A stretch of DNA of 64,000 nucleotides from a virus. Within the stretch, counting starts at the first letter, position 1, and each line of letters starts with the position of its first letter. The position numbers were made by a program, and so were the translations under genes. Under the pieces are notes generated by a model. That model searched no databases. It was not told the DNA's origin and saw only the letters and a list, made by a program, of their open reading frames with translations. Of the stretch, positions 1 through 64,000 are shown piece after piece. The stretch is from positions 1 to 64,000 of the IMG/VR virus record IMGVR_UViG_3300032770_000011; one strand, written 5' to 3'.

Positions 1-2
1 TG

Positions 3-107
3 GACGGCTTTTCATCGTGGGTCGAGATGCGCGACTGGTTCGAGAAAATGCACGGGCTACCATTCAGCGGGACGATGATCCGCTGGCTGGTCCCGTTGGA
101 ATCTTAG
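3..107 (+). CDS. C-terminal fragment of an unknown protein
   Basis: Open from the window edge to a TAG; only the last 34 residues are visible (ending in a Trp/Arg-rich segment, MIRWLVPLES). The frame is credible because the next gene starts 9 bp later with its Shine-Dalgarno (TAGGAG) overlapping this stop codon, the spacing seen throughout this operon. Function cannot be judged from the fragment. Confidence 0.5.
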   Translation, partial: DGFSSWVEMRDWFEKMHGLPFSGTMIRWLVPLES

Positions 108-116
108 GAGAATGTC

Positions 117-206
117 ATGCGCGGTTGGCGTCGTTTCTTGATCTGGCTTCCGGTCATTCTGCTTTCCGCAGCGGTGATCGTATCGAAATTCACAATTTTT
201 AATTAG
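117..206 (+). CDS. 29-aa single-span membrane peptide
   Basis: Short ORF with a strong ribosome site (AGGAGAATGTC) before the ATG. The product begins MRGWRRFLIW, then has a hydrophobic helix (LPVILLSAAVIV) and a short polar tail, so an N-in single-span membrane peptide is likely. It sits between two tightly spaced genes of the same operon. Family unknown. Confidence 0.6.
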   Translation: MRGWRRFLIWLPVILLSAAVIVSKFTIFN

Positions 207-215
207 GAGCCGGTC

Positions 216-437
216 ATGGCCGTATTTGGCGAGTTCTTCGACCGCATATTCAGCAACGATGCGAAGTGGGCTTCCCGTCCCTGGCATGAAGTCCCGCCAG
301 GATCACGCACACAAGAGCAGCGCGATGCTTGCGCTGCTTCTGGTTATCGGCCCTATATGCCGGTCAGCGGGGCCAATGGGGTGATCCATCCCGGACCATA
401 TTCCAAGAAAAGCGAAGGGAAGCGGGGACGCAAATGA
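216..437 (+). CDS. hypothetical 73-aa early protein
   Basis: Starts after a TTAGGAGCCGGTC ribosome site. The product is soluble, rich in Arg/Lys at the end (SKKSEGKRGRK) and has a Pro/Gly-rich middle. The stop overlaps the next start (ATGA), which indicates translational coupling. I do not recognise the family. Confidence 0.65.
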   Translation: MAVFGEFFDRIFSNDAKWASRPWHEVPPGSRTQEQRDACAASGYRPYMPVSGANGVIHPGPYSKKSEGKRGRK

Positions 438-613
438 CATTCAATCTCGCCATACTACAGGCTTCCAAGATCTGCGACGATCAAGCAACGGCTTTAGAGA
501 AATCCGGCACGAGTACCGACGCACAAGCTGCAGCGGAACTACGCCAAGCAGCTATCGCGATTAGAAGGCTGAAGCGGTCCCCGGAAAACCCTGAGCTAAG
601 GCCTACTCTCTAG
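434..613 (+). CDS. hypothetical 59-aa helical protein
   Basis: The start is taken at the ATG that overlaps the preceding stop by four bases, not at an upstream in-frame ATG that would overlap the previous gene by more than 100 bp. The product (MTFNLAILQASKICDDQ...) is mostly helical and Ala/Gln/Arg-rich, like small phage DNA-associated proteins, but no family is recognised. It is the last gene before a 590-bp non-coding region. Confidence 0.6.
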   Translation: MTFNLAILQASKICDDQATALEKSGTSTDAQAAAELRQAAIAIRRLKRSPENPELRPTL

Positions 614-646
614 GAAGCCTTAAAACGGCGCTATCTGCGGCCTCCT

Positions 647-766
647 AGGGGTTATAGCCCCTCCACCCCCTAAAACCGCTCTAGAGGCCTCTCTAGGGCC
701 TGGAAATAGGCCCTAAAACAGCCCTTTTACCGGCTGGACCCCCCCCTGAAATAGGCCCTATTTCAG
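647..766 (+). repeat. cluster of four short inverted repeats
   Basis: Within 120 bp of non-coding DNA there are four inverted repeats: AGGGG/CCCCT at 647-662, the perfect palindrome AGAGGCCTCT at 683-692, AGGGCCT/AGGCCCT at 695-714, and a near-perfect 21-bp palindrome at 746-766 with 10-bp arms CTGAAATAGG/CCTATTTCAG around one central base. A C7 run lies between the last two. None is followed by a T run, so they do not look like ordinary intrinsic terminators. They may be protein-binding sites, RNA structures or part of an origin. Confidence 0.6.
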
Positions 767-776
767 TCCCCACCCG

Positions 777-814
777 TAATCCGGCAAATACTCCTTGCGG
801 GTTTTGCCGAATTA
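777..814 (+). promoter_or_regulatory. inverted operator-like pair TAATCCGGCAAA / TTTGCCGAATTA
   Basis: TAATCCGGCAAA at 777-788 and its inverted near-copy TTTGCCGAATTA at 803-814 are separated by 14 bp. The right arm falls between the -35 and -10 elements of the promoter proposed here, as expected for a repressor or activator site. The same 12-mer recurs as a direct pair near 58.6 kb and once near 60.9 kb. Confidence 0.5.
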
Positions 815-825
815 GCGTATATATT
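795..825 (+). promoter_or_regulatory. sigma70-like promoter for the early operon
   Basis: TTGCGG, 17 bp, then TATATA (extended to TATATATT) reads as a host-type promoter pointing at the + strand genes from 1203 on. The implied transcript has an untranslated leader of about 370 nt, which contains at least one hairpin (GCGGG-TTACA-CCCGC). No ORF or tRNA could be supported between the promoter and 1203; that stretch is GC-rich and otherwise featureless to me. Confidence 0.5.
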
Positions 826-1202
826 GTGTGCCTGAGCGGCAAGCGCGGGTTACACCCCGCCCCCGGTTAGGTGGTTAGACAAAGGCAAAGCCTCAACGAA
901 GAACACGGGCCGCAGTAGCGAGAACCCGATATAAAAAGGCAGCCGGTGGTTTTAGCGGCGCGGAGTAGGCCTAGGCCGAAAGAGGCACCGTTTTAACCCG
1001 TACCAGCTAGCGAAGGCCCGCAACTAACAAAAGCGGAAGCGCGGGCGCGCAGCAGTAGCTAGCCGCCCAAGAACCGACTGTTCCAAATCGAGAAGAGAAA
1101 ACCAACACAGAGATTTGACGGTGCGTACGACACGGGGCCAACCAGCCACGTGAGAGTAAGTTTATAGACGAACCCAACAAACGAACATCATAGGAGACGG
1201 AA

Positions 1203-1517
1203 ATGAAGAAGCAAAAGATGACAGACCAGCAGCGTGCGGTTGTCGCAGCCCTTTTGGGCGTTTCAAATGCAGGCCAAGATATGCTCTTCCGTGGGAGGCA
1301 TCCAAGTTTCACACCGGAAAAAATCAAGAAGATGCTAGGCGCATCTGTTGATTCCGTTACTTACAACTTTGTATCAGGCTTATGCGAAGACGAGGCGATG
1401 CTCGATATGTTCGTCTCCGAAGCAAAGTCTTGGTACAAAAATCTTCGCAATCATTCTTTGGCAGACCTCAAGAGAGTGCACAAGGACTACGTGCCATTCT
1501 TTGAGGCTTTGGAATAG
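1203..1517 (+). CDS. hypothetical 104-aa early protein
   Basis: Preceded by the leader ACATCATAGGAGACGGAA shared with several genes downstream. The product starts MKKQKMTDQQRAVVAALLGV and is helical and charged, without membrane segments or Cys clusters. First gene after the long leader, so probably made early. No family recognised. Confidence 0.7.
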   Translation: MKKQKMTDQQRAVVAALLGVSNAGQDMLFRGRHPSFTPEKIKKMLGASVDSVTYNFVSGLCEDEAMLDMFVSEAKSWYKNLRNHSLADLKRVHKDYVPFFEALE

Positions 1518-1520
1518 TGA

Positions 1521-1559
1521 AACGGGGCTAGTCCCCGTTCGTACGGGATGACCCCCGTA
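1521..1559 (+). repeat. tandem hairpins after the first early gene
   Basis: Two adjacent hairpins follow the stop codon: AACGGGG-CTAGT-CCCCGTT (1521-1539) and TACGGG-N6-CCCGTA (1542-1559). Neither has a T run, so they look more like mRNA processing or attenuation structures than terminators. Confidence 0.5.
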
Positions 1560-1620
1560 TGATCAAGCAACTCGGCTCCGGTCTTCCGTGGGGCAAGGTT
1601 GTGGATTGCGGAGAGTAGCT

Positions 1621-1788
1621 ATGCTGAAGCAGACAGGCCGCACCGTTTACGACATGCGCGACCCTGATAAGGTCAGGGGTCGCGTTATCACCGAAGGTGA
1701 CGAAGTCTCGGAAGTAAAATGGGACGACGGCTCCGTCACCTTCACCACCAACGAGTATCTGCGTACCATTCGACCGACAAGATCATAG
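1621..1788 (+). CDS. hypothetical 55-aa protein, beta-rich
   Basis: The start is the ATG behind GGAGAGTAGCT; an in-frame ATG 33 bp upstream lacks a ribosome site. The product resembles a small beta-barrel (RGRVITEGDEVSEVKWDDGS), the pattern of tiny phage proteins of the SH3/KOW type, but this is only a visual impression. The next gene follows behind another CATAGGAGA leader. Confidence 0.65.
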   Translation: MLKQTGRTVYDMRDPDKVRGRVITEGDEVSEVKWDDGSVTFTTNEYLRTIRPTRS

Positions 1789-1798
1789 GAGACTGAAA

Positions 1799-1960
1799 AT
1801 GGACCACATCTTTGTAGTGCGTGTACAAGACTGGCTTGGGCACTACATCTCATTCTCTCACCATAAGTCCAAGCAGAAGGCGGAAGAGGCTGTAAAAACG
1901 GCCAATGAAAAGTACGCAACTACGTCTGCATACGTAGACGAAGTTCGGCTGGAAGAGTAG
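1799..1960 (+). CDS. hypothetical 53-aa protein
   Basis: ATG behind GATCATAGGAGACTGAAA, the shared leader. The product (MDHIFVVRVQDWLGHYISFS... ending in EVRLEE) has a beta strand followed by a Lys-rich helix. The strong ribosome site and its fit between two neighbours support it. Function unknown. Confidence 0.65.
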   Translation: MDHIFVVRVQDWLGHYISFSHHKSKQKAEEAVKTANEKYATTSAYVDEVRLEE

Positions 1961-1971
1961 GGGAGGCTCCA

Positions 1972-2295
1972 ATGCCTGAACATTATCCTCTCCCGCAACA
2001 GCGCCCGAAGCTGAAACTGGTTCGAGAAGACGACCCGGAATTCGGCGGTACTCTACAGGAATTCGAGGACCGCATATTCCGTGATGCCCAGTTCTTCTTC
2101 GTGGTGCGCTTCGGTACCCACAATGGCTCGGAATGCCAGACGACGAGTAGCTTTCCGGTGGCGCTATATCTGGCGCACCAGAAGCCCCGCACGCTGCTCT
2201 ATGTCATTTCGCACAGCGGCAGGGCCTTCTGCATGAGTCACCATGACTACGCCCGTTATGCGCAGTTGTGGCTGGAGAAGGGGAGCGCTACATGA
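1972..2295 (+). CDS. hypothetical 107-aa protein
   Basis: Ribosome site GGGAGGCTCCA before the ATG. A soluble, aromatic-rich alpha/beta protein (FFFVVRFGTHNGSECQTT, LLYVISHSGRAFCMSHHDYA). The stop overlaps the next start (ATGA). I do not recognise a family. Confidence 0.7.
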   Translation: MPEHYPLPQQRPKLKLVREDDPEFGGTLQEFEDRIFRDAQFFFVVRFGTHNGSECQTTSSFPVALYLAHQKPRTLLYVISHSGRAFCMSHHDYARYAQLWLEKGSAT

Positions 2296-2405
2296 GCCTA
2301 GGACACAAACTCCTCTACGCCTTCACCTGGCTACTCGCCATTAGTGGTTCACTCGTACTGGTGGCAGTAGTCTTCGCAACAAATTCCGGCTTGCTTCGCT
2401 GGTAA
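2292..2405 (+). CDS. 37-aa single-span membrane peptide
   Basis: Starts inside the previous stop codon (ATGA). The product is almost entirely one hydrophobic helix (LLYAFTWLLAISGSLVLVAV) followed by a short polar tail. One of several tiny membrane peptides in this early operon; role unknown. Confidence 0.6.
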   Translation: MSLGHKLLYAFTWLLAISGSLVLVAVVFATNSGLLRW

Positions 2406-2433
2406 TAATTCAAAACATCATAGGAGAATTCAA

Positions 2434-3318
2434 ATGGCAATCCGAATAGAAGTCAGAAATCAGGCAGAATTTGATGCTTGCATCAAAGCTGGGAATATTG
2501 CTGTCGTTATCAATTGTAGCGTCGTAGCCAGGGAGAACTCTAGCGTCGAAGCCTGGGGGAACTCTAGCGTCGTAGCCAGGGAGAACTCTAGCGTCGAAGC
2601 CTGGGGGAACTCTAGCGTCGTAGCCTGGGGGAACTCTAGCGTCGAAGCCTGGGGGAACTCTAGCGTCGTAGCCTGGGAGAACTCTAGCGTCGTAGCCTGG
2701 GGGAACTCTAGCGTCGTAGCCTGGGGGAACTCTAGCGTCGTAGCCTGGGAGAACTCTAGCGTCGTAGCCTGGGGGAACTCTAGCGTCGTAGCCAGGGAGA
2801 ACTCTAGCGTCGTAGCCTGGGGGCTTGCCTTTATCCGGTGGTTCTCGTGCCTTAAGATCAAGGCATCTTTACAAGTTATCATCGCTAAAATCGGCGATGC
2901 TCCCGGTACCCAAGAAGGTGGTCGGATACTTCAATGCAATCTTCCCACAACACCAGCGGAGTGGTGTGAATTCTACGGCATCGAAGTCGCCGACGGTATC
3001 GCTATTCTATACAAGGCCGTCGATGATGACTACTCAACGCACAACGCCCGGCCTAAAAGCATCTTCTACACACCTGGCAATACCCCGTCAGCACCGGACT
3101 GGGATGGCGGTTTGGCTGAATGTGGTGGTGGGCTGCACTTCTCGCCTTCTACGCAAATGGCGCTAAGTTTCAATTCTTCGGCCAAGAAGTTTGTTGGCTG
3201 TCCAGTACGGGTAGAAGACATCGTCGTTCATCCAAAAGGCCAATACCCTGAGAAGGTAAAGGCCAAAGGATGTACCGCACCCGTCTTCGAAGTCAATCGG
3301 AAAGGGGAACGGCTATGA
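2434..3318 (+). CDS. octapeptide-repeat protein with conserved C-terminal domain
   Basis: 294 aa behind the leader ACATCATAGGAGAATTCAA. Residues 1-27 are a short non-repetitive cap, 28-131 are 13 copies of an octapeptide (SVVAWGNS and variants with E/V, W/R and G/E swaps), and about 165-294 form a globular domain with conserved-looking Gly, Trp and Cys positions (GGGLHFSP, VGCPVRVEDIVVHP). Short repeats with regular Val and Ser commonly fold as beta-helices. The C-terminal part resembles a domain (DUF7666-type, from memory) found behind similar repeats in phages and bacteria. The stop overlaps the next gene by ATGA. Biochemical role unknown. Confidence 0.75.
   Translation: MAIRIEVRNQAEFDACIKAGNIAVVINCSVVARENSSVEAWGNSSVVARENSSVEAWGNSSVVAWGNSSVEAWGNSSVVAWENSSVVAWGNSSVVAWGNSSVVAWENSSVVAWGNSSVVARENSSVVAWGLAFIRWFSCLKIKASLQVIIAKIGDAPGTQEGGRILQCNLPTTPAEWCEFYGIEVADGIAILYKAVDDDYSTHNARPKSIFYTPGNTPSAPDWDGGLAECGGGLHFSPSTQMALSFNSSAKKFVGCPVRVEDIVVHPKGQYPEKVKAKGCTAPVFEVNRKGERL
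2515..2823 (+). repeat. 24-bp in-frame tandem repeat array, 13 units
   Basis: Thirteen head-to-tail units of 24 bp (core AACTCTAGCGTCGTAGCC plus six variable bases). Variation is confined to a few positions: GTA/GAA, CTGG/CAGG and GGGG/GGAG, giving V/E, W/R and G/E alternation. The DNA conservation is stronger than the encoded fold needs, which points to recent unit expansion or homogenisation. Confidence 0.9.
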
Positions 3319-3407
3319 TCAAATCCCTCGTCGAGGAATCCCTCGCATTAGTCGCTCTCGGCCTATTTGCCGCGATGCTACTCGTCTGGGCAGCGGTGCT
3401 CTCGTGA
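3315..3407 (+). CDS. 30-aa single-span membrane peptide
   Basis: Overlaps the preceding stop by ATGA. The product MIKSLVEESLALVALGLFAA... is one amphipathic turn followed by a strongly hydrophobic helix. Supported by coupling to the repeat protein and by similarity in style to the other tiny membrane peptides of the operon. Function unknown. Confidence 0.5.
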   Translation: MIKSLVEESLALVALGLFAAMLLVWAAVLS

Positions 3408-3429
3408 TGCACTCTGTCCGTATATCTAT

Positions 3430-3509
3430 GCCTTGCCTTGCTCGGGTGCGGTGTGGTTGGGTACTCCTGGGCGGTGTTGGGCTCGGTCTGGTCAGGTATG
3501 GCATGGCTA
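3430..3509 (+). repeat. 5-bp periodic GGYNN tract (about 16 units)
   Basis: The intergenic DNA can be cut into consecutive pentamers that nearly all begin GGT or GGC (for example GGTGC GGTGT GGTTG, then GGTCT GGTCA GGTAT GGCAT). The last two bases of each pentamer vary freely. It ends just before the ribosome site of the gene at 3537. A second tract of the same design lies at 4890-4944. Confidence 0.8.
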
Positions 3510-3536
3510 CTCAAATAGCCAAAGGAGAAAAATAAC

Positions 3537-3728
3537 ATGACGTTACACAGTGTACGCTTCTACCGCTCAACAACGGAACCTGGGGTTTACCACGCCACGT
3601 GCTCTTGCGGCTGGGCAATGAGCGGGGACCTGCAAGAACTTCAGACCCGTGCTGCAACCCACGATCTGGACGAAATCCGAGAGCCGCCACTGCGGAAGGA
3701 AGGTTTCGTTTCCGGATTGCCGGACTGA
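3537..3728 (+). CDS. hypothetical 63-aa protein with CSCGW motif
   Basis: Ribosome site AAAGGAGAAAAATAAC before the ATG. The segment YHATCSCGWAMSGD followed by THD is typical of small single-Cys-pair proteins common in phages; there are too few ligands for a full zinc ribbon unless His residues take part. It sits directly behind the GGYNN tract. Confidence 0.7.
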   Translation: MTLHSVRFYRSTTEPGVYHATCSCGWAMSGDLQELQTRAATHDLDEIREPPLRKEGFVSGLPD

Positions 3729-3746
3729 AAACATAGGAGAATGAAA

Positions 3747-3977
3747 ATGAACAAGCAGCGGAGAAAGGACCTGCGCGTAGCGTGGGATCACCTTGAAAGG
3801 GCGAAGGAGATCATCGAGACTGCCCAAAGCGAGGAGCAGGACTCTTTCGATAATCTCCCCGAAAATATGCAAGGTGGTGACCAGGGACAAAAGCTGGAAG
3901 AGAACGTGGACGCTCTACAAACCGCCTTCGATTCGTGCGAGGAAGCTTTATCCTCACTTGAAGTTCTAGTAGAGTAA
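3747..3977 (+). CDS. hypothetical 76-aa acidic helical protein
   Basis: Of two nearby ATGs, the second is chosen because AGGAGA lies 6 bp before it and touches the first. The product is a helical hairpin, acidic, with the segment SFDNLPENMQ between two heptad-like helices. I recall similar small phage and plasmid proteins of unknown role (AWDHLERA... DNLPE... SLEVL), but no function is known to me. Confidence 0.7.
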   Translation: MNKQRRKDLRVAWDHLERAKEIIETAQSEEQDSFDNLPENMQGGDQGQKLEENVDALQTAFDSCEEALSSLEVLVE

Positions 3978-4094
3978 ACAGCTTGGCTAAGTTGACGGCC
4001 TGGGCGAGCGGAAACGCTCTCTCCTATGCAGGAGCCTGGCGGGGACCCTGATAAAGTCAACATCCCCGCTACCTAATTTATGGAGTACCTTCAA

Positions 4095-4415
4095 ATGGAA
4101 AAGTCTTGGTTCATCTATAAGCTCAGTAATCTTTCTCTGCACGGCTGGCGTTCCTTTGGCGTAAAGCACGAGCAAATCAAAGACAACCGTGATATTTCTG
4201 CTCTTGCCCGCGCAGTAAAGTTATTGGAGGACTGCTTTCCTGAAATTGATTGGTTTAATCAGTACCACGAGTTTTGGGTTTTGGAGTGTCCGTGCGAGCA
4301 GCCTTTTGTTTGCGTCCGCCCTAATACAAACCCTTATGAAGCCGGTTACATTGTGTCGCCAATTAAACTTTCCTACCTCCCTACAGACGAAGTTTGGGAG
4401 AGAAAGTCCAAGTGA
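4095..4415 (+). CDS. hypothetical 106-aa protein
   Basis: The start is the ATG 9 bp after GGAG, not the in-frame ATG 15 bp upstream, which overlaps that GGAG. A soluble protein with many aromatics and three Cys (WVLECPCEQPFVCVRP). The stop overlaps the GTG start of the RuvC-like gene (GTGA), so the two are coupled; a helper role in recombination is possible but unproven. Confidence 0.65.
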   Translation: MEKSWFIYKLSNLSLHGWRSFGVKHEQIKDNRDISALARAVKLLEDCFPEIDWFNQYHEFWVLECPCEQPFVCVRPNTNPYEAGYIVSPIKLSYLPTDEVWERKSK

Positions 4416-4849
4416 AGATCATTGCCTTCGATCTCGGTAAACATTTTGCCTGGGCACACAACGCCCCGTACACCTGCGGCTATGTCGAACTGCAGGGCGT
4501 CAGAGCACACCGCTTCTGTCAGCTAATGAATTACCTACTCAAGCTGAAAGAGTTGAGGACTGCAGAAGTTGCCATATTTGAGTGCCCCTTTGCACGGGGG
4601 AGGGACGCAACAAGGTCTTTGTGGGGCTATGCCGGAGTCATCGAGGCCTGCGCTACAAAGTTGGGGTTGCCTGTGCTCGATGCAGCAACCCCCACAATAA
4701 AAGCCTTCGCAGCCAACCATGGAAAAGCACCAAAAAATGACATGATGAAAGCTGCTAAAACTATGGGCTATAGAGGCTCGAACGAACACGAAGCCGATGC
4801 TTGGTGCTTATTAAAATTTGCCGAATCTACTCTTGAACGTGTTACTTAG
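4412..4849 (+). CDS. RuvC-like Holliday junction resolvase / phage RNase H-fold nuclease
   Basis: 145 aa. Start is a GTG overlapping the preceding stop, with GGGAG 10 bp upstream; an ATG 18 bp earlier is possible. The acidic residues expected of RuvC-type nucleases are in place: VKIIAFDLGK near the N-terminus (first Asp), AIFECPF in the middle (Glu) and HEADAWCLL near the C-terminus (final Asp). Length fits the 140-180 aa of phage RuvC homologues. Expected to cut branched DNA intermediates. Followed by SbcD and SbcC homologues, so it belongs to a replication/recombination block. Confidence 0.8.
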   Translation: MKIIAFDLGKHFAWAHNAPYTCGYVELQGVRAHRFCQLMNYLLKLKELRTAEVAIFECPFARGRDATRSLWGYAGVIEACATKLGLPVLDAATPTIKAFAANHGKAPKNDMMKAAKTMGYRGSNEHEADAWCLLKFAESTLERVT

Positions 4850-4889
4850 AGTATGTAGACTTATTGTGGTGTGGTTCGATCGGCGCGCC

Positions 4890-4944
4890 GGTCTGGTGCG
4901 GTAATCTGGGGTGTGCTTCGGCTAGCTACGGCATGGCAAGGTTT
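4890..4944 (+). repeat. second GGYNN 5-bp periodic tract (11 units)
   Basis: Pentamers GGTCT GGTGC GGTAA, then GGTGT, GGCTA, GGCAT GGCAA GGTTT run without a phase break for 55 bp, ending 33 bp before the next start codon. It shares GGTCTGGT and GGCATGGC with the tract at 3430-3509. The rest of the 127-bp gap holds no supported gene. Confidence 0.75.
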
Positions 4945-4976
4945 CTCATAGTTAGAGAAACTTAAGGAGATAATAA

Positions 4977-5582
4977 ATGGAACGGAAAGCATTGCGAATT
5001 GTTGAACCAACTAACGGCGCAGAAGAAACAATAGGCTATTCAGAGCCATACACTGTAACTGTAACAATCGAGGGTTCTGCTGATTTACTGTTCCACCGTT
5101 GGAATGCGGAAGCTATTGAAGCAAAGTCAAAGACCAGCAAAAACAGTAAAGGTAGAACTACCGATGACGTAGAAACCTACGTCTACCGTGATGAGTACAA
5201 CAATATCTGTATTCCGGGGCCGTACCTTCGGGGTGCTATTATTGGTGCAGCAAAGTTCCGCCAAGACCCGCGCTCCCCCAGAAAATCTGCAATGGATTTG
5301 TACAAAGCCGGGGTGGTTGTCCCTACTCTACTTGCGTCGTTGGGCGTGAAGAAGTGGGACTACTTAGACAAGCGTCGCGTCACAATTCAACGTAACGGGA
5401 TCAATCGTACCCGCCCAGCCATGAAGGTCGGTTGGAAAGCTACCTTTGAAATCATGGTTATGTTGCCAGAATATATTGATCGTATTGCGCTTCGAGAAAC
5501 AATTGAGGCTGCGGGACGGCTTGTTGGTGTCGGAGACTTCCGACCTACTTATGGACGCTTTGGTATTATCAAATTCAAATGA
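4977..5582 (+). CDS. conserved phage protein with RAMP-like features, in recombination operon
   Basis: 201 aa behind TTAAGGAGATAATAA. Not assignable by a named domain, but two segments resemble the ferredoxin-like RAMP (Cas7-type) proteins: ICIPGPYLRGAIIGAAK resembles the 'IPGSSLRG' signature, and the C-terminal GRLVGVGDFRPTYGRF resembles the terminal glycine-rich loop. The central DPRSPRK and RRVTIQRNGINR segments are strongly basic, so nucleic-acid binding is likely. Its stop overlaps the SbcD start (ATGA), tying it to DNA end processing. An unrelated single-strand-binding or annealing protein is the main alternative. Confidence 0.6.
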   Translation: MERKALRIVEPTNGAEETIGYSEPYTVTVTIEGSADLLFHRWNAEAIEAKSKTSKNSKGRTTDDVETYVYRDEYNNICIPGPYLRGAIIGAAKFRQDPRSPRKSAMDLYKAGVVVPTLLASLGVKKWDYLDKRRVTIQRNGINRTRPAMKVGWKATFEIMVMLPEYIDRIALRETIEAAGRLVGVGDFRPTYGRFGIIKFK

Positions 5583-6592
5583 CTGTCATCATCACCGCCG
5601 ACCTTCACGTCTCCGAAAACCCCCGCGATGAATATCGCTGGCGCTGGCTGGAAAAGTTGCCGCAGTTATTGCGCAAGGAGAAGGCAGAATTTCTGCTGAT
5701 ACTTGGTGACCTCACGGAGGCGAAATACGGACACTCTGCCTCCCTCGTCAACCGCCTTGTCAGTATCCTCCATAACGTGGCGGCGGTTTGCCCGATTGTG
5801 ATCCTCTGTGGCAACCATGACTCACTTTTAGGGGAGGAGGCCTTCTTCGGCTTTACAGGCCTGTTAGAGCGTGTTTCCTGGGTTAGCCGCCCCACACCCC
5901 TAGCTTCTCTCAAAAACGTGCCAGGATCGGTCTCTAGCCAATTACAGGCCATATTTATTCCCTATAGTGGGAAACCGGAGCGAGACTGGGCGGATATTGA
6001 CTTTTCGGAGTATGATATCGCCTTCGCGCATCAATGTTTTGCCGGAGCGACATCGGATTCCGGCTTCAAGCTGAAAGGTGTTTCTCTCAGTCTCTTCCCA
6101 GGAGACTTGCAGATCATCGCTGGAGACATTCACACGCCACAAGAATTCGGCAACCTCATCTACGTGGGGTCGCCCTTCAGGATCGACTTTGGTGACAGTT
6201 TCCAGCCGAGGTACTTGCGCCTGACCGGCAACAAGATTGAATCTGTTCCCTGTGAAGGGCCACAGAAGCAGGTGGTCGAAGCAGGCAATGTGAAAGAACT
6301 TACCGAGTTGCGGGGGCTGGCTGAAGGAGACATTCTGCAGGTACGTATTTGCATCAAGGCAGACGAGTACTCAAAATGGGGTGAGACTGTTGCCGCCGTG
6401 AAAGCGTGGGGTGCGAAGAAAGGCTTCGTAGTTGACGCCGTACGCCCTATCATCGGCAGCAAGACCAAGAGTATGGCTAAGGTGAGCAAGGCTCCTACCA
6501 AGAGCGACGCCGATTTGATCAAGGATTATGCGGCGGCACGGGGCGTAGGCGAGGATACCCTCAAAACGGGATTGAATATTCTTGCGTCTTGA
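5579..6592 (+). CDS. sbcD-like: SbcD/Mre11-type DNA repair exonuclease subunit
   Basis: 337 aa calcineurin-like phosphoesterase. The metal-binding motifs appear in order: ADLHVSE (D-x-H) near residue 7, ILGDLTE near 42, LCGNHDS near 80, AHQCF near 149 and GDIHTPQ near 182. With its SbcC partner it should form a nuclease that trims blocked or hairpinned DNA ends, like T4 gp47. The start overlaps the upstream gene by ATGA and the 3' end overlaps the SbcC-like start. The C-terminal 80 residues are Lys/Ala-rich and probably contact the partner. Confidence 0.88.
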   Translation: MTVIITADLHVSENPRDEYRWRWLEKLPQLLRKEKAEFLLILGDLTEAKYGHSASLVNRLVSILHNVAAVCPIVILCGNHDSLLGEEAFFGFTGLLERVSWVSRPTPLASLKNVPGSVSSQLQAIFIPYSGKPERDWADIDFSEYDIAFAHQCFAGATSDSGFKLKGVSLSLFPGDLQIIAGDIHTPQEFGNLIYVGSPFRIDFGDSFQPRYLRLTGNKIESVPCEGPQKQVVEAGNVKELTELRGLAEGDILQVRICIKADEYSKWGETVAAVKAWGAKKGFVVDAVRPIIGSKTKSMAKVSKAPTKSDADLIKDYAAARGVGEDTLKTGLNILAS

Positions 6593-8420
6593 TTTCAACC
6601 GACTGACAATTGCCGATTTCCGCCGCTTCAGTTCCCCTGTTGAATTGGAACTCGGGGGTGCACCGGGCCTCATCTTCGTACGAGGACGTAACGACGTCGA
6701 GCCCAGATTGTCCCCTAATGGAGCCGGGAAGTCATCCCTATTTGCGGCCCTCTGCTGGTGCCTCTACGGACAGACCGCAGACGGACTTCGCAATCCCGAT
6801 GTGAAGCCTTGGGACACGACAAAGATTCCTACTGTCACCCTAGAAGTAACAATTGATAACAACCCCCACATCATCACCCGCCGCGCCGTTACCAACGGCT
6901 TGACCATCGACGAGGAGCCTAGTCATTCCGAAGCTGCCGCCGAATTGATTGAACTGCCCTTCGAAGTCTTCATCAATACGATCCTGCAAGCCCAGGGCCA
7001 GCCGCTCTTTCTGGATCGCACTCCAAAGGACAAGATGCAATTGTTCTCGGAGGTCCTGAACTTCGACCGCTGGGAAACCTACTCCGAGAAGGCGTCTGAC
7101 AAGGTCAAGGAGTTGACCACTTTAGAAGCCGAATTGAATGGCGAATTGACCGGGCTGGAGGCAGCGCGTCAGCAAGCCGAAGAGCTCCTGGCTTCGACCA
7201 AGAAGCATTCAGAGGAATGGGAAGCCGCCCGACTGGACCGTGTCAAGAAGCTGAAGGCAGAATTGAAAGAGAAGGAAGCCTTACTCACGCAGCAGTCAAA
7301 GAAACTGGCGGATGCTGACCTCACCTATGATAGCGCCGAGACCGAATTGAAGGCGCTACGTTCAGGCCTCCCTAAGCTGCAGCAAGCCTATACGAGTGCA
7401 GAAGCGGCGTTAGCGGTTGCCGAACAGGAACTGCGTACGAAGAATGCCGACCTGAAGAAGTTGACGCGGGAATTGGATGAACTCGGCGAAGCGGATACCT
7501 GCCCCACCTGTGGCCAGCCTATCAAGGGTACTGAGCTAGGTAAGCATAAACGTGAACTGGCCAAGAAGCTGAAGGAGCTCCAAACCGAAATAAAAGTGGG
7601 TGTACCGGAGAAGATTGAGGTTGATCACGAAGAAGCTGGGAAGGCATTGGACAAGGCGCAAGCGCATGTCGCCGCCTTTGAGCGCAAGGCAGAAGAAGCC
7701 CTGACGAACCTGAACTTCCTGAAGCCGCAGGTAGCTTCGCTCAAGACCGAAGTCTTCACCCTGAAGTCTGGTCGCGAAGCTGGTGAGGAAGAGCGCAACC
7801 CTTACGGTGAACAGGTACAGACGCTACGCCGTAAGGTGCAGCAGACCGAAACTGACTGCGCTTCCTTGAAGGAGGACCTCATCAAGCTAGCGCGGCGCAT
7901 CGAGCGCACGAAGTTTTGGGTCAAGGGCTTCAAGGATATGAAGCTTTATCTGATTGAGGAAGTTCTTCAAGAACTGGAATTGACGGCGAACTTACTCCTC
8001 ATCGAAGTAGGGCTGGAGGGTTGGGCAATTCACTTCGACGTCGAGAAAGAGACCAAATCTGGCACCATTCAACGTGGCTTGAATACTACGATACTCTCGC
8101 CCGCCAATAAGGAAGCCGTAAAGTGGGAGAGCTTCTCCGGGGGTGAAGGTCAAAGGCTACGTATCGTTGGCGCTTTGGCACTCTCCGAAGTACTGCTACG
8201 TTATGCCGGAGTGGATTGCAATTTAGAAGTTCTCGATGAACCGACTCGGCACCTTTCGTCAGGAGGGGTAGCGGAACTTTGCGCCTTCTTAGGAGACCGC
8301 GCTGCGTCCCTAGAGAAACGTATATTCCTGATTGACCATATCGCTCGCGAAGGATCCAACTTCTCGGAGGCGGTTACCGTCATCAAGAAAAAGACTGGGA
8401 CTGTGCTGGAGTATACGTAA
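6582..8420 (+). CDS. sbcC-like: SbcC/Rad50-type ATPase
   Basis: 612 aa with a TTG start overlapping the sbcD-like stop by 11 bp. Walker A SPNGAGKSS lies near residue 45, a long coiled coil runs from about 165 to 455 with a zinc hook CPTCGQ near 307, the ABC signature SGGEGQRL near 520, Walker B LEVLDEP near 548 and the H-loop IDH near 587. It is shorter than bacterial SbcC (about 1,000 aa) and matches T4 gp46-like phage versions. Expected to clamp DNA ends and drive the nuclease subunit. Confidence 0.9.
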   Translation: MRLDFNRLTIADFRRFSSPVELELGGAPGLIFVRGRNDVEPRLSPNGAGKSSLFAALCWCLYGQTADGLRNPDVKPWDTTKIPTVTLEVTIDNNPHIITRRAVTNGLTIDEEPSHSEAAAELIELPFEVFINTILQAQGQPLFLDRTPKDKMQLFSEVLNFDRWETYSEKASDKVKELTTLEAELNGELTGLEAARQQAEELLASTKKHSEEWEAARLDRVKKLKAELKEKEALLTQQSKKLADADLTYDSAETELKALRSGLPKLQQAYTSAEAALAVAEQELRTKNADLKKLTRELDELGEADTCPTCGQPIKGTELGKHKRELAKKLKELQTEIKVGVPEKIEVDHEEAGKALDKAQAHVAAFERKAEEALTNLNFLKPQVASLKTEVFTLKSGREAGEEERNPYGEQVQTLRRKVQQTETDCASLKEDLIKLARRIERTKFWVKGFKDMKLYLIEEVLQELELTANLLLIEVGLEGWAIHFDVEKETKSGTIQRGLNTTILSPANKEAVKWESFSGGEGQRLRIVGALALSEVLLRYAGVDCNLEVLDEPTRHLSSGGVAELCAFLGDRAASLEKRIFLIDHIAREGSNFSEAVTVIKKKTGTVLEYT

Positions 8421-8582
8421 ATGGTATTCAATATTCTTCAGCAAGGAACTCGCTCCTGTCGTAAATGTGGAGCACGTCTGGGGCTTCTAGAGGGAAGTCT
8501 TCTTGATCCCATTTGTGATGAGTGCAAGCGTAAAGAACGCGAAGCCCAACGTGAAAAACAAAAAGACCCACGCAGCCCCTGA
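8421..8582 (+). CDS. 53-aa zinc-ribbon protein
   Basis: Begins on the base after the SbcC stop (TAA-ATG). Two Cys pairs, SCRKCGA and ICDECKR, 15 residues apart form a likely zinc ribbon, followed by a highly charged Lys/Arg/Glu tail. Last gene of the + strand operon; possibly a DNA-binding accessory of the recombination proteins. The short gap after it separates the two convergent transcription units and has one hairpin (8618-8638) but no clear terminator. Confidence 0.65.
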   Translation: MVFNILQQGTRSCRKCGARLGLLEGSLLDPICDECKRKEREAQREKQKDPRSP

Positions 8583-8647
8583 GGAGCGGCGTGGGCCAAG
8601 TTGTTGCAGCGGGAGGCGCGTGCATTTACCCCGCACGCTAGGGAAGG

Positions 8648-8773
8648 CTAGGCTCTCCAGAGTAGCGAAAGCGCCGCCAGCAGAACCACCGCCCCCAAAA
8701 GCAGCCCTAGAACGCGGCTGATGAAAGGCGGCGGTGGTACTGGGTTACTATAATCGGCAACCCACTTAGTCAT
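8648..8773 (-). CDS. 41-aa single-span membrane protein
   Basis: Overlaps the end of the CHAP-like gene by 8 bp. The product MTKWVADYSNPVPPPPFISR ends in a strong hydrophobic helix (VLGLLLGAVVLLAALSLLW). The last gene of the long - strand block. Its position after an exported peptidase-like gene suggests a lysis-related or membrane-anchor function, but this is inference. Confidence 0.55.
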   Translation of the reverse strand: MTKWVADYSNPVPPPPFISRVLGLLLGAVVLLAALSLLWRA

Positions 8774-9320
8774 TGTAGGCTAGGCGACCTCCGTGCGGGT
8801 CAACAATCACGTATCCCGCAATTGACCGCACATGCTCACGGGTCAGGTGGTGACCCGAATTGCCGTCATGCACGAGCCAGTCCGATCCGCCAACGTGACT
8901 GATCAGTATCATGACGTGGTGGTTACGCGCTGCCGCCATACCCGGAGCCGGGTAAGCCCTGGGGAAGCGCCTGATCCAATTGTAAGCAAGATTCAAGTCC
9001 GGAATGATCCTCCCGAACACGTAGCGGGACGCCTCACAGCCACAGAAGGCATGAGGACACCCTGCCGGACGCCCGCCAATAACACTTTCTTCACTATAGG
9101 AAGCGTACTCCCTAGGAGTGTACTCCCTACGCTGGACAAATGCCTCTTTCGTAGTCCCCCGGCAACCCCGCAAGTCACATTCAATCTTGCCGGTAGGGGC
9201 GCTGTAGTGTGCAGAATGTCGATAGTGATGGTAGTGGTGCCTATGTCTTGCTTCCGCCGGATGGCTGAGAAGAACCGCGATGATAGAAGCGGCGAATGCC
9301 GCAGTGAATTTGAGCTTCAC
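8766..9320 (-). CDS. exported CHAP/NlpC-like protein of Hyphomicrobiales type
   Basis: 184 aa. A Sec signal peptide (KLKFTAAFAASIIAVLLSHP, cut near AEA-R) is followed by a His-rich linker and a domain with GCPHAFCGCEASRYVFG, then LNLAYNW, FPRAYPAPGM, HHVMILISHVGGSDWLVHD and REHVRSIAGYVIVDP. I know this arrangement from exported Bradyrhizobium/Rhodopseudomonas-type proteins related to CHAP peptidases: Cys in CGC, His in NHHVM, Asp in HDGNSG. It could cut peptidoglycan at lysis or be a host-derived envelope protein. A good indication of host clade. Confidence 0.7.
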   Translation of the reverse strand: MKLKFTAAFAASIIAVLLSHPAEARHRHHYHHYRHSAHYSAPTGKIECDLRGCRGTTKEAFVQRREYTPREYASYSEESVIGGRPAGCPHAFCGCEASRYVFGRIIPDLNLAYNWIRRFPRAYPAPGMAAARNHHVMILISHVGGSDWLVHDGNSGHHLTREHVRSIAGYVIVDPHGGRLAYND

Positions 9321-9423
9321 TGTAGTATCTCCGTTGCTGTTTCAGGGTTAGGTTCGTTCTGAGCCCCCCTCCTAAAGGCGTGCTTTACTGATTACAAGAT
9401 AACAAAGTAAAACATACGCAAGA

Positions 9424-9873
9424 CTATTTCTTTTCGGATAGTCTCCATATCATATCCCACAACCGAATGACCTGCGCTGCATTGTGATCAATCTTGTCAT
9501 TGACTTCTTTCTTGAACTCTTCATGCTCACGTATCGAGACAAATTTATTGTCGGTTTCCTTCTCAAAGGCGTGGTGTTGACTATCGATTCTGGAAACTTC
9601 ACTCGCCGTCTTGTCAGCGTCGCGCTGCAGCGGCGAAATGAAGGCGAAGAACAATCCCCCAATCAAGGTGGCCGCCATGATGTAGGTCTGCCACTGCGGC
9701 TGGCTACGCTGGTCTATCTTGGAATTGATGGAAGCTACGGCGTCGTCAATCCTGTTGCCAAGACCAACAACTGCCGAACTCAGGTTCTTCAGGTCAGATT
9801 CAAAGGCGTCCTGCCTTGCTGCCAAAGCAGCAAGGGCCACCTCCCCGGCGTGGTTATTCATCATCCTTGGCAT
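9424..9873 (-). CDS. membrane-anchored coiled-coil protein
   Basis: 149 aa, start chosen at MPRMMNN because AAGGGGAAG lies 8 bp before it; a longer frame would run into the upstream gene. Two coiled-coil stretches (about 20-58 and 85-140) flank one transmembrane helix (about 64-80, YIMAATLIGGLFFAFIS). Topology resembles phage spanin or holin-associated proteins. Belongs to a run of small membrane genes at the end of the late operon. Confidence 0.65.
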   Translation of the reverse strand: MPRMMNNHAGEVALAALAARQDAFESDLKNLSSAVVGLGNRIDDAVASINSKIDQRSQPQWQTYIMAATLIGGLFFAFISPLQRDADKTASEVSRIDSQHHAFEKETDNKFVSIREHEEFKKEVNDKIDHNAAQVIRLWDMIWRLSEKK

Positions 9874-9874
9874 A

Positions 9875-10303
9875 CTACTTCCCCTTAAGTTCGCCATCGA
9901 GTTTCTTCTGTCTTCGTTCAATGGACTGTGTGAGCCGTTCGATGATCAACGGCGCTGTCGTACTGTCAGGATGCTTATGCAGCTCTTCTTGGGCGTCCTT
10001 CAATGCCTGTCGCTGGTCCTTCAGAATCAAGTAATTGATTGCGTAGTCGTGGTCAGTCTGTACTTTGATATAAGGCGCGGTATTGGTTTCCAGTAGTTCA
10101 CGAGTCCACCCATGCAGCGCAATCTTCCACGGGTCGGAAGTCGTGTTGATATAGTCCAGCCCTTTGATACCGCCCGGTACTGCCGCCAATAAAGCTAGCA
10201 CAGCCGTAGCCGACTTGATGGGGTTGCGCTTGATCAACGCCCAAAGTCGTGCACGTCTGGAGGAGAGTTTAGAGGCTGAACGACGCTTTGCGCGTTTTGC
10301 CAT
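9875..10303 (-). CDS. basic membrane protein, unknown
   Basis: 142 aa. A very basic N-terminus (AKRAKRRSASKLSSRRAR) precedes one hydrophobic helix (SATAVLALLAAVPGGI), then a soluble helical C-terminal domain with repeated acidic/basic heptads. The stop lies 2 bp before the next start. Could act in lysis timing or inner-membrane attachment; family unknown. Confidence 0.6.
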   Translation of the reverse strand: MAKRAKRRSASKLSSRRARLWALIKRNPIKSATAVLALLAAVPGGIKGLDYINTTSDPWKIALHGWTRELLETNTAPYIKVQTDHDYAINYLILKDQRQALKDAQEELHKHPDSTTAPLIIERLTQSIERRQKKLDGELKGK

Positions 10304-10314
10304 TTACCCAAATT

Positions 10315-10638
10315 TCAGGTTGGGCCGGAGCCTTGCTGTTCTAGGATATCAACAGCTGTCGGGGTTGCAGGCGGGGTGGTCTGCAGGAATGCTACAACGT
10401 CCCGCGCAGCGGGTAAGACTGTATTGATTTCAAGTAGCGCCTGGTTGATGACAGGCGTGGCCTGCGTGACTAGCGGCTGCGCTTCGGCGACGACCGCCAG
10501 AAGCTTCTGGATCAAGGCTTCGTTCTGTTTGTACAAATTGAGAAGGGCTGCCACGGCGGGCAGCGCCTTCTCCACTTCATCAATCGTGGCCTGCGGTACG
10601 CCACTCAACCGTAGCAGTGTTGTCTCGACCCCATTCAT
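10315..10638 (-). CDS. hypothetical helical 107-aa protein
   Basis: Ala/Leu/Val-rich, predicted almost all helical (EKALPAVAALLNLYKQ, LLAVVAEAQPLVTQ) with no charge-free stretch long enough to be a clear membrane span. Overlaps the upstream gene by ATGA. Probably a structural or lysis-module coiled coil. Confidence 0.6.
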   Translation of the reverse strand: MNGVETTLLRLSGVPQATIDEVEKALPAVAALLNLYKQNEALIQKLLAVVAEAQPLVTQATPVINQALLEINTVLPAARDVVAFLQTTPPATPTAVDILEQQGSGPT

Positions 10639-10871
10639 GGCTTTACCGGAGCTTTCTTAGGTATGACGATGGGCTTGATGGGCGTGAACTTGGCGGTTCG
10701 CTTGGCCTTGCGTGCAGCAATATAGTTCCGCACTCCGGTGACGTCGGCTACGACTTTGTCTGTCGTCGAAAGGATCGTTCCGATAGCCCCAAGCGTTGGG
10801 GCTATCTCTTGAACGACGCCGCTGATGTGGACGACAGCAACGACCACTCCGGCGATGACGATGCCTGACAT
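10635..10871 (-). CDS. small membrane protein, holin-like
   Basis: 78 aa: a hydrophobic N-terminal helix (GIVIAGVVVAVVHISGVV), a second weakly hydrophobic segment, and a very basic Pro/Lys tail (KPIVIPKKAPVKP). Size, topology and position in a lysis-like cluster suit a holin or antiholin, but no family match can be claimed. Confidence 0.55.
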   Translation of the reverse strand: MSGIVIAGVVVAVVHISGVVQEIAPTLGAIGTILSTTDKVVADVTGVRNYIAARKAKRTAKFTPIKPIVIPKKAPVKP

Positions 10872-10877
10872 GGTGCG

Positions 10878-11372
10878 TTATGCCGTTGGGGTTGGCGCAG
10901 GCGCAGGCGGTGGGAGTGTCGCCTGAATAGCCGCCGCGAGGGATGCCGCACCGGCTGCCGCAACCTGCAGTGCCTTCGTAGCCTTGTAGCCGTCGGTCAA
11001 TGCCGTACTGGCATTATTTGACACAGCGTCGTTATTCAAGGCGGTATTGACACCTGCGACGGCATCATTCACGGCCTGAATACCCTTCGAAAGCTCTGGC
11101 GGGATTGCAATGCCAGCCGAACTGAGGGCATTCACGCTGCCCTGGACGGCAGAGACTGTCTGCGCAACCTGGCCAATATGTGTGCCAAGCCAGCTGAGGG
11201 AGTACTGCAGATCCTCGGCGGCAACTTCGATGCCAGCTTCGATATTCTGGCAGACGGCGATCACGTCGCCTTCGAACACTTGCCATTCCGCCTTGATGTT
11301 GGCGAAGAAGGCGTCGATCGCATTGGTCGTTGCAGGAGCAGCAGAAGCGGTGGCTTGAGTGGTGTCAGTCAT
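10878..11372 (-). CDS. hypothetical 164-aa Ala-rich helical protein
   Basis: The N-terminus is Ala/Thr-rich and disordered; the body has long amphipathic helices (EWQVFEGDVIAVCQNIEAGI, VNDAVAGVNTALNN); the C-terminus is Pro/Ala repeats. It resembles phage protein families of unknown function encoded beside holins in rhizobial phages, an impression rather than an identified domain. Confidence 0.6.
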   Translation of the reverse strand: MTDTTQATASAAPATTNAIDAFFANIKAEWQVFEGDVIAVCQNIEAGIEVAAEDLQYSLSWLGTHIGQVAQTVSAVQGSVNALSSAGIAIPPELSKGIQAVNDAVAGVNTALNNDAVSNNASTALTDGYKATKALQVAAAGAASLAAAIQATLPPPAPAPTPTA

Positions 11373-11384
11373 CGGTTATCCTTT

Positions 11385-11624
11385 TCAGGTTTTCGGACCA
11401 AGGGGGAATTGCGCTAGAGCTTGCGGCGTTGACGCCGAAGGGATCATGTGCAGCACCGCGTTGACCGCGTTGATGGCGCCGCCGAGAAATGCAGCCCACG
11501 CCGTGATGTGGTTCGCTGTAGCGGCATCAAACAGCGTAGTGAGTTGCGCCGTACTGATAGCGATGAAGGATAGCAGCGCCGCAATAACGCTGATCCAGAT
11601 GCCTACTTTTGGTGAGATTGTCAT
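11385..11624 (-). CDS. two-span membrane protein, probable holin
   Basis: 79 aa with two hydrophobic helices (about 8-27 and 40-60: VGIWISVIAALLSFIAIS; HITAWAAFLGGAINAVNAV) and a short C-terminal tail. The class II holin-like topology and its position in a cluster of membrane genes make it the best holin candidate in the window, working with the GH108-type endolysin at 27.5-28.0 kb. Confidence 0.6.
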   Translation of the reverse strand: MTISPKVGIWISVIAALLSFIAISTAQLTTLFDAATANHITAWAAFLGGAINAVNAVLHMIPSASTPQALAQFPLGPKT

Positions 11625-11647
11625 TGTCTCGGTACTCCTTCGTTGCG

Positions 11648-11941
11648 TTACTTCTTCTTTTCCGGTTCCTTCTTGGGCACTTCGGCCTTCTTTGGTGGCT
11701 CCGACTTCTTAGCAGCGTCTGCCTTTTCCTTTGCCTCGGCTTGCGCCTTGACGATGGCTTGCTGCTCCCAGACATTCAATTGCTGGATGACCGGAGCGGA
11801 GAATTTGAAGGGCTGTTCGTTCAGCCACTTCATGAAGTCCTGGTGTTGCTGTTCGGTAATGGTGTAAGGAACGAAGGGCGAGGTTTGTTGAGCGAAGGCT
11901 ACGGACGGCAGCAACGCTAGCAGTAGGTACACTTTTCGCAC
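11648..11941 (-). CDS. exported Lys-rich protein, unknown
   Basis: 97 aa. A clean Sec signal peptide (RKVYLLLALLPSVAFA-Q) is followed by a short folded region (FMKWLNEQPFKFSAPVIQQL) and a Lys/Ala/Pro/Glu tail. The periplasmic fate and lysis-cluster location suggest an envelope-disruption helper such as an outer spanin subunit, although no lipobox Cys is present. Confidence 0.6.
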   Translation of the reverse strand: MRKVYLLLALLPSVAFAQQTSPFVPYTITEQQHQDFMKWLNEQPFKFSAPVIQQLNVWEQQAIVKAQAEAKEKADAAKKSEPPKKAEVPKKEPEKKK

Positions 11942-12037
11942 GGAGACGTCTCCTCATCAGGTTTCGGAATTAGAGAAGGCCAGTATAGCGCAAAAGTGAC
12001 GACTTCCCTAGTCTAGAAATTGACGAAGTTAAAACTT

Positions 12038-15000
12038 CTAGGTGCGGCGGCGGAAGTGCCTGCACCACCCACCCGGATCAATCGGCGACGAAACTAGAGT
12101 ACAAGCTGGACCGCCATGTTCTGCCGAGAGGAACATGACGCACACGGAGCAGTGCCGATTTGGGCGTTCTGAGTGGGCAACATAGCCAACAGTCTTGTGC
12201 GCCAGCTTCTTGCGTTCCGGAGCCTTGAAGGGAGCCTTCGTGTCACCGTCTTTTACCCAGTCCTTGAATTGCGCAAGAGTCATGGAGTGCACTGCGCCTA
12301 TGCGTGCTGCACCTTTGCCGTCACTGAAGGCTTTCTTATAGGTGTGAATGAACTGCGTCTTACTTCCCCAGCCAATTCCGATTTTATGTTCGTCGAATTT
12401 CTTCGTGTCTTTGTCGATCTGATCAATTATAAAGACATGCGGCGCTTTGGTGTGAGGACCCAAATAGACGTCGAGATGATCCTTATCTTTTCCGACCGTG
12501 CCTTTTAGATAACCGTACGCTGCCGGCATTACAACCGACCATTTGCGTCCATCTTTCCCAATTCCTTCGCGCTTCGAACCTTTGGCGTTTTCCACCGAGA
12601 TTTCGAAGCCGTGGCGGTGCACCGTATCTTTACTGTAATTTCCTGCCGACTTTTGCGCTTCCGTCGGGGCAGAATTTATATTCGCTGGATTTACCCGGCC
12701 TCCAGCCGCACGTTCTGGAAGGTACTCTGGCTGGCTGCCGTTCTGTTGATGGCTTATTGGCCGTGGAATTTTCTCATTGTAGGTCTCAGCTGCTACTTTT
12801 CCACCCCGCGCAAACAACGGCAATCCCTGCCGTAGAACCTGCTCCCGGAGTTGAGGAGTTATGCGAAGGACGGGGACTTTAAGAGGTGGAGGTTCAAACG
12901 CAATTGCCTTTGCCTTGGATTCAAAATACATAGGCTCTAGATCAGAGTCCGTTGGATACCGCCACCACATATTGTCTTCTTTTACAGGAGCATCGTACTT
13001 TGCTGGGTTGAGATCTTTCCACTCCACCTTCGCCCCGAACTTCTTGCCGATGGCATTGGCCTTATCGACGAGCATTTTGTCATAAAAACCACGCATTCCC
13101 TCGCCGCCGACCTTGAGATCATTGTCTTCCAGGAAGTGGAAGCCTTGTGCGCCTACTTTCGTAGGTTTGTTCACAATACGGTCAGCAGCATCCTTACCAA
13201 TATAATCGGCGAGTTTGTCAGGGGCGACGTTCGACTGCGTCAGTACCTTATTGTCGCCTTTGAAGGCACGCAGTTCCTGCGATTTGGGATCCCAGGTGAT
13301 TGTATCAACATGTTTACTCAAATCGTATCGCGCTGCCTGTTGCTCGCCCGGTGTCCATGAAATTGCGTCCTTGTTTTCGTGCACAGCCTTGGCGATGGCG
13401 CGCTTCAAGAGCAGATCTGGCCAGGTTTGTTTGAAGGGAGCATCGGGGATACCATGCGTTGCAGAAATAGAGTAGTCTCCTGTTTCTTCGCCAGGACGCC
13501 CCTCTTGATATCCATGCTTCCGGCCCTGCTGATGCCAGTCGCTCTGCAACTCTTCCAAATGCAAACTCTTTCCCACTCCAGGAATATCCCGGTCGTTCAT
13601 GCGCAAATGGGCAATGACATTGGGTTCGTCCCAGTGGGAAGAGTGGTAAACGTCAGGACGTTCTTGGTTCTGGTACCTTGCAAAGTAGTCTCTTAATTCT
13701 CCTCGATCTGGTAACTCGCCAAAGTCCTCCTTGTACTGTTTGCGAAGGTTATTCAATTCTGCAGGAGATAGTTGCTCAAAGTTGGACTTGCCTTTTGTGG
13801 GCTTAGTCAGCAGCAATTCCCGATAATTCTCGCCACCGGGGAGTTGGTAGTCGGAGTATTTCGTCCCGCCAGAAAGCAGCCGTAGGTTGTTGTCGGCTAC
13901 TTCTGTTGATAAATCATGCAGAACGTCTGGGTCTTTAGTTCTAAGGTCACGCAAAGCATTGTTTGCATTGAGGCGTGCTCCCTGCGCAGAGTTCCCAGTA
14001 GCGATGATGTTGCCTTGATTGTCAAAGGCAACATGTAAGCCATTTATTTCTTCAATGCGTGAAAGTTCTGGGGTAGCATCCTCCCAAACGTGCATGAGGC
14101 GGTCAGCTTCTTCGCCGAGGGCATCCTCATCTAGATTAGTCCCCTTCTTCTCTACCTCCTGCAGCCCTACGCCTTGCTCACGGGCATGTTGCAGCAATTG
14201 ATCCCTCGTCACCAGCCCCTGCGGCAGATTCTCCGGATTGTCCAGCCCCAGCCAGCCGAGTTCCTCCTTCTTGATGCCCGGTTGATTGCGCAGCCAATTG
14301 GCCCACTGCGACGCCTGCATCTTCTGTTGTGAGGCATTCGCAATCGTGTGTTCGACGGCAGAGTAGAGAGGTTCGTTGGTATGGGCTAATGCGGAGAGGG
14401 CAGCGCCGGGTTTGGAGGTGTCAGAGCGAAGCATTTCTGCGGCTAGCCCGCCACGACGTGCAATTTCTTGATATTCTGGTTCAACTAAATCGTGATCCAA
14501 CGCGTATTCAACAGCTTTTTCACGCGTAAGATAATGCCCCTTATGATTTACAAACCCAGCAGAACCCCAAGGAAGTGCGTTGGCTTCTTCATCGCTAAGT
14601 CCTAGCCTATCAATAATGGTCTCATGATCAGGGCCTTTATAAATTTTGCCCTCGTATTTTACAGCAGGAGTAAGTTTCCCGCCCGTCATACCCAACGCAC
14701 CTTCCTCCGCTGCGGGCATTCCCGCGCCGCCCGCTAGCGCAGCCATGTCCTGCGCCCGCTGAATGACCTCCTCCGAAGTATGGCCTGTTACCGGATCAAT
14801 GATAGGAGTCTGCCCAGACATGACATCGCCTGCCAAAGTAGTACCTGAGCGTACTAGCCGTTCTGGCCATAACTGATAGCGCGGTCCATTCACGCCAAAC
14901 AGCTTCTGCAGGATTGTCTGCGGGCCGGTGGGGTTCGAAGGGGTTGACTCCAGTGGCGGTGGTCCACCTTCGGCTCCGGTCAGGATAGGAGCGGGGCTAG

Positions 15001-17950
15001 GTTCTCCAATAGGGGCGGAATCGCCCTCAGAGGCCTGTTCCAGCCCTTTCCCGGTGCCCCCGCTAGGTAGCCCTAGGCCAGCACCGTTAAAAGGCCCTGG
15101 TGGCTTCTCCGGGGCTGTAGGTGGGGATTGATTGTCTCCCAACGCATTTGGGACAGGCGGGCGGATGACGAGCCGTAAAGGATGGCCGTCGTGTGCCGGG
15201 ATAATATCGGGGTCTGCTAGGTCCTGCTGCGAAAGGAAAGGCGCAGGCGGTTGCGCATCATCACCTTCCTGAACGCCACCCCCAGCAGCGCGTTGCTGTT
15301 GATTCTGAGCCGGAGCGGTGCCCGGCAGACTGAGTGGCAACTTCGACCAGTCAATGCCGAAATTGCGCAGATTATTTGCCAGATTGGAGGTTGCTACACC
15401 TAACAGTTTTTGTGTACCAGGGTTCTGGTGCTTCTGCCAAGCTGCGTAAGCTTTCTGGTACCTGTCCAATTGTTCGGCAACTAGCGGCAGCTGCTTCTTC
15501 ACGCGACCTAACGTAGCTGCTTCCGCAGCTTTCTCCAGCCGCCCACCAACTGTAATACCAGCGAATTCACCAATAAGGGGTACTCCTGGGGTTACAGCAC
15601 GACCGATGATAGCACCGATGATCTGCCCTGTGCGGTAGCCCACGACTGACATGGCGCGGCGAATAGCCGGTTCGGAGGGAGCATAAGTACCGTGTGGCAT
15701 TTCAATCTTGCGCATCAAATCGATATAGGACTTGATTACGTCACGCTGCGCTGCCGAATAGATTGGTGAATTACGGGTTGAAGCGAGTAGTGAAGCGAGG
15801 TTATCACCAATCGACTTCGGTCCCCACTTCTGCACGCCTTCTAGCGGCTGTACGGCGCGCAGGAAGAGCCCTTGCCGAAGTGCGGAGGCGTGTGGTGACG
15901 AAGGCCCTAGCCGGTTCAGGGCTTCTTCTAGCTGCCCTACAGCTTTCGGGTCCTGGTTCATAGCGCGGCGGAATACCGCGTTGAAGTCCACTCCTTCGAA
16001 GGGATTCTCTGCCAGTTCAACGCCACGTGCGTGCGACCGTAGCCGCTGGCCAAGTTCCTGAACCTTCGCAATCTCATCCGGATTCAGGTACGCCTGCGTC
16101 AAAGTCCGCCCCGGACCTTGCGTGTACTGATCAATACGGTCGGCAATCTTTTCCGGACCCCAGGCTTCTCCGCCAGCGGGCCTTTCCGTCAGGAAGGAAT
16201 AGAAGCCTTGCTTCGCGGCACCAAATTCAGGTGACGCTTCACCAAACATATTCTTGAAACGAGTAGCAATACGAACTGAGAGGGGATTTGTAGGACTGTA
16301 GAGCATTCCCTGAATCTGTTCAGGCGTAGCAGCAGAGCCTTCATAGCGCCCAAGTATCTTCTGGATCGCCTGCCCAACGTCGTCACCCGGACCACGCGGC
16401 ATGAAAGTTTGTCTATATACTGTATTGAGTCCTCTGGCGTAACGCATTTGAGAGAGCGCATCGAGTGGGTTGCCTTTTGTAACAGTGCCTTTGACGATCC
16501 GGTCCTCAATGAGAGAATCCCAAGCATCAATAATTCCACGCATTGCGATAGCGTCGGAAGGTTTACCCATGCGAGCTGAGGCAAGAGCTTCGCCCATGAA
16601 GACATTGAGGCGCTTGCGGACCTCCTCTAAAGCACTAGGCGTAATAGGATCATTCGTCAGAATCCTGCCGGTATCAGGGTCACGTTGCTGCGTGACATCC
16701 TGAACAATAGAGTCCAGCTTGCTCAACACCCGATTTGAAATTGGAGTCGAATCAGGATTGATATCTACCTTCTCAGTCTTTTCGACTATAGCCCGCATCT
16801 TATCGGCGGCATTATTAAATGCTGCCGGATGAAACTCCGTACCAGAATTATCTAGGGCAGCATATGCAGCACTCTTCGCTTGCTGAGCACGTTCTGCTTC
16901 ATTGGCTACCGCTCCTTGAATGACATTCGCTGCCTCTAAAGGGTCCCTTGCCAAAGTGGTCCCGGTAGGCGACAAGCCTGCACGCAGACTTTCGTGCATG
17001 GCGGTCAGTCCCTGCTCGGAACCTTTGATGAGACTATCGACGAAACCTTGGTGCTGATTCAGAGCACTGGAAACGATATCCGAAGCTGCCTGGGGGGTAT
17101 TGGCAATAACTTGCTGTGCTGCGTCCAGCCCAGCAGCAGCGGTCTGTGGCGCTTCGGCGAGTTGCCCTTCACGTTGAGCAGCCCAGTCCTGCGCGTGGCG
17201 TGACCCTTCACGTAGATAGGATTTCTCACGAATCCTGGCGGCCAGGTCGTTCGCTTCCTCCCCCTTGGAAAGAGTAACACCAAAAGGTCCCGGCTGCGGT
17301 GCAACTGGCGCTGCAGGATACTGCCAATCCCAGGAAATGTCGGCGGGTGAGACAACAGGTGCGCCACGCGGCTTGACTGCCGAGAGGGCAGTATCAACAT
17401 TCCCCCGCCACCGTTCATAGGTCTGCTGCGGAGTTTCCATAGCTTTCGCAATTGCCTGATCCTTCGGAACTCCTGCTTCTAGTGCCGCCTGCAGTTTCTG
17501 AGGATCAATATTTGTACCTAAAGTTTCCTCGGCTGCAGCTAGCGGGTGCCCTAGTAGTGACCGCGCAGGTGCCCCCACAACAGCCTGAAACGGATATGCC
17601 AGCGCAGACCCGATTGCCGAACCAGCCCGGCCTACGGCGCGTAGCTGCGGAGTAATATCCCAGAAAGGCGCAGCCGCCGTTTCCTTCAGCGTCTGTTCGG
17701 TACTTGAAGGCCCTAAGCCCGACTTGACGGATTGCAAGGTTTCTGCGGCAGCCCGCTTCTCCTCAGGCCAGACGTCTGTTAGTGCGTTGCCTTGGCCAGT
17801 TATCTCTTGATGGGGCTGATTGGGATCAAAAGGCGGAGCCGCTGCAGCGTCGAAATTCTTGTTCGGGTCGAATGGCGGCGGAGCTTCGCCTCCAGCAGGA
17901 ACGGCTGGGACATTCGGATCAAAAGGAGGAGGAAGGTCTGTGTCAGCCAT
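12038..17950 (-). CDS. giant polyvalent internal virion protein with InPase-like and HiPIP-like domains
   Basis: 1,970 aa. The N-terminus has three PPPFDPN-type repeats, then about 850 residues of mixed helices, a Pro/Gly linker, and several modules typical of phage large polyvalent proteins: a module near 1,090 (HETIIDRLGLS, GHYLTREKAVEYA), a module near 1,465 with HLEELQSDWHQQG and GMRGFYDKML, an inorganic-pyrophosphatase-like domain near 1,780-1,920 (AAYGYLKGT, DKDHLDVYLGPH, DEHKIGIGW), and a C-terminal Cys cluster (HCSVCVMF, PACTLV, GGWC) resembling high-potential iron-sulfur proteins. Such proteins are thought to be injected with the DNA. Neighbours are ejection/tail genes. Two RxGG motifs occur near 1,690-1,720. 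Confidence 0.75.
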   Translation of the reverse strand: MADTDLPPPFDPNVPAVPAGGEAPPPFDPNKNFDAAAAPPFDPNQPHQEITGQGNALTDVWPEEKRAAAETLQSVKSGLGPSSTEQTLKETAAAPFWDITPQLRAVGRAGSAIGSALAYPFQAVVGAPARSLLGHPLAAAEETLGTNIDPQKLQAALEAGVPKDQAIAKAMETPQQTYERWRGNVDTALSAVKPRGAPVVSPADISWDWQYPAAPVAPQPGPFGVTLSKGEEANDLAARIREKSYLREGSRHAQDWAAQREGQLAEAPQTAAAGLDAAQQVIANTPQAASDIVSSALNQHQGFVDSLIKGSEQGLTAMHESLRAGLSPTGTTLARDPLEAANVIQGAVANEAERAQQAKSAAYAALDNSGTEFHPAAFNNAADKMRAIVEKTEKVDINPDSTPISNRVLSKLDSIVQDVTQQRDPDTGRILTNDPITPSALEEVRKRLNVFMGEALASARMGKPSDAIAMRGIIDAWDSLIEDRIVKGTVTKGNPLDALSQMRYARGLNTVYRQTFMPRGPGDDVGQAIQKILGRYEGSAATPEQIQGMLYSPTNPLSVRIATRFKNMFGEASPEFGAAKQGFYSFLTERPAGGEAWGPEKIADRIDQYTQGPGRTLTQAYLNPDEIAKVQELGQRLRSHARGVELAENPFEGVDFNAVFRRAMNQDPKAVGQLEEALNRLGPSSPHASALRQGLFLRAVQPLEGVQKWGPKSIGDNLASLLASTRNSPIYSAAQRDVIKSYIDLMRKIEMPHGTYAPSEPAIRRAMSVVGYRTGQIIGAIIGRAVTPGVPLIGEFAGITVGGRLEKAAEAATLGRVKKQLPLVAEQLDRYQKAYAAWQKHQNPGTQKLLGVATSNLANNLRNFGIDWSKLPLSLPGTAPAQNQQQRAAGGGVQEGDDAQPPAPFLSQQDLADPDIIPAHDGHPLRLVIRPPVPNALGDNQSPPTAPEKPPGPFNGAGLGLPSGGTGKGLEQASEGDSAPIGEPSPAPILTGAEGGPPPLESTPSNPTGPQTILQKLFGVNGPRYQLWPERLVRSGTTLAGDVMSGQTPIIDPVTGHTSEEVIQRAQDMAALAGGAGMPAAEEGALGMTGGKLTPAVKYEGKIYKGPDHETIIDRLGLSDEEANALPWGSAGFVNHKGHYLTREKAVEYALDHDLVEPEYQEIARRGGLAAEMLRSDTSKPGAALSALAHTNEPLYSAVEHTIANASQQKMQASQWANWLRNQPGIKKEELGWLGLDNPENLPQGLVTRDQLLQHAREQGVGLQEVEKKGTNLDEDALGEEADRLMHVWEDATPELSRIEEINGLHVAFDNQGNIIATGNSAQGARLNANNALRDLRTKDPDVLHDLSTEVADNNLRLLSGGTKYSDYQLPGGENYRELLLTKPTKGKSNFEQLSPAELNNLRKQYKEDFGELPDRGELRDYFARYQNQERPDVYHSSHWDEPNVIAHLRMNDRDIPGVGKSLHLEELQSDWHQQGRKHGYQEGRPGEETGDYSISATHGIPDAPFKQTWPDLLLKRAIAKAVHENKDAISWTPGEQQAARYDLSKHVDTITWDPKSQELRAFKGDNKVLTQSNVAPDKLADYIGKDAADRIVNKPTKVGAQGFHFLEDNDLKVGGEGMRGFYDKMLVDKANAIGKKFGAKVEWKDLNPAKYDAPVKEDNMWWRYPTDSDLEPMYFESKAKAIAFEPPPLKVPVLRITPQLREQVLRQGLPLFARGGKVAAETYNEKIPRPISHQQNGSQPEYLPERAAGGRVNPANINSAPTEAQKSAGNYSKDTVHRHGFEISVENAKGSKREGIGKDGRKWSVVMPAAYGYLKGTVGKDKDHLDVYLGPHTKAPHVFIIDQIDKDTKKFDEHKIGIGWGSKTQFIHTYKKAFSDGKGAARIGAVHSMTLAQFKDWVKDGDTKAPFKAPERKKLAHKTVGYVAHSERPNRHCSVCVMFLSAEHGGPACTLVSSPIDPGGWCRHFRRRT

Positions 17951-20900
17951 TTATTGTGGCGCTTTGCCTACGGCTTTCATAGAACCATCAGGCTGGCGTT
18001 CATAAACCCAACCTTGCTGAATGACACGCTGCGGTTGCGCAGCCGGAGCCGCAGCTCCCGCAGCAGGAGTACCTCCTGCTGCATGATCAAGATTCTGCAA
18101 CTCATCATATTCCCTATCGCCAATCATCTTGCGTAGGCGACCTTCACTCAACCCGGCAGCACGAGCCTGGTTTTCCTTACCAATCAATTGACCGCGAAGC
18201 AGTCTCTCGGTGGCCTGAATGGCCCCCTTCACCTGCTCGTCGCTATTGCTGGAGGTAAACTGGTTAGCCGCACCTTCACGGTCTCTATCCGTACCGGCAC
18301 CGGCTACGCCAATAGCCTTGATGATTTCAGGGCCTAGGATATGTGCCACCGTATTCAGGTTCGTAGCGGCGTCGCTACCCCACTGTGTCTTGATATAAGC
18401 CTGAATGGCATTGAGAGGACGAGTGTCGCCCATCTTAGCCTTCTGCCAGGCATCCTCATACTCTTTCAGGGTCTCCAGGTGGCGCATAGCCGTACCCAGC
18501 GAAACAATCTGCTGACCTGGTTGACCCAGAATGAACTGGCCAACCCGAGGAGCCGTCTGCCAGATGTCCGTCAACTCCTCACGAGAAACGCCACGCGAAG
18601 CTGCGAGGGCATTGCCATAATTCATCACGGCCCGTGCATAAGAATTCTGCATCTGCGCTACTGGGCTGGCTCCTCGCGAGATTATAGGCTGCTTGCCCGT
18701 CTTCAGGTACCACTCCGCCGCCGTCTTTATGGTATCGGGCGAATAACCCGCTACAGGAGCAGGTTCGGGCACGGCCATGCCGTGTTCAATGTGCGGAAGC
18801 TTGCTGCCGTTGCTGTAGTCTGCCGGGCCAGCGGATTGCAGCGAATTGACCCGCCAGACGCCATCCGGATTGAAGCCAGCTTGCTGGAAGCCGGGCTGCT
18901 GCTGGGGTTGTAACAATGGATTCGGCTGGGCAGACTGATCGTTAGGCACACCTCCGGGCGTAGTAGTCGAATTGATAGACTGACCTCTATGCGGCCCAAC
19001 AATGATCTTGCCGGTACCCAGGGAGACGACATCCCCTTCAGGAGTACGCACGGTATAGTCCATCTGCCCGGTATCCGTGTTGTAGTACGGCTTGGGCTCC
19101 ATCAACTTCGCTTCCAGTTCCTGCTTCTTCAAGGCTATCTGAGCTTTCTGCTCGGCAGTCAGAACTCCCTGATATGGTAGAGACTTCAAGGTATAGTCTT
19201 TCTGCCACCTGTCTGCTTCCTGAGAAAGCTTCTGCGCTTCTAGGTCAATCTTACGCTGAGTCATTGCGCGTTCAAGTTCTCTCTGCTGCAATGCGCCATA
19301 AGTCTGCAGCCCTTGCTCACCACCTTCGCCAATTGCTACGCCTAGGAAGGGCGACCGTGACGCCATCATCCCCAAACCTGCAGCCATCAAGGACCGCTTG
19401 ATTTCAGGAGACACACCTGCAAGATTGAAGAGATTCTTGGGTAGAATGCCAGAAGACTGCTGATCTTGATACTGCGCAGGCGTAGCTCCTGGAGGAAGTT
19501 CCGCTGTAGTACTCAACCCAGCAGCGCGATTGTAATTACGCGCTTCCATGACCCCAGCCGGAAGAGCACCTACTCCATTTTCGTACTTGCCAATAGCCGT
19601 AGCCAGCTTCATACGAATGTTCGGGTCGGACATATCCAAGGGCTGGTTAGGGTCTAAGCCTGTCATCTTGGAAACCGCTGCCACATAAGCAGCAGTATTG
19701 TTATTATCTGCTGCCGGAGCCCAGCGATTGATAATACCGCTGATGGTGTTGATACCCCTTGCGCCATACGAGCCGAGCAACGCACTTTGGGCATTTACGC
19801 CTGCTTCTGGTGTCTCAAAGATAGCAAAGCGTCCATCACTGCCCCGGTAACCGGGTTGTGACTGCGCAAAGGAGCCGTCCTCAATGTTACCGGGGTTGTT
19901 GTTTCGAATACCGCGTGGCACGCTTCTTGGCGCCACGCTGCCATCAGAAGCTTCCACAACAGGTACTCGCGGTGCTACACCGTCTACTGGAGGAGGAACG
20001 TCACGCGGCGGAGGCGCTACAGTGTCCGGTGAAGGTGCCACACCACTATTGAAACCGTTTCCGGGTAAGGCACCTAACGGAACTTGCGGTACTAATGGAT
20101 TTTCACCAGTGAAACGAGCATTGAAATCGTCGGGTACGATGTTAGCATCGCCACCGTCCGCATAACCAACAACGCCACCACGCGCTTCCCCTTGAGGATT
20201 GTAACCGAGCAAACCAACATATTCGCCAGAACCAATCAATTCCGGTGCAGAAAGCTGGCTCGTGTTGAAGGATGAATCACCAGAATTGATCTTACCAGCG
20301 ATACCTTCAACTTGCTGCATCTGCTTACTGAGGTTCAATCCCTGATTAGTTGGCAACCCCGGCGGACGGGGTGCCCCCGCGCCATGAGTAATGCCCATGG
20401 AAGGAACCCAACTCTTACCACCACTGTAAGGAACGATAGGCGTACCAAAACCGCCACCGAAAGTCTGGTAATTGACACCACCACCACCGTCGCGGTGCGG
20501 CACAACACCTTCGGCAGGAACACTCCCGCCTTTATTGAGGAAAAGGCCAGCACCTGTCAAACCAAGACCAAGCCACTGCGCAGTTGTATTCGGCGCAGGA
20601 CCTGTGGTGGACGAAGTACCACCCATTTGCGAGCCCACGCCAGTACCAATGCCCGCGAGCCACTGTGTAGTCTGGAATGGATAAGCCTGCTGATTCAGGA
20701 ACTGCTGATAGGCAGCAGCAAGTTGCGCTTGCTGTGTCTGTTGTTCAAGCGTACCAGCACCTATCTGCGCATTCGCCCCTGTCAGTCCGGCATTTTCCCC
20801 GGCTACACCAAGATTGCCAACCGAATAGGCTCCCTGACCCATCGCGGCTTGTTCAGCCAGCGCAGTACCGACGCCTTGCTGATAACCCTGGCTTTGCAGT

Positions 20901-21367
20901 CCAGCAATGACAGGAGCCTGGGCTAGTTGCTGCTGGTTGGCGAGTTCGGCTTCGGCAATAGCTTCGCGATTACCTCCGAGTGCACCTTGAGCAATGGCAT
21001 TACCCCGGACGCCTTGGAGTTGCTGTTGATTCTGATTATTGAACTGCGCCTGCGTCGCATTGACGACGCTTTCCGTATACGGGTTTGTGTACTGCGCAAT
21101 ATTCTGGGCAGTAATTGGCTGGGCAGCAGCATTAGCGTAGCCCAAGGCCGTTTGAATATTGGGCAGCGCAAAGCCAGCGGTATTATTGATGCCCGCAATT
21201 CCCTGGCTTTGTTGCTGATTAATGGGCGCAACAAGTTCGCCTGTGTATGGTGTATACGGCGTACCAGCAACGCTCTGCGCCTGCGTCAGTAGGTTCTGGT
21301 ACAACTGCATAGCCTGGGGATTGGGCGCAGACGTTGAAGTCTGCGTCTGGGAACCTTTGCCACACAT
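17951..21367 (-). CDS. internal/ejection virion protein with lytic transglycosylase domain
   Basis: 1,138 aa. The N-terminal third is Gln/Asn/Ala-rich and repetitive, like podovirus needle or internal-core proteins. The middle (about 475-620) carries GIRNNNPGNIEDG, FAIFETPEAGVNAQ and INRWAPAADNN, the signature of phage virion-associated lysozyme-like transglycosylases, which open the peptidoglycan for DNA entry. The C-terminal third is helical. It ends 1 bp before the giant protein starts, so the two are probably co-assembled. Contains NKGGSV and ARGGVV motifs of the Gly-Gly type seen elsewhere in the window. Confidence 0.75.
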   Translation of the reverse strand: MCGKGSQTQTSTSAPNPQAMQLYQNLLTQAQSVAGTPYTPYTGELVAPINQQQSQGIAGINNTAGFALPNIQTALGYANAAAQPITAQNIAQYTNPYTESVVNATQAQFNNQNQQQLQGVRGNAIAQGALGGNREAIAEAELANQQQLAQAPVIAGLQSQGYQQGVGTALAEQAAMGQGAYSVGNLGVAGENAGLTGANAQIGAGTLEQQTQQAQLAAAYQQFLNQQAYPFQTTQWLAGIGTGVGSQMGGTSSTTGPAPNTTAQWLGLGLTGAGLFLNKGGSVPAEGVVPHRDGGGGVNYQTFGGGFGTPIVPYSGGKSWVPSMGITHGAGAPRPPGLPTNQGLNLSKQMQQVEGIAGKINSGDSSFNTSQLSAPELIGSGEYVGLLGYNPQGEARGGVVGYADGGDANIVPDDFNARFTGENPLVPQVPLGALPGNGFNSGVAPSPDTVAPPPRDVPPPVDGVAPRVPVVEASDGSVAPRSVPRGIRNNNPGNIEDGSFAQSQPGYRGSDGRFAIFETPEAGVNAQSALLGSYGARGINTISGIINRWAPAADNNNTAAYVAAVSKMTGLDPNQPLDMSDPNIRMKLATAIGKYENGVGALPAGVMEARNYNRAAGLSTTAELPPGATPAQYQDQQSSGILPKNLFNLAGVSPEIKRSLMAAGLGMMASRSPFLGVAIGEGGEQGLQTYGALQQRELERAMTQRKIDLEAQKLSQEADRWQKDYTLKSLPYQGVLTAEQKAQIALKKQELEAKLMEPKPYYNTDTGQMDYTVRTPEGDVVSLGTGKIIVGPHRGQSINSTTTPGGVPNDQSAQPNPLLQPQQQPGFQQAGFNPDGVWRVNSLQSAGPADYSNGSKLPHIEHGMAVPEPAPVAGYSPDTIKTAAEWYLKTGKQPIISRGASPVAQMQNSYARAVMNYGNALAASRGVSREELTDIWQTAPRVGQFILGQPGQQIVSLGTAMRHLETLKEYEDAWQKAKMGDTRPLNAIQAYIKTQWGSDAATNLNTVAHILGPEIIKAIGVAGAGTDRDREGAANQFTSSNSDEQVKGAIQATERLLRGQLIGKENQARAAGLSEGRLRKMIGDREYDELQNLDHAAGGTPAAGAAAPAAQPQRVIQQGWVYERQPDGSMKAVGKAPQ

Positions 21368-21389
21368 TTAGTGTGAGTCCTCTTAGATT

Positions 21390-21884
21390 TCAGGCCGCGA
21401 TTTCGCTGGCCTTGCTCGACTGTGGATCATAATAAAAGAAATATCCAACAGGCTTCTTGAAGTGCTGCTCATAAAGCCGCCGCTTACCTTCGGTACGGAT
21501 ATCGGAGAGTATGCCAATCTGCAGTGGCATTCCCGACGTTTCTGCGCACCACTTGGCGAAGCGGGCTAAGTCCCCAGCATTTGAAGCACCAGGAGTTCTG
21601 CGGAACTCAGGCTTCACATAGAGCAGCAGTTCCTCAAGATGGGGCTTGTCTGTATACCAGGAGGTTGCAATCATCATGAGGATGATACCCTCCAAGGCCC
21701 CGACAGGGCCTACTCCAGCGAGTATGCTGCCTTGCTTCGTGAAGGCCCGCAGGATAATACCCCGGACCTTCTCCTCGTCGAGATGAAAGCGCCCATTCTC
21801 CTTCCAGAGTTCACGGCAGAGAGCCATGACGGCTTCTTCCTCCTGTGGGAGTAGAAGCCGCACACGCTTCGGGTAGTCTGTCAA
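21390..21884 (-). CDS. GNAT-like acetyltransferase of podophage late region
   Basis: 164 aa. The order of elements fits a GNAT fold: an N-terminal helix with Glu/Leu, the strand GALEGIILMMIATSWY, then the acceptor-loop region LEELLLYVKPEFRRTPGASN, in place of the usual R/QxxGxG/A, and a final KRRLYEQHFKKPVGYFFYY. Related proteins lie between adaptor and internal protein genes in many podophages; substrate unknown. Overlaps its upstream neighbour by ATGA. Confidence 0.65.
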   Translation of the reverse strand: MTDYPKRVRLLLPQEEEAVMALCRELWKENGRFHLDEEKVRGIILRAFTKQGSILAGVGPVGALEGIILMMIATSWYTDKPHLEELLLYVKPEFRRTPGASNAGDLARFAKWCAETSGMPLQIGILSDIRTEGKRRLYEQHFKKPVGYFFYYDPQSSKASEIAA

Positions 21885-22165
21885 TTGAGCGTCTCCGCTG
21901 CCGTAGCGCCATCAGCTACGCCGTTCGCCTTGGCGCTCTCTGTGGGCACGTCCAGAATGCGATTGAGGGTGTCGCGCAGCTGGCGGGCGCAGAGGGGATC
22001 CATACGCAACCTAGAAGCTACGACGATATCGTCGTCAACCCGGCCATTCTCAGCGTCCGGCGTGAACAGACACACACCCAACGTGAGATTGATCACATTG
22101 TTGAAAGTTCCAGAACCAACTACCACATTCACGAACGTTACGCCAACGCTATCATTCGTCTTCAT
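21881..22165 (-). CDS. hypothetical 94-aa virion-region protein
   Basis: The start is set at MKTNDSVG because a strong GGAGGA lies 7 bp upstream; an in-frame ATG overlapping the preceding stop is the alternative. An N-terminal beta-rich half (VNVVVGSGTFNNVINLTLG) and a helical second half (LCARQLRDTLNRIL). Position between two virion genes suggests a minor structural role. Confidence 0.65.
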   Translation of the reverse strand: MKTNDSVGVTFVNVVVGSGTFNNVINLTLGVCLFTPDAENGRVDDDIVVASRLRMDPLCARQLRDTLNRILDVPTESAKANGVADGATAAETLN

Positions 22166-22191
22166 CTTGTAGTCCTCCGTTTCAAAGGCTG

Positions 22192-23052
22192 TCAATCTTT
22201 CGCCGGACCCGGCAACCGCGCAAGAGTCTTGCGGAGCTTCTTACGCTCCTTGAGAATCCAAGCGTCCATGATCCGGTGAGCTTCGTCCAACGTCAGTTTA
22301 CGCTTCGTCACACGCTGCATCGTCTCCAGTACATGTTCCGGGGGTACGACGATCTCGCCTCCCGCTAACTTCACTTTGACAGGCTTGCCAATATGGTTGC
22401 CGTATTTGCCGCCACCTGAAGCCAGCTTCGGTGGGCGCGGCACAGAATGTCCACCACCTAAATGCGGCATTCCAGCTCCATATGGGCCCATCTTGAACAT
22501 TTTCTGTAGCGCATTTGCGCCTGCGAGAGTGTTCCCTTCGCCGCGCCCTGAGACGATGTCGGCGGGAATAACGTAGGACCCGGAAGGAACATGCGTATAA
22601 TGGGCGTCTGTGCGGCCTGGCACCGCTGAGAGAATAGGCCCGCGTGTCATCGCCCGCGCTTCCTGCTTCTCCTGCCAGGTAGGGTTCATGCTAGGAGTCT
22701 TGACAAGTCCTGCACCACCGAAAGCCCGTTCTGCGCTGCCCCCTGAATGCATCATCCTAGGCGCAACGCCCATATTCCCTGCCATTGTGCCCATTCCAAC
22801 CGGCGCAGCGGTCGGCGTCATCGAAGGCAGTGGCGCAGCCATAGCCTTCCCCATAGGACCAAGCATCGTGGGCATCTGAGGCACTAAGCCGCCGCCCATG
22901 GCGCGACCTTTGCGCTCGTTACTCAAGGCAATTGCGATGGCCTGTTTGTTGGCCCTCTCCTTACCAAACTTAGCTGCAGTATGAGCGTAAGTTTTTCCGG
23001 TATGAAGTTCGGGTATAGTAACCGAAGGAGGTGCACCAGGTTTGAGCGGCAT
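22192..23052 (-). CDS. virion-associated protein, Gly/Met/Pro-rich
   Basis: 286 aa. The N-terminus carries VTIPELHTGKTYAHTAAKFGKERANKQAIAIA-type residues (start near 11), the middle is Met/Pro/Gly-rich and probably disordered, and the C-terminus has SYVIPADIVSGRGEGNTLAG, VKVKLAGGEIVVPPEHV and a basic helix. I know this C-terminal pair of segments from podophage virion proteins encoded next to internal core genes. The exact role is unknown. Confidence 0.65.
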   Translation of the reverse strand: MPLKPGAPPSVTIPELHTGKTYAHTAAKFGKERANKQAIAIALSNERKGRAMGGGLVPQMPTMLGPMGKAMAAPLPSMTPTAAPVGMGTMAGNMGVAPRMMHSGGSAERAFGGAGLVKTPSMNPTWQEKQEARAMTRGPILSAVPGRTDAHYTHVPSGSYVIPADIVSGRGEGNTLAGANALQKMFKMGPYGAGMPHLGGGHSVPRPPKLASGGGKYGNHIGKPVKVKLAGGEIVVPPEHVLETMQRVTKRKLTLDEAHRIMDAWILKERKKLRKTLARLPGPAKD

Positions 23053-23081
23053 ATTAGTTCTTCTCGTCCGTTGCCTTACGT

Positions 23082-23450
23082 TCAGGAAGGCGTTGTTATC
23101 AGGTACTGGAAGGTCTCTGTACCGGCAGCAGCCCCACCGTCCGCTGTGGCAACCGTGAAGCTGACACCGGGGGATATAGCGGACACGTAAGGCGAGTGTG
23201 CGCCCCCCACAAGCGTAGCCGCCGCTGCGTTAGTGGGCGATAGCACGATGGAGGAATTGGCCTGAACTCCAGCCTGAGACACAGTTGTCGTAGCCGCTGC
23301 AGCCATTGTAAACGAGCCAAAGGTCTGCCGCCCAGTGAAAGCCTTGACCCAGGCTGCAAGTTGCCGAACAATACCTTGAAGTTGCGTAACGACATCGGTA
23401 CCACCTGCAGTACCTTGGCCTGGAGGCCCAGAAGGATATACATTACTCAT
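23082..23450 (-). CDS. small virion structural protein
   Basis: 122 aa, soluble and beta-rich after a short helix (TQLQGIVRQLAAWVKAFTG). The C-terminal 70 residues (SSIVLSPTNAAAATLVGG, GVSFTVATADG) read like a small phage beta-sandwich used as decoration or fibre-base protein. The start overlaps the upstream nozzle-like gene stop by ATGA. Confidence 0.65.
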   Translation of the reverse strand: MSNVYPSGPPGQGTAGGTDVVTQLQGIVRQLAAWVKAFTGRQTFGSFTMAAAATTTVSQAGVQANSSIVLSPTNAAAATLVGGAHSPYVSAISPGVSFTVATADGGAAAGTETFQYLITTPS

Positions 23451-25708
23451 CGGCGACCTGACGGGGCATACCTGTATTTGCAGCTACCAAGTCGCCAGAA
23501 GCTGCCTATATCGGCCGATTGCACAGTGATACTCATCAAGCGGCCCCGGAACCGCACAGTAAGATATTCTGTTGCCTGAGTAACCGTGTACGGACCGTAA
23601 GAGATCGGAGTGTCTCCTGGGAAGTTTGTAATATTGAATGTCAATTGAATTTGTGCCGAAGTACCCCCGGTAAATACCGACCATTTGAAGTCCGGCATTA
23701 TTTGATCAACAATAACGAATTCTTCACCTTCCGCCAAATAAAATTCGCCAGTAGTAAAAGAACTGACTAGAGGGTTACCATCGGCATCTGGCGTAGTCTC
23801 TTGCCGGTAGATAATACCACCCGGTGTTGCTGCAATAGGGTTGCCTAGAATGGATTGGTCAATCCAGGCTGACCGTACTAGAGCATTTGCTGGGCCGTAG
23901 TCCCAAGGTGCATTCGGTTCGGTGATATTCATCTTGACATAGCTGTCGCATTCACCTGACGAACTCGCTGCGGAGGGGTAAAGCCAGCCGACCTCATTGA
24001 ACGGGGTATTTGGCATAGCCCTTACATTCTGCAGATAGTTTGTATTGATGTTCTGAAATACCGCATCCCATACCGAACACGGAAGAACGTTAGCACCACT
24101 AGAAGTATAGGCATAGAAATTGGTTCGCCCCATCCAATAGACAGACCCACGTAACTGCTGTACGCAATGCGAACTGACAGCCCCCGCACCAGCACCAATC
24201 TTATTGAAACCAAAAACGTCGGGCGGTCCGATATAATTCATAGCCCAGAGATCAGCATCCGTAATAATCAGGTTCTGGTTACTGACTGCCAATCCCGCCA
24301 TAATTTCCGAACCAATCGAGATCGTGTAGTTACCGGCCTGAGTTGCGGCTGTTGCAGACCATTGGAAAAAGTTGCCAACGTCACACCACTGCACAAGTAA
24401 AGGTTGCTGCTGCCAGCCAATGTCGCGGTGCACACTGGAGCCAAAGGCAACCAGTATCTGCTCAGACATTGAGACAAAAATCCCAGAATTGAAAGGTGGT
24501 GCTTCAGTAATGATAGAGGCATTCTGAAACCCACTCTCAGGCCCCCAGTAGAAGATGGGCTGATTCATAGGGCAAGCCATGAGAAGCTCGCCCCAATTAT
24601 CCGTTGTCCAATCCGTCGCCGTGATATCCGTTCCGGTCTGGTCTGTCGTACTCGTCCCAGTACCGTAACCCCCTGTACCGTAAGTCCCTAGACCATAACC
24701 AGACCCCAATGGGGGCGGCCCCAATGCAATATAGTAAACAAGTTGAGCGTCACCGCCATTCATAGCGAAGGTACCAGCACCTGTTGCCTGAGTACCAGCA
24801 GCAATCGTAAATGTGTGCGTATCTGGTACAGTAGCGACTTCGTAGGCTCCGGAAATTGTTACACCTTCTCCTGTCGTCGGAATCGGAAATACAATCGTAG
24901 AACCAACAGCAAGACCGTGATCAACAAGATCAACCGAAACAATTGCCGACCCATTCGTCGTAGTAAAGACCGGAACAGACGAGAAGACGATGTCGTCTCC
25001 GCTACCTACGCCAGCACCAGCTGCGTTGGCACTCATGACAACGGTTGTCGCTGTTACAGATGACACCGTTGTAGCACTCGGAATTGACGCAGGCGTCGTC
25101 AAATCATAGATAGTCATTCCTACCTTGACCCAGGCAGGCGTTGAAGCAAAATGAAGAGTGTCATTTCCTGCTGCGGTTGTATTGTTAGTTGCCGTTGGAT
25201 TGGACTCTGAAGTTGTTGCATTTGAACCCGCCGTAATGTTGTAAGAGTGTGTCCCAGTAATTTCATCAATTGGATAAAGCCCATCAAGAATCACACCACC
25301 TTGAGATACTGGTACATTGAAGAAGACTGCATCATAAATTGTAACATTAGAAATATTAGGATCCACAATGGAAACAATATTGCTATTCGCGGTAGTCGAA
25401 ATATTGGGGGCAAAATTGGATGTCAAAACCTGCGGCGAGACATCTTGATAAACACTATTGGTAATAACCGCGAGTTGCGTTGTCGTACCAATGGCCAGAT
25501 GCTTGTTAGTATTCAGATCCTGCCAGGCGTGCAGGTCTCGGGGTACCCCAGAAATAGCGAAGGGATAGAACTTCTGCCAACCACCGTACTTTTGAACAAG
25601 GCTGTCACGAAATCGAATCAGGTTACTTTGCGAGATACCTGTGCGGAGCAATGTCGGGGTGCGTTCGACATTGACGCCCGGTATCAATTGAACCGAACCA
25701 AAAGGCAT
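23447..25708 (-). CDS. tail nozzle/tubular protein B-like
   Basis: 753 aa. The opening MPFGSVQLIPGVNVERTPTL and the following QSNLIRFRDSLVQKYGGWQ match a widespread podophage family that builds the tail nozzle (functional equivalent of T7 gp12). The rest is a large beta-rich propeller-type protein with repeated Ig-like segments (SSVTATTVVMSANAAG). Gene order (adaptor, fibre, nozzle, internal proteins) supports this. It should extend the short tail below the portal-adaptor ring. Confidence 0.75.
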   Translation of the reverse strand: MPFGSVQLIPGVNVERTPTLLRTGISQSNLIRFRDSLVQKYGGWQKFYPFAISGVPRDLHAWQDLNTNKHLAIGTTTQLAVITNSVYQDVSPQVLTSNFAPNISTTANSNIVSIVDPNISNVTIYDAVFFNVPVSQGGVILDGLYPIDEITGTHSYNITAGSNATTSESNPTATNNTTAAGNDTLHFASTPAWVKVGMTIYDLTTPASIPSATTVSSVTATTVVMSANAAGAGVGSGDDIVFSSVPVFTTTNGSAIVSVDLVDHGLAVGSTIVFPIPTTGEGVTISGAYEVATVPDTHTFTIAAGTQATGAGTFAMNGGDAQLVYYIALGPPPLGSGYGLGTYGTGGYGTGTSTTDQTGTDITATDWTTDNWGELLMACPMNQPIFYWGPESGFQNASIITEAPPFNSGIFVSMSEQILVAFGSSVHRDIGWQQQPLLVQWCDVGNFFQWSATAATQAGNYTISIGSEIMAGLAVSNQNLIITDADLWAMNYIGPPDVFGFNKIGAGAGAVSSHCVQQLRGSVYWMGRTNFYAYTSSGANVLPCSVWDAVFQNINTNYLQNVRAMPNTPFNEVGWLYPSAASSSGECDSYVKMNITEPNAPWDYGPANALVRSAWIDQSILGNPIAATPGGIIYRQETTPDADGNPLVSSFTTGEFYLAEGEEFVIVDQIMPDFKWSVFTGGTSAQIQLTFNITNFPGDTPISYGPYTVTQATEYLTVRFRGRLMSITVQSADIGSFWRLGSCKYRYAPSGRR

Positions 25709-25714
25709 CTGTAT

Positions 25715-26665
25715 TCAGCCTGCACGAATCAAGGTAATACCTGCCACTGTTGATGGCGGCATATTTTGAGACGCGCCAGAACCGTAAGCTGAATTATTCA
25801 CGGAGATACCAGTAGTATTTGTATTTATCGTTAGACTGACACCCCCAGAGGGATTTTGTTGGTAAACATTGTTACTACCGCCACCAATACCTGCCCCATT
25901 GTAAATAATTACAGACCCAAAAGAATGTGAATGTCCTGGATCCGTTACAGATGCCGTATGATTGTGGGTCTGTGAGTTTTGATCACCACCTGCTGAAAGC
26001 AGCGTATTACCATCAATTCCAGACACAGCAGACGTTACCCGCCCCGTGCCCTGGTTCAGGGCAACGCGGGTGCGCCCACGTAGATCGGGCAGAGTATTAC
26101 CACCTAGATAGCCATTCAGCACAGGGTAAGTAACCGCACTGAATGTCGTTCCATCGCAATTCAAGTAAGGTTTTACAGTACAGTTGGTGATCCAGGCTGG
26201 AACGGCAGACACACCTAGATCGATATAAGTGCCAACACGTCCTAAGTTGACGTAGTACATATCAGTACCGTCACAGAAGATGTGTACTGCTTCTCCTGGA
26301 GGCGCACAAATGACATTGCCCGGCGTTGAAGAGGCCAGAATGACTACAAAGGCTCCGGTACAAACATTGTTGACGATATAGTACCCCGGCATAGGAAACG
26401 TCACTGTCACATTAGCCGTCAATGTGCCGGAGAATGTAATGAAGGAATTCTGCGCCTGCGTTGGTCCGGCTGAAGGCGTTGCCGTAAATCCTCCTGGGAC
26501 TGTAAGCGTGACTGGTGTGTTAGTCAAGCTAACCGTTACAAAGCCGCCCAGCATACCATCAATAGCAGCCATATCAGGGTTGATTGCTGCAGACCCCCAG
26601 GTACCCGGCAAATCGCCAGTATTGGGCACGATCAAGCCGCGATTGACTGTGAGAGGTTCGACCAT
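25715..26665 (-). CDS. tail fibre/collar-domain protein
   Basis: 316 aa. Residues 170-205 carry LNCDGTTFSAVTYPVLNGY and NTLPDLRGRTRVALNQG, the hallmark of phage tail collar domains, followed by HNHTASVTDPGHSHS with metal-binding-type His pairs as in T4 gp12-like fibre tips. The N-terminal 160 residues are beta-rich. Most likely a receptor-binding fibre or its collar; no signal peptide, unlike the fibre-like genes further upstream. Confidence 0.75.
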   Translation of the reverse strand: MVEPLTVNRGLIVPNTGDLPGTWGSAAINPDMAAIDGMLGGFVTVSLTNTPVTLTVPGGFTATPSAGPTQAQNSFITFSGTLTANVTVTFPMPGYYIVNNVCTGAFVVILASSTPGNVICAPPGEAVHIFCDGTDMYYVNLGRVGTYIDLGVSAVPAWITNCTVKPYLNCDGTTFSAVTYPVLNGYLGGNTLPDLRGRTRVALNQGTGRVTSAVSGIDGNTLLSAGGDQNSQTHNHTASVTDPGHSHSFGSVIIYNGAGIGGGSNNVYQQNPSGGVSLTINTNTTGISVNNSAYGSGASQNMPPSTVAGITLIRAG

Positions 26666-26668
26666 AGA

Positions 26669-27373
26669 TTATGCCCTCGGCGGGGTGGCAAGAGGCGCGG
26701 GCTGCTTGGGAGACCAAGCTTGGGCTGCATACTTCTTGCGGTTTTCTTCGACGTTGGCGGATTCAAGTAACGTCTTGTAATGCGTCTCCCAAGACATGGC
26801 CTGCTGTGGATTGTCTACCATCGCGCCATAATTCTGCAGGTAGCCCGCCGCAAATACAAGCGAAGCAGCAAAGAACAGATCTGGCAGATAGAGTGTCAAA
26901 TACGTCGTAGGATTGGACACACTCAAAGGGGTGGGTCGTACCGTACCTACCACCTCAATACTGTAATTGGCATCAGGTGGTGGGCCCACGATGATCTGTT
27001 GATCAGTAATCATAGCATAGTACTGCGGCACCGAAGGCGTCGTGGCTGCTGTCTCATTGGGCCAGAGCGCGTCTAGAAATTCACGCGACGTTGGTACTAA
27101 CTGGTACCTGTTCATTGTAGTTCCTGAAGGAGTAAACACATTCAGGGATTCACTGACGACGAAGTGCTGTGGGAAGGTAAAGCTCCGGCTATTGGCCGTT
27201 AGAGTACCACTAGAATCACGCACAATGGTAGAGAGTAAGTCAAGTTCACGGTATATTCTTTGTTCGGAGTCATCGATAATATTTGGGAGTACTGTTACAA
27301 AGTTGGGGTCCGTCTGAGGGACCACCAACATGTTGGCCAAGTCGGTAACGTACTGGCTATAGGTCAAGGCCAT
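26669..27373 (-). CDS. adaptor/tail tubular A-like protein
   Basis: 234 aa. MALTYSQYVTDLANMLVVPQ, NIIDDSEQRIYRELDLLST and the C-terminal MSWETHYKTLLESANVEENRKK match the adaptor family of podophages (phiKMV-like/T7 gp11 equivalents) that joins portal to nozzle. Length is typical. It has the same general architecture as the gene at 32955, suggesting these phages use more than one ring protein of this type. Confidence 0.7.
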   Translation of the reverse strand: MALTYSQYVTDLANMLVVPQTDPNFVTVLPNIIDDSEQRIYRELDLLSTIVRDSSGTLTANSRSFTFPQHFVVSESLNVFTPSGTTMNRYQLVPTSREFLDALWPNETAATTPSVPQYYAMITDQQIIVGPPPDANYSIEVVGTVRPTPLSVSNPTTYLTLYLPDLFFAASLVFAAGYLQNYGAMVDNPQQAMSWETHYKTLLESANVEENRKKYAAQAWSPKQPAPLATPPRA

Positions 27374-27461
27374 AAGGAATAGTCTCTATGTTTAGTTTGT
27401 AGAGAAAGCGACAAATCGTAGCAACCCAGAAGTAAAGACCAGTACCAGATGTAGAGCATGA

Positions 27462-27998
27462 TCACGACGCAGCTAGAGTAAATGTCAAGGCGTTAGCACG
27501 TTCATGGCTGATTCGGTTCGTCCAGCCCCTAGCGAATTTGGTATCCTGCGGGTGGGCCTGGATAATCAGCGAATAGACATGTTGATGGTCGTCACAGAAG
27601 CGCTGCGTAAAATCTTTCAGATCGGTAATTTTGGTAGCAGCCCCAAGCGTAATAAGACCGATATGACCGTCAGCTACAACGCCCAAGGTACGCTGCAGGA
27701 TCAATGCTGCTTCATGCAGTCCGGAATTTACGAAGGTATCGAAGAACAGATAGTCGATACCGCCGGGTAACTGTGGGCAGTAGGGCTGCCAGTACTGTGT
27801 CTTGTAAATCAGCTTCTTGGTTTCCCAAGGAACTGTCCAGATATCCTGGGTTGCCTGGTTGTTGGCTACACACCAAGCGTTATATTCACTCTGGGTGATG
27901 CCATCCGAAGTACGACCACCACTGTCATCAGGGTCGTCATCATTGCCCTTCTCATCGATGTAGGTGAAGGCAACTGCCTTTTCGAAGTTTATGTCCAT
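27462..27998 (-). CDS. endolysin, GH108-type muramidase with peptidoglycan-binding region
   Basis: 178 aa. N-terminal FEKAVAFTYIDEKGN with DDPDDSGGRTSDGITQ is the glycosyl hydrolase 108 pattern (DPxDxGGxTxxGIT); the catalytic acid is expected at the Glu before KGN. The C-terminal half (LILQRTLGVVADGHIGLITL) resembles PG_binding_3. No signal peptide, so a holin is needed for release; the candidate is the two-span protein at 11.4-11.6 kb. It sits between the adaptor and fibre genes, separate from the membrane cluster. Confidence 0.85.
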   Translation of the reverse strand: MDINFEKAVAFTYIDEKGNDDDPDDSGGRTSDGITQSEYNAWCVANNQATQDIWTVPWETKKLIYKTQYWQPYCPQLPGGIDYLFFDTFVNSGLHEAALILQRTLGVVADGHIGLITLGAATKITDLKDFTQRFCDDHQHVYSLIIQAHPQDTKFARGWTNRISHERANALTFTLAAS

Positions 27999-28008
27999 AT
28001 CATAACCT

Positions 28009-29757
28009 TTAAGAAATCGGCGTGATGACGATGATGCCTTGGCAGCCTACCGATCCGGTACCACCACCACCACCGCCGTAGCAGCCGCCATTGCCGGCTG
28101 GCCCCGACCCGACAGGACCGCCTCCACCCCCGCCGGACCCGTGCGTAGAATCCCACTCTTGGCCGTTTCCGCCCGCGCCGCCTTGTTTTGCGCTACCGGC
28201 AGCGCCCGCGCCCCCGCCGCCGCCGCCAGCCGTTCCGGGGCTCCCATTGTTATTCGATGGTCCTCCTGCCCCGCCGCCGACTCCCAGATAGTTGTTACCG
28301 CCGTTACCGCCAGTACTCCCGGATGCCGTCGCCCCGGCGGTGCCACCGCCGTTACCGCCGCCACCGCCAGCCGCACTGCCATCCTGGTTTCCTGAATCCG
28401 CGCCGTTGCCATGAGGACCAGCCGCGCCTCCGCCTGCTGCGTGCCCAGAGGCAACTCCAGTGCCCCCGCTGAAAAGAAAATCACCCAATCCATTCGAGGC
28501 TTGTCCTCCAATTCCAGAGTGGACGCCGCCCTGCGCCCGGACGACGACCGCCGTTCCGCTCTGCGTCGCGCAATTCGACGTGCTATTGCACAGCCACGAA
28601 TAGCCGCCGTCGGTCGTGGTGTTTCCGGCCGCCCCGACCGAATATCCGACGGATGATGAGATAGCGACGGTAAGGCTTATGATGTAGGAGTAAGCCCCAC
28701 CACCACCCGATGGACCGCCGCCGATTGCTTCCACTTGAAAATGCGTGCATCCAGTGGTGTTAGTCCAGGTCCCCGCTCCAGGGGTCGTCAAGAATATGGG
28801 AGTGCCTGAGCCAGAACACGCAGGCGTGTATGGCTTGATGATGATAAGGCCATCGCGTCCGGCACCCGATGTAAGTGTGCCACCTGATGCGCTGACAACG
28901 CCGCCACCTCCTGCGCCGTAAGTGCCACCAGAACCGGCAGATGTTGTGCCGGTCGTCTCGGCCCCACCGCCGCCACCGCCTGAGCCGTAGAGCGAGCCGT
29001 CGATCTCGGTGCCGTTGCTGCCATTGCTGCCGGAGAAGCCTCCGCCACCGCCTGCCCCGCCGCTCGAGCCGTCGCCTTGTCCGCCGTTGGTGCGGCCGAA
29101 CACGCCGCTGGCGGCAACGCCAGGATGACCGCCGCCGAAAGGACCAGCAGCGCCGCCGCCGCCCGTGCCGAGGTAGCCGTTGGTCGTGCTGGCAGATCCG
29201 CCCGATCCGCCCGACAACTTCAGGTCCCCGATCCCTGAGCTTACGGTCCCGCCCGCGCCTCCGGGAACGGTCACGCCGCTCGAATCCGATTGGATGCCGC
29301 CGCCCCCGCCCTGAGCGCCGACGACCACGCTGGTGTCGCCTAGCGAGCTGCAACCAGAGGTAGACGAGCAGAAATAGGTATCACCACCAGCATTGCCATT
29401 ACTGTTACTGCTTGTAACTATCGCCGCCCCACCAGTACCTACATGAATTCCATAAGTACTGCCAAGACTGACAGTGACATTGAAGGTCTCGGAGAAGCCC
29501 CCACCTCCACCTCCTGTGCCTATTGCAATCGTACCCGTATTGACATTGGCAGCGCCAGAACCCCCAGCACCAATTACCTCTACAGTAATCTGAGTACAAC
29601 CAGTCGTGTTGGTCCACGTAGTTCCAGAGGTAAGATAGATTGCAGAAAATACTGTGCATCCAGTCGGCGCGAAGTTGATATAAGCTGGTACAAATTGCGC
29701 ACTGCCCCGCGATAAGGTAAAAAGACTGAGTACTACAACCAGTAAGAACTTTCTCAT
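28009..29757 (-). CDS. secreted glycine-rich fibre-like protein
   Basis: 582 aa. Begins with a clear Sec signal (RKFLLVVVLSLFTLSRGSA-Q). The mature part holds two related halves, each opening with WTNTTGCT and then a run of Gly-rich strands (VIGAGGSGAANVNTG; AIGGGPSGGGG), the pattern of glycine-rich phage fibre or bacterial adhesin domains. The DNA is unusually GC-rich because of Gly codons and therefore opens long false frames on the other strand. Overlaps the next upstream gene by ATGA. Either an exported adhesin or a tail fibre with an odd leader. Confidence 0.7.
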   Translation of the reverse strand: MRKFLLVVVLSLFTLSRGSAQFVPAYINFAPTGCTVFSAIYLTSGTTWTNTTGCTQITVEVIGAGGSGAANVNTGTIAIGTGGGGGGFSETFNVTVSLGSTYGIHVGTGGAAIVTSSNSNGNAGGDTYFCSSTSGCSSLGDTSVVVGAQGGGGGIQSDSSGVTVPGGAGGTVSSGIGDLKLSGGSGGSASTTNGYLGTGGGGAAGPFGGGHPGVAASGVFGRTNGGQGDGSSGGAGGGGGFSGSNGSNGTEIDGSLYGSGGGGGGAETTGTTSAGSGGTYGAGGGGVVSASGGTLTSGAGRDGLIIIKPYTPACSGSGTPIFLTTPGAGTWTNTTGCTHFQVEAIGGGPSGGGGAYSYIISLTVAISSSVGYSVGAAGNTTTDGGYSWLCNSTSNCATQSGTAVVVRAQGGVHSGIGGQASNGLGDFLFSGGTGVASGHAAGGGAAGPHGNGADSGNQDGSAAGGGGGNGGGTAGATASGSTGGNGGNNYLGVGGGAGGPSNNNGSPGTAGGGGGGAGAAGSAKQGGAGGNGQEWDSTHGSGGGGGGPVGSGPAGNGGCYGGGGGGTGSVGCQGIIVITPIS

Positions 29758-31943
29758 TGAAGCGCCTTCACAGAATAGGTGCTGTCGCCGCCAGCACGGA
29801 TTACTGAAATAATGAACTTATGTCCATTCGTGGTATCAAGTGAATCGCCGGTGTTTGACCCTACTGAGAAACCAGAGAATGACGTTACACCAGCACTACC
29901 GTTATTTGTAACTTTCAACAAACAGTACCCATCTGCTGATGGTGCCGTTATTGTATAATTCCCACCATTCGTAATGGTCTGTATTGGTCGCGCACCACAA
30001 TCAACTGTGATATCTCCAGTAGATAAAGATTTGGACGTTACAGTGGCACCACCAGACAACGTCTGATCTTCAATATCAAGCGCCGCTAGAGTCATGTTAG
30101 TGCTTGCGCCTGTCCACGTTGTGGAATCTGTTCCAGCCAACGTAATCGTATTATTGACAGTAAAGGTTTTACCAGAGCCAATCGTCAAAGTGGCTGAGGA
30201 CGCAGGAGTTGTAAAAGTATACTTATTGATACTTGTTGCAGTTGCTACGCCAAGCACCGGCGTTATCAGCGTAGGCGTATTAGCCAAAACAACAGCGCCA
30301 GTTCCTGTTACAGCCGTAATTGAGGTTCCATTGATCTTGAATGAATTACCTGTTCCAGCTGTATCATAAGTCTTATTTGTAAATGTATCTGTAGTTGCTT
30401 TACCAACGAGAGTATCGGTTGCCGCTGGAAGACTAACCGTAACCGTACCTAGAGCCCCAGTAACAGGTTCTAAAGTTACCGTACCAGAAGTTGCATTACC
30501 AAATTTTACATAACCAAGCGTTCCAGAAACCCCCACGGTAACGCCAGTGCCATCCCATTCAAGATTGGCCGACCCTCCAAATGATCCAGAGTTATTGAAC
30601 TGTATACTTGTTGAAGGACTCGCAGGTGTGCCAATACTTGTTGTACCACAAGTAACACCTGTTCCTGAGACATAGTTCAAATGGTTACCCCCAGTGTCAG
30701 GGCAACTTGGCATTGAATTCGCTGCAACATTCGCAGTTGAGCCCGTCCAATTACCGAGCATCGTATTAGCGCCTGATTGAGCAAGAATAGAAAGTGGAAT
30801 CGTATTAGCACCACTCACCGTTCCACTCAAAGCTGGCGAAGGAATAGTCAACCCAGAAGGCAGCGTAGTAGATTCTGATGGCACCCCTGAACCGTTCGTA
30901 ACGACTACAGCATTATTCGTCGTGCCAAAACCCGAGACAGTCGTTCCTGCACCTCCATAGAAGGCAATCTGATTGGCAGTGCCAGCTGAGACCGTACCCG
31001 AACCGCCACCCCCACCGCAACCCGCACCGGCATCAACAATATTACCAGAAGCGTCACTCTGGATACAGTTACCAGGCGTCAGCGAACCGGACACCGTCGC
31101 AAACTTTGAGGTGCTCCCTGAAGCCGTACCATTGGTAAATGGTGAAGGAAGTCGTGCGGTATTGACTGTCCCAGTCAACCCTGAAGCGTCAGTACCACTG
31201 CAGAAAGCAGAGGCATCAGAAAGATTTGTGCAAGCTGGCTGTGCTTGCGTAAATACACCGCCTGCGCCGAGCCCTGTCAAAAAGTTATTGGCTGACGCTG
31301 AGAAGGGTACAGCAGTATTGCTGACTGTACCAGCTGAGGTCTTGAAGGAGAAGATTCCGTTGCCACTATCAAAATAGAACTCGCCGTATCCAGACACAGG
31401 ATTGGAAGGCGTAGCAATAGACTTGATACCAATCTGTTGATTGAAGGCCCAAGACCCCGTCATCGTCGGTGAAATGCTCTGGTCTAAAGGAGGCGCAGCA
31501 TCACTCCGCATCGCTGTCGTTGCGACGCCATTGACAGTTGCTAACCCTACTACCGCAGTAGGATTAGCAAATACTGCTCCTGACAAGCAAGAAGGACAAC
31601 TCAAAACGCCGGTAGTAGCATTCAACACTAATGGTGAAACTGCTGTCGATGGGATAGTCCCATTCAAATTGGGCAGCATCAAGGTTGTGGAACCTGCCGC
31701 CGCTTGCGGTACAAGTTGAACTTGCCCACTTGATGCACCAGCAAATGTGATTGAACCTGGCGTAGTACCTGAGATACCAAGCACAGGGCTAGAAGTAGGT
31801 CCTGGAACCCCAATAGTAGACCCAGTGTTACCACAGACAGTCCCACCACCAAACTGGCCTGTGCAGACAGCCAATGCACTCGTCGAGAAGACGAATGAGA
31901 AGGCGATAGTCGAGGCAAGAGCTTTGATAGCTTTCTTGATCAT
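29754..31943 (-). CDS. large secreted fibre-like protein
   Basis: 729 aa if started at the ATG that overlaps the preceding stop (ATGA); a start 15 bp earlier is possible. Sec signal MIKKAIKALASTIAFSF... ending FSTSALA. The mature chain is a Ser/Thr/Gly-rich beta protein with repeated strands (GSITFAGASSGQVQLV, STTLMLPNLNGTIP, GTVTLEPVTGALGTVTVSLP) like the shafts of long tail fibres or trimeric spikes, and ends with a compact domain. Likely a partner of the glycine-rich protein that follows it. Confidence 0.7.
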   Translation of the reverse strand: MIKKAIKALASTIAFSFVFSTSALAVCTGQFGGGTVCGNTGSTIGVPGPTSSPVLGISGTTPGSITFAGASSGQVQLVPQAAAGSTTLMLPNLNGTIPSTAVSPLVLNATTGVLSCPSCLSGAVFANPTAVVGLATVNGVATTAMRSDAAPPLDQSISPTMTGSWAFNQQIGIKSIATPSNPVSGYGEFYFDSGNGIFSFKTSAGTVSNTAVPFSASANNFLTGLGAGGVFTQAQPACTNLSDASAFCSGTDASGLTGTVNTARLPSPFTNGTASGSTSKFATVSGSLTPGNCIQSDASGNIVDAGAGCGGGGGSGTVSAGTANQIAFYGGAGTTVSGFGTTNNAVVVTNGSGVPSESTTLPSGLTIPSPALSGTVSGANTIPLSILAQSGANTMLGNWTGSTANVAANSMPSCPDTGGNHLNYVSGTGVTCGTTSIGTPASPSTSIQFNNSGSFGGSANLEWDGTGVTVGVSGTLGYVKFGNATSGTVTLEPVTGALGTVTVSLPAATDTLVGKATTDTFTNKTYDTAGTGNSFKINGTSITAVTGTGAVVLANTPTLITPVLGVATATSINKYTFTTPASSATLTIGSGKTFTVNNTITLAGTDSTTWTGASTNMTLAALDIEDQTLSGGATVTSKSLSTGDITVDCGARPIQTITNGGNYTITAPSADGYCLLKVTNNGSAGVTSFSGFSVGSNTGDSLDTTNGHKFIISVIRAGGDSTYSVKALQ

Positions 31944-32425
31944 GAGGTCATATACCATCCGCCGCCCGTAGGAATTGGGTTAAGGGTAATCCAACCATAA
32001 GCATTCGTTATCTGCACCATCGAGAGGCCATCACATAATTCACCACCCGTAAAGGTAATGGTGATGTTGTTGGTACTAGCGTCACCTTTCAAATCCTTGA
32101 AGGTAATGGGTTGCTTGTATGTTACCGAAGCCGCTAGCGGCACTACGGCATAGGACGCCGATGCAATCGTCTTATTGAAAAGTATCCTGGTGTCCGTCGT
32201 CTCAACAGCATAAGGACTACCTGATGTGGCCCCCGCTGTAATGACTTCCGTATTGAGGGCAGGATAGGCCGAAAAGAAGGCTGCCAGAGTAGCTAGTGTT
32301 GCATTGTAGAGAACCCCTGCATTGGCGTTGCCTGGCTGCACGAGCCACACGAGCTCGTCACCCGCAAGAGTGGCAGGTACCGACGAGAAGGACGTCATGC
32401 GTCCGTCAGTGGGAATCGAACTCAT
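31940..32425 (-). CDS. fibre-associated structural protein
   Basis: 161 aa, beta-rich, no signal peptide. MTSFSSVPATLAGDELVWLV resembles the N-terminal attachment region of podophage fibres, and the C-terminal half (FTGGELCDGLSMVQITNAYGWITLNP) looks like a small beta-sandwich. Ends by ATGA overlap with the large fibre-like gene, so it may be the virion-attachment subunit of that fibre. Confidence 0.6.
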   Translation of the reverse strand: MSSIPTDGRMTSFSSVPATLAGDELVWLVQPGNANAGVLYNATLATLAAFFSAYPALNTEVITAGATSGSPYAVETTDTRILFNKTIASASYAVVPLAASVTYKQPITFKDLKGDASTNNITITFTGGELCDGLSMVQITNAYGWITLNPIPTGGGWYMTS

Positions 32426-32839
32426 TTAGGAGTCCTGTGTGTACTGTGCGATCAAAGGGACAGTGCCAGACTGGTCACAGAGAAGTAGTTGTGGGCCTGC
32501 GCCCCAAGGTGGCTGATCGGTTGGATAGGTAACCTTCGTCGTACCGCCGCGCTGCGCAATCAGTACCAGCTGTTCTTCATAGGCATAGTCAGGAACGCGA
32601 GCATTGATGATCGGCGGTGGATCGGGCGGTAGAACAATCGTGCGAAGTTGTTCATTGGGGATGTCGAAGCAACGGTCCTTACAAACCAATATTCTGATTT
32701 GATACAAGTGCTGCCCCGCCCATGCGGTCTGCCAAACGAGGTCTGAAGAATTCCTCCAGAACGAACATCGATCACATTGTCCCCACGACTCCGGGTCGGT
32801 CGTAGAAACTCTTGCATATTTTGGAAGTGGGTCGGCCAT
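32426..32839 (-). CDS. zinc-binding virion-region protein
   Basis: 137 aa. Two Cys pairs CDRCSFWRN and VCKDRC about 30 residues apart probably bind zinc; between them WQTAWAGQHL, and after them IPNEQLRTIVLPPDPPP, a segment I recognise from phages of Hyphomicrobiales. Function unknown; it lies between fibre and adaptor genes. The start overlaps the preceding small gene by one base (TAATG). Confidence 0.65.
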   Translation of the reverse strand: MADPLPKYARVSTTDPESWGQCDRCSFWRNSSDLVWQTAWAGQHLYQIRILVCKDRCFDIPNEQLRTIVLPPDPPPIINARVPDYAYEEQLVLIAQRGGTTKVTYPTDQPPWGAGPQLLLCDQSGTVPLIAQYTQDS

Positions 32840-32955
32840 TATACGTGAGCTTCAAGTGTATGAAGTTCCTTAAATGTTAATCCAAGCGTAGGGTGCTTCT
32901 TCCCTTTAGCAACGTAGTCATAAACAGGGCTGCTCTTAACCTTAAATTTTCTCAT
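32839..32955 (-). CDS. 38-aa basic peptide between adaptor and zinc protein
   Basis: Fits exactly between two genes, overlapping each by one base (TAATG on both sides). The product MRKFKVKSSPVYDYVAKGKK... is basic and short. The exact tiling argues for a real translated gene; function unknown. Confidence 0.55.
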   Translation of the reverse strand: MRKFKVKSSPVYDYVAKGKKHPTLGLTFKELHTLEAHV

Positions 32956-33635
32956 TAGCGAAAATACCCAGAAAGTCCCACAGTGATGTAGAAAGGCACA
33001 TTCTCTGTGTTCTGCTTAGAGGCAGACGCATAAGCTTCATCAAAATCCGCCTTACGCTGCTGCTCTAACGCAGGAGCGTAGATCCTAGCGAGACGATGGG
33101 CGAGTCCTGCTGCGAAGGCATCCAACCATAGGTAGGGCACTTCTACATTCCCACCCTGACGAATATTGGCATCCTGAATATTGCGGTAACGGTAATACTG
33201 CGCAGACGTCTCATTGCCGTCTGGTACCGGCCAGAACGTAATCGTAGGCGTGGTTGCAAGACGATCGAACCAGAACGAAGTAGGCACACCAGGCGTATTT
33301 GGGTTCGCCAGCGAGGCGTAGTCCGTGCGGCTGAATGGAGTGATAAGCCGGTTATTTCCACTTCCAATGACGATGTACAAGTCCAGAATCTGAACCGTCG
33401 TTACAGGAACATTGTAAGTCGCGGTTCCTTGAACAAGTGGAATAGTCTGCAAATCAACCGTCCAAAGCGTCAACCCATCATTCTGAAATCGCTGTTGCAG
33501 ATAATTGGATTCCAGATATGCGTCCTGCATATGTTGCGGGGTAATTTCAGTACGCCGCACACCTACCCGAGCAAGCGCATTTAGCGCCATCGAACCCAGG
33601 TCAGGGGAAAAAGAATAGGTGCCAGAAGTTGCCAT
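32955..33635 (-). CDS. adaptor/head-tail joining protein (intact paralogue)
   Basis: 226 aa. MATSGTYSFSPDLGSMALNA, TPQHMQDAYLESNYLQQRFQ, and a C-terminal LARIYAPALEQQRKADFDEA segment match a podophage head-tail adaptor family. The start codon shares a base with the TGA that ends the frame of the upstream endonuclease (TGATG). A truncated second copy of its first 56 codons lies upstream at 34444-34614. See that entry for the relationship. Confidence 0.7.
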   Translation of the reverse strand: MATSGTYSFSPDLGSMALNALARVGVRRTEITPQHMQDAYLESNYLQQRFQNDGLTLWTVDLQTIPLVQGTATYNVPVTTVQILDLYIVIGSGNNRLITPFSRTDYASLANPNTPGVPTSFWFDRLATTPTITFWPVPDGNETSAQYYRYRNIQDANIRQGGNVEVPYLWLDAFAAGLAHRLARIYAPALEQQRKADFDEAYASASKQNTENVPFYITVGLSGYFR

Positions 33636-34450
33636 CAGACGTACTCAAACTTAGGTAAGCCTAAAGGCTTCCAAGGTTTGTACTGTGGGTGTTGACAAAT
33701 ATAAGTGATCTTTTTTGATCTTGTGTTGTAGTACTCTGCTGCTTCGCGAGCGCAAGAAAAAACTCTTCCAGTATCAATGCAGCGTACAGCCCTGGCGCGT
33801 TTGGCGTTAGCTACCCCTAAACTTCTGGCATAATGCTCTTGGCAATAGTTTTTATAATCTTAAGAATTTCTTTTGTTTTCCCACCAAGAAGCGGCAGCAG
33901 TTGATATTTTATCTCGCGTTTCTTTTTCTAGAACAACACCCTTTCTAGGGCTTCTCTGGCCTTTCTTAGAAGCAGAGACTTTAGCCTTCGATGCTTCAGA
34001 CCAAACATAACCAAAAGAACCACCGCCGCCTAGAGTCAAATTGTACTCGGGCCGTATTTCAGCAATAAGCTGACGCTCAACCTCTAGACAATGAAAGAAA
34101 TCCCGACACACGGCAAAAGTTACAAATTCAAAACTGTGTTCCCCGTATTTCCGTATAGCAGCATAGAAGGGGCCGTTGCCACCTTTCCGTGCAGTCGCCA
34201 AATGCGCACGCTTTCTTCCCTCAACTCCAATGCGCGTAGCTCCAACATAGAGTTTATTATTCAGAGTATTGATTGCAACGTAAACTACGTTCTTAGGCGT
34301 AAGGTTATACCCTTTGGAGGAAGCGTTAGTGCCGCGCAGAATTTCTACGACTCGCGGTCTAGTTCTACGAATAGTTTCAGGAGCCTTTGTACGGTCCGCC
34401 CAATAGCAAAAAGGACCACTGACATCTACTTGGGTATTTATATCTAGCAT
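33635..34450 (-). pseudogene. GIY-YIG homing endonuclease interrupted by in-frame TAA
   Basis: The reading frame starts at 34450 and runs 196 codons to a TAA at 33860-33862, then continues in the same frame for 74 codons to a TGA that touches the next gene start. The first part has a GIY-YIG core: VVYVAINT with LYVGAT, then RAHLATARKGG, EVERQLIAEIRPEYN and a NUMOD3-like region (SKAKVSASKKGQRSP). The part after the stop reads AVRCIDTGRVFSCAREAAEY, a NUMOD1-like DNA-binding motif. The simplest reading is a 271-aa free-standing endonuclease truncated by a nonsense mutation; the nuclease core alone may still be made. Confidence 0.75.
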
Positions 34451-34614
34451 GTCCCGTCTGCACCCCAGTCCGCTTGAAGCAAGTTTGCCTCAAGGTAAGC
34501 GTTTTCCATATGCTCAGGCAAAAGTTCAGTATGCTTGACGCCACAACGTGAAAAGGCGTTGAGAGTCAACGTTCCGATCGGAGGATTGAAAGCGGTTGTG
34601 CCTGACGTAGCCAT
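34444..34614 (-). pseudogene. truncated adaptor paralogue, cut by the GIY-YIG gene
   Basis: 56 codons (MATSGTTAFNPPIGTLTLNA, TELLPEHMENAYLEANLLQ) that align almost residue for residue with the first 56 of the intact adaptor at 32955-33635, then end abruptly at TAG where the endonuclease ORF starts in another frame (the two overlap by 7 bp). The remaining 170 residues of this copy are absent. In related phages I would expect two tandem adaptor paralogues here, the first now decapitated by homing-element invasion. Confidence 0.75.
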
Positions 34615-34704
34615 TTATTTATACCACAAACTCCATGCCGCCCACACCATGCTCGGCGTCCACCACAGCATCAAGCAGAAGATGATCCAGTGGAGGAGAG
34701 TCAT
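34615..34704 (-). CDS. 29-aa Trp-rich membrane peptide
   Basis: Overlaps the end of the large propeller gene by ATGA and abuts the adaptor start (TAA-ATG). The product MTLLHWIIFCLMLWWTPSMV... is one hydrophobic helix with six Trp. Supported mainly by tiling. Role unknown. Confidence 0.5.
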   Translation of the reverse strand: MTLLHWIIFCLMLWWTPSMVWAAWSLWYK

Positions 34705-37613
34705 GAAAGTTGCCCGTAGAGGTAACCGTGAACGCCTATGTAAAGACTTCCATAAGTGTCAGGATCGGCACCCATGCAATTCAGCCTGTCTATCATACCG
34801 GCAGGACTCGCGGTTAATTTTGTCAACGTCAGCGAAGATGAATTTATCGTATAGGTGCCGCCCCCTGCTGGCGTGAGCGTAAGGTCATCGCAGCGGAAAA
34901 TCCCGGGAACTGCATCACCATGCTTATATCCGGCAACGTACATAGCCGGAACGGTATTCCCTGGCTTCGGCTTGCCGAACGCCACCAGCCAGCACTCGTC
35001 CATCGGCGTGACGATAGCCCAAGTCTGGCCACCGTCTCCGGTACATATTAGAGGAAAGTTTGTAGCTGGATGAGTCCCGTTTGCCGTGGTGTAGTAGCCA
35101 GAGGACCGAAACAGGACATTCGTAAATCCAGGGACCTGCGCCAGCGTCGCACTGCCAACTTGTTTAATGTTGAAGTTCGCCTGCGAGCTAGTACATTGCT
35201 GCGTATAGGTCGCGCCGTTATCGACTGATTTGTAAAAGCCATGCCCAGGATTATAGAGATAGAACACGCCGGGCGTCGTATCGTCCGCCGCAACCCAATA
35301 CGCAAAGCCCTTGAATGCGCCCCACCCGTCTGTTGGCAACGCCCCGCCGCCGACGAGCGTGCAGGGTGTCCAAGTCGTTCCGCTGTCGGTCGTGTAATAT
35401 GGCGTTCCGCCCGCCGATAGTTCACCGCACACAACTGCGTTAACGCTTGCCCCAGTGCCGAAACCGACCGCTACGCAGGGCTCATTGCCACCGTTGACAA
35501 AGGTCGTTGTCGTGGCCCACGTCTGTCCGCCATCCGTCGATTTATAAACAGTGCTTGTGCCGACGCCGATCATCCAAAATGTCGGATCGGACTTTGAGTA
35601 ATCAGCACTGTAGGCAAAATTGATCGGAGCCTGCGCGCCAAACGGAGCAAAGTTCGTGGTTGGATAGGTTGTAACACTGGCAGGGCTTAATACAGTCCGA
35701 TCCTCGCAGGCCATAACGAGAGAGCCACCAGGAGCCTTCTTGATATCGGTGACGATCATCCCGTTTTGGTTGCGGGTGTATTCTGTGTAGACGGTCGGCA
35801 TCGCAACCACGATGGTATTTCGCAGGCTCACATTCTGCGCAGGCCCGTCAATCGTATAGGTGCCAGCGCCTCCTGGCGTACCGCTTAGTTGGTTCACAAT
35901 GTTGGCAGTTGTTACCGCCATAAGATCGGTCGATGAAACCTGCCACCCCGGTTGAATGTTGACTGACGAAGCGACTGCTCCGATGGTAAGAATATTTCCT
36001 GCGCTGCCGCTGCCGTTGTCGATCTTAGAGTTGGTAGTTGTCGTCGCGGCATTTTGTTTGATCGGATTCCCAGTCCACGCTCCAATGCCTTCCGTGAAGA
36101 TGACCGTGTTGGCCGACGAAGGATCAAAGCAAATGTCCCCCGCGTTCATTACCAGTTCGTCGGTGTATGTCATCCAAGGTACAGTCGAAGAAACGCGCGT
36201 CGGAAACTTTATATTTCCTCCTGTGGCAGCACTCAAAGGCGAGGTATAGAAATTAGTTCCGTAATTCTCAGATACGGCCATCGGCCCCGAGTTACTAACG
36301 AAAACAACCGTCCCTGGATTGGCATTATCGGGCGCGCAGGAATAAAAAGGCGCAGTTTGCAATAAGCCGTTTCCGGTGCCGAACTGTGTCCATGTACTCG
36401 TCGTCAAACCGCTAGTCGAAGTTGGCGTAACGTAGCGCCAAGCATTATGCCCGGTATTGTTGATGATGCCGTCATAATCACAGGCATATAGAACGCCATC
36501 ATTCGAGCATTTTAGCCGCTGTAGATTTGTCGGGCCGCTCGTTGTCGCAGTAAATGTCCCACCAGCATCAAGGCTCTCGAACACCGCCGTCGATCCGTAC
36601 TGCCAGGCGACATAAATCCCTTTCGTTACGGTCGCTGTGACAGTGCCGCCTTCAATGACATTATCGGTTACCGATTGCGTGCCTGAAGTCGGATCGAGCG
36701 CAATGCAGGGCGACCAACCAAAAGCAATCTGATCGTTGGTTGAAACGCCGGGGCTGGAAACATTTGCCCATAGTGTCACAGTGGTAGAGGTTGATGCCTT
36801 AAATTCTGTGTTGTCAGAGATGACTCCGAGAGCGGTACGATTGTCGATGTCGCAGCAATACAGATTGTATTTTGTTTTATCTATTCCAGTTACGATTGCT
36901 GGCGTCGAAGTAAAGTTTAAGACCGCAGAGCTTGAAGTTGTTCCTGCTGATGTGTTCGTAACCGTTAGCCCACTCAATGCCCCAGAAACAATAGAGTGCG
37001 TTTGACCTCCATCTAAACTTCGGTAGATAACTCCCGCATTGTCTCCCCAATAAATGACATCGGCATTGTTCGGATCGACGGCCATCTTGTAGCCGCAAAG
37101 CCGATTAGTGAAATTGCTGGGCTGGCCATTATTGTTACCTTCGGATGCCCCAATGTCCTGAATTGCCGTTCTAGTCCAACTCTGTCCTCCATCATTGCTG
37201 CGCCACAATGAGGCAGACGTATTCTTGATCTGATTTGGACCGATAAAATAAATACGTTGGGGATCGCTCGGCGCGATACGTATTTCGTAGATGTTCATCC
37301 CGATGCAGGGCTGGGTGGTGATGCCTCCAAGAACTAGATTGCTATTGTTAAGCCGCGCGCTATCGAGAACTTGTTTGAAAGAACTCGATGCGCTGTCCCA
37401 AAACCAAGCGCCGTAAGTGTCGTTGCGCAGAACTTTGGTACTGCCGTCAGATGAAACATCGACACCAGTGACATAGCCGCCGCCAACAAGAGCGCCGATG
37501 TTGAACTGTGTAATGCCGGATTGGTATTTACCGTGAAACCACGCCGCAGACGGCGTAGAGCAAATAAGTATCGCGGCAGAAGATAGCAGGAACGATCTTC
37601 GTGAAGGATACAT
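34701..37613 (-). CDS. exported Asp-box beta-propeller protein with Tat-like leader
   Basis: 970 aa. The leader YPSRRSFLLSSAAILICSTP ending SAA has the twin-arginine motif S-R-R-x-F-L-L. The body has at least six Asp-box/BNR motifs spaced along it (NDGGQSWTRT, SLDGGQTHS, SLDAGGTFT, STDGGQTWA, TTDSGTTWT, SVDNGATYT, GDGGQTWAI), as in sialidases and GH74-type glucanases with tandem seven-bladed propellers. It may be a depolymerase or glycan-binding spike. No catalytic residues can be assigned by eye. The Tat leader is unusual for a phage protein. Confidence 0.7.
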   Translation of the reverse strand: MYPSRRSFLLSSAAILICSTPSAAWFHGKYQSGITQFNIGALVGGGYVTGVDVSSDGSTKVLRNDTYGAWFWDSASSSFKQVLDSARLNNSNLVLGGITTQPCIGMNIYEIRIAPSDPQRIYFIGPNQIKNTSASLWRSNDGGQSWTRTAIQDIGASEGNNNGQPSNFTNRLCGYKMAVDPNNADVIYWGDNAGVIYRSLDGGQTHSIVSGALSGLTVTNTSAGTTSSSAVLNFTSTPAIVTGIDKTKYNLYCCDIDNRTALGVISDNTEFKASTSTTVTLWANVSSPGVSTNDQIAFGWSPCIALDPTSGTQSVTDNVIEGGTVTATVTKGIYVAWQYGSTAVFESLDAGGTFTATTSGPTNLQRLKCSNDGVLYACDYDGIINNTGHNAWRYVTPTSTSGLTTSTWTQFGTGNGLLQTAPFYSCAPDNANPGTVVFVSNSGPMAVSENYGTNFYTSPLSAATGGNIKFPTRVSSTVPWMTYTDELVMNAGDICFDPSSANTVIFTEGIGAWTGNPIKQNAATTTTNSKIDNGSGSAGNILTIGAVASSVNIQPGWQVSSTDLMAVTTANIVNQLSGTPGGAGTYTIDGPAQNVSLRNTIVVAMPTVYTEYTRNQNGMIVTDIKKAPGGSLVMACEDRTVLSPASVTTYPTTNFAPFGAQAPINFAYSADYSKSDPTFWMIGVGTSTVYKSTDGGQTWATTTTFVNGGNEPCVAVGFGTGASVNAVVCGELSAGGTPYYTTDSGTTWTPCTLVGGGALPTDGWGAFKGFAYWVAADDTTPGVFYLYNPGHGFYKSVDNGATYTQQCTSSQANFNIKQVGSATLAQVPGFTNVLFRSSGYYTTANGTHPATNFPLICTGDGGQTWAIVTPMDECWLVAFGKPKPGNTVPAMYVAGYKHGDAVPGIFRCDDLTLTPAGGGTYTINSSSLTLTKLTASPAGMIDRLNCMGADPDTYGSLYIGVHGYLYGQLS

Positions 37614-37616
37614 TAT

Positions 37617-38348
37617 TCATGGATTCCAAGTCGCCGCAGAACTCGTTCCCGATTGATTTCCAGTCCAACTAAATGACGGATTACTTGCTGTCATGTGTCC
37701 AGCGGCGCAAGTAGAAGTCGTTGTGTTGGAAAAATCAGATATTGCATGTGTAAATCCAGGAGCCGTTACTGCTGAGTTCGTATAAGCGCCTTGAAAACCT
37801 CCGCCGCCTGCTGGAAGGGCAATAGTCTGCGCTAATGAAGTCCCAGAAGTAACGGTCGCAGGAGTGCCAGCCGCAGGTGTGGGCGTACTCGTAATGATAC
37901 GATAAGCGACCATGCAGCTTCTGGCTGCGGAAGCGCCGAAGGTGGCAACTACGTTTCCAGAAGTCGATCCAGCTCCCAGCGCATAGTAATATATGGCGGA
38001 ATTAGTGCCGTTCGTTCCATTTTGCTGAGCGACAGAACCGGATACTAATGTCGCGGCATTGCCGTCAATGGTGACGCCCGTGATTGTATTAACAGTCGAT
38101 TGACGAGAACTAATGAATACCGCAATTATTCGATTTGCATCAGCGGCTCCAAAGCTGCAAGACGACCCGCAATTGTAAGTTACCGACGTGCCGCCTGTCG
38201 TTTCATTCTGAGCGGAGACTTCGGTTAAAGAAAAAACGACGCCGCCGGATACGACATTTTGATTATAATTCGAATCACGCGACTGCCAGAACGCCGACGC
38301 GGGCGCAGCAGCGCAGAGTAGCGCGACAATCAGCCAACGCAACCTCAT
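37617..38348 (-). CDS. secreted fibre-like protein, 243 aa
   Basis: The start is set at MRLRWLIV, whose ATG overlaps the previous stop (ATGA); a much longer in-frame extension has no ribosome site and a random-looking sequence. Sec signal RLRWLIVALLCAAAPASA-F, then a Ser/Thr/Asn-rich beta protein (NTITGVTIDGNAATLVSGS, YYYALGAGSTSGNVVATF) with an Asn-rich end. Resembles a phage adhesin shaft; exported rather than virion-assembled in the usual way. Confidence 0.65.
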   Translation of the reverse strand: MRLRWLIVALLCAAAPASAFWQSRDSNYNQNVVSGGVVFSLTEVSAQNETTGGTSVTYNCGSSCSFGAADANRIIAVFISSRQSTVNTITGVTIDGNAATLVSGSVAQQNGTNGTNSAIYYYALGAGSTSGNVVATFGASAARSCMVAYRIITSTPTPAAGTPATVTSGTSLAQTIALPAGGGGFQGAYTNSAVTAPGFTHAISDFSNTTTSTCAAGHMTASNPSFSWTGNQSGTSSAATWNP

Positions 38349-39148
38349 TTGTAGTATCCCCACATCGCAACAGAAACGACGCCGCCGGTTCCGGGCGGGG
38401 CGCTGGTGAGAGTCCATGCCGTATTGACGGCGCTCGCGGGACGACAAGGCAGGAATATTTGTTCGGAGACACCGACGCCGCTCGCATTGGGCGCGGTCCA
38501 TTGCGTGAAGTTGAGCGTGATCGTGCCGTCGCTGAGAGTGGCGTTGCCTGTTGCGGCAGCGGTTGCGTTAGCACGTATCGAGAAGCCGCAGACATATTCC
38601 GTGACGCTGGCAACAGCGGCGAGCGTCGTGCTGATCGCCCCGGTCATTCCCGTTGCGCTGCCTTGCGATGCCGTGCAGCCAGAGCAAAGGCCCGATAGGG
38701 CAATCGGAACCGGCACGGCAGACGAGATCGGCTGGATGTTGCCACTTGAGTCCTTCGTACCCATGCCAATGGAGGAAGCAGGATAGGTCGCGCCGTTGGT
38801 GGCGACACCAGCCTGAGCGGCAGAAAGCAGGGAAGCCGAATTGTCGTCGAGGACGTGGACGGAGCGTGCTGCCGTCAATGCAGCAGCGCCACCTTGGCCT
38901 GAAGTCAGGTTGGTGATTGAGGAGTTGTAGACGCCACCAATTGGTGTATAAGCTGAAGAGCCATAAGTGAAGGCAGCTTCGTCGGTTGCTGACGTACCCC
39001 CCGACCCTGAGCACCCCGATATACAAGTGACAGGTGCTGGATTGCCCGTTGCCCAGGGGGTATTTCCTACGAGGGGGATGACCTTAGTCTGAGCAAAGGC
39101 TAGGCATGGCGCTACCAGAAGCAGCGCGGCTAGAACTATCTTGCGCAT
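38345..39148 (-). CDS. secreted fibre-like protein, 267 aa
   Basis: Sec signal RKIVLAALLLVAPCLAFA-Q. The mature part opens with KVIPLVGNTPWATGN, has Cys pairs (CISGCSG, GLCSGCTASQ), and a C-terminal beta-sandwich (TLSDGTITLNFTQWTAP, FLPCRPASAVNTAW). Translation is coupled to the next gene by ATGA. It forms an operon-like set with the two exported proteins downstream. Confidence 0.65.
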   Translation of the reverse strand: MRKIVLAALLLVAPCLAFAQTKVIPLVGNTPWATGNPAPVTCISGCSGSGGTSATDEAAFTYGSSAYTPIGGVYNSSITNLTSGQGGAAALTAARSVHVLDDNSASLLSAAQAGVATNGATYPASSIGMGTKDSSGNIQPISSAVPVPIALSGLCSGCTASQGSATGMTGAISTTLAAVASVTEYVCGFSIRANATAAATGNATLSDGTITLNFTQWTAPNASGVGVSEQIFLPCRPASAVNTAWTLTSAPPGTGGVVSVAMWGYYK

Positions 39149-39153
39149 GGGAT

Positions 39154-39780
39154 TTATGGCCCTGCTTGTTCGTAGGTGAGAGTTGCCGACCCGGTACCGG
39201 AATTCACGGTCAACCGTAAGTAGGCAATGGGGTCGGTAAAGGACCCAGACTGACTTGTTGACTGCGAAGCAACCGTAGAGTGCGCAAATACTGTTGGATA
39301 TGCGCCTACTCCGAGTGCGTTCACATCCTGCGAGGTATACTCAATCGTGTAATTAACGGTGCCAGAGACAACCACCTGGAAATTCACATTCACAGGCTCA
39401 CGCATCAAATCGACGGACTGCCAATCCGTTGAACCCACGCCATTCGTACCTACTATCACGGCTCCGGCTTGCGCCTTGTTTACGGCGATACGGCTGACAG
39501 TCTTGAAGTCCTGCTGCGTTGCCACCGTGGACGGATTGTCAACGCCTGTAACGGTTTCCTGAATATTGTTGTTGGAGCCATTCGTACCATAGACAGTCCA
39601 CACAGTCCCATTTGCGCCTTCAGCCCCCGCAGGCGTGAAGAGTACACGCCGAGCAGTGTCAAGGGAAACAGGCGACGCTGTCAATGTCAAATTCCCAGCC
39701 GCACCTGGCGTCTGAGAATGTGCAATTGTATTAGTCGAAGCGCCAGACAGCTGCTTCGTCAAAGTGTGGACGATACCCAT
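39154..39780 (-). CDS. virion structural protein, beta-rich
   Basis: 208 aa, no signal peptide. Ig-like strands (LTLTASPVSLDTARRVLFT, VNVNFQVVVSGTVNYTIEY, PIAYLRLTVNSGTGSATLTY) and no Cys. Similar proteins in podophages occur next to decoration and fibre genes. Possibly a head fibre or fibre base. Confidence 0.6.
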   Translation of the reverse strand: MGIVHTLTKQLSGASTNTIAHSQTPGAAGNLTLTASPVSLDTARRVLFTPAGAEGANGTVWTVYGTNGSNNNIQETVTGVDNPSTVATQQDFKTVSRIAVNKAQAGAVIVGTNGVGSTDWQSVDLMREPVNVNFQVVVSGTVNYTIEYTSQDVNALGVGAYPTVFAHSTVASQSTSQSGSFTDPIAYLRLTVNSGTGSATLTYEQAGP

Positions 39781-40155
39781 TTACTTCTGCCCGATTGAAG
39801 GGAATTTCCTGTGTACAGCGGCCCGAACCCTCGCCTTCTCCTCCGAAGAGCCATGCTGGGACACACGGGCGAGTGCATTCCGAGCATGACTCTTGTCGGG
39901 AATGGGGTACGAACCTGCTCCGGCACCTTTCGGTCCGGTACCCTTACCTGGCAGTGCGAAGGAGGACTTTGGCAGGTGTTGGCGTGCCTTAGCCGTCAAC
40001 TTACCACCCCGTGCCCGCTTGTCGGCACGTGATTTGGCAGCCTCGCCTTCGCCGTGCATATGCTTCGGGTGAACTGAGCCGCCACGCTTACGCGCAGAAC
40101 CCAGTTCACCTTCTAGCTTGCAGGAACCGCCGACGTTTCTATGGCGTGCGCGCAT
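39781..40155 (-). CDS. basic protein with conserved C-terminal SHARNALARV domain
   Basis: 124 aa, strongly basic. The C-terminal half, SSFALPGKGTGPKGAGAG followed by YPIPDKSHARNALARVSQ and VRAAVHRKFPSIG, is a conserved module found in many phage virion proteins. The N-terminal half contains ARKRGGSVHPKHMHGEGE and KRARGGKL, members of the R-x-GG motif series. Likely a minor head protein that binds DNA or scaffold. Confidence 0.7.
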   Translation of the reverse strand: MRARHRNVGGSCKLEGELGSARKRGGSVHPKHMHGEGEAAKSRADKRARGGKLTAKARQHLPKSSFALPGKGTGPKGAGAGSYPIPDKSHARNALARVSQHGSSEEKARVRAAVHRKFPSIGQK

Positions 40156-40167
40156 AGGAAAGACCTC

Positions 40168-40572
40168 CTAGTGCTGGCCAAGGTCTTCCTTGTCCTCGCC
40201 CTTCGTCACTTCCTTGATATTGGCGGCAGTGCTCAAAGGCATGCGGTTTGCACCAATACCTCCGCCGCGCTTACGGCCACGGGGTTCCTTGTGCATCTTG
40301 GCGTGATGTTCTACACCGCCGTCGGTATGGTGCGCTGGGTGGCCTTCCTCGTGGTGACGACCAACGCCGTGAGCGTGGTGGTGTTTCACCGAACCGCCGC
40401 GCTTCCGCTCCTTGCGGTCGTGACGGTGCTTGGCTTCCTCGCCTTCGCCATGATGATGAACGCGCCCACCCTTTTTACGCTCGTGGGCTTCCTTCATCAC
40501 ATTGGAATCGGCCGCGTTGTAGGCGACTGCCTTGCCACCGGAAGCCTTTGCCTTGTGTCGAGCTCTTGACAT
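40168..40572 (-). CDS. His-rich basic Gly-Gly motif protein
   Basis: 134 aa with 20 His (15 percent) and three RKKGG/RKRGG motifs (KKGGRVHHHGEGE, KRGGSVKHHHAHG, KRGGGIGANR). Probably disordered, and able to bind metal or nucleic acid at neutral pH. Lies between a beta-helix protein and the other basic protein, in the virion gene cluster. No family known to me. Confidence 0.6.
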   Translation of the reverse strand: MSRARHKAKASGGKAVAYNAADSNVMKEAHERKKGGRVHHHGEGEEAKHRHDRKERKRGGSVKHHHAHGVGRHHEEGHPAHHTDGGVEHHAKMHKEPRGRKRGGGIGANRMPLSTAANIKEVTKGEDKEDLGQH

Positions 40573-40657
40573 ATCTCATATCCCTTTCTAAGGGCCACCC
40601 GGATCCGTGGGCTCGGCCGTAAGTACTGCCCTGCTTACGATCAGGGTTATTTCACTA

Positions 40658-41611
40658 TCAGGTAGCCAACAGACCGATATTCGTCGTCGTTGCGCCACCA
40701 GCACTATACTGATTGACGAAGACATTACCAGTCGTGGCGATTGCCGTTGCACCAATCGCGATGCAATTGTTGAGAACGACGTTACCGCCGGGCGATCCAC
40801 CCGCATTGGTAATGGCCGCGTTCATGGCAGTGCCGAAGTTGTGCAGAGTGCACTGTTCGAGTAGCAGGTAGCGGTCCATACCGCCCGACGCGATGGTGAT
40901 CTGAGTGTCCGAAGCGTCCGACACATAAGATTGGAATACGCACCGGCGCATGATCGTGCGAGCGGCACCTGTCGTCATCTCCATAGTGGCGTTTGCATTC
41001 GTGGCGCGGATGATGGTATCGCTGCCAATTGTGCAGTCCTCGAAGAGATTCTCGTCGCTGGAGACGATCAGTGCGCGATTGCCCGCCTGAGCAGCTGCGG
41101 TAGCGTGGCCAGTGCCAATGAAGTTGCAGTTCTTGTAGTAGTTTTCACCACCACCGGCTGTCCAGCCAACCTGCGTCGCGGCCTGATTGATACCGTTGAA
41201 GCACTCCATGTTCTGGAAGTAGCAACCCGCGCCCGTGACAGTCACAAGGCTAGCCACCGCACCAGTGGTCGCGGCGGTATTGGCGATTGCGATGCGGGAG
41301 CGGGAATTCTGTGACGGCGGGGAGATACCGATCATATGGGTCTTGTTCTTGTTCCACGCCACCGAAGCCGTGACATGAATTGACCCATTGACGAAGACGC
41401 AGTCGTTATTGCCGGACGTGCACTTCGCAAGCGCCTGCGTCAGGGTGGCAAAGGGGTCCGAAGGACCGCCCGTATTGCCATCGGAACCATTGGTCTCATC
41501 GACCCAGAAGTAGTTGCCTGTCCAAGGCAGCGGAGCTCCCGACACACCCCAGATAGGCGTGCCGAATTGACCAACCAGATATGCCGGATTGTTGAAGCCA
41601 GGTGTCGTCAT
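40658..41611 (-). CDS. right-handed beta-helix virion protein
   Basis: 317 aa. TPIWGVSGAPLPWTGNYFWVD and SDGNTGGPSDPFATLTQALA are the opening of phage parallel-beta-helix proteins (pectate-lyase fold), followed by regularly spaced strands (YYKNCNFIGTG, LFEDCTIGSD, IMRRCVFQSY, LLLEQCTLHNF, VVLNNCIAIG), roughly one turn per 22-25 residues. No signal peptide. Likely a head spike, decoration or tailspike component encoded next to the capsid genes. Confidence 0.75.
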   Translation of the reverse strand: MTTPGFNNPAYLVGQFGTPIWGVSGAPLPWTGNYFWVDETNGSDGNTGGPSDPFATLTQALAKCTSGNNDCVFVNGSIHVTASVAWNKNKTHMIGISPPSQNSRSRIAIANTAATTGAVASLVTVTGAGCYFQNMECFNGINQAATQVGWTAGGGENYYKNCNFIGTGHATAAAQAGNRALIVSSDENLFEDCTIGSDTIIRATNANATMEMTTGAARTIMRRCVFQSYVSDASDTQITIASGGMDRYLLLEQCTLHNFGTAMNAAITNAGGSPGGNVVLNNCIAIGATAIATTGNVFVNQYSAGGATTTNIGLLAT

Positions 41612-41666
41612 GACACGTTACCTTTCGGTTTAGACCGCGAACTTCAACCCGTCGCGCGTCTTCGGG

Positions 41667-42767
41667 TTAAGCGGTGGACTTACGATCCTTCAAGGAAATG
41701 ACGTTGTCGGGAACAGGTTCGCAGTGCAAAGTGCGCCAATGCTCGATGTAGTCGGCGGCTTTGCGCAAGAACTCTGGATTATCCTTAAAGTAGCCAAGCG
41801 CAATATTATGATTCTTACAGAGAAGACCGCGTACTTTACCATTGCTGTGATCGTGGTCTACTGAAAGAATATAAGCGCGTCCTGTTCTGTCGGGCGTAGG
41901 CATCTGCCCACAGATTGCGCAGACACCGTTCTGCTCCGCAAGTTTTGCTTTGTACAACGCAGCGCTGATTCCAAATTTCTTCAGCAACCGCTTATTCAAG
42001 TAGTAATCAGGATCGGAACTCTTCCTACGAGCGTTACGCGCCTTGATCCCTTCCCGAGTACGGTTATTGAACTCCGGCATAACCCAGTGTGTATTACCGG
42101 GGCCAAGGAGCTTTGCTGAGTCTTTAGCTGCAAGTACATAGCTTCGATCCGGTGGAAATCCTACCTCAGCAAATAGCTCAATAGGGCTACCCCAAGCATG
42201 CTTACCGCCAGTCACAAAGTTCAGCTTGCGCCAAACCCGTTTAGCATGATGGTTAGCGTCAGAAAACGCTTGCTGAAGAGGAGGGTCTTTACGGAGTTCA
42301 ATCCCTTCAGCTTTCGCCTTCTCAAGTGCGGCAGCAGCTTCTTCAACTGTCTTAAAGTGGCTACCAATAGCGCGAGAACCACCAGGCCCATAAAGGTGGG
42401 CTTGGAACCTACCATTCTTAGAGCGGGAGACGCCCTTAACGCCAGTGCTGTTTGTAACTCGTAAGCCTTGGTACTTCAGGACAGTCTCACTCTTCGACTG
42501 GGGAACAAGGTTCTCGATGTGCGTGTTCCCTGGATTACCGTCCTTGAAGGCGAGGTCCGCTGGGGGCCACTCACCGTGATGCCAGAACCAAACGAGGTGA
42601 TGTAAAGGAACGGTTTCACCGTCAACGCCAGCATAGCGGTAACGTTCTTTATTACCGCCAACAACATCACCGACCTTTACACGGGGCGATAGCCGAAGCT
42701 TGTAGCGAAGCTGCCCGGCAGTAGCGTCGTAATCGTAGAGAGTGCGGACTCGCGCAAGTGTGATCAT
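41667..42767 (-). CDS. HNH-AP2-Endonuclease VII fusion homing endonuclease
   Basis: 366 aa; start chosen at MITLARV behind GGAGGTTTCT. Three modules: an HNH_3-type domain (LHHLVWFWHHGEWPP, FKDGNPGNTHIENLVP) at 50-85, an AP2-like DNA-binding domain (GVKGVSRSKNGRFQAHL, FKTVEEAAAALEKA) at 110-150, and a C-terminal recombination endonuclease VII domain (CAICGQMP, LSVDHDHSNGKVRGLLCKNH) at 285-355. It lies directly after the capsid gene, has its own promoter and a hairpin over the ribosome site. A free-standing selfish element; the capsid gene itself looks intact. Confidence 0.85.
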   Translation of the reverse strand: MITLARVRTLYDYDATAGQLRYKLRLSPRVKVGDVVGGNKERYRYAGVDGETVPLHHLVWFWHHGEWPPADLAFKDGNPGNTHIENLVPQSKSETVLKYQGLRVTNSTGVKGVSRSKNGRFQAHLYGPGGSRAIGSHFKTVEEAAAALEKAKAEGIELRKDPPLQQAFSDANHHAKRVWRKLNFVTGGKHAWGSPIELFAEVGFPPDRSYVLAAKDSAKLLGPGNTHWVMPEFNNRTREGIKARNARRKSSDPDYYLNKRLLKKFGISAALYKAKLAEQNGVCAICGQMPTPDRTGRAYILSVDHDHSNGKVRGLLCKNHNIALGYFKDNPEFLRKAADYIEHWRTLHCEPVPDNVISLKDRKSTA

Positions 42768-42775
42768 AGAAACCT

Positions 42776-42799
42776 CCAACCCTAGAAAGTTAGGGTTGG
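42776..42799 (-). promoter_or_regulatory. hairpin overlapping the endonuclease ribosome site
   Basis: On the transcript, CCAACCCTA, loop ACTTTC, TAGGGTTGG forms a perfect 9-bp stem whose last two bases are the first two of the GGAGG Shine-Dalgarno. It lies between the promoter and the start codon, so it can limit translation of the endonuclease, as hairpins do for T4 homing endonucleases. Confidence 0.65.
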
Positions 42800-42801
42800 G
42801 A

Positions 42802-42830
42802 AGTATACTATTTTCAACTGCGCGAGCCAA
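42802..42830 (-). promoter_or_regulatory. sigma70-like promoter for the HNH endonuclease
   Basis: TTGGCT, 17 bp, TATACT on the - strand, with the transcript start expected just before the ribosome-site hairpin. One of the best host-type promoters in the window, consistent with a selfish gene that carries its own expression signals. Confidence 0.6.
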
Positions 42831-42872
42831 CATGTTTGTTTTCTGCCTTGGTGCAGAGATTATCCAGACACA

Positions 42873-43799
42873 TCAAGAGGTTGGGGACGATCCCCAGAGG
42901 GCCCTCGGGTCTGAATAATTAAAACTGTACCTCTCCCACGCCTTGACCATTAGATTGTCGGTGGTGAAGTCCACCTGCATGTCCACCTCGAACGGTTCAC
43001 GCTCAAGGTAGAGCAGACCCGGCTGGTCGGTCTTGATATACCAGGCGAAGGCGTTGGTGAAGTACACGTCCTTCACGTATTCCGTCACGCCACCCGCCAC
43101 GGTCGGGATCACGTTCGGGTCGTTCATGGCGGTTCCAGGACGCAACTCAGAACGCAGGAGCCGCAGAGCGACAGGCTCGTTATTCGGGTGGATGACGAGA
43201 GTACGGCCTGTCGCCATCATACGCAGACCAGCGTTGTCGTAGAAGCCGGTCTGGATGGAGATCATGCCGTTGAGCAGTGACGACTCGTTCAGATCCACAT
43301 TCACGCTTGGTGCGTTGGCCCAAGTCGTCGGACCCGAACCGCCCGCTGGTAACGGATGCGCCGTATTCAACAGCGAGACGCCGTCACCACCGACAGTGGT
43401 GTCGAACGTGGTAGAGTTGTTGAACACCGCCGCCGCGTAGATCTCCTTGGTCTGCGCAAAGGAGCGCTGCAGACCGAGATTGGACGGGCGGAACTGCGCC
43501 TTGTAGAGATTGTCGGCGATGGTATTGCGGGTGATAGCGTAGCCCAGACCGATACCGACATGCAGCTGGTTGTAGACGAAGGCCTCACCAGCATTGTTGT
43601 CGAAGAAGGTCTGACCACCGTCCTGCTTGAGTTGCGCAAGTGGCAGGAAGCGCATGGACGCCGTGCGCTCCTGGGCCATTTCTGACTTGCCCTGATCGAA
43701 GAGCTTGGGCCAGATAGCGGGCCACTGCTTGTATTCACCAGTAACGCCACGGAGACCCGGAAGGAGAAGGTCCCTGATGGCTGCGACATTGATGGCCAT
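42873..43799 (-). CDS. major capsid protein
   Basis: 308 aa behind AAGGAGAATAGAACC. AINVAAIRDLLLPGLRGVTG, KSEMAQERTASMRFLPLA, FVYNQLHVGIGLGYAITRN, TLVIHPNNEPVALRLLRSE and DFTTDNLMVKAWERYSF are typical of the Mu gpT-like/HK97-fold capsid family of podophages. The order scaffold, decoration, capsid is the expected one, although several insertions (TnpB block, small genes) sit between. No maturation protease domain was found in the window; the N-terminal delta domain is very short. Confidence 0.85.
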   Translation of the reverse strand: MAINVAAIRDLLLPGLRGVTGEYKQWPAIWPKLFDQGKSEMAQERTASMRFLPLAQLKQDGGQTFFDNNAGEAFVYNQLHVGIGLGYAITRNTIADNLYKAQFRPSNLGLQRSFAQTKEIYAAAVFNNSTTFDTTVGGDGVSLLNTAHPLPAGGSGPTTWANAPSVNVDLNESSLLNGMISIQTGFYDNAGLRMMATGRTLVIHPNNEPVALRLLRSELRPGTAMNDPNVIPTVAGGVTEYVKDVYFTNAFAWYIKTDQPGLLYLEREPFEVDMQVDFTTDNLMVKAWERYSFNYSDPRALWGSSPTS

Positions 43800-43814
43800 G
43801 GTTCTATTCTCCTT

Positions 43815-44435
43815 TTACGAGTGAACCGTCAAGAGGTTCTTGTTGATCTGGTTGTTGAAGCCAACGATCACGTTGTTATACGCGGTCGTCACATCGGTGC
43901 CATTCGCGCCGGGCGGTGAGGTCACCAAGCCCAGGATCTTGAGCGGCAGGTATTGCGGATTCGTGGTGGAAGGCGCGTCGAGCGCCATACCTGACCAACC
44001 CGTCGTCGTATTCACCGAACCCACTACGACGTCGGCAGTGGTGCCAACCATCGCCTGGGTTGTTGGGCCTGCACTCGTCTGGATGACGAACTGCGCAGAG
44101 GGGTCGGAATTCACGAAGGCGTCAACGTCGCCTGTGGCGTCCGAACCGGGCCAGTAGTTGTTCCACACAGTCTTCTTCTGACTGGTGGAGTAGTACTTGC
44201 AGCCGACGAACACACCCGCTACCTGGTAGGTGGCAGAGCCGTCACCGGCGATCCACTGATTCAGGTAGCCTGTTGGCGTTGCCCCCGAAACAAGAGTAAC
44301 GAGGTCGCCGTAACCGATTGCCGTTGCGTAGTTGGAGGCAATACGGAATGGCGGGTTGTGAAACTCAGCAAAATTGACCGGCCCTGAGCTCGTTCCCGAG
44401 ACGACCAGTCCGAAAGGTCCAGCTACGTTAGCCAC
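43815..44435 (-). CDS. head decoration (cement) protein
   Basis: 206 aa from a GTG with GAGG 7 bp upstream. A beta-rich protein (FRIASNYATAIGYGDLVTLV, QVAGVFVGCKYYS) immediately before the capsid gene, where podophages of this type encode a cement protein. The N-terminus ANVAGPFGLVVSGTSSG and the C-terminus VIVGFNNQINKNLLTVHS are familiar from that family. Confidence 0.7.
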   Translation of the reverse strand: MANVAGPFGLVVSGTSSGPVNFAEFHNPPFRIASNYATAIGYGDLVTLVSGATPTGYLNQWIAGDGSATYQVAGVFVGCKYYSTSQKKTVWNNYWPGSDATGDVDAFVNSDPSAQFVIQTSAGPTTQAMVGTTADVVVGSVNTTTGWSGMALDAPSTTNPQYLPLKILGLVTSPPGANGTDVTTAYNNVIVGFNNQINKNLLTVHS

Positions 44436-44474
44436 GGTATGGCCTCGCTTCTCTGGCGCTTGCCTGCCTAGGTC

Positions 44475-44595
44475 CTAGCGCGGACGGCAGAAGCAGCCTG
44501 AAGGTTTACTTTCCGGTGCTACCGCTAGCGCACGGCAGCCTGTTGTTTGGGCTGGAGCGGCCTGAAAGCCCCTAGCGCGGGCTCGGCACGAATCC
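44475..44595 (-). repeat. imperfect repeats around CTAGCGC in capsid-operon leader
   Basis: Three CTAGCGC copies (44475, 44525, 44572) each followed within 10 bp by CGGCA, with CCTGAA in two of the intervals. The region lies between the TnpB right end and the decoration gene and has no ORF. It may be structured leader RNA for the capsid genes. Confidence 0.4.
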
Positions 44596-44639
44596 TTGGA
44601 GTTGAGGCAGCACGAAGTCTCTGCCCAATCCCTTCGACC

Positions 44640-44776
44640 ATTTCGGCACGAAACAGTCGGTTCGTATTTCTTAATTAAGAGTATTACTAGAAGTTTCTGG
44701 GAAAAGCTAGTGGGGTAATTCAGAAACTTAAAACTTTGGGCAATTACTAGAAGTTTCTGGATTCGTGCATATCCGA
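44640..44776 (-). ncRNA. candidate omega-RNA / right end of the TnpB element
   Basis: TnpB guide RNAs come from the DNA just after the tnpB stop codon. Here that DNA is non-coding and AT-richer than its surroundings, with two direct repeats and an internal inverted copy (see the repeat entry). Exact ends cannot be read from one genome; the assignment depends on the adjacent gene. Confidence 0.35.
44683..44760 (-). repeat. 18-bp direct repeat pair with internal inverted copy
   Basis: ATTACTAGAAGTTTCTGG occurs at 44683-44700 and again at 44743-44760, exactly 60 bp apart. CAGAAACTT at 44721-44729 can pair with AAGTTTCTG in either copy, giving two mutually exclusive 9-bp hairpins immediately downstream of tnpB. 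Confidence 0.75.
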
Positions 44777-45865
44777 TTATTGCCCTATTAAGGCAATATT
44801 CCGGCTTCCCTCAACAGGACGCTGAGCACTCAGCGCAGCAGCAAGAATGTTCCGAGCCGCGTTCACGTCGCGGTCATGGCTTGCGCCACAAGAGGAACAC
44901 TCCCATTGCCTTATTCCAAGACCTGCGATACCTCTCGGCCTCTCAGGCGGTAACGCACCGCACTCAGAACAGGTTTGGGTCGTGAATTTCTCGTCTACTT
45001 CCACATAACCAGCTGATTTGTATTTCAGCATAGAACGGAAAGTAGACCAGCCAGCATCTAACACAGATTTTGCCATCCGAGTTTTTGCTAGCTGTTTAGA
45101 GCTGACATTACCTACGGCGATTAGCGCGTTCTGATCCGCAAGTTCTGTCGAAAGCTTATGGAGAAAATCTCTACGACAATTCTTGATTTTAGTGTGTAGC
45201 TTGTGTACTCGTTGTTTGTTGTGAGCGCGTTGCGCAATGGCAAGCTTTGTTTCTAACTTTCTATAATGCTGCGGTGCCTCAATCTTACAGCCGTCACTCA
45301 TAACAGCCAAGGATTTTAGCCCTAGGTCAATACCAATAGCACCATTACTCTGTGGTAGTCGCTTAGCAACTTCAACATGGAAACAAACATACCAACGGCC
45401 GAGGCTATCTTCAACAAACATACCGCCTTTAGCGGTATTGGGTAGTGGTCGCCGCTTGCCACCAAAGAAACGATAACGTTTACCTAAATACCAAACAGAG
45501 TTCCCTTCGATTTGCCGACTCTGTTTCTGAAATGGCACCCAACCAAGCGCACGTTTCGGACCGTAGCTTGCCCGAAACTGTAAAGAGTGTTTAGTTTTAT
45601 CACGACTCTTGGCAAATTGATCACAGATCCTACCAACTGTCTATTGATGTATTCCCAACTCTTTTCCCACACCCTTACAAAGCTTTGCTAGATCAAACGC
45701 TGACGGCCAGTGACGCTTAGGTGCGCCTGCACGATAACGCAATTCTAAATCACGCTGTAAAGCGTTTGCGTAGTTCCACACCTGATTACAGGCTGCAGCA
45801 TGAAGTACCAGTGTTTTTCGTACACTGCGGTCTTTCAGCCGGTATTTGTAAGTTACAATCTGCAT
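44777..45865 (-). pseudogene. tnpB-like: TnpB-like RNA-guided nuclease gene split by in-frame TAG
   Basis: The frame opens at 45865 (MQIVTYKYRLKDRSVRKTLV), meets TAG at 45641-45643 after 74 codons, then continues in the same frame for 287 codons to 44777. The rest has the RuvC-I motif GAIGIDLGLKSLAV, a RuvC-II position AVGNVSSKQL where the usual Glu is Gly, the zinc ribbon CSECG...CSSCG and the RuvC-III HDRDVNAARNIL. Full length would be about 362 aa, normal for TnpB. No tnpA is nearby. In this subfamily a shifted acidic residue near VDEKFTTQTC might replace the missing Glu. Probably inactivated by the nonsense codon unless suppressed. Confidence 0.75.
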
Positions 45866-45874
45866 TTTGGGTAT

Positions 45875-46093
45875 CTATGCCGAAATCCTGATTGGGCACA
45901 CATTCGTGCCGGATTTCTGCGCCAATAATTCCTCTTCCGAGAGCACATCGACGATAATGGCGCGCAGCATGACGGAGACTGTTACGCCACGCATTTGCGC
46001 TAATGCCCGAAAGCGACGGTAGTCACTCTCGCGGACCCAGGCGCTGAGGCATTTTTCGGATGTATGTGGTTTATGCGGAGGTTGTTGGGACAA
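45875..46093 (-). CDS. ribbon-helix-helix DNA-binding protein next to tnpB
   Basis: 72 aa from a TTG start behind AAGGCAAGCC. CLSAWVRESDYRRFRALAQM followed by GVTVSVMLRAIIVDVLSEEE is an Arc/MetJ-type ribbon-helix-helix: a short strand, then two helices. It ends 9 bp before the TnpB-like gene, so it may regulate that gene or be cargo of the element. Confidence 0.7.
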   Translation of the reverse strand: MSQQPPHKPHTSEKCLSAWVRESDYRRFRALAQMRGVTVSVMLRAIIVDVLSEEELLAQKSGTNVCPIRISA

Positions 46094-46102
46094 AGGCTTG
46101 CC

Positions 46103-46627
46103 TTACGAAGGAAATACTATTTGCTCGTCCAAACCATTAAAGAATTGGAAGCAAGGGTAACTCAACTTCTTCACTTGCTCAATAGGAATAATTGGCGGGT
46201 CATTTCGCAACCGCTCTCCTGGCGCGGTTTTAGTTGCTTCAACCGTTACACCTTCACGATGCTGGAACTCGGTAAAACCTTTCCAATGCTCAACTCTTTC
46301 AGCAAGTGCAACTTTGTCTTGTTCAATCCGCCAAGCAACTTCATCCAGACCAGGAGTCTTCAACTTGAAGAGAACGTCGCCTTTCAGATTGACGACCTTA
46401 GTCGTTTCTCCCCACTGCACTGGGGCTTGACTCTTCAGCCACGCATCAAGGTAGCGGTCTTCTCCCTTGACGAGAGACATTGAACCATCGGCTTCGAGGA
46501 AAGGTACCCAAGCCCGTTTCCGAACTTGAGTAACCATCTTAATGCCCTTCAAAGGCATCAAATTGCTTGCGTGAACAATGGCCGGGAGTGCTAGTAACCC
46601 TGCAAGGAAAGCGCGGCGGTGAAGCAT
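46103..46627 (-). CDS. exported protein with Tat-like leader, unknown
   Basis: 174 aa; start at MLHRRAFLAG. The leader HRRAFLAGLLALPAIVHAS has twin arginines followed by F-L and a hydrophobic stretch. The mature part has WVPFLEADGSMSLVKGE, PVQWGETTKVVNLKGDVL and LDEVAWRIEQDKVALAERV. No family recognised. A hairpin CTCTCA/TGAGAG lies in the gap upstream. One of three twin-arginine proteins in the window. Confidence 0.6.
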   Translation of the reverse strand: MLHRRAFLAGLLALPAIVHASNLMPLKGIKMVTQVRKRAWVPFLEADGSMSLVKGEDRYLDAWLKSQAPVQWGETTKVVNLKGDVLFKLKTPGLDEVAWRIEQDKVALAERVEHWKGFTEFQHREGVTVEATKTAPGERLRNDPPIIPIEQVKKLSYPCFQFFNGLDEQIVFPS

Positions 46628-46741
46628 GAACCCAACTCTTCGCTTAGGAGGTTTCCGGTCTGCCGCCAACTTTACGTCACCATAAAGTCACTCTCACCAC
46701 AGCGGATGAGAGGGTCAAAAGCCGGCAGACCGGATCTGAAG

Positions 46742-47275
46742 CTATTCCTCGATTGCGGTTGGTACCATACGTCCAACTTCTTTTGTAATCCTCGGACGTA
46801 CATCTGGGTGTTCGCGGGTAAGTTCGCCTTTTGGCGTCATACCAAGACGTTGTTCAGCTTCTCTGACCTGTTGTCTGGCAAGTTGCCGTTGTTCCTGTTG
46901 AGCCTCCAAGGTCAAGGATAAAGGCCGCTCCATGAGGATCATGCCACCTTTGATGATATGTGGCTGATTGTAGCCAGGCGGTACCCAATTCGGATGGCGT
47001 TTCGGATTCACTGGCTCCCAGCCTTGCTCACGCAGGCTTGCCAGATAGAAGGGATCCTCCTGGCCATGAACCGAGAACCGCTTCCACTCGTAGGAAGACT
47101 CTGCCGGGATCTCGTCCTGGGGCAGATAGAATTGATCCTCATGCACTGTAGACTTGCGGCGGCGAGTACGGCGTGGTTCGACATGAACAGGGACACGCTG
47201 CTCCTCACGGACGGCAGCACCAGAAGCATGAACTGGAGCACGGTCGGCATTCAGACGGCGGCGGGGGGTTACCAT
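46742..47275 (-). CDS. conserved podophage head-region protein
   Basis: 177 aa; start at MVTPRRR behind AGAGGACAACAA. Arg-rich first 45 residues, then EWKRFSVHGQEDPFYLASLR, EPVNPKRHPNWVPPGY, GGMILMERPLSLTLEAQQE and a C-terminus ITKEVGRMVPTAIEE. I know this family as an uncharacterised protein regularly encoded between scaffold and capsid in podophages. Probably a minor head or assembly protein. Confidence 0.7.
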   Translation of the reverse strand: MVTPRRRLNADRAPVHASGAAVREEQRVPVHVEPRRTRRRKSTVHEDQFYLPQDEIPAESSYEWKRFSVHGQEDPFYLASLREQGWEPVNPKRHPNWVPPGYNQPHIIKGGMILMERPLSLTLEAQQEQRQLARQQVREAEQRLGMTPKGELTREHPDVRPRITKEVGRMVPTAIEE

Positions 47276-47302
47276 TTGTTGTCCTCTCACAGATTACGGA
47301 AA

Positions 47303-48418
47303 TCAAACGTACGTGCGGCCAATCTTACCTTCGGCCTGCAATTCCAGATAGGACCGAGCATATTTGCCGAATGCCCGCTTGCGCCAGGCGTCCACATCCT
47401 CACCTTGCTGCTGTGGCCAGGAGAGCAGCGCCGCTTCCTGTTGGTCCTTGTTCAGGCGTACATCACGGGACACGACCTTACCTCCGGCGTCGGGCGCTTC
47501 ACGGGAAACTGGCGCAGAAGGTTGTGCCTGCTTCGGCTTTGGCTTTGGCGTAGGGTTATCAACAACATCCTCAACCTTCGGAGTAGGAACAGGAACAACC
47601 GGCTGGCGATAGCCCGCCTTCTCCTCGATGGTCTGGAAGTACTCATCCGAACCTTCGACGAGACCCTTGGCGAGAGCTTCATAGTGACCAGCCATCATGG
47701 CAGCATGCTTTGCTGGATTGCCACCGACGACCGCAGGAGCACATTCGGGGTGCGTTCTGAGCCAGGACTCTGCCTTTGGCGAGAACTTGTTCTGGACGAG
47801 ATAGTTCTCAAAGGGAGAGCGAGCGGTAGTGGGTTGCTCCTCAACGCGCCCTTCAGTCGTAGGCGCAGCTGCCTTGTTCGCTTCGAAGGTGACTTTCGCA
47901 TCCTCAAGGCGGTCTAGCGTGGCAGCCGCTTTCGCCATCTTCACCTGGATCTCGGAAACCTTCTTGAACTCCCCAGCTTCGAGAGCTCGCGCTTGCTCTT
48001 CCTGATAGGCAGCAATCTCGCGACTTGCGGAGTCGATACCCTGAGTAATGATAGCGAGTTGGCGCTCGGCAGCTTCCTCGCGAGCAGCAGCGGCGTCCTG
48101 CGCCCTTCTCTCGGCTAGAGAGAGGGCCTCTGTGGCGCGCTGGCGCTCCGCTACGGCTTGGGCTTCTGCCGCCTTTCTGGCATCCTCTGCGGCCTTTACA
48201 GCGGCCTTCAGGGCTTCGGTCGGGTCGGTGACGACCTGCGTATCCGCTAGGGCCGGAGTAACGGGTTTCTTGGTGTCGGCAGCAGGAGTTTCCTTTGCCG
48301 CAACGCCACCTTCGGTCTCTGGCGTTTTCGGAGCTTCCTTCTCCAGAAGGTCGGGGGCATCAGAAACATCAATGGTGACGAGACTTTCGTCGGGTACTTC
48401 AACGGCGAGGTCGGCCAT
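47303..48418 (-). CDS. capsid scaffolding protein
   Basis: 371 aa; start at MADLAVEV behind AAGGAGAAGAATA. Acidic N-terminus, a long charged coiled coil (about 85-190: AAVKAAEDARKAAEAQAVAE...), then a Pro-rich linker and a basic C-terminus ending GKYARSYLELQAEGKIGRTY. Composition and position before the capsid genes fit a scaffold that is removed during maturation. The start overlaps the GcrA-like gene's 3' end by about 20 bp. Confidence 0.75.
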   Translation of the reverse strand: MADLAVEVPDESLVTIDVSDAPDLLEKEAPKTPETEGGVAAKETPAADTKKPVTPALADTQVVTDPTEALKAAVKAAEDARKAAEAQAVAERQRATEALSLAERRAQDAAAAREEAAERQLAIITQGIDSASREIAAYQEEQARALEAGEFKKVSEIQVKMAKAAATLDRLEDAKVTFEANKAAAPTTEGRVEEQPTTARSPFENYLVQNKFSPKAESWLRTHPECAPAVVGGNPAKHAAMMAGHYEALAKGLVEGSDEYFQTIEEKAGYRQPVVPVPTPKVEDVVDNPTPKPKPKQAQPSAPVSREAPDAGGKVVSRDVRLNKDQQEAALLSWPQQQGEDVDAWRKRAFGKYARSYLELQAEGKIGRTYV

Positions 48419-48878
48419 TATTCTTCTCCTTCGAGAACTCACTCATGCAAAGGTTCGAATGAAAGGCACAGTAGGATGAGCCAGGGATTTTCTCCCCAGA
48501 ACAGAAATAGAAGTTTTTCGTAAATGGGTCCCCATATGGGAAACGGCAACTCCGCTTTGTCAGCCACATTATGGCCTCTCCCGCAGAATTAGGCAATACC
48601 TCTGGTGTAGCAGGTTCGGTAGGGGCAACTAAGGCAATCACTTCAGGGGGTAACCGTTTGCGAACGAGTTTGGGCTTTGGTGGTTCTACACGTATCTTGC
48701 GGCGGTAAGAAACAGCATTGACGTTAGACCGGAATAGGTTCAGGCGATATAACGCGCCCGAGACCGCATTGCGACTGGGCGCGTGCATCTGCACCGCTAT
48801 TTCCGTGGCAGACATTCCCTTGTTCCAGCACTCGGCTAGAAAGCTATCACGCGCTTCTTTTGGCGCTGACCAGAGCAA
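48399..48878 (-). CDS. gcrA-like: GcrA-family cell-cycle regulator homologue
   Basis: 159 aa from a TTG start behind GGGGGAAG. N-terminal LAECWNKGMSATEIAVQMHA and SRNAVSGALYRLNLF is the GcrA helix-turn-helix; the C-terminal CRFPYGDP...FYFCSGEKIPGSSYCAFHSN is its Cys/His motif. GcrA is an alphaproteobacterial factor that binds sigma70 and promoters carrying methylated GANTC. A phage copy could redirect host transcription or late phage promoters. Strong support for an alphaproteobacterial host. Confidence 0.85.
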   Translation of the reverse strand: MLWSAPKEARDSFLAECWNKGMSATEIAVQMHAPSRNAVSGALYRLNLFRSNVNAVSYRRKIRVEPPKPKLVRKRLPPEVIALVAPTEPATPEVLPNSAGEAIMWLTKRSCRFPYGDPFTKNFYFCSGEKIPGSSYCAFHSNLCMSEFSKEKNNGRPRR

Positions 48879-48902
48879 AGCACTTCCCCCAAAGGATATT
48901 TC

Positions 48903-49295
48903 TCAGTAAACGACGTCAGGCGCGGGAATCTTCAAGCGCACATGATAGTCCTCTACCAAACGGCAGAGGGTTTCGCGGATCATGATCTTGCGGCCATCAC
49001 TGACGAAGATGGCAACCCAGTCTCCGACTTTTACGGATTGACCCTTGAAGTCGTAATTGGCGTCGCTCACAAAAGCCGAAGGACCTAACTTGACGCAAAG
49101 CCCGGCTTTGCCCTGATACGCATCCTCTTGCCGGGTTACATCAGAAAGAATAATCCCAGACTTGGTCTTCTCCGGGCGCTGATAGACAGCAATCAGAACC
49201 TGATTGCCGAAGAGTTCAAAGTCATCGAGGTTCCCGACCTTCTTCAGAAGTTCTTTTGCCGGGTCTTCCTCGTGCACCATAGTCATCGAACGCAT
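48903..49295 (-). CDS. GroES-like co-chaperonin
   Basis: 130 aa; start at MRSMTMV because AGGAGGA lies 8-9 bp upstream. LIAVYQRPEKTKSGIILSDV is the Cpn10 mobile-loop region, with VKLGPSAFVSD, VKVGDWVAIFVSDGRKIMI and IPAPDVVY following. Phage versions replace or modify host GroES for capsid folding, like T4 gp31. The gene sits upstream of scaffold and capsid. Confidence 0.75.
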   Translation of the reverse strand: MRSMTMVHEEDPAKELLKKVGNLDDFELFGNQVLIAVYQRPEKTKSGIILSDVTRQEDAYQGKAGLCVKLGPSAFVSDANYDFKGQSVKVGDWVAIFVSDGRKIMIRETLCRLVEDYHVRLKIPAPDVVY

Positions 49296-49308
49296 TCCGA
49301 TAGTCCTC

Positions 49309-49551
49309 CTACTTAACTGCTTCCCAGCGGTCGCCAACAATCTTCACCTTCGCAACTGGCGCAAGGTGGTGCCACCTAACTGTTCCAAATTCCCCATTAT
49401 CCCAAGTGACAAGTGCGTCGCCGTCATGCAAACATTCGTCAAGTATTCCAGTTCGACCATCTATAAGGTAAATCACATGGTCACCATTCTTGACCTCATT
49501 CCACGCACCGCTATTGCCGCCAGACTTATTTTCGAATGCAAGCGGGTGCAT
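49309..49551 (-). CDS. hypothetical 80-aa beta-barrel-like protein
   Basis: Product: NEVKNGDHVIYLIDGRTGIL, DGDALVTWDNGEFGTVRWHH, PVAKVKIVGDRWEAVK. The short strands with Gly-Asp turns and 'VTWDNGEFGTVRW' resemble a small SH3-like fold. Lies between GroES-like and regulator-type genes. Function unknown. Confidence 0.65.
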   Translation of the reverse strand: MHPLAFENKSGGNSGAWNEVKNGDHVIYLIDGRTGILDECLHDGDALVTWDNGEFGTVRWHHLAPVAKVKIVGDRWEAVK

Positions 49552-49651
49552 CTTTCAATTCCACAATCCGAAATGGAACACCCACCACCTGTGCATGCTT
49601 ACCCGCGCCCTTGACGACCGAACCGTGCCTCTGCGTCGTTCATACATACTA

Positions 49652-49924
49652 TCACTCCCTGTGCAAATAGTTTGTGTACGTATGTTTGGGTTTAATGTTG
49701 ATGGCTTTCAATTTGGCCAAAAGAGAGTGCTGTGACAAGGTCCAATTAATGGCTTGCGCGATCTCAGGAGTCGTAGCACCTTTATGGGCCATATGCCGAT
49801 CAATGCGTTTTTCCTCACTTGTGAGGTCTCTACGTAGGTACGTGCGTGCTGTTGGCTGCTCCTCATGCCCAGCAATTGCTCGGTACAACCGGGTCCGTTT
49901 CTGCATGACATGGTGAGCAACCAT
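49652..49924 (-). CDS. small helix-turn-helix protein
   Basis: 90 aa starting right after the previous stop, behind GGGAGGCGG. Basic N-terminus (MQKRTRLYRAIAGHEEQ), then SEEKRIDRHMAHKGATTPEI and AQAINWTLSQHSLLAKLKAI, a likely helix-turn-helix of the GcrA/MarR-remnant type, ending in IKPKHTY. The 100 bp after it holds only a short broken-looking frame (see findings). Confidence 0.6.
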   Translation of the reverse strand: MVAHHVMQKRTRLYRAIAGHEEQPTARTYLRRDLTSEEKRIDRHMAHKGATTPEIAQAINWTLSQHSLLAKLKAINIKPKHTYTNYLHRE

Positions 49925-50170
49925 TCATTCCGCCTCCCGCTTCACGCCGTGCATATCGATATCTACTTCCTCACACATCTCAAGAACCTCACGCATAGCC
50001 GCAATATATGCTACCTTAGCGGCATACTTCTCGGCAACCGTTGCGGTATCCTCTGGGATTGTGCAAGCTGACCCATTTGCGAGTTGTTCTGTATAAGCCT
50101 GGATCCGTTCCGAGACAACGACATAGACACGCCTATGGAACGGATCCATCAATTCGGGAGCGATGGGCAT
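49925..50170 (-). CDS. hypothetical 81-aa helical protein
   Basis: Ribosome site GGAG 6 bp before the ATG. Helical throughout (FHRRVYVVVSERIQAYTEQL; EKYAAKVAYIAAMREVLEMC). Tightly linked to the HTH gene that follows. Resembles small phage proteins of unknown role. Confidence 0.65.
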   Translation of the reverse strand: MPIAPELMDPFHRRVYVVVSERIQAYTEQLANGSACTIPEDTATVAEKYAAKVAYIAAMREVLEMCEEVDIDMHGVKREAE

Positions 50171-50328
50171 TCAAAGCTCCGAATGTACTGCCAATAGAAT
50201 ACACAAGAGCACCCTGTGTGGTCTACTGTCCAACGCCAATGCTTTCTTCGGTAACGCCCTCGCCACAGCAGCCATAAAGGTGTCTGTTCCCACGCACCAA
50301 GGTGATGGTCTGGAAAGTCTATCTTCAT
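50149..50328 (-). CDS. possible 59-aa Trp-rich basic protein
   Basis: The frame MKIDFPDHHLGAWEQTPLWL then LLWRGRYRRKHWRWTVDHTG... fills a 180-bp gap that otherwise has no gene and overlaps the next gene by 22 bp. Protein-like composition, but no convincing ribosome site. A second frame over the same DNA is less natural. Confidence 0.4.
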   Translation of the reverse strand: MKIDFPDHHLGAWEQTPLWLLWRGRYRRKHWRWTVDHTGCSCVFYWQYIRSFECPSLPN

Positions 50329-50349
50329 ACGCTGAAGACATACTACGGC

Positions 50350-50580
50350 TCAGACTCGCATCAACAAAGGCTCAGGCACGAGCATAAGTGCCTTGTCTCT
50401 TTCACTCGGATGAAACGTCACCCACATCAGGTTCGTATTGTTACAGGCATCACAGTACCACGGCACCCCAAGGTCACTCAGTTCTTGCCGAGATAGTTCC
50501 TTCGACCGCCAACCACAGCGGCACCACATAATGGTGAGATCCTCTGGCGAGGCGGTATGCGGACTATGGCCGTAGTACAT
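50350..50580 (-). CDS. zinc-ribbon protein, 76 aa
   Basis: Cys pairs MWCRCGWRSKE and WYCDACNN, 28 residues apart, form a probable zinc ribbon; the tail is hydrophobic with LMLVPEPLLMRV. Shares the CxCGW style with the protein at 3537. Unknown function. Confidence 0.65.
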   Translation of the reverse strand: MYYGHSPHTASPEDLTIMWCRCGWRSKELSRQELSDLGVPWYCDACNNTNLMWVTFHPSERDKALMLVPEPLLMRV

Positions 50581-50598
50581 AGCAAGACATACTCCCGC

Positions 50599-51378
50599 TC
50601 AGACTTCCTGCGGACGTCCGGCGTTGTGACCCTTCTTGCCGATCTTCTCCAAGCGCCCTTCGCCCGTAACTGCACCCGCCGTCATGTGATGCTTCTGAGA
50701 AGGCAGCCGCCCACCAGCAGCACGATGCTTCAAGGCAGAGGACTTCACCATACCCTTAATCATGGCACGGTCCTCAGCTTCGTCGGGGTGAGACACCTTA
50801 CCGCCCCGTTTGCGCGGCGGCATAGCGCCAGGAGGAATAGCCCCCGGAGGCGGCATTATCGGTGGGCGCATACCCATCGGACCGCCCGGAGGCATTGCAC
50901 CGGGAGGCATAGCCGGAGGAGCTCCTGGAGGCATTGCAGGGGGGCCGCCCGCAAGTACTGGGTTCGGTCCAGCCGGAGGCGTATTGCCAGAGGACTGCGG
51001 CGCGACGATAACGTTCACATGTGTTGCGCCTTTGCCTTTCATACGACCACCCCGCGCTCTGGAGGCGAGGGCTTGGTCTTTATTCGCAGTCTCGATTGGG
51101 GAGACGTCGCCACCCGTATCGCGGTGCTTCACTCTACCACCTTTGCGATAGGTAGAGACCGGATTGGCAGCTTTGGTCTTGCGGGCCGGGCGGTCACCCC
51201 GTGCTCTCGGAGCAGAACTGTCTACGCCAAAGCCGACAGCGTCTTCGTCGCCTTCGTGCTTTGACGCATTCACAGGTGCGTCCTTGTACATTTTCGGATT
51301 CGCTGCACCGTAGTGCTCCGTCATTCTACGGAACTTGGCGGTGCTGGAATCCGCTGCTTCCTTCTTCATCGGGTGCAT
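50599..51378 (-). CDS. basic Pro/Met/Gly-rich protein with four R-x-GG motifs
   Basis: 259 aa; start at MHPMKKEA, since an earlier start would overlap the upstream gene. Contains RKGGRVKHRDTGG, RARGGRMKGKG, PRKRGGKVSHPDEAED and RAAGGRLPSQKHHMTAG, with a Pro/Met/Gly tract (AMPPGAPPAMPPGAMPPGGP) in the middle. The C-terminal KHHMTAGAVTGEGRLEKI is nearly repeated in the protein encoded by 51697-51957. Likely a disordered virion-associated protein. Confidence 0.65.
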   Translation of the reverse strand: MHPMKKEAADSSTAKFRRMTEHYGAANPKMYKDAPVNASKHEGDEDAVGFGVDSSAPRARGDRPARKTKAANPVSTYRKGGRVKHRDTGGDVSPIETANKDQALASRARGGRMKGKGATHVNVIVAPQSSGNTPPAGPNPVLAGGPPAMPPGAPPAMPPGAMPPGGPMGMRPPIMPPPGAIPPGAMPPRKRGGKVSHPDEAEDRAMIKGMVKSSALKHRAAGGRLPSQKHHMTAGAVTGEGRLEKIGKKGHNAGRPQEV

Positions 51379-51383
51379 TTGAG

Positions 51384-51692
51384 TTATCTTTCTTTTGTGT
51401 GGGGGAAGGGCAACTGCGTTTGAGCCTGTAACTGAAAGCGGTCGGTTTCTATCTTTAACCAAAAAGCCTGCCGCAAAGCCTTTATGGCGTGCACCAGTTT
51501 CTCCGCATCAACTTGACCGTCTGCCGTCAAGGGAATAGAGCACCCGAGTTCATAGGGCTCGTGTTTGCCATAGATGAAGAGTTCGGCAGGATACCAGTCA
51601 TCTGGCATCTGCCTGTATTCTTGCGCAAACAGTTCAGGCCATTGTTCAGAAGGCCAAGAAGCCTGTGCGTACTCGCCAGAAGCTTTGCTCAT
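51384..51692 (-). CDS. hypothetical 102-aa protein
   Basis: Start set at MSKASGEY to avoid a long overlap with the upstream gene. Soluble: YRQMPDDWYPAELFIYGKHE, LTADGQVDAEKLVHAIKALR. The 'DDWYPAELFIYG' and 'LVHAIKALRQAFWL' segments look like a conserved small alpha/beta protein. Function unknown. Confidence 0.6.
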   Translation of the reverse strand: MSKASGEYAQASWPSEQWPELFAQEYRQMPDDWYPAELFIYGKHEPYELGCSIPLTADGQVDAEKLVHAIKALRQAFWLKIETDRFQLQAQTQLPFPHTKER

Positions 51693-51696
51693 GGTG

Positions 51697-51957
51697 TCAA
51701 CCCATGTCCTCGTCGCCACCCCCACCACCAGCTTGTGGCAGAGGACCCGTAGGCCCTAAGTCCGGTCCTACGGCAGGCACCGCCGCGCCGTCACCCCCGC
51801 CCAGAGCAGGATGCGAAGGGGCAAGTGCGATTTTCTGCAATCGTCCAGGACCAGACCCCGCACCGGCTGTCATGTGGTGGTGTTTGTGTTTGCCGCCGGA
51901 GAGGGTCTCCAGTTTGTCCTTCGAAGATTCCATTGCGTCGTGTTTGTGTGGATGCAC
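51697..51957 (-). CDS. His/Gly-rich protein sharing the HHMTAG motif
   Basis: 86 aa from a GTG start. KHKHHHMTAGAGSGPGRLQK parallels the C-terminus of the protein at 50599. The rest is Gly/Pro/Ala-rich and disordered. The shared motif suggests a common partner. Confidence 0.6.
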   Translation of the reverse strand: MHPHKHDAMESSKDKLETLSGGKHKHHHMTAGAGSGPGRLQKIALAPSHPALGGGDGAAVPAVGPDLGPTGPLPQAGGGGGDEDMG

Positions 51958-51965
51958 GGGAGGGG

Positions 51966-52178
51966 TTATCCTTCTAGAGGGGGTGAATCTTTTCCTGCGA
52001 GCAAGGCCATTGTGCAGGGCCCATCAACCTTACTGTCTAATTCTTCAAATAAACGACGGTAGTCAATGTAAATTGATGGTCGTCCATAACGGATATATTG
52101 AGGCTGCTCAGGCTTCTGCTTCTCGATTGCCTCGGCAAGCCTCTCAATGGCCTTTGCCAGCTTTTCGATATCGGTCAT
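51966..52178 (-). CDS. 70-aa coiled-coil protein
   Basis: Start at MTDIEKL behind GGAGAAGCAGC and overlapping the previous stop (ATGA). One heptad-rich helix (KLAKAIERLAEAIEKQ) followed by YIRYGRPSIYIDYRRLFEEL. Probably oligomeric. Function unknown. Confidence 0.65.
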   Translation of the reverse strand: MTDIEKLAKAIERLAEAIEKQKPEQPQYIRYGRPSIYIDYRRLFEELDSKVDGPCTMALLAGKDSPPLEG

Positions 52179-52378
52179 GCTGCTTCTCCAGGTGGACGCT
52201 TGTCGTGATGATTCGGTAAGGCTGCAACCAAGTGTTTGCGGCAGAACTTCTCGCCGGGCACTACAGGCAGGCAACAGAAGTCTACCAGCTTGGTCTTATG
52301 CACAAACGAATTGGCGTGCTGGCATAAATGGCACGTGCTGAGCCAATAGAGAATAGACCTAGTGGGTTCCGGTCCCAC
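52175..52378 (-). CDS. 67-aa Cys-rich probable zinc protein
   Basis: GTG start. CHLCQHANSF, VDFCCLPV and EKFCRKHLV give five Cys and one His in a GcrA-tail-like order (C-x2-C ... C ... C-x2-H). Overlaps the coiled-coil gene by ATGA. Could be a small nucleic-acid-binding protein. Confidence 0.55.
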   Translation of the reverse strand: MGPEPTRSILYWLSTCHLCQHANSFVHKTKLVDFCCLPVVPGEKFCRKHLVAALPNHHDKRPPGEAA

Positions 52379-52390
52379 AGTTATTGCTCT

Positions 52391-52579
52391 TCAATTCCAA
52401 TGCTTCTTCTTGTGCTCTTGAAGCCGTCCGAAGTCCTTCTCGTGCATCAGGACCAATGTCTCACTCAACTCCGGAGCCTTCTGAATTGGTCCGGCAAAGA
52501 TGATAGCGCCTTGATGCACTACGACGCAGGTGCCTTCGCAAATACCATCACAGATAGAGACGTCGAAGAGGTTGGTCAA
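52391..52579 (-). CDS. hypothetical 62-aa protein
   Basis: SICDGICEGTCVVVHQGAII carries three Cys, followed by a helix (EKDFGRLQEHKKKHW). Overlaps the upstream gene by ATGA. Unknown. Confidence 0.55.
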   Translation of the reverse strand: MTNLFDVSICDGICEGTCVVVHQGAIIFAGPIQKAPELSETLVLMHEKDFGRLQEHKKKHWN

Positions 52580-52818
52580 GAGAGTGATCCTCTCTGCCTT
52601 TCGATTTCATCCTCCAGCGAAGAGCCTTCCTGAATACGGGCCTGTAGAAGCATACCTTCTCGGAACTCTTTCGCCAACTCTACCGTCAAGGCTTCATAAA
52701 GCGCCGGGGGATTGGAGAGGTAATTGGAGAGCAGCATTTGCGCTACTGTGGCCTGCCGCGCCGTAGCAATAGAAGCTAACGCTTCGATACTCTTTTCGAG
52801 GTCATCGTCATCGGCCAT
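52576..52818 (-). CDS. hypothetical 80-aa helical protein
   Basis: Acidic, all-helical (DLEKSIEALASIATARQATV; LYEALTVELAKEFREGMLLQ). One base separates it from the upstream gene. Reminiscent of small phage scaffold or assembly helpers, without specific evidence. Confidence 0.6.
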   Translation of the reverse strand: MADDDDLEKSIEALASIATARQATVAQMLLSNYLSNPPALYEALTVELAKEFREGMLLQARIQEGSSLEDEIERQRGSLS

Positions 52819-52819
52819 C

Positions 52820-53038
52820 TCAAGACTGCTTCACAGCTACGGCATGAACATCGGCAAATTGAGCGGCGCAATCATCACAGAAGTATTTGCGAATCGAATT
52901 GCCAGAACACATCAACTGTCCGTCTACCATTTCAGTCTCAGCAAGTTCCACATAGAAGGCTGCTGGGTTCTTACACTCCAAGGCGCAGCACATCGGCCTG
53001 CTGAGACGGATTGCCGGGAATTGGATTACGGTGCCCAC
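52820..53038 (-). CDS. 72-aa zinc-binding protein
   Basis: CCALECKNPAAFYVELAE then KYFCDDCAAQF: two pairs of Cys about 36 apart in the arrangement of small zinc ribbons with a beta hairpin between. Ends 4 bp before the next start. Unknown. Confidence 0.65.
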   Translation of the reverse strand: MGTVIQFPAIRLSRPMCCALECKNPAAFYVELAETEMVDGQLMCSGNSIRKYFCDDCAAQFADVHAVAVKQS

Positions 53039-53042
53039 TCAG

Positions 53043-53489
53043 CTACTTTGCTCCGTCAGGTAAAGCTGGCAGCCCATGCAACAAAAGGGCCGAGGCAATC
53101 TCATCGTGGTCTAGCTTTGTACTAGCGGTGTCTAAAGTACTCTTCATATTGCCAGCCCAAGTCAGGTAAGCCTGAGAGAAGACCTTGTTCTCGACGGTCT
53201 CCTTTGCCCACTTGCAAAGGACTTCCAATCGCTCACGCGCCTTCTTGATGTCAGCGCGAGTCAGGTCCTGAGGCTTCTTGCCCAACCAGTTGCGCAGCTG
53301 CAACTCGACGGCCCATTCGGCAACTCTGTAAGTATAATCGTCACCCTGACCTGAGACGGAATAAACCACGCCACTTGTGGTAGCATAGCAAGGAATTACA
53401 CCCCTTCCATCACAACCAGATACGTATTGGGCGTGGGCACTCGGCATAAAGGCAAGCACAAACGCCGCTAACAAAAATTTCTTCATCAT
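53043..53489 (-). CDS. exported protein, 148 aa
   Basis: Sec signal MKKFLLAAFVLAFMPSAHA-Q. The mature part has YVSGCDGRGVIPCYATTSGV and helical segments with Lys/Arg (DIKKARERLEVLCKWAKETV) and three Cys that may form disulfides in the periplasm. Overlaps the other exported gene upstream by ATGA. Unknown role, perhaps in exclusion or lysis. Confidence 0.6.
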   Translation of the reverse strand: MMKKFLLAAFVLAFMPSAHAQYVSGCDGRGVIPCYATTSGVVYSVSGQGDDYTYRVAEWAVELQLRNWLGKKPQDLTRADIKKARERLEVLCKWAKETVENKVFSQAYLTWAGNMKSTLDTASTKLDHDEIASALLLHGLPALPDGAK

Positions 53490-53842
53490 TGGGAGGGTTT
53501 CCCATCATTCAGAATTGCGCGGACTGCTTCGTTAGCATTTACAGAATTCCGAGCATTGGCATCAAGCTCTGCGGTCAGGCTTGTGAGTGCATCCTTCAAT
53601 GTCTCACCACGCCCAAAAACATCTGCTCCGTTTGGTAATTTAATGCTAATGTAAACGCCACCGTCTGCCCATACATAGACAGCAACATCAGTTCTGTTAC
53701 CGTGTGAGATAGGCCGCAACGCCTTCACGATCGTACGTACATCGTCAAGGCTGATCGGCGGTGCATCCTTCGTAAACCAGCCCGCGCCTGCAGGTACTGA
53801 CAAGCAAAGGCAAGCGCAGGCTACCAGCAAAAGCTTCTTCAT
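53486..53842 (-). CDS. exported protein, 118 aa
   Basis: Start at MKKLLLV behind GGAGAGACCG. Sec signal KKLLLVACACLCLSVPAGA-G. The mature chain has DDVRTIVKALRPISHGNRTD, VAVYVWADGGVYISIKLPNG and LTAELDANARNSVNANEAVR. Forms a two-gene exported pair directly after the portal gene. A GAGTATGTTT motif lies about 35 bp before the start. Confidence 0.6.
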   Translation of the reverse strand: MKKLLLVACACLCLSVPAGAGWFTKDAPPISLDDVRTIVKALRPISHGNRTDVAVYVWADGGVYISIKLPNGADVFGRGETLKDALTSLTAELDANARNSVNANEAVRAILNDGKPSQ

Positions 53843-53876
53843 CGGTCTCTCCAGATGAGGACTATTCCTCACCCTT

Positions 53877-53888
53877 AAACATACTCTT
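53877..53888 (-). promoter_or_regulatory. AAGAGTATGTTT motif, candidate phage promoter element
   Basis: The same 12-mer occurs upstream of the repeat-protein gene at 60886-60897, and its core GTATGTTT also upstream of the CHAP-like gene (9410-9417). Each copy lies 25-95 bp before a start codon on the - strand. No consistent -35 partner was found, so a phage-specific or factor-dependent site is more likely than a plain sigma70 promoter. Confidence 0.35.
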
Positions 53889-53894
53889 GCTGAA

Positions 53895-56366
53895 TTACTG
53901 TTCATTCCTTTGCGGAGCAACGCCTTGCTGTGACTTCTGCCGCGCTAGAGCCATCTGCAAGTCCCTGTCGGCAGCGGATTGCCGCGCTTCATGAATATGC
54001 GAGAGTCCCTGATTGAAGGTGCTGTGCTGCAGCTTCGTCACATTCGAGTGATGTCCGGCGATGTGCCCTAATGCAGCCTTGTTCAGGTCGTGGGCTCTGT
54101 CCGCCCCAGCCATTGCCGCTTCATGCTGACGGTCTGCCTGATTGTTGGCGTGCGTCATAGCCAACTCACGTTCGGCCATCTGTCTATCCGAATTATGGAT
54201 GACCAGTTCACGAGCCACACCGAGAGAGGCAATCTTCTCCTTGGACTGCAACTCCTGCATCTTCGTGGTGCCATCCTGCAATGCAGTCTGCGCCTTGACC
54301 GCCGCTTCCTTCTGCTTCGTCTGGCTGTCCATCAATCGCGCCTGAGCAGCCAGGAGCGTTGCCTGTGCAGCAATCGATTCCGGATTCGGTTGTTCAGTGC
54401 CCGGAGGCGGTTGCGGTACGAAGAAGCTTTCAGCGTCGTCCCAGCCCATGACCTGGAAGGCACGCTTGTCGATTGCATTCTTGTCGATACTCGGGTTCGT
54501 CATCGCCATCTGTCTTGCCGCAACAACCTTCAGGTAGCGTTCGGTCTGGCTAGACGTATTTGGGTCGGCAGCGGGCACTAATTCGCAATCTGCTAGGGCC
54601 GAGAGGAATAACTTGCGATGTCTCTCCTCAGCTTGTTCCTGCGCATCCATCACGGGTTGCAGTCCGGCTTGTTGATTCAACAACGCGAGCACCTTGGACT
54701 TCTTGTTGTGACGCCAAAGTGCCTCGGGGTCTTCCATCAGCAGCGACTTCAGCATGTCGAATTCCTGGCCTTGCGCCTGGTGCAGTCTCTTATGCACTGC
54801 GGACATCAACTTCGTGGCCTGCTCGATCATGGCCAGTACAGTGCCGACTGGCGCGTCCTGCTTACCTTCACCCACCTGCAACTCGGCAGTACCACCAACG
54901 CGCTGCGCTGTGGTCGCAATGTTCTCGATCAACTGGATGAAGACGGCTGAAGGATCCTTGTAAGGCAGCGGCATAACAGCCGAGCGAATATCCTGCCCGA
55001 TTGTGTCGATCGCCCGACCGCCACCGGGTGGAATACGGAATTGATTGGTGAGTTGCTTGCCCAGGTTCTTCAGATAGAGGAAGCCGGGGAAGTTGCTGAA
55101 CATACCGGCGTCAAGCATTAGCCGCCAAGCTGCCGTCACAGCCTTCGTAGCATTGCCGAGGACATTCAGCAGACCGATGCCATAGAAGCCGAAGCCAGGA
55201 ATGAAGACGTAGGCGATAATGCGGTTCCGTGGCATGCAGAAAATATCGTCTTCTTCCCAGTTGCGGCGGATCTCCAGAACAGTGCGGGATTCTTTGTCAA
55301 TGACTACCTTGTAAGGCAGTGGCAGACCTGTGTCCTTCAAGGCACCACTGTCGTCATCCTTGAACTGGTGCTCAAAGCCGGGAATATCCAGTTCGCAGTA
55401 GCACTCATAGAGCTCCCTATCCTGATCGTCCTGCTCGATATATGTGGGCGGGGCAATACCCTGAACCTGACCTATTTTGGCGTCAACAGGATTCGGTATC
55501 TCCGGCGTTCCAGGCGAAGAGAGATGGACGTCTCTATATGCACCGACCAGTTGCATACGCTTCAGAACGGATGGTCGCATGCGGATACAATGCGTAACGC
55601 GGCCAGACCCTTCAAGGTCGGTAGCCGCGTTGGAGACGATGAGATCCTTTGCCGGAATGGATTCGATGACTGGACGGCGCTTGATTGGGTGGTGATAACC
55701 CTTCTTGAAGGCAATGCCACTGAAGCCTAACATGAGCAACATTCTATCGGTGTCTGGATAGTACTCCTTCGCCACCTTCGTCAGGTAGTGATTCATGTCC
55801 TTCTGAAGGGCATCGGCTAATTGGGCAGCGAGAGCATTGCCTTCGCCGTCGTTGCGGACCTTCACGGGCCCATCTGTCGGAAGGAGCTCGCCTCTCGCGT
55901 TGGCCTGGAAGCGTAGGACTGCCTCAAGGAGAAGGGGATGATCAACCGTGGAAACGCCTTCTGCGGGCGTTGCGCCAGCTACCGAAGCACCACGTGGGGT
56001 CTTGACCTCAAGGCCGAGCAGCGAGATGCCATTCGACATGTTCTCCAGCCAGGCAGACCGGGATTGTTCATCCTGGGCAATACCGAGCAGAAGCTTCTCG
56101 GAAATTGCTGTGAGTTCTGCGTCGGATAGCTGCTCGGCAAGGTTATCACCAAAGTCCTGCGAGGTCTTCTTCTCTGGCTTCGGTGGACCGAAACTGACCT
56201 GAACAACGCCATCCTCCAACTCTACCTGTGTCGTACCCGTTCCGGGGTCGAAGGTTGGATTGCTACCGTCGCCGTCTGTGGTGACGATGACGTCTGGGCT
56301 CTGGAAAGCCGCAGGCGCTGGCTGGCGATAGGTTTGTTCAATGTCGAGGGGATAGACGTTTGACAT
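53895..56366 (-). CDS. portal protein
   Basis: 823 aa, typical of the large portals of podophages. MSNVYPLDIEQTYRQPAP, an acidic N-terminal tail, EAVLRFQANARGELLPTDGP, LMLGFSGIAFKKGYHHPIKR, PGFGFYGIGLLNVLGNATKA and a long C-terminal helical region (LLAAQARLMDSQTKQKEAAV ... MAERELAMTHANNQADRQHE). Twelve copies should form the DNA gateway at one vertex and bind the adaptor. Located between terminase and scaffold, as usual. Confidence 0.85.
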   Translation of the reverse strand: MSNVYPLDIEQTYRQPAPAAFQSPDVIVTTDGDGSNPTFDPGTGTTQVELEDGVVQVSFGPPKPEKKTSQDFGDNLAEQLSDAELTAISEKLLLGIAQDEQSRSAWLENMSNGISLLGLEVKTPRGASVAGATPAEGVSTVDHPLLLEAVLRFQANARGELLPTDGPVKVRNDGEGNALAAQLADALQKDMNHYLTKVAKEYYPDTDRMLLMLGFSGIAFKKGYHHPIKRRPVIESIPAKDLIVSNAATDLEGSGRVTHCIRMRPSVLKRMQLVGAYRDVHLSSPGTPEIPNPVDAKIGQVQGIAPPTYIEQDDQDRELYECYCELDIPGFEHQFKDDDSGALKDTGLPLPYKVVIDKESRTVLEIRRNWEEDDIFCMPRNRIIAYVFIPGFGFYGIGLLNVLGNATKAVTAAWRLMLDAGMFSNFPGFLYLKNLGKQLTNQFRIPPGGGRAIDTIGQDIRSAVMPLPYKDPSAVFIQLIENIATTAQRVGGTAELQVGEGKQDAPVGTVLAMIEQATKLMSAVHKRLHQAQGQEFDMLKSLLMEDPEALWRHNKKSKVLALLNQQAGLQPVMDAQEQAEERHRKLFLSALADCELVPAADPNTSSQTERYLKVVAARQMAMTNPSIDKNAIDKRAFQVMGWDDAESFFVPQPPPGTEQPNPESIAAQATLLAAQARLMDSQTKQKEAAVKAQTALQDGTTKMQELQSKEKIASLGVARELVIHNSDRQMAERELAMTHANNQADRQHEAAMAGADRAHDLNKAALGHIAGHHSNVTKLQHSTFNQGLSHIHEARQSAADRDLQMALARQKSQQGVAPQRNEQ

Positions 56367-56369
56367 TGG

Positions 56370-56837
56370 TTATCCGAATGCAATCTTCTGCCATGAAGGC
56401 GTTAAATCAGATCTGTACTTCCAAGCCACTTGAACATGCCAGACGTAAGGTGGACCTACATAGATAAAAGTTGCAGAAGGAAGACGCTCCTCATCAATCG
56501 CTTTCCAGTAAGCAGTAAATGAATCTTCGACCCGATGATCATCAACTGCCATAGGTTGTTTGTGGTAGACTTCGTTGGGCATCCAGTAAGAACCAGCCTG
56601 GTTTGTTGCCTTTGTTTCCCATTCGTTCAGATGAGGGTCATTCCAAGAGATTAAACCAGGATGAAGTCGTGATTGCACCGGATCGTAGCCGAAAACAAAA
56701 CGAAACCCGCTCAAAGTTGTGAAGCGGGTTATCTTATCCGGAAAGGGAATATCAGAGGCTGCAGCAACGGTAATAGTTCCTCCCGTAGCAAGAGTACTGG
56801 TTGCACCCAATAGAAGGTTTCTGCGAGATACGTTCAT
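56370..56837 (-). CDS. exported protein with twin-arginine leader
   Basis: 155 aa. NVSRRNLLLGATSTLATGGT then VAAAS is a Tat-type leader (S-R-R-x-L-L-L). The mature part is aromatic-rich: FRFVFGYDPVQSRLHPGLIS, WMPNEVYHKQPMAVDDHRVE, PSATFIYVGPPYVWHVQVAW. No family recognised. Lies immediately before the portal gene in transcription order. Confidence 0.6.
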   Translation of the reverse strand: MNVSRRNLLLGATSTLATGGTITVAAASDIPFPDKITRFTTLSGFRFVFGYDPVQSRLHPGLISWNDPHLNEWETKATNQAGSYWMPNEVYHKQPMAVDDHRVEDSFTAYWKAIDEERLPSATFIYVGPPYVWHVQVAWKYRSDLTPSWQKIAFG

Positions 56838-56998
56838 TTGGATACTCCTACTTTGCTATTCAAATGCGTCAAGCCCAAGCCCACATATGCTGCTGAGAGA
56901 ATGTTGGCAAGTTGCTGTGCCGTCAGTGGCGGCAACTGATACAGCAGCACGTAGATAGAGACGTTCGTATTAAGGAACTTGGAGAACCTGATCTTCAT
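56834..56998 (-). CDS. hypothetical 54-aa protein
   Basis: The frame MKIRFSKFLNTNVSIYVLLY... ends by ATGA overlap with the Tat-leader gene. Mildly hydrophobic, helical. Weak ribosome site; supported by coupling and by protein-like composition. Confidence 0.45.
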   Translation of the reverse strand: MKIRFSKFLNTNVSIYVLLYQLPPLTAQQLANILSAAYVGLGLTHLNSKVGVSK

Positions 56999-57007
56999 TG
57001 TGCCACG

Positions 57008-57142
57008 TTATGCTGGGAGCAGCAGCATGTTGCCAACAAACTGGCCTGCCTTCTCGGCATTGATTCGCAGGACGAAGACAGCGGCGCGGGTGCTTATTCC
57101 AGTCTTGCCAACCACCAACTTCAGGCTTGGCTTCAGCTTCAC
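57008..57142 (-). CDS. hypothetical 44-aa protein (GTG start)
   Basis: KLKPSLKLVVGKTGISTRAA then VFVLRINAEKAGQFVGNMLL reads like a small natural protein. The start codon is uncertain because a TAG lies four codons upstream and no ribosome site is clear. A longer frame over the same DNA from a TTG is Cys/Trp/Arg-rich and less credible. Confidence 0.4.
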   Translation of the reverse strand: MKLKPSLKLVVGKTGISTRAAVFVLRINAEKAGQFVGNMLLLPA

Positions 57143-57197
57143 AACGCTGATCTAAAGGAACTCGCCACCGTGGGCGATCAAGAAAGGAAGTCAATCA

Positions 57198-57497
57198 TCA
57201 TCCCTTCGAAAACGAATGCGCATTCCGAATATGCGCATGGAAATACTTACCGTGACTCTCTGCATTCATCAACTCGTCAGCCTTTGCCGGACTGACATCG
57301 TGGTAGGTATAAACAGACCCACCCTTGAACTCGATCTCCAGTGTCTGGGTCTCCTTGTCGTACCCTATGCTGGAAATGTTGGAAGACGTAACAGATTTGC
57401 GGTCCATGGCAGGCACTCTCGATTTCAGGTAATCCTCAAAGAGGTCTAGCTGTTTGGGCTTGCTTCGTGAAGAAGCTACCGCCGAGGATTTTCGCAA
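57198..57497 (-). CDS. KTSC-domain protein
   Basis: 99 aa, TTG start behind GGGGGA. N-terminal KPKQLDLFEDYLKSRV, then a KTSC domain: VTSSNISSIGYDKETQTLEI, GGSVYTYHDVSPAKADELMN and SHGKYFHAHIRN. KTSC proteins are common in bacteria and phages, near nucleic-acid enzymes, with no settled function. A good promoter lies just upstream. Confidence 0.75.
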   Translation of the reverse strand: MRKSSAVASSRSKPKQLDLFEDYLKSRVPAMDRKSVTSSNISSIGYDKETQTLEIEFKGGSVYTYHDVSPAKADELMNAESHGKYFHAHIRNAHSFSKG

Positions 57498-57520
57498 GAC
57501 CTTCCCCCAAGGTATTCGTG

Positions 57521-57549
57521 AATATACTACGCAAATAGGTTTAAGACAA
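57521..57549 (-). promoter_or_regulatory. sigma70-like promoter upstream of the KTSC gene
   Basis: TTGTCT, 17 bp, TATATT on the - strand, about 25 bp before the start codon. A close match to host consensus. It would start a transcript through the small genes toward the portal. Confidence 0.6.
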
Positions 57550-57557
57550 GGGCGGGT

Positions 57558-57743
57558 TCACATCGGCATTACTGGTAGTGGCTTTTCTAGCAGCGGCGGC
57601 TTGCGACAGATGGGACAATCACCATCTTTCACGGACCCTGTTCTGTGAAAACCACCACCATCGGTCCTGTCCTTTTCCTGCCAGCCGTAGACCCACTTGA
57701 TCGTCTCGTCATAAAGGGCATCGCAGCGGTAGCACTTTGTCAT
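57558..57743 (-). CDS. 61-aa zinc-ribbon protein
   Basis: TKCYRCDALYDETIKWVYGW then GDCPICRKPPLLEKPLPVMP: two Cys pairs 36 residues apart. Probable zinc ribbon that may bind nucleic acid. Unknown role. Confidence 0.65.
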   Translation of the reverse strand: MTKCYRCDALYDETIKWVYGWQEKDRTDGGGFHRTGSVKDGDCPICRKPPLLEKPLPVMPM

Positions 57744-57750
57744 GCCGTAC

Positions 57751-58023
57751 TTACTCCTTCAGGGCAAAGGTAATCATTTCTTTCCAGCCCTCAGTAATGT
57801 CCTCTTTGCTGGCGCAAGCAAACGCCGTGCTCTCGAACGCTGCCGTAACCATACCAGGAGAGGGCTCTTTCATAGCCTGCAGAACCCTTGTCACGATGGA
57901 TTGACAAGATGCGCACTGTTTTGCAGCTACAACATGACTATCCGTATCACGCCAGACACAGGCAAACGGTGCACCCTTTTGGCAGACAGCTAGAGCCATT
58001 CTATGGCGCATAGTCATCGTCAT
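57751..58023 (-). CDS. hypothetical 90-aa Cys-containing protein
   Basis: ALAVCQKGAPFACVWRDTDS and AKQCASCQSIVTRVLQAMKE give four Cys in two groups, then an acidic helical end. Starts by ATGA overlap with the 52-aa gene upstream; the first four residues (MTMT) may be skipped. Unknown. Confidence 0.6.
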   Translation of the reverse strand: MTMTMRHRMALAVCQKGAPFACVWRDTDSHVVAAKQCASCQSIVTRVLQAMKEPSPGMVTAAFESTAFACASKEDITEGWKEMITFALKE

Positions 58024-58178
58024 TTGAAGTAGTCCTGCCCGTCCTCACGATGCTTGCGGTTGCGATGAATCAGCATGATTGAAGGACCGCCCTTGAGAGC
58101 AGGCAGTGCATGACGCCGCTTACGTGCCTTTGCCTTCTGACGCTCAAGAGCACGACGTACCTGTCGGCTTTCAGTCAT
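58020..58178 (-). CDS. 52-aa basic protein
   Basis: ATG behind AAGGAGAAGCA and overlapping the upstream stop (ATGA). The product MTESRQVRRALERQKAKARK is very basic, then MLIHRNRKHREDGQDYF. Both ends tile perfectly with neighbours (ATGA at each). Likely RNA- or DNA-binding. Confidence 0.65.
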   Translation of the reverse strand: MTESRQVRRALERQKAKARKRRHALPALKGGPSIMLIHRNRKHREDGQDYFK

Positions 58179-58480
58179 TGCTTCTCCTTCTGACGCGGCT
58201 TCACTGTCTCGCGGTCCAGAATCTCACGAAGGACTGCCATGCCGGTCTCAGTAGATTTGGAGACGAGGGGGCGGAAACGGCTTGCCAACCAATCCCCAAA
58301 GCCGGGAATTACCGGAGGGTTAGGATCCTCTTCAACACAAACTGCGGTTTCGCCATCTCTGAGTTCGCCAATGAAGCTGATAGTATAGATATTGCCTTTG
58401 ACGAGGTAACACTGGGAGGCTCCTTGTCGTCTGGATACATCTACACATACCACCTTCTGTCCCACATGGAAATTCGTCAT
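58175..58480 (-). CDS. conserved phage protein, 101 aa
   Basis: Start at MTNFHVGQ behind GAGGGA. TNFHVGQKVVCVDVSRRQ, KGNIYTISFIGELRDGETA, DWLASRFRPLVSKSTETGMA. The pattern 'FxVGqkVVCVD...KGxIYTI...RFRPLV' is a widespread small phage protein of unknown function. Overlaps neighbours by ATGA on both sides. Confidence 0.7.
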   Translation of the reverse strand: MTNFHVGQKVVCVDVSRRQGASQCYLVKGNIYTISFIGELRDGETAVCVEEDPNPPVIPGFGDWLASRFRPLVSKSTETGMAVLREILDRETVKPRQKEKQ

Positions 58481-58590
58481 GGCCATCCCTCAACATTGCT
58501 CAACAGTATCATGATCACCACAACAATAAATACCCCCACAATCCAGAAGGGCACCTTCTCATGATAACTATCGTCGTCCCAGTTCCGCAT
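58477..58590 (-). CDS. 37-aa single-span membrane peptide
   Basis: ATG behind AAGGCAAGAA. MRNWDDDSYHEKVPFWIVGV continues into a strong hydrophobic helix and ends VEGWP. Overlaps the next start by ATGA. Role unknown. Confidence 0.6.
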   Translation of the reverse strand: MRNWDDDSYHEKVPFWIVGVFIVVVIMILLSNVEGWP

Positions 58591-58622
58591 TTCTTGCCTT
58601 ATTTAGAGACAGGGTAATTGCA

Positions 58623-58650
58623 TTTGCCGAATTACTGCTTTGCCGGATTA
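58623..58650 (-). promoter_or_regulatory. direct pair of TAATYCGGCAAA operator-like motifs
   Basis: Reading the - strand, TAATCCGGCAAA (58639-58650) and TAATTCGGCAAA (58623-58634) lie 16 bp apart. The first overlaps the last codons of the upstream gene; the second is in the gap before the 37-aa gene. The same motif forms an inverted pair at 777-814. Confidence 0.45.
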
Positions 58651-58820
58651 AGTCTGAACTCCTTCACGATTATTTTCGAAAGATACAACTCGACATACTG
58701 TGGAACTCTACGTTCTTTTTGCCCATCCAATACAAGTTGAAGTGCTTTTGCCGCTTCACGGTTTGTTACTGGCTCCGAGTATGTCACATCGATGTAAAGC
58801 CTGTGTTTGCGACGGATCAT
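58632..58820 (-). CDS. hypothetical 62-aa protein
   Basis: Product: IRRKHRLYIDVTYSEPVTNR, EAAKALQLVLDGQKERRVPQ, YVELYLSKIIVKEFRL. A beta-alpha-beta pattern. Its start overlaps the upstream stop by ATGA. Unknown. Confidence 0.65.
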   Translation of the reverse strand: MIRRKHRLYIDVTYSEPVTNREAAKALQLVLDGQKERRVPQYVELYLSKIIVKEFRLNPAKQ

Positions 58821-59017
58821 TTTGGCTCTCTACGGTCTATTGCTTCCATGATTGCCCGCCATTGATTTGCATGGCGCAAGTCTCTCGTCTTTTCCCAGCG
58901 GCGATAGGCGTAATCACGCAACCGTCTGAACCTTGATGTATCGGAAATACGCCCACGCAAGGTATCCTTGATCCAACCTTCTCTTGCAGGACCAAATGTC
59001 ATGTAACGAACACACAT
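58817..59017 (-). CDS. hypothetical 66-aa basic protein
   Basis: Start at MCVRYMTF behind GTAGGGAA, 4 bp after the previous stop. RISDTSRFRRLRDYAYRRWE is strongly basic, with an Asn/Trp-rich helix at the end. Possibly nucleic-acid-binding. Confidence 0.6.
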   Translation of the reverse strand: MCVRYMTFGPAREGWIKDTLRGRISDTSRFRRLRDYAYRRWEKTRDLRHANQWRAIMEAIDRREPK

Positions 59018-59021
59018 TTCC

Positions 59022-59219
59022 CTACTCGTCCTGCACACCCTGCAAAGGGTCATTGACGACATAGTCACCACGCACGGCTGACTTGCCGAATACCGAAATG
59101 ACACGGGGAATTGCCGCTGCCTTAACCTCCGCTTCTTCTGGGGTGTCTGCTTCTACCTGCACCCAGACTTCCTCTGCGCGTTGAACTCTCACTCGCCAGG
59201 TTTTCAGTTTTGTGGACAT
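59022..59219 (-). CDS. hypothetical 65-aa protein
   Basis: TKLKTWRVRVQRAEEVWVQV then EADTPEEAEVKAAAIPRV: a strand-helix pattern of a small ferredoxin-like fold similar to DUF-type phage proteins ('A.TpEEAe..A'). Function unknown. Confidence 0.65.
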   Translation of the reverse strand: MSTKLKTWRVRVQRAEEVWVQVEADTPEEAEVKAAAIPRVISVFGKSAVRGDYVVNDPLQGVQDE

Positions 59220-59226
59220 TTAGGTT

Positions 59227-59574
59227 TCAGTCTGCCGCCCGCCGCCACCCTTCCGGAACATGCTCACGCGCCGTGATAACCTTGTAAGTACCGGGCTTGA
59301 ATCCAAGCGGCTCATGGGTATCAAACTCACGTAGATGATTCAGCACGTCTGGCTTTTCCACGACGAGCAGGCAATCCAAGATTGAATCCGGCAGCTTATA
59401 CATCATGGTGCGTTCGGCTTCCATGACGTGGTGGTGGCCGGTTTCGGAATGCCCCACGATGACTTTGCCGTTCACGGGGGCAACCTTCTCGGCATTTGCC
59501 GGGACCTTAAAGTCATTGGGCAGCCTCACAAAGCGAAGTTCACCTTGCGCTGCAACAGTCTTAAACGTCTTCAT
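59227..59574 (-). CDS. conserved protein with GHSETGHHH motif (partner of repeat protein)
   Basis: 115 aa. NGKVIVGHSETGHHHVMEAE, then LLVVEKPDVLNHLREFDTHE and KPGTYKVITAREHVPEGWRR. The His cluster GHSETGHHHV suggests a metal site. I recall similar proteins encoded next to DUF6745-type proteins in plasmids and soil bacteria. The start overlaps the repeat protein's stop (ATGA), so the two are translationally coupled. Confidence 0.7.
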   Translation of the reverse strand: MKTFKTVAAQGELRFVRLPNDFKVPANAEKVAPVNGKVIVGHSETGHHHVMEAERTMMYKLPDSILDCLLVVEKPDVLNHLREFDTHEPLGFKPGTYKVITAREHVPEGWRRAAD

Positions 59575-60860
59575 GTTCTAACCTCCGGTGGAATGAAGTC
59601 CTTAGCGTCCAACTGCCAAAGCCACGCTTGCGCAGCCAAGGCCGTTTTTATCGTAGGTGGTACTGGTAAGGCAAACATACGCCCAGTCGCGCATTGAACC
59701 CTTAGAAATTGCTCATTGGGAGCATCTGGCAAATTGACACGGAGTAGCGTGCCAATTTCAGGGTCGGAATCGGCATCGATAACCTTCGCGTTAAGACCAA
59801 GTAGAATATTATCCCAGCCGATGATCTCGCAGGCAGCGCGTCTTAGTTCTGCATTAGTCTGCTTCAGAGCAATTGCTGGGGTCAGCTTAGCCTTGTTCTC
59901 AATCCAGTTTGCAGGAATACGAACGCCGTGCCAATGGTAGAGAGACCAGCCGTCCCGCCAACGGTGCGACGGGCCGTTTTCGCAATGCGGTAAGTTACGG
60001 TCATCTTTCTTGATTATTTCTGGGAAGTCACTCACAAGGCAGAACTCCTCGTGCATAACTCGGAAACCGCCATGAATTGCAGCTTGTTCCCAATAATAGT
60101 AAGCGGCGTGCTCTTTGAGTTCTAGGCCAAGAATATCACGGCAAGCAGTCAGGTAACAGTCGTACCCAGCCCACATGTTACCACCCTGATAAACCTCTGA
60201 CCAACGCTTTGCACACTCAAGCCCAAGTTTCCCGCTCAGATTAAGGCAGGCCAACGCGGCTTGCTCCTCTGCTGTTCCGGTGGCGCTGTAGGTGGCGCTG
60301 GCGGTGGCGCTGGCGGTGGCGCTGTAGGTGGCGCTGTAGGTGGCGCTGGCGGTGGCGCTGTAGGTGGCGCTGGCGGTGGCGCTGGCGGTGGCGCTGTAGG
60401 TGGCGCTGTAGGTGGCGCTGTAGGTGGCGCTGGCGGTGGCGCTGTAGGTGGCGCTGGCGGTGGCGCTGGCGGTGGCGCTGTAGGTGGCGCTGTCGGTGGC
60501 GCTGTAGGTGGCGCTGTAGGTGGCGCTGTAGGTGGCGCTGTAGGTGGCGCTGTAGGTGGCGCTGGCGGTGGCGCTGTCGGTGGCGCTGTTTTTCTTATTT
60601 TTACGGTTATACCAGATTGCGGCGCTCGCTCCATAAGCAAAAGCCATCACGAGCGGCGAGGGCACAATAACAACTCGCGGTTTCTTAAGATTTGCCGCAG
60701 CGTAAAGACCTTCAATCGCCGGGATTATCTTTTCCGGCTCGATTGGCTCCGTTCGCATAGCTCTGGCAATCCAGAGTTTTGCGTGTTCGTCCATCCGACG
60801 CTTTTCATCAGCGGTTATCCCCCCATAAGCCCTGGTCTTTGTGCGAATAATCTTAGTCAA
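59571..60860 (-). CDS. tetrapeptide-repeat protein with DUF6745-like C-terminal domain
   Basis: 429 aa, TTG start behind AGGAGGG. N-terminal 91 residues (KIIPAIEGLYAAANLKKPRV, PLVMAFAYGASAAIWYN), then 26 tetrapeptides SATY/SATA/SATD (92-195), then a domain with AGYDCYLTACRDILGLELKE, LPHCENGPSHRWRDGWSLYH, VRIPANWIE, NAELRRAACEIIGWD and GRMFALPVPPTIKTALAAQA. The last part matches what I know of DUF6745 ('NGP..RW.DGW.LY.WHG...', 'NAE.RR...E..G'). Same architecture idea as the protein at 2434: cap, repeat array, conserved domain. Confidence 0.75.
   Translation of the reverse strand: MTKIIRTKTRAYGGITADEKRRMDEHAKLWIARAMRTEPIEPEKIIPAIEGLYAAANLKKPRVVIVPSPLVMAFAYGASAAIWYNRKNKKNSATDSATASATYSATYSATYSATYSATYSATDSATYSATASATASATYSATASATYSATYSATYSATASATASATYSATASATYSATYSATASATASATYSATGTAEEQAALACLNLSGKLGLECAKRWSEVYQGGNMWAGYDCYLTACRDILGLELKEHAAYYYWEQAAIHGGFRVMHEEFCLVSDFPEIIKKDDRNLPHCENGPSHRWRDGWSLYHWHGVRIPANWIENKAKLTPAIALKQTNAELRRAACEIIGWDNILLGLNAKVIDADSDPEIGTLLRVNLPDAPNEQFLRVQCATGRMFALPVPPTIKTALAAQAWLWQLDAKDFIPPEVRT
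60276..60587 (-). repeat. 12-bp in-frame tandem repeat array, 26 units
   Basis: Twenty-six uninterrupted 12-bp units (AGCGCCACC plus a variable triplet TAC, GCC or GAC on the coding strand; the last unit encodes Gly). Only the fourth codon varies, giving Tyr, Ala or Asp. Total length 312 bp, the same as 13 units of the 24-bp array at 2515. Such an array is prone to slippage in multiples of 12 bp, which keeps the frame. Confidence 0.9.
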
Positions 60861-60885
60861 GGAAACCCTCCTATGCTCATCAGTA

Positions 60886-60912
60886 AAACATACTCTTTCC
60901 GTAATCCGGCAA
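60886..60912 (-). promoter_or_regulatory. intergenic signals between terminase and repeat protein
   Basis: In the 54-bp gap, the - strand carries one TTGCCGGATTA copy (60902-60912, the operator-like motif) and an AAGAGTATGTTT element (60886-60897), then AGGAGGG. Together these suggest independent, regulated expression of the downstream repeat-protein module. Confidence 0.4.
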
Positions 60913-60914
60913 GA

Positions 60915-63812
60915 CTACACACCATACTGTTCCGCCACAGAGCGAGTGTTATGCTGAAAGCGACTGTCCTCCAGATCCATTGCCGAACTCTCTTCGGCCA
61001 GTGTCAACAATCCATTCTCGCGAGCCCAGTTCAGAAATTGCGTAACGGTATCGTGAAGGTCATCATGGTCTGCTTTCGGAAAGGAGGCACTCTGCCCAAT
61101 TACCTGCTCTGCCCATTTGGTATTCGGAGCCCAGATAGCATCATCATTGAAAAGCGGCACGACCGAATGCGTGCGCGAAACCTTGTCACCCACCGGCTCC
61201 AACAACTCCACACCGAAGTTCTCACGGGTAAATAGCCGCTTGATCTCGTCAGCAACATCCTGCCCTCGCGTCTTATTCTCGATCAATAGCCGCCTCACCT
61301 TGTAGCGTTTGCAGGTATCCCCAACCAGTTCAATCAATCCGAAGGATTCGCGCTGACGAGCGTCGAAGTTCACCTTCGCTTCACCTGGGAAAGCTTCTAC
61401 AAGCCGCCCACGCAAGGGCAATCGCTTTGCCCACGCATACATCAGCATAGCGCGGCGGTTCTTGGCCTTGTCCAGCCAGATGCCCCAGACCGTCATGGCA
61501 TTGTAGTCATTCTCCTCCTTGCGGCCATAAGACGTATCGACAGAGCCAACTACGAGTTCGAAGTGCGGAAACTCTTTCCTTGCCGGACCCCACTCCAATC
61601 CATATTCCTGCGCAACTTCGCCATTCCAATTCAACCACCAGTCCCGCTTGATAATACCACCGCCCTTGGGTACAGGTTCCTGCTGGAGACGACCAGCTGC
61701 CATGTAGGTTCCGAGCCGCGACTTGATGCGGGCGACTTCGGCTTCCCCGAAGCGTTCCGGCCACATCAATTCGCCTTCTTCCTCGCGCGGATCTTCCCAA
61801 GGCTCATCGTCGTCATATTGCGGCAACTTGACGGTCACATTGTGACGAAGCGTATCATGCTCCATCGGAATCATCAAGTGCGTCCAGTCCTCGTCGTCGC
61901 TATCCAGAATAACGCCAGAGAGGTCACGCTCATGCAGGCGCTGCATGACGACGACGATGGCGGACCGCTTCGGATCATTAAGGCGAGTGCCGGACAACTC
62001 CTTCCACCAGCTTTCCACTTTATTGCGATCAGCGTCCGTTTCAACTACCTTCTCGGTTTCTGTGTTATGAGGATCGTCACAGTTATGAACTAAAATCCCC
62101 TCAGCAAAATAGTTGTGTCCCGGAGCTACCCGGAGGTTGTAAGTAGCTGCTTCGTACCCGGCTCTCTCAACAGAGCAGACAGTTTTTCTTTCCACATCGC
62201 GCGGGATTTTGGACCTCCATGCATACCCCCGTGGCACCGCCCGCAGAGAGTAATCAAGTTCATTGGATCCAAGTTCTGCCGATTGTAGTCGATGTGGTGA
62301 ACCTGAAACGCTTGTCTTCCGTACCGATGAATACGCCCACAAAGACGACAGTTGTGGTTGTCCCGAGCTCGAATCAAAGCCTTGAATTCCTTGTTCCAAG
62401 CCTTTGGATATGTCCGGAGTTGTTGCCCGTGAACGTAGTTGCTGTTCCCAGCCCCCTTCATGCGTTGTGAATGTAAATTGTCTGCACAGCGTCGAGAACA
62501 GCAAAGAGCTGTCCCGTGCTTTTGGCGCCAAGAAAAAGCTACATAACTTATCAAAAAGAACTCCGCACAAACCACGCATGTACAGAGTTTCTTTCGCTTG
62601 ATTTTGCGACGCCCTACTCCGCTGCATTCGTACGAGCAGTACTTCCCTCCACCTTTCTTTGCGAAGCCGCTCTTCACTGAAAACGGCGTCCCGCAAACTT
62701 TGCATGTACGTTGAACTCTGCCGCCCTGCCATGCAGGGTTGTTCTGACCTACAGAAGCTTGACCAAAACATTGGTGACTGCAAAACATTCCCTTTATATT
62801 CTTCAATGACCGCCTGTAATGTGCAGCGCATTTGTAGAACAGCTTGCCACATTCTTCGCAAGAAACAGTCTTTCCTTTCCTTAAAGGATTTTTTGCGCGC
62901 CATAGAGTGGAACACGCTTTGCTGCAACACTTTTGATGACTCGAAGGTTTTGTACGGAACGTTTTGCCGCACTCTGGGCAAACTACCCAACGTGATGGCC
63001 CAGACGCAATCCCCGACGGCGACTTCTTTTGCTTTAATGTATCCCCGCCCTTCAACGAAGACGAGGTGGTCTTCAGTGCATCGAAGACTGCCAGAATCCC
63101 AACAGATTCTGACGGTTTCTCTTCCTGGGTTTTTCTCGTATTTCTCAACATCTTGCCAAATAACAGAGCCTTGGTATTCGCCTGCAATCTTCACTGAAAG
63201 CTGTTGCTCTACAAGTTGACCAATCGGAAGCCAGCCCTGATTCGTTAATACCCGCTCTTTATACGGAAGGCAAATGACAATATCACCACCGAGGCCGAGC
63301 AAAGATCCACTAACTGATGTAGACTGTCTAGAACCACCTAGGGTGTTGTCAAACTTCGCTTTCGTGTTCTGATCTTCAGTCAATTCGAATTTGCCGCCCC
63401 AGTATTTCTGATACCAGGGACTCAACAATAACCGCCGCATCGTGTTCGCAGAGCTCATAGCGAGAACGCCATTGTAGCTGCCACAAAGGAACTTGACCTT
63501 CGAGCCTGACCAATAGGATTCTTCTGCCCGCGCCCACGTCCAGGCAGGCCAGCAGATAGACGCTACAGTCGTCTTGGAACAACGGGGAGGAACGTTGATG
63601 AGAAGACGAGGGATCTGCCCTAGGGTCACTGCTTCAAGGTGATCGCAGATTGCATCGATCGCCCAGCATTGCTGATAGATAGCACTGTCTATACTAGACC
63701 AGCCACCTTGGAGAAATTCGGAAAGACTGTTTTCGTAACACTCTTTGGCTTCAAGAGTATGATAGCGTTCTATTTTCTCCCGAAGGGCTGCGAGCTTCTC
63801 CGCGTCCGCCAT
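60915..63812 (-). CDS. terL: terminase large subunit with intein
   Basis: 965 codons: exteins of 180 and 388 aa around a 397-aa intein, 568 aa after splicing. ATPase: NVPPRCSKTTVAS (Walker A, about 73-85), LLGLGGDIVI joined by splicing to CDDPHNTE (Walker B). Nuclease: GSVDTSYGRKEENDYNAMTV, RRLLIENKTRGQDVADEI, KADHDDLHDTVTQFLNWA, the three acidic positions expected of an RNase H-fold terminase nuclease. It packages DNA through the portal. The intein sits exactly at the ATPase acidic motif, a common location for phage inteins. Preceded by a cold-shock-like gene; no small terminase is in the window. Confidence 0.9.
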   Translation of the reverse strand: MADAEKLAALREKIERYHTLEAKECYENSLSEFLQGGWSSIDSAIYQQCWAIDAICDHLEAVTLGQIPRLLINVPPRCSKTTVASICWPAWTWARAEESYWSGSKVKFLCGSYNGVLAMSSANTMRRLLLSPWYQKYWGGKFELTEDQNTKAKFDNTLGGSRQSTSVSGSLLGLGGDIVICLPYKERVLTNQGWLPIGQLVEQQLSVKIAGEYQGSVIWQDVEKYEKNPGRETVRICWDSGSLRCTEDHLVFVEGRGYIKAKEVAVGDCVWAITLGSLPRVRQNVPYKTFESSKVLQQSVFHSMARKKSFKERKDCFLRRMWQAVLQMRCTLQAVIEEYKGNVLQSPMFWSSFCRSEQPCMAGRQSSTYMQSLRDAVFSEERLRKERWREVLLVRMQRSRASQNQAKETLYMRGLCGVLFDKLCSFFLAPKARDSSLLFSTLCRQFTFTTHEGGWEQQLRSRATTPDISKGLEQGIQGFDSSSGQPQLSSLWAYSSVRKTSVSGSPHRLQSAELGSNELDYSLRAVPRGYAWRSKIPRDVERKTVCSVERAGYEAATYNLRVAPGHNYFAEGILVHNCDDPHNTETEKVVETDADRNKVESWWKELSGTRLNDPKRSAIVVVMQRLHERDLSGVILDSDDEDWTHLMIPMEHDTLRHNVTVKLPQYDDDEPWEDPREEEGELMWPERFGEAEVARIKSRLGTYMAAGRLQQEPVPKGGGIIKRDWWLNWNGEVAQEYGLEWGPARKEFPHFELVVGSVDTSYGRKEENDYNAMTVWGIWLDKAKNRRAMLMYAWAKRLPLRGRLVEAFPGEAKVNFDARQRESFGLIELVGDTCKRYKVRRLLIENKTRGQDVADEIKRLFTRENFGVELLEPVGDKVSRTHSVVPLFNDDAIWAPNTKWAEQVIGQSASFPKADHDDLHDTVTQFLNWARENGLLTLAEESSAMDLEDSRFQHNTRSVAEQYGV
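62082..63272 (-). mobile_element. intein in the terminase (397 aa)
   Basis: Residue 1 is Cys (CLPYKERVLTNQGWLPIGQL), block B is SLRCTEDHLVFVEGRGYI with the T-x-x-H type residues, and the C-terminal blocks are TYNLRVAPGHNYFAEGILVH followed by Asn and the +1 Cys of CDDPHNTE. All residues needed for class 1 splicing are present. Between the splicing halves the intein frame stays open for about 300 codons but shows no endonuclease motif of its own; an HNH gene lies there in another frame. Confidence 0.85.
62126..63187 (-). CDS. HNH endonuclease nested in the intein in a different reading frame
   Basis: Up to 353 aa, shifted by one base relative to the terminase/intein frame. Several zinc fingers (CPECGKTF, CEECGKLF, CKVCGTPF, CVVCAEFF, each with a second Cys pair) are followed by a C-terminal HNH core: NCRLCGRIHRYGRQAFQVHH, DYNRQNLDPMNLITLCGRCH, HGG. 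The first start is a TTG; an ATG 12 codons later is possible. It should promote homing of the intein. Expression needs internal initiation, as its frame differs from terL. Confidence 0.75.
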   Translation of the reverse strand: MQANTKALLFGKMLRNTRKTQEEKPSESVGILAVFDALKTTSSSLKGGDTLKQKKSPSGIASGPSRWVVCPECGKTFRTKPSSHQKCCSKACSTLWRAKNPLRKGKTVSCEECGKLFYKCAAHYRRSLKNIKGMFCSHQCFGQASVGQNNPAWQGGRVQRTCKVCGTPFSVKSGFAKKGGGKYCSYECSGVGRRKIKRKKLCTCVVCAEFFLISYVAFSWRQKHGTALCCSRRCADNLHSQRMKGAGNSNYVHGQQLRTYPKAWNKEFKALIRARDNHNCRLCGRIHRYGRQAFQVHHIDYNRQNLDPMNLITLCGRCHGGMHGGPKSRAMWKEKLSALLREPGTKQLLTTSG

Positions 63813-63817
63813 GGCAT

Positions 63818-64000
63818 CTATGTACCAAGTAGCTTGATAGAGACGGCTTTGGGACCTTTGCCGGGTACTGCTACGGCATCGAATTCCAGCTTGTCGCCTG
63901 CCTTCACAGGCAGTGTTATGCCAGACCGACGCAATTCATTGGCATGAATGAACACATCAGAGGCGCCATTCTCTCGTCTACAGAAGCCGAAGCCCTTGTC
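63818..64000 (-). CDS. cold-shock domain protein (N-terminus outside window)
   Basis: 60 visible residues, open to the window edge. DKGFGFCRRENGASDVFIHA contains RNP1 (KGFGF) and RNP2 (DVFIH) of CspA-type proteins; then VKAGDKLEFDAVAVPGKGPK and AVSIKLLG complete the OB fold. An RNA/ssDNA chaperone, often carried by phages. It ends 6 bp before the terminase start. Confidence 0.8.
   Translation of the reverse strand, partial: DKGFGFCRRENGASDVFIHANELRRSGITLPVKAGDKLEFDAVAVPGKGPKAVSIKLLGT

Follow-up and report, generated by a model that had tools for sequence, protein, structure and literature searches.

The terminase (TerL) gene of the analyzed virus contains an intein, and the sequence comparisons presented here make it very probable that the homing-endonuclease gene of this intein is an independent overprinted gene, with one mRNA read in two frames. 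In textbook inteins, the endonuclease is an in-frame domain. Here, an HNH/zinc-finger gene occupies the +1 frame of an uninterrupted TerL-intein frame. The window, i.e. the whole stretch of DNA that was analyzed, comprises 64,000 nt of an IMG/VR virus record of 103,399 bases.

The TerL intein and the nested nuclease gene

The following features were identified at the TerL locus.

60915-63812, minus strand: TerL-intein ORF, open for 965 codons without interruption
63273..63812, minus strand: TerL N-extein, ATPase part, 180 aa, ending GSLLGLGGDIVI; residues 13-180 match phrog_4758
62082..63272, minus strand: intein, 397 aa, from Cys1 to His-Asn (TIGR01443, TIGR01445, PF14890)
62982..63272, minus strand: intein N-terminal splicing domain, residues 1-97 (pLDDT; profile match to the NrdJ-1 and Spl DnaX inteins)
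62208..62981, minus strand: intein centre in the intein frame, a stop-free, mostly low-confidence, unconserved linker (pLDDT; substitutions in relatives)
62082..62207, minus strand: intein C-terminal splicing domain, residues 356-397 (pLDDT; TIGR01443)
60918..62081, minus strand: TerL C-extein, nuclease domain, beginning C-DDPHN with Cys+1 (phrog_38, 2.5e-67; TIGR01630)
62126..63187, minus strand: ORF for the zinc-finger HNH nuclease, +1 relative to the intein frame, 353 codons when read from its first TTG (PF01844, phrog_1271)
62982..63187, minus strand: doubly open segment over the intein N-domain with the candidate nuclease starts TTG 63187 and ATG 63151; relatives show constraint in both frames over the equivalent segment
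62453..63030, minus strand: CxxC zinc-finger array in the HNH frame (sequence; conserved Cys columns; strands and helices in the AlphaFold model)
62225..62350, minus strand: HNH catalytic domain, ORF residues 280-321, HHIDYNRQNLDPMNLITLCGRCH (PF01844; invariant columns)
62126..62207, minus strand: 3'-terminal part of the HNH ORF, which shares DNA with the intein C-domain; the ORF stops 47 nt before the intein end

The intein is inserted one residue ahead of DDP in the TerL Walker-B motif. The junction in the window reads GGDIVI/C...HN/CDDPHN (slashes mark the intein ends), and the aligned intein-less TerL homologues have GGDLIIVDDPHN and similar sequences, the site being conserved and uninterrupted in them. 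All sequence features of a class 1 HINT intein (Cys1, TxxH, a C-terminal Asn, and Cys, Ser, or Thr at +1) are present: Cys1 in CLPYKERVL, block B in CTEDH, and the C-terminal NYFAEGILVHN followed by Cys+1. Both intein halves lie inside the single 965-codon ORF, and thus the intein is not of the split type. The initial annotation had described a frame open for 965 codons, splicing blocks intact at both intein ends, a 568-aa TerL, and a 353-codon HNH/zinc-finger gene in another frame. The ORF coordinates, the motifs with the TIGR01443 and TIGR01445 matches, and the exact intein boundaries (965-397 = 568 aa) bear out this description. The nuclease length of 353 aa presumes the first TTG as the start, and the conserved HNH sequence begins near 63040.

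The nuclease ORF combines an HNH motif with a DNA-binding module, the zinc-finger array, as expected from the sequence of a homing-type endonuclease. It matches PF01844 with a score of 24.4 (gathering score 21.4) and phrog_1271 at 3.7e-30, and the catalytic H, H, and N as well as the Cys columns are invariant in 39 homologues.

The splicing domains of the intein are predicted to adopt the HINT fold. In the AlphaFold model of the intein frame, pLDDT is 81-98 for residues 1-100 and 75-97 over residues 351-397 (94-97 from residue 361), and mostly 38-70 in the centre, where a few helical segments reach 81. A Foldseek search with this model retrieved the Spl DnaX mini-intein at 4.8e-7, the model resembling solved mini-inteins. 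The model of the HNH frame has a mean pLDDT of 76 and shows repeated zinc modules and an HNH region; against the PDB it yielded no Foldseek match at E <= 0.001, and its HNH-type and zinc-finger matches carry no weight. Phage group I introns often carry HNH genes, and one might read the insert as an RNA intron (group I or II) that encodes the HNH, the intein frame being spurious. This is very improbable, given the intact HINT blocks and predicted fold and the uninterrupted frame, and the reading was rejected since a search for Rfam introns in 60900-63820 gave no match.

Recurrence of the layout in related TerL inteins

A tblastn search with the window HNH led to TerL of two isolated phages, S-EIVl of Synechococcus and Clown of Gordonia; in both, the HNH is likewise in +1 and the TerL-intein frame is uninterrupted. 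At the DNA level, the window gene had no match among phages, and when the window HNH alone served as protein query against viral contigs, only three loci were retrieved. Profile searches covered IMG/VR and one genome per prokaryote species. The first scan of prokaryote genome contigs yielded no confirmed relative, and the second yielded relatives in Streptomyces, a Methanosaeta MAG, Fictibacillus, and an actinobacterium. In total, 127 HNH matches (duplicates included) have both intein halves in one ORF and the HNH in +1. After filtering and removal of identical copies, the set, referred to as class A, contains 74 inteins in 47 clusters. Class A cases were recognised by the spanning ORF, and the only strong HNH matches (profile score >120) lacking such an ORF were those cut by a contig end.

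The HNH is in +1 in 74 of 74 class A inteins, with none in frame and none in +2. Hence the nuclease of the window and of all class A members is placed otherwise than in canonical endonuclease inteins, where it is in frame. Cys1 is present in 74/74, the C-terminal Asn in 73/74, and the following Cys in 72/74. The sources include IMG/VR contigs, isolated phages, complete Streptomyces plasmids, a Fictibacillus genome, and a Methanosaeta MAG; such a sporadic distribution is consistent with HNH homing.

The recurrence bears directly on a sequencing frameshift, which had been named at the outset as a possible source of the layout. Canonical intein endonucleases share the intein frame, and an ordinary nuclease of this kind could in principle be masked by a compensating pair of frameshifts from sequencing or assembly. 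This is extremely improbable and was rejected by recurrence: the same register is found in 47 independent clusters, among them complete Streptomyces plasmids and the isolated phages Clown and S-EIVl. In addition, the overlap regions are constrained in both frames.

A second TerL site with the nuclease in +2

Weak matches led to a further group of inteins, class B, in the TerL nuclease domain, mostly at a site of the form ...NH/C...HN/CxDAxRY. Their nuclease is of a different HNH type from that of class A. Examples are provided by Tetrasphaera TJE1, Acinetobacter phage Highwayman, Rhodobacteraceae LS06, and many IMG/VR contigs. The HNH is in +2 within one open intein ORF in 74 matches and in frame in one (L216); in nine more, the intein halves are in separate ORFs, resembling fractured genes. 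One TerL ORF (L147 / L213:1-2496) carries two inteins, both with an out-of-frame HNH; the one at the ATPase site, truncated where the contig ends, has it in +1, and the one at the nuclease site in +2.

Open frames and selection

The expected number of stops was obtained by permuting synonymous codons of the HNH gene, which preserves the HNH protein and codon usage. In the window, the intein frame contains 0 stops, compared with a mean of 15.6 in permuted HNH genes (p < 1/2000). For class A, 0 stops are observed vs 343 expected (32 distinct genes), and for class B, 0 vs 112.6; the third frame of class B contains 947 stops vs 1046 expected (65 distinct genes in both cases). In HNH relatives outside inteins, stop counts match the expectation. 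Moreover, the register used by class A tends to hold more stops in these relatives, and therefore ease of staying open does not explain the choice of register.

A substitution map was made from 28 equal-length S-EIVl-like inteins, with omega calculated by the Nei-Gojobori method. Substitutions fall on third positions of the intein frame in codons 0-38, then on third positions of the HNH frame in codons 45-300, and again on those of the intein frame at the C-end. Correspondingly, intein omega is 0.24 in codons 0-38, both frames evolve slowly in codons 38-95, HNH omega is 0.15 vs 1.26 for the intein in codons 100-296, and intein omega is 0.28 in the C-terminal codons 296-330. A similar pattern is observed in the Streptomyces group, with an intein omega of 0.15 in codons 0-40 and 0.18 for HNH vs 1.94 for the intein in codons 100-300. 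The window's nearest relatives are only ~36% identical, so no dN/dS is computable for its own lineage. In the relatives, comparison of the two frames reveals selection on the intein at the ends, on the HNH in the middle, and on both in the overlaps, in agreement with the originally claimed selection in the HNH frame.

Of 827 HNH-synonymous differences between close relatives, 763 alter an intein residue, compared with 760.7 expected without intein selection, and 0 create an intein-frame stop, compared with 11 expected; as the pairs are non-independent, these counts are descriptive and do not constitute a test. Across the central HNH region, amino acids of the intein frame evolve neutrally, and selection acts only on the absence of stops. 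Only the second half of the intein N-domain and the intein C-domain show dual coding at the amino-acid level. The dual coding and the retention of the intein frame proposed in the initial annotation are thereby supported, with the refinement that in the centre the intein frame is selected for freedom from stops alone.

Several class A derivatives have a reduced nuclease. Three (L207, L208, L145) have internal HNH deletions and still keep the intein frame open, possibly representing late stages of the homing cycle. One S-EIVl-like copy has a stop in the HNH frame. An AT-rich copy (L143:2687-3764) has stops in both the intein frame and the HNH frame, and may be either decayed or read with another genetic code. 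The shortened or broken HNH in L207, L208, L145, and L143 could suggest that the HNH frame is a decayed relic and that the frames are open by chance. Such an origin is highly unlikely, in view of the stop deficit in the window and the family, an HNH omega of 0.15-0.18, and the invariant catalytic and Cys columns; the stop deficit and omega led us to reject it for the family. HNH frames full of stops, suggested earlier as a sign against the overprinted gene, are not a feature of the homologues, the HNH being broken or shortened only in these few class A derivatives.

Start and end of the nuclease

In 20 of the 47 class A clusters, an HNH-frame start codon with a Shine-Dalgarno (SD) site occurs at one position of the N-domain (alignment columns 68-76, picked after seeing the start counts). 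When synonymous codons of the intein frame are shuffled, 7.7 +- 1.8 clusters have such a signal at these columns, with a maximum of 12 in 300 shuffles, and the other two frames contain 3 and 0. The signals are absent in over half of the class A clusters. No conserved start codon was found directly ahead of the first zinc finger in class A; the conserved position is further upstream, in the N-domain. In the S-EIVl-like group, TTG is present at intein codon 38, where HNH-type selection sets in, in 27 of 28 members. In class B, an ATG with an SD site follows the N-domain in 31 of 65 genes, compared with 2 and 5 in the other frames. The window nuclease has no convincing SD site, its best candidate start being ATG 63151 without SD.

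Another scenario is programmed +1 ribosomal frameshifting in the intein N-domain, yielding a TerL-N/intein-N/HNH fusion and no free nuclease. It would fit the invariable +1 register of class A and the several members, the window among them, without a good start or SD site near the first zinc finger. We nevertheless regard it as improbable, since the start and SD signals of class A are enriched at a fixed position and in the HNH frame only, and class B has its HNH in +2, with the same frame preference of ATG and SD; nor did a common slippery site become apparent in these comparisons. The pattern favours internal initiation over frameshifting, and the separate initiation of the nuclease proposed in the initial annotation gains its support from this enrichment in relatives, the window itself having no clear SD site.

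In 28 of the 47 class A clusters, the nuclease ORF spans the whole intein C-domain and passes the intein end, and the commonest stop in these clusters is 4 nt past it, inside the first C-extein codons. As the nuclease ends and the splicing domains share DNA, the register would be locked. HNH identity correlates with that of the intein, both at the non-overlapped N-end (Mantel r 0.45, p <= 0.001) and in the C-domain (Mantel r 0.58, p <= 0.001); given this correlated divergence, the pair appears to be inherited together.

From these data we infer splicing, translation of both products, cleavage, and homing, as follows. Ribosomes from the TerL start would read through to give a TerL-intein-TerL precursor, from which the intein would excise itself, leaving the 568-aa TerL; in the precursor, the intein centre would be a meaningless stop-free linker. 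Ribosomes starting within the intein N-domain in the +1 frame would produce a free zinc-finger HNH nuclease. The target of this nuclease would be the Walker-B codons of TerL genes that lack the intein, and the whole element would be copied in during repair of the cut. Considering both classes, it is reasonably likely that at least two large TerL-intein lineages independently uncoupled the endonuclease from splicing, making it an overprinted, separately initiated gene whose frame is fixed by lineage (+1 for the ATPase-site inteins, +2 for those in the nuclease domain).

Relation to known systems

The closest known case is the ShiLan domain, or hidden HNH insertions in phage methylases, described in 2025, with an out-of-frame HNH and no splicing domain (Arsenault, Gosselin, Gogarten; PMC11855218; also PMC12613952). 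As in the window, an out-of-frame HNH/zinc-finger gene lies in an open host frame, is sporadic, and is proposed to home. The ShiLan-type copy of phage Mantra has a tblastn match (8e-8) to a class A HNH; its HNH is in +2, whereas that of class A is in +1. ShiLan insertions have no intein domains, probably do not splice, and reside in a non-essential methylase, whereas TerL is an essential gene whose function would be preserved by the full intein. In addition, the class of TerL inteins with an out-of-frame HNH is large, unlike ShiLan. One DNA methylase ORF (L148:2391-5078) contains an intein-like insert with an HNH ORF in +1 (2799-3576), and a second out-of-frame HNH is located downstream at 3943-4564.

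Fractured genes with split inteins, as reportedly described by Dassa and coworkers in 2009, are said to carry a free-standing endonuclease as its own gene between the intein halves. Class B relatives of this appearance occur in Lactobacillus phage CL2 and Vibrio phage 1.245.O. In fractured genes the halves are separate, whereas the intein frame of the window is continuous and splicing would be in cis. The class B relatives with split genes suggest a short path between overprinted and fractured inteins.

Self-excision on expression in E. coli was reported for the dCTP deaminase intein of cyanophage CL131, which contains an HNH (PMC6293099). Like the window intein, it combines a HINT domain and a homing-type nuclease in one insert; its nuclease is described within the same protein, whereas that of the window is a separate gene in another frame. 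For cyanophage Mic1, TerL inteins are reported in both domains, ATPase and nuclease; excerpts of that paper describe the endonuclease as belonging to the intein protein and say nothing of a difference in frame (PMC7156551). Phage S-EIVl (KJ410740) has a TerL intein that is a class A member by sequence. The papers searched contain no report of an out-of-frame endonuclease inside an intein; a 2025 preprint on 'non-canonical' actinophage inteins may overlap. The out-of-frame HNH is already known from methylases, and its place inside an intein sets the TerL arrangement apart from these.

An in-frame endonuclease ties the nuclease dose to synthesis of the host protein, and separate products could let nuclease expression be tuned alone. 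Overprinting imposes a no-stop rule at every position and ends that suit two proteins. The class A and B inteins provide a rare set of long, recurrent same-strand overprints in which selection can be dissected region by region.

Annotation pipelines can miss the nested nuclease or truncate TerL, so that a hallmark gene for phage classification is lost, as in Streptomyces plasmid prophages in RefSeq. For two such plasmids (L222, L223), RefSeq calls the nested HNH, and TerL appears only as a truncated 'hypothetical protein'.

Other features of the window

A 429-aa ORF adjoining TerL (59571-60860, minus strand) contains ~26 copies of a 12-bp repeat (60279-60589) encoding SATY/SATA units, and this repeat holds long ORFs open in other frames too. 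Another tandem repeat, ~13 copies of a 24-bp unit (2517-2823, plus strand), lies within ORF 2434-3318, which matches phrog_15773 (function unknown). A gene at 41667-42833 (minus strand), adjoining a putative major head protein gene, encodes a 388-aa protein with a match to an HNH endonuclease family at its N-end and to endonuclease VII at its C-end.
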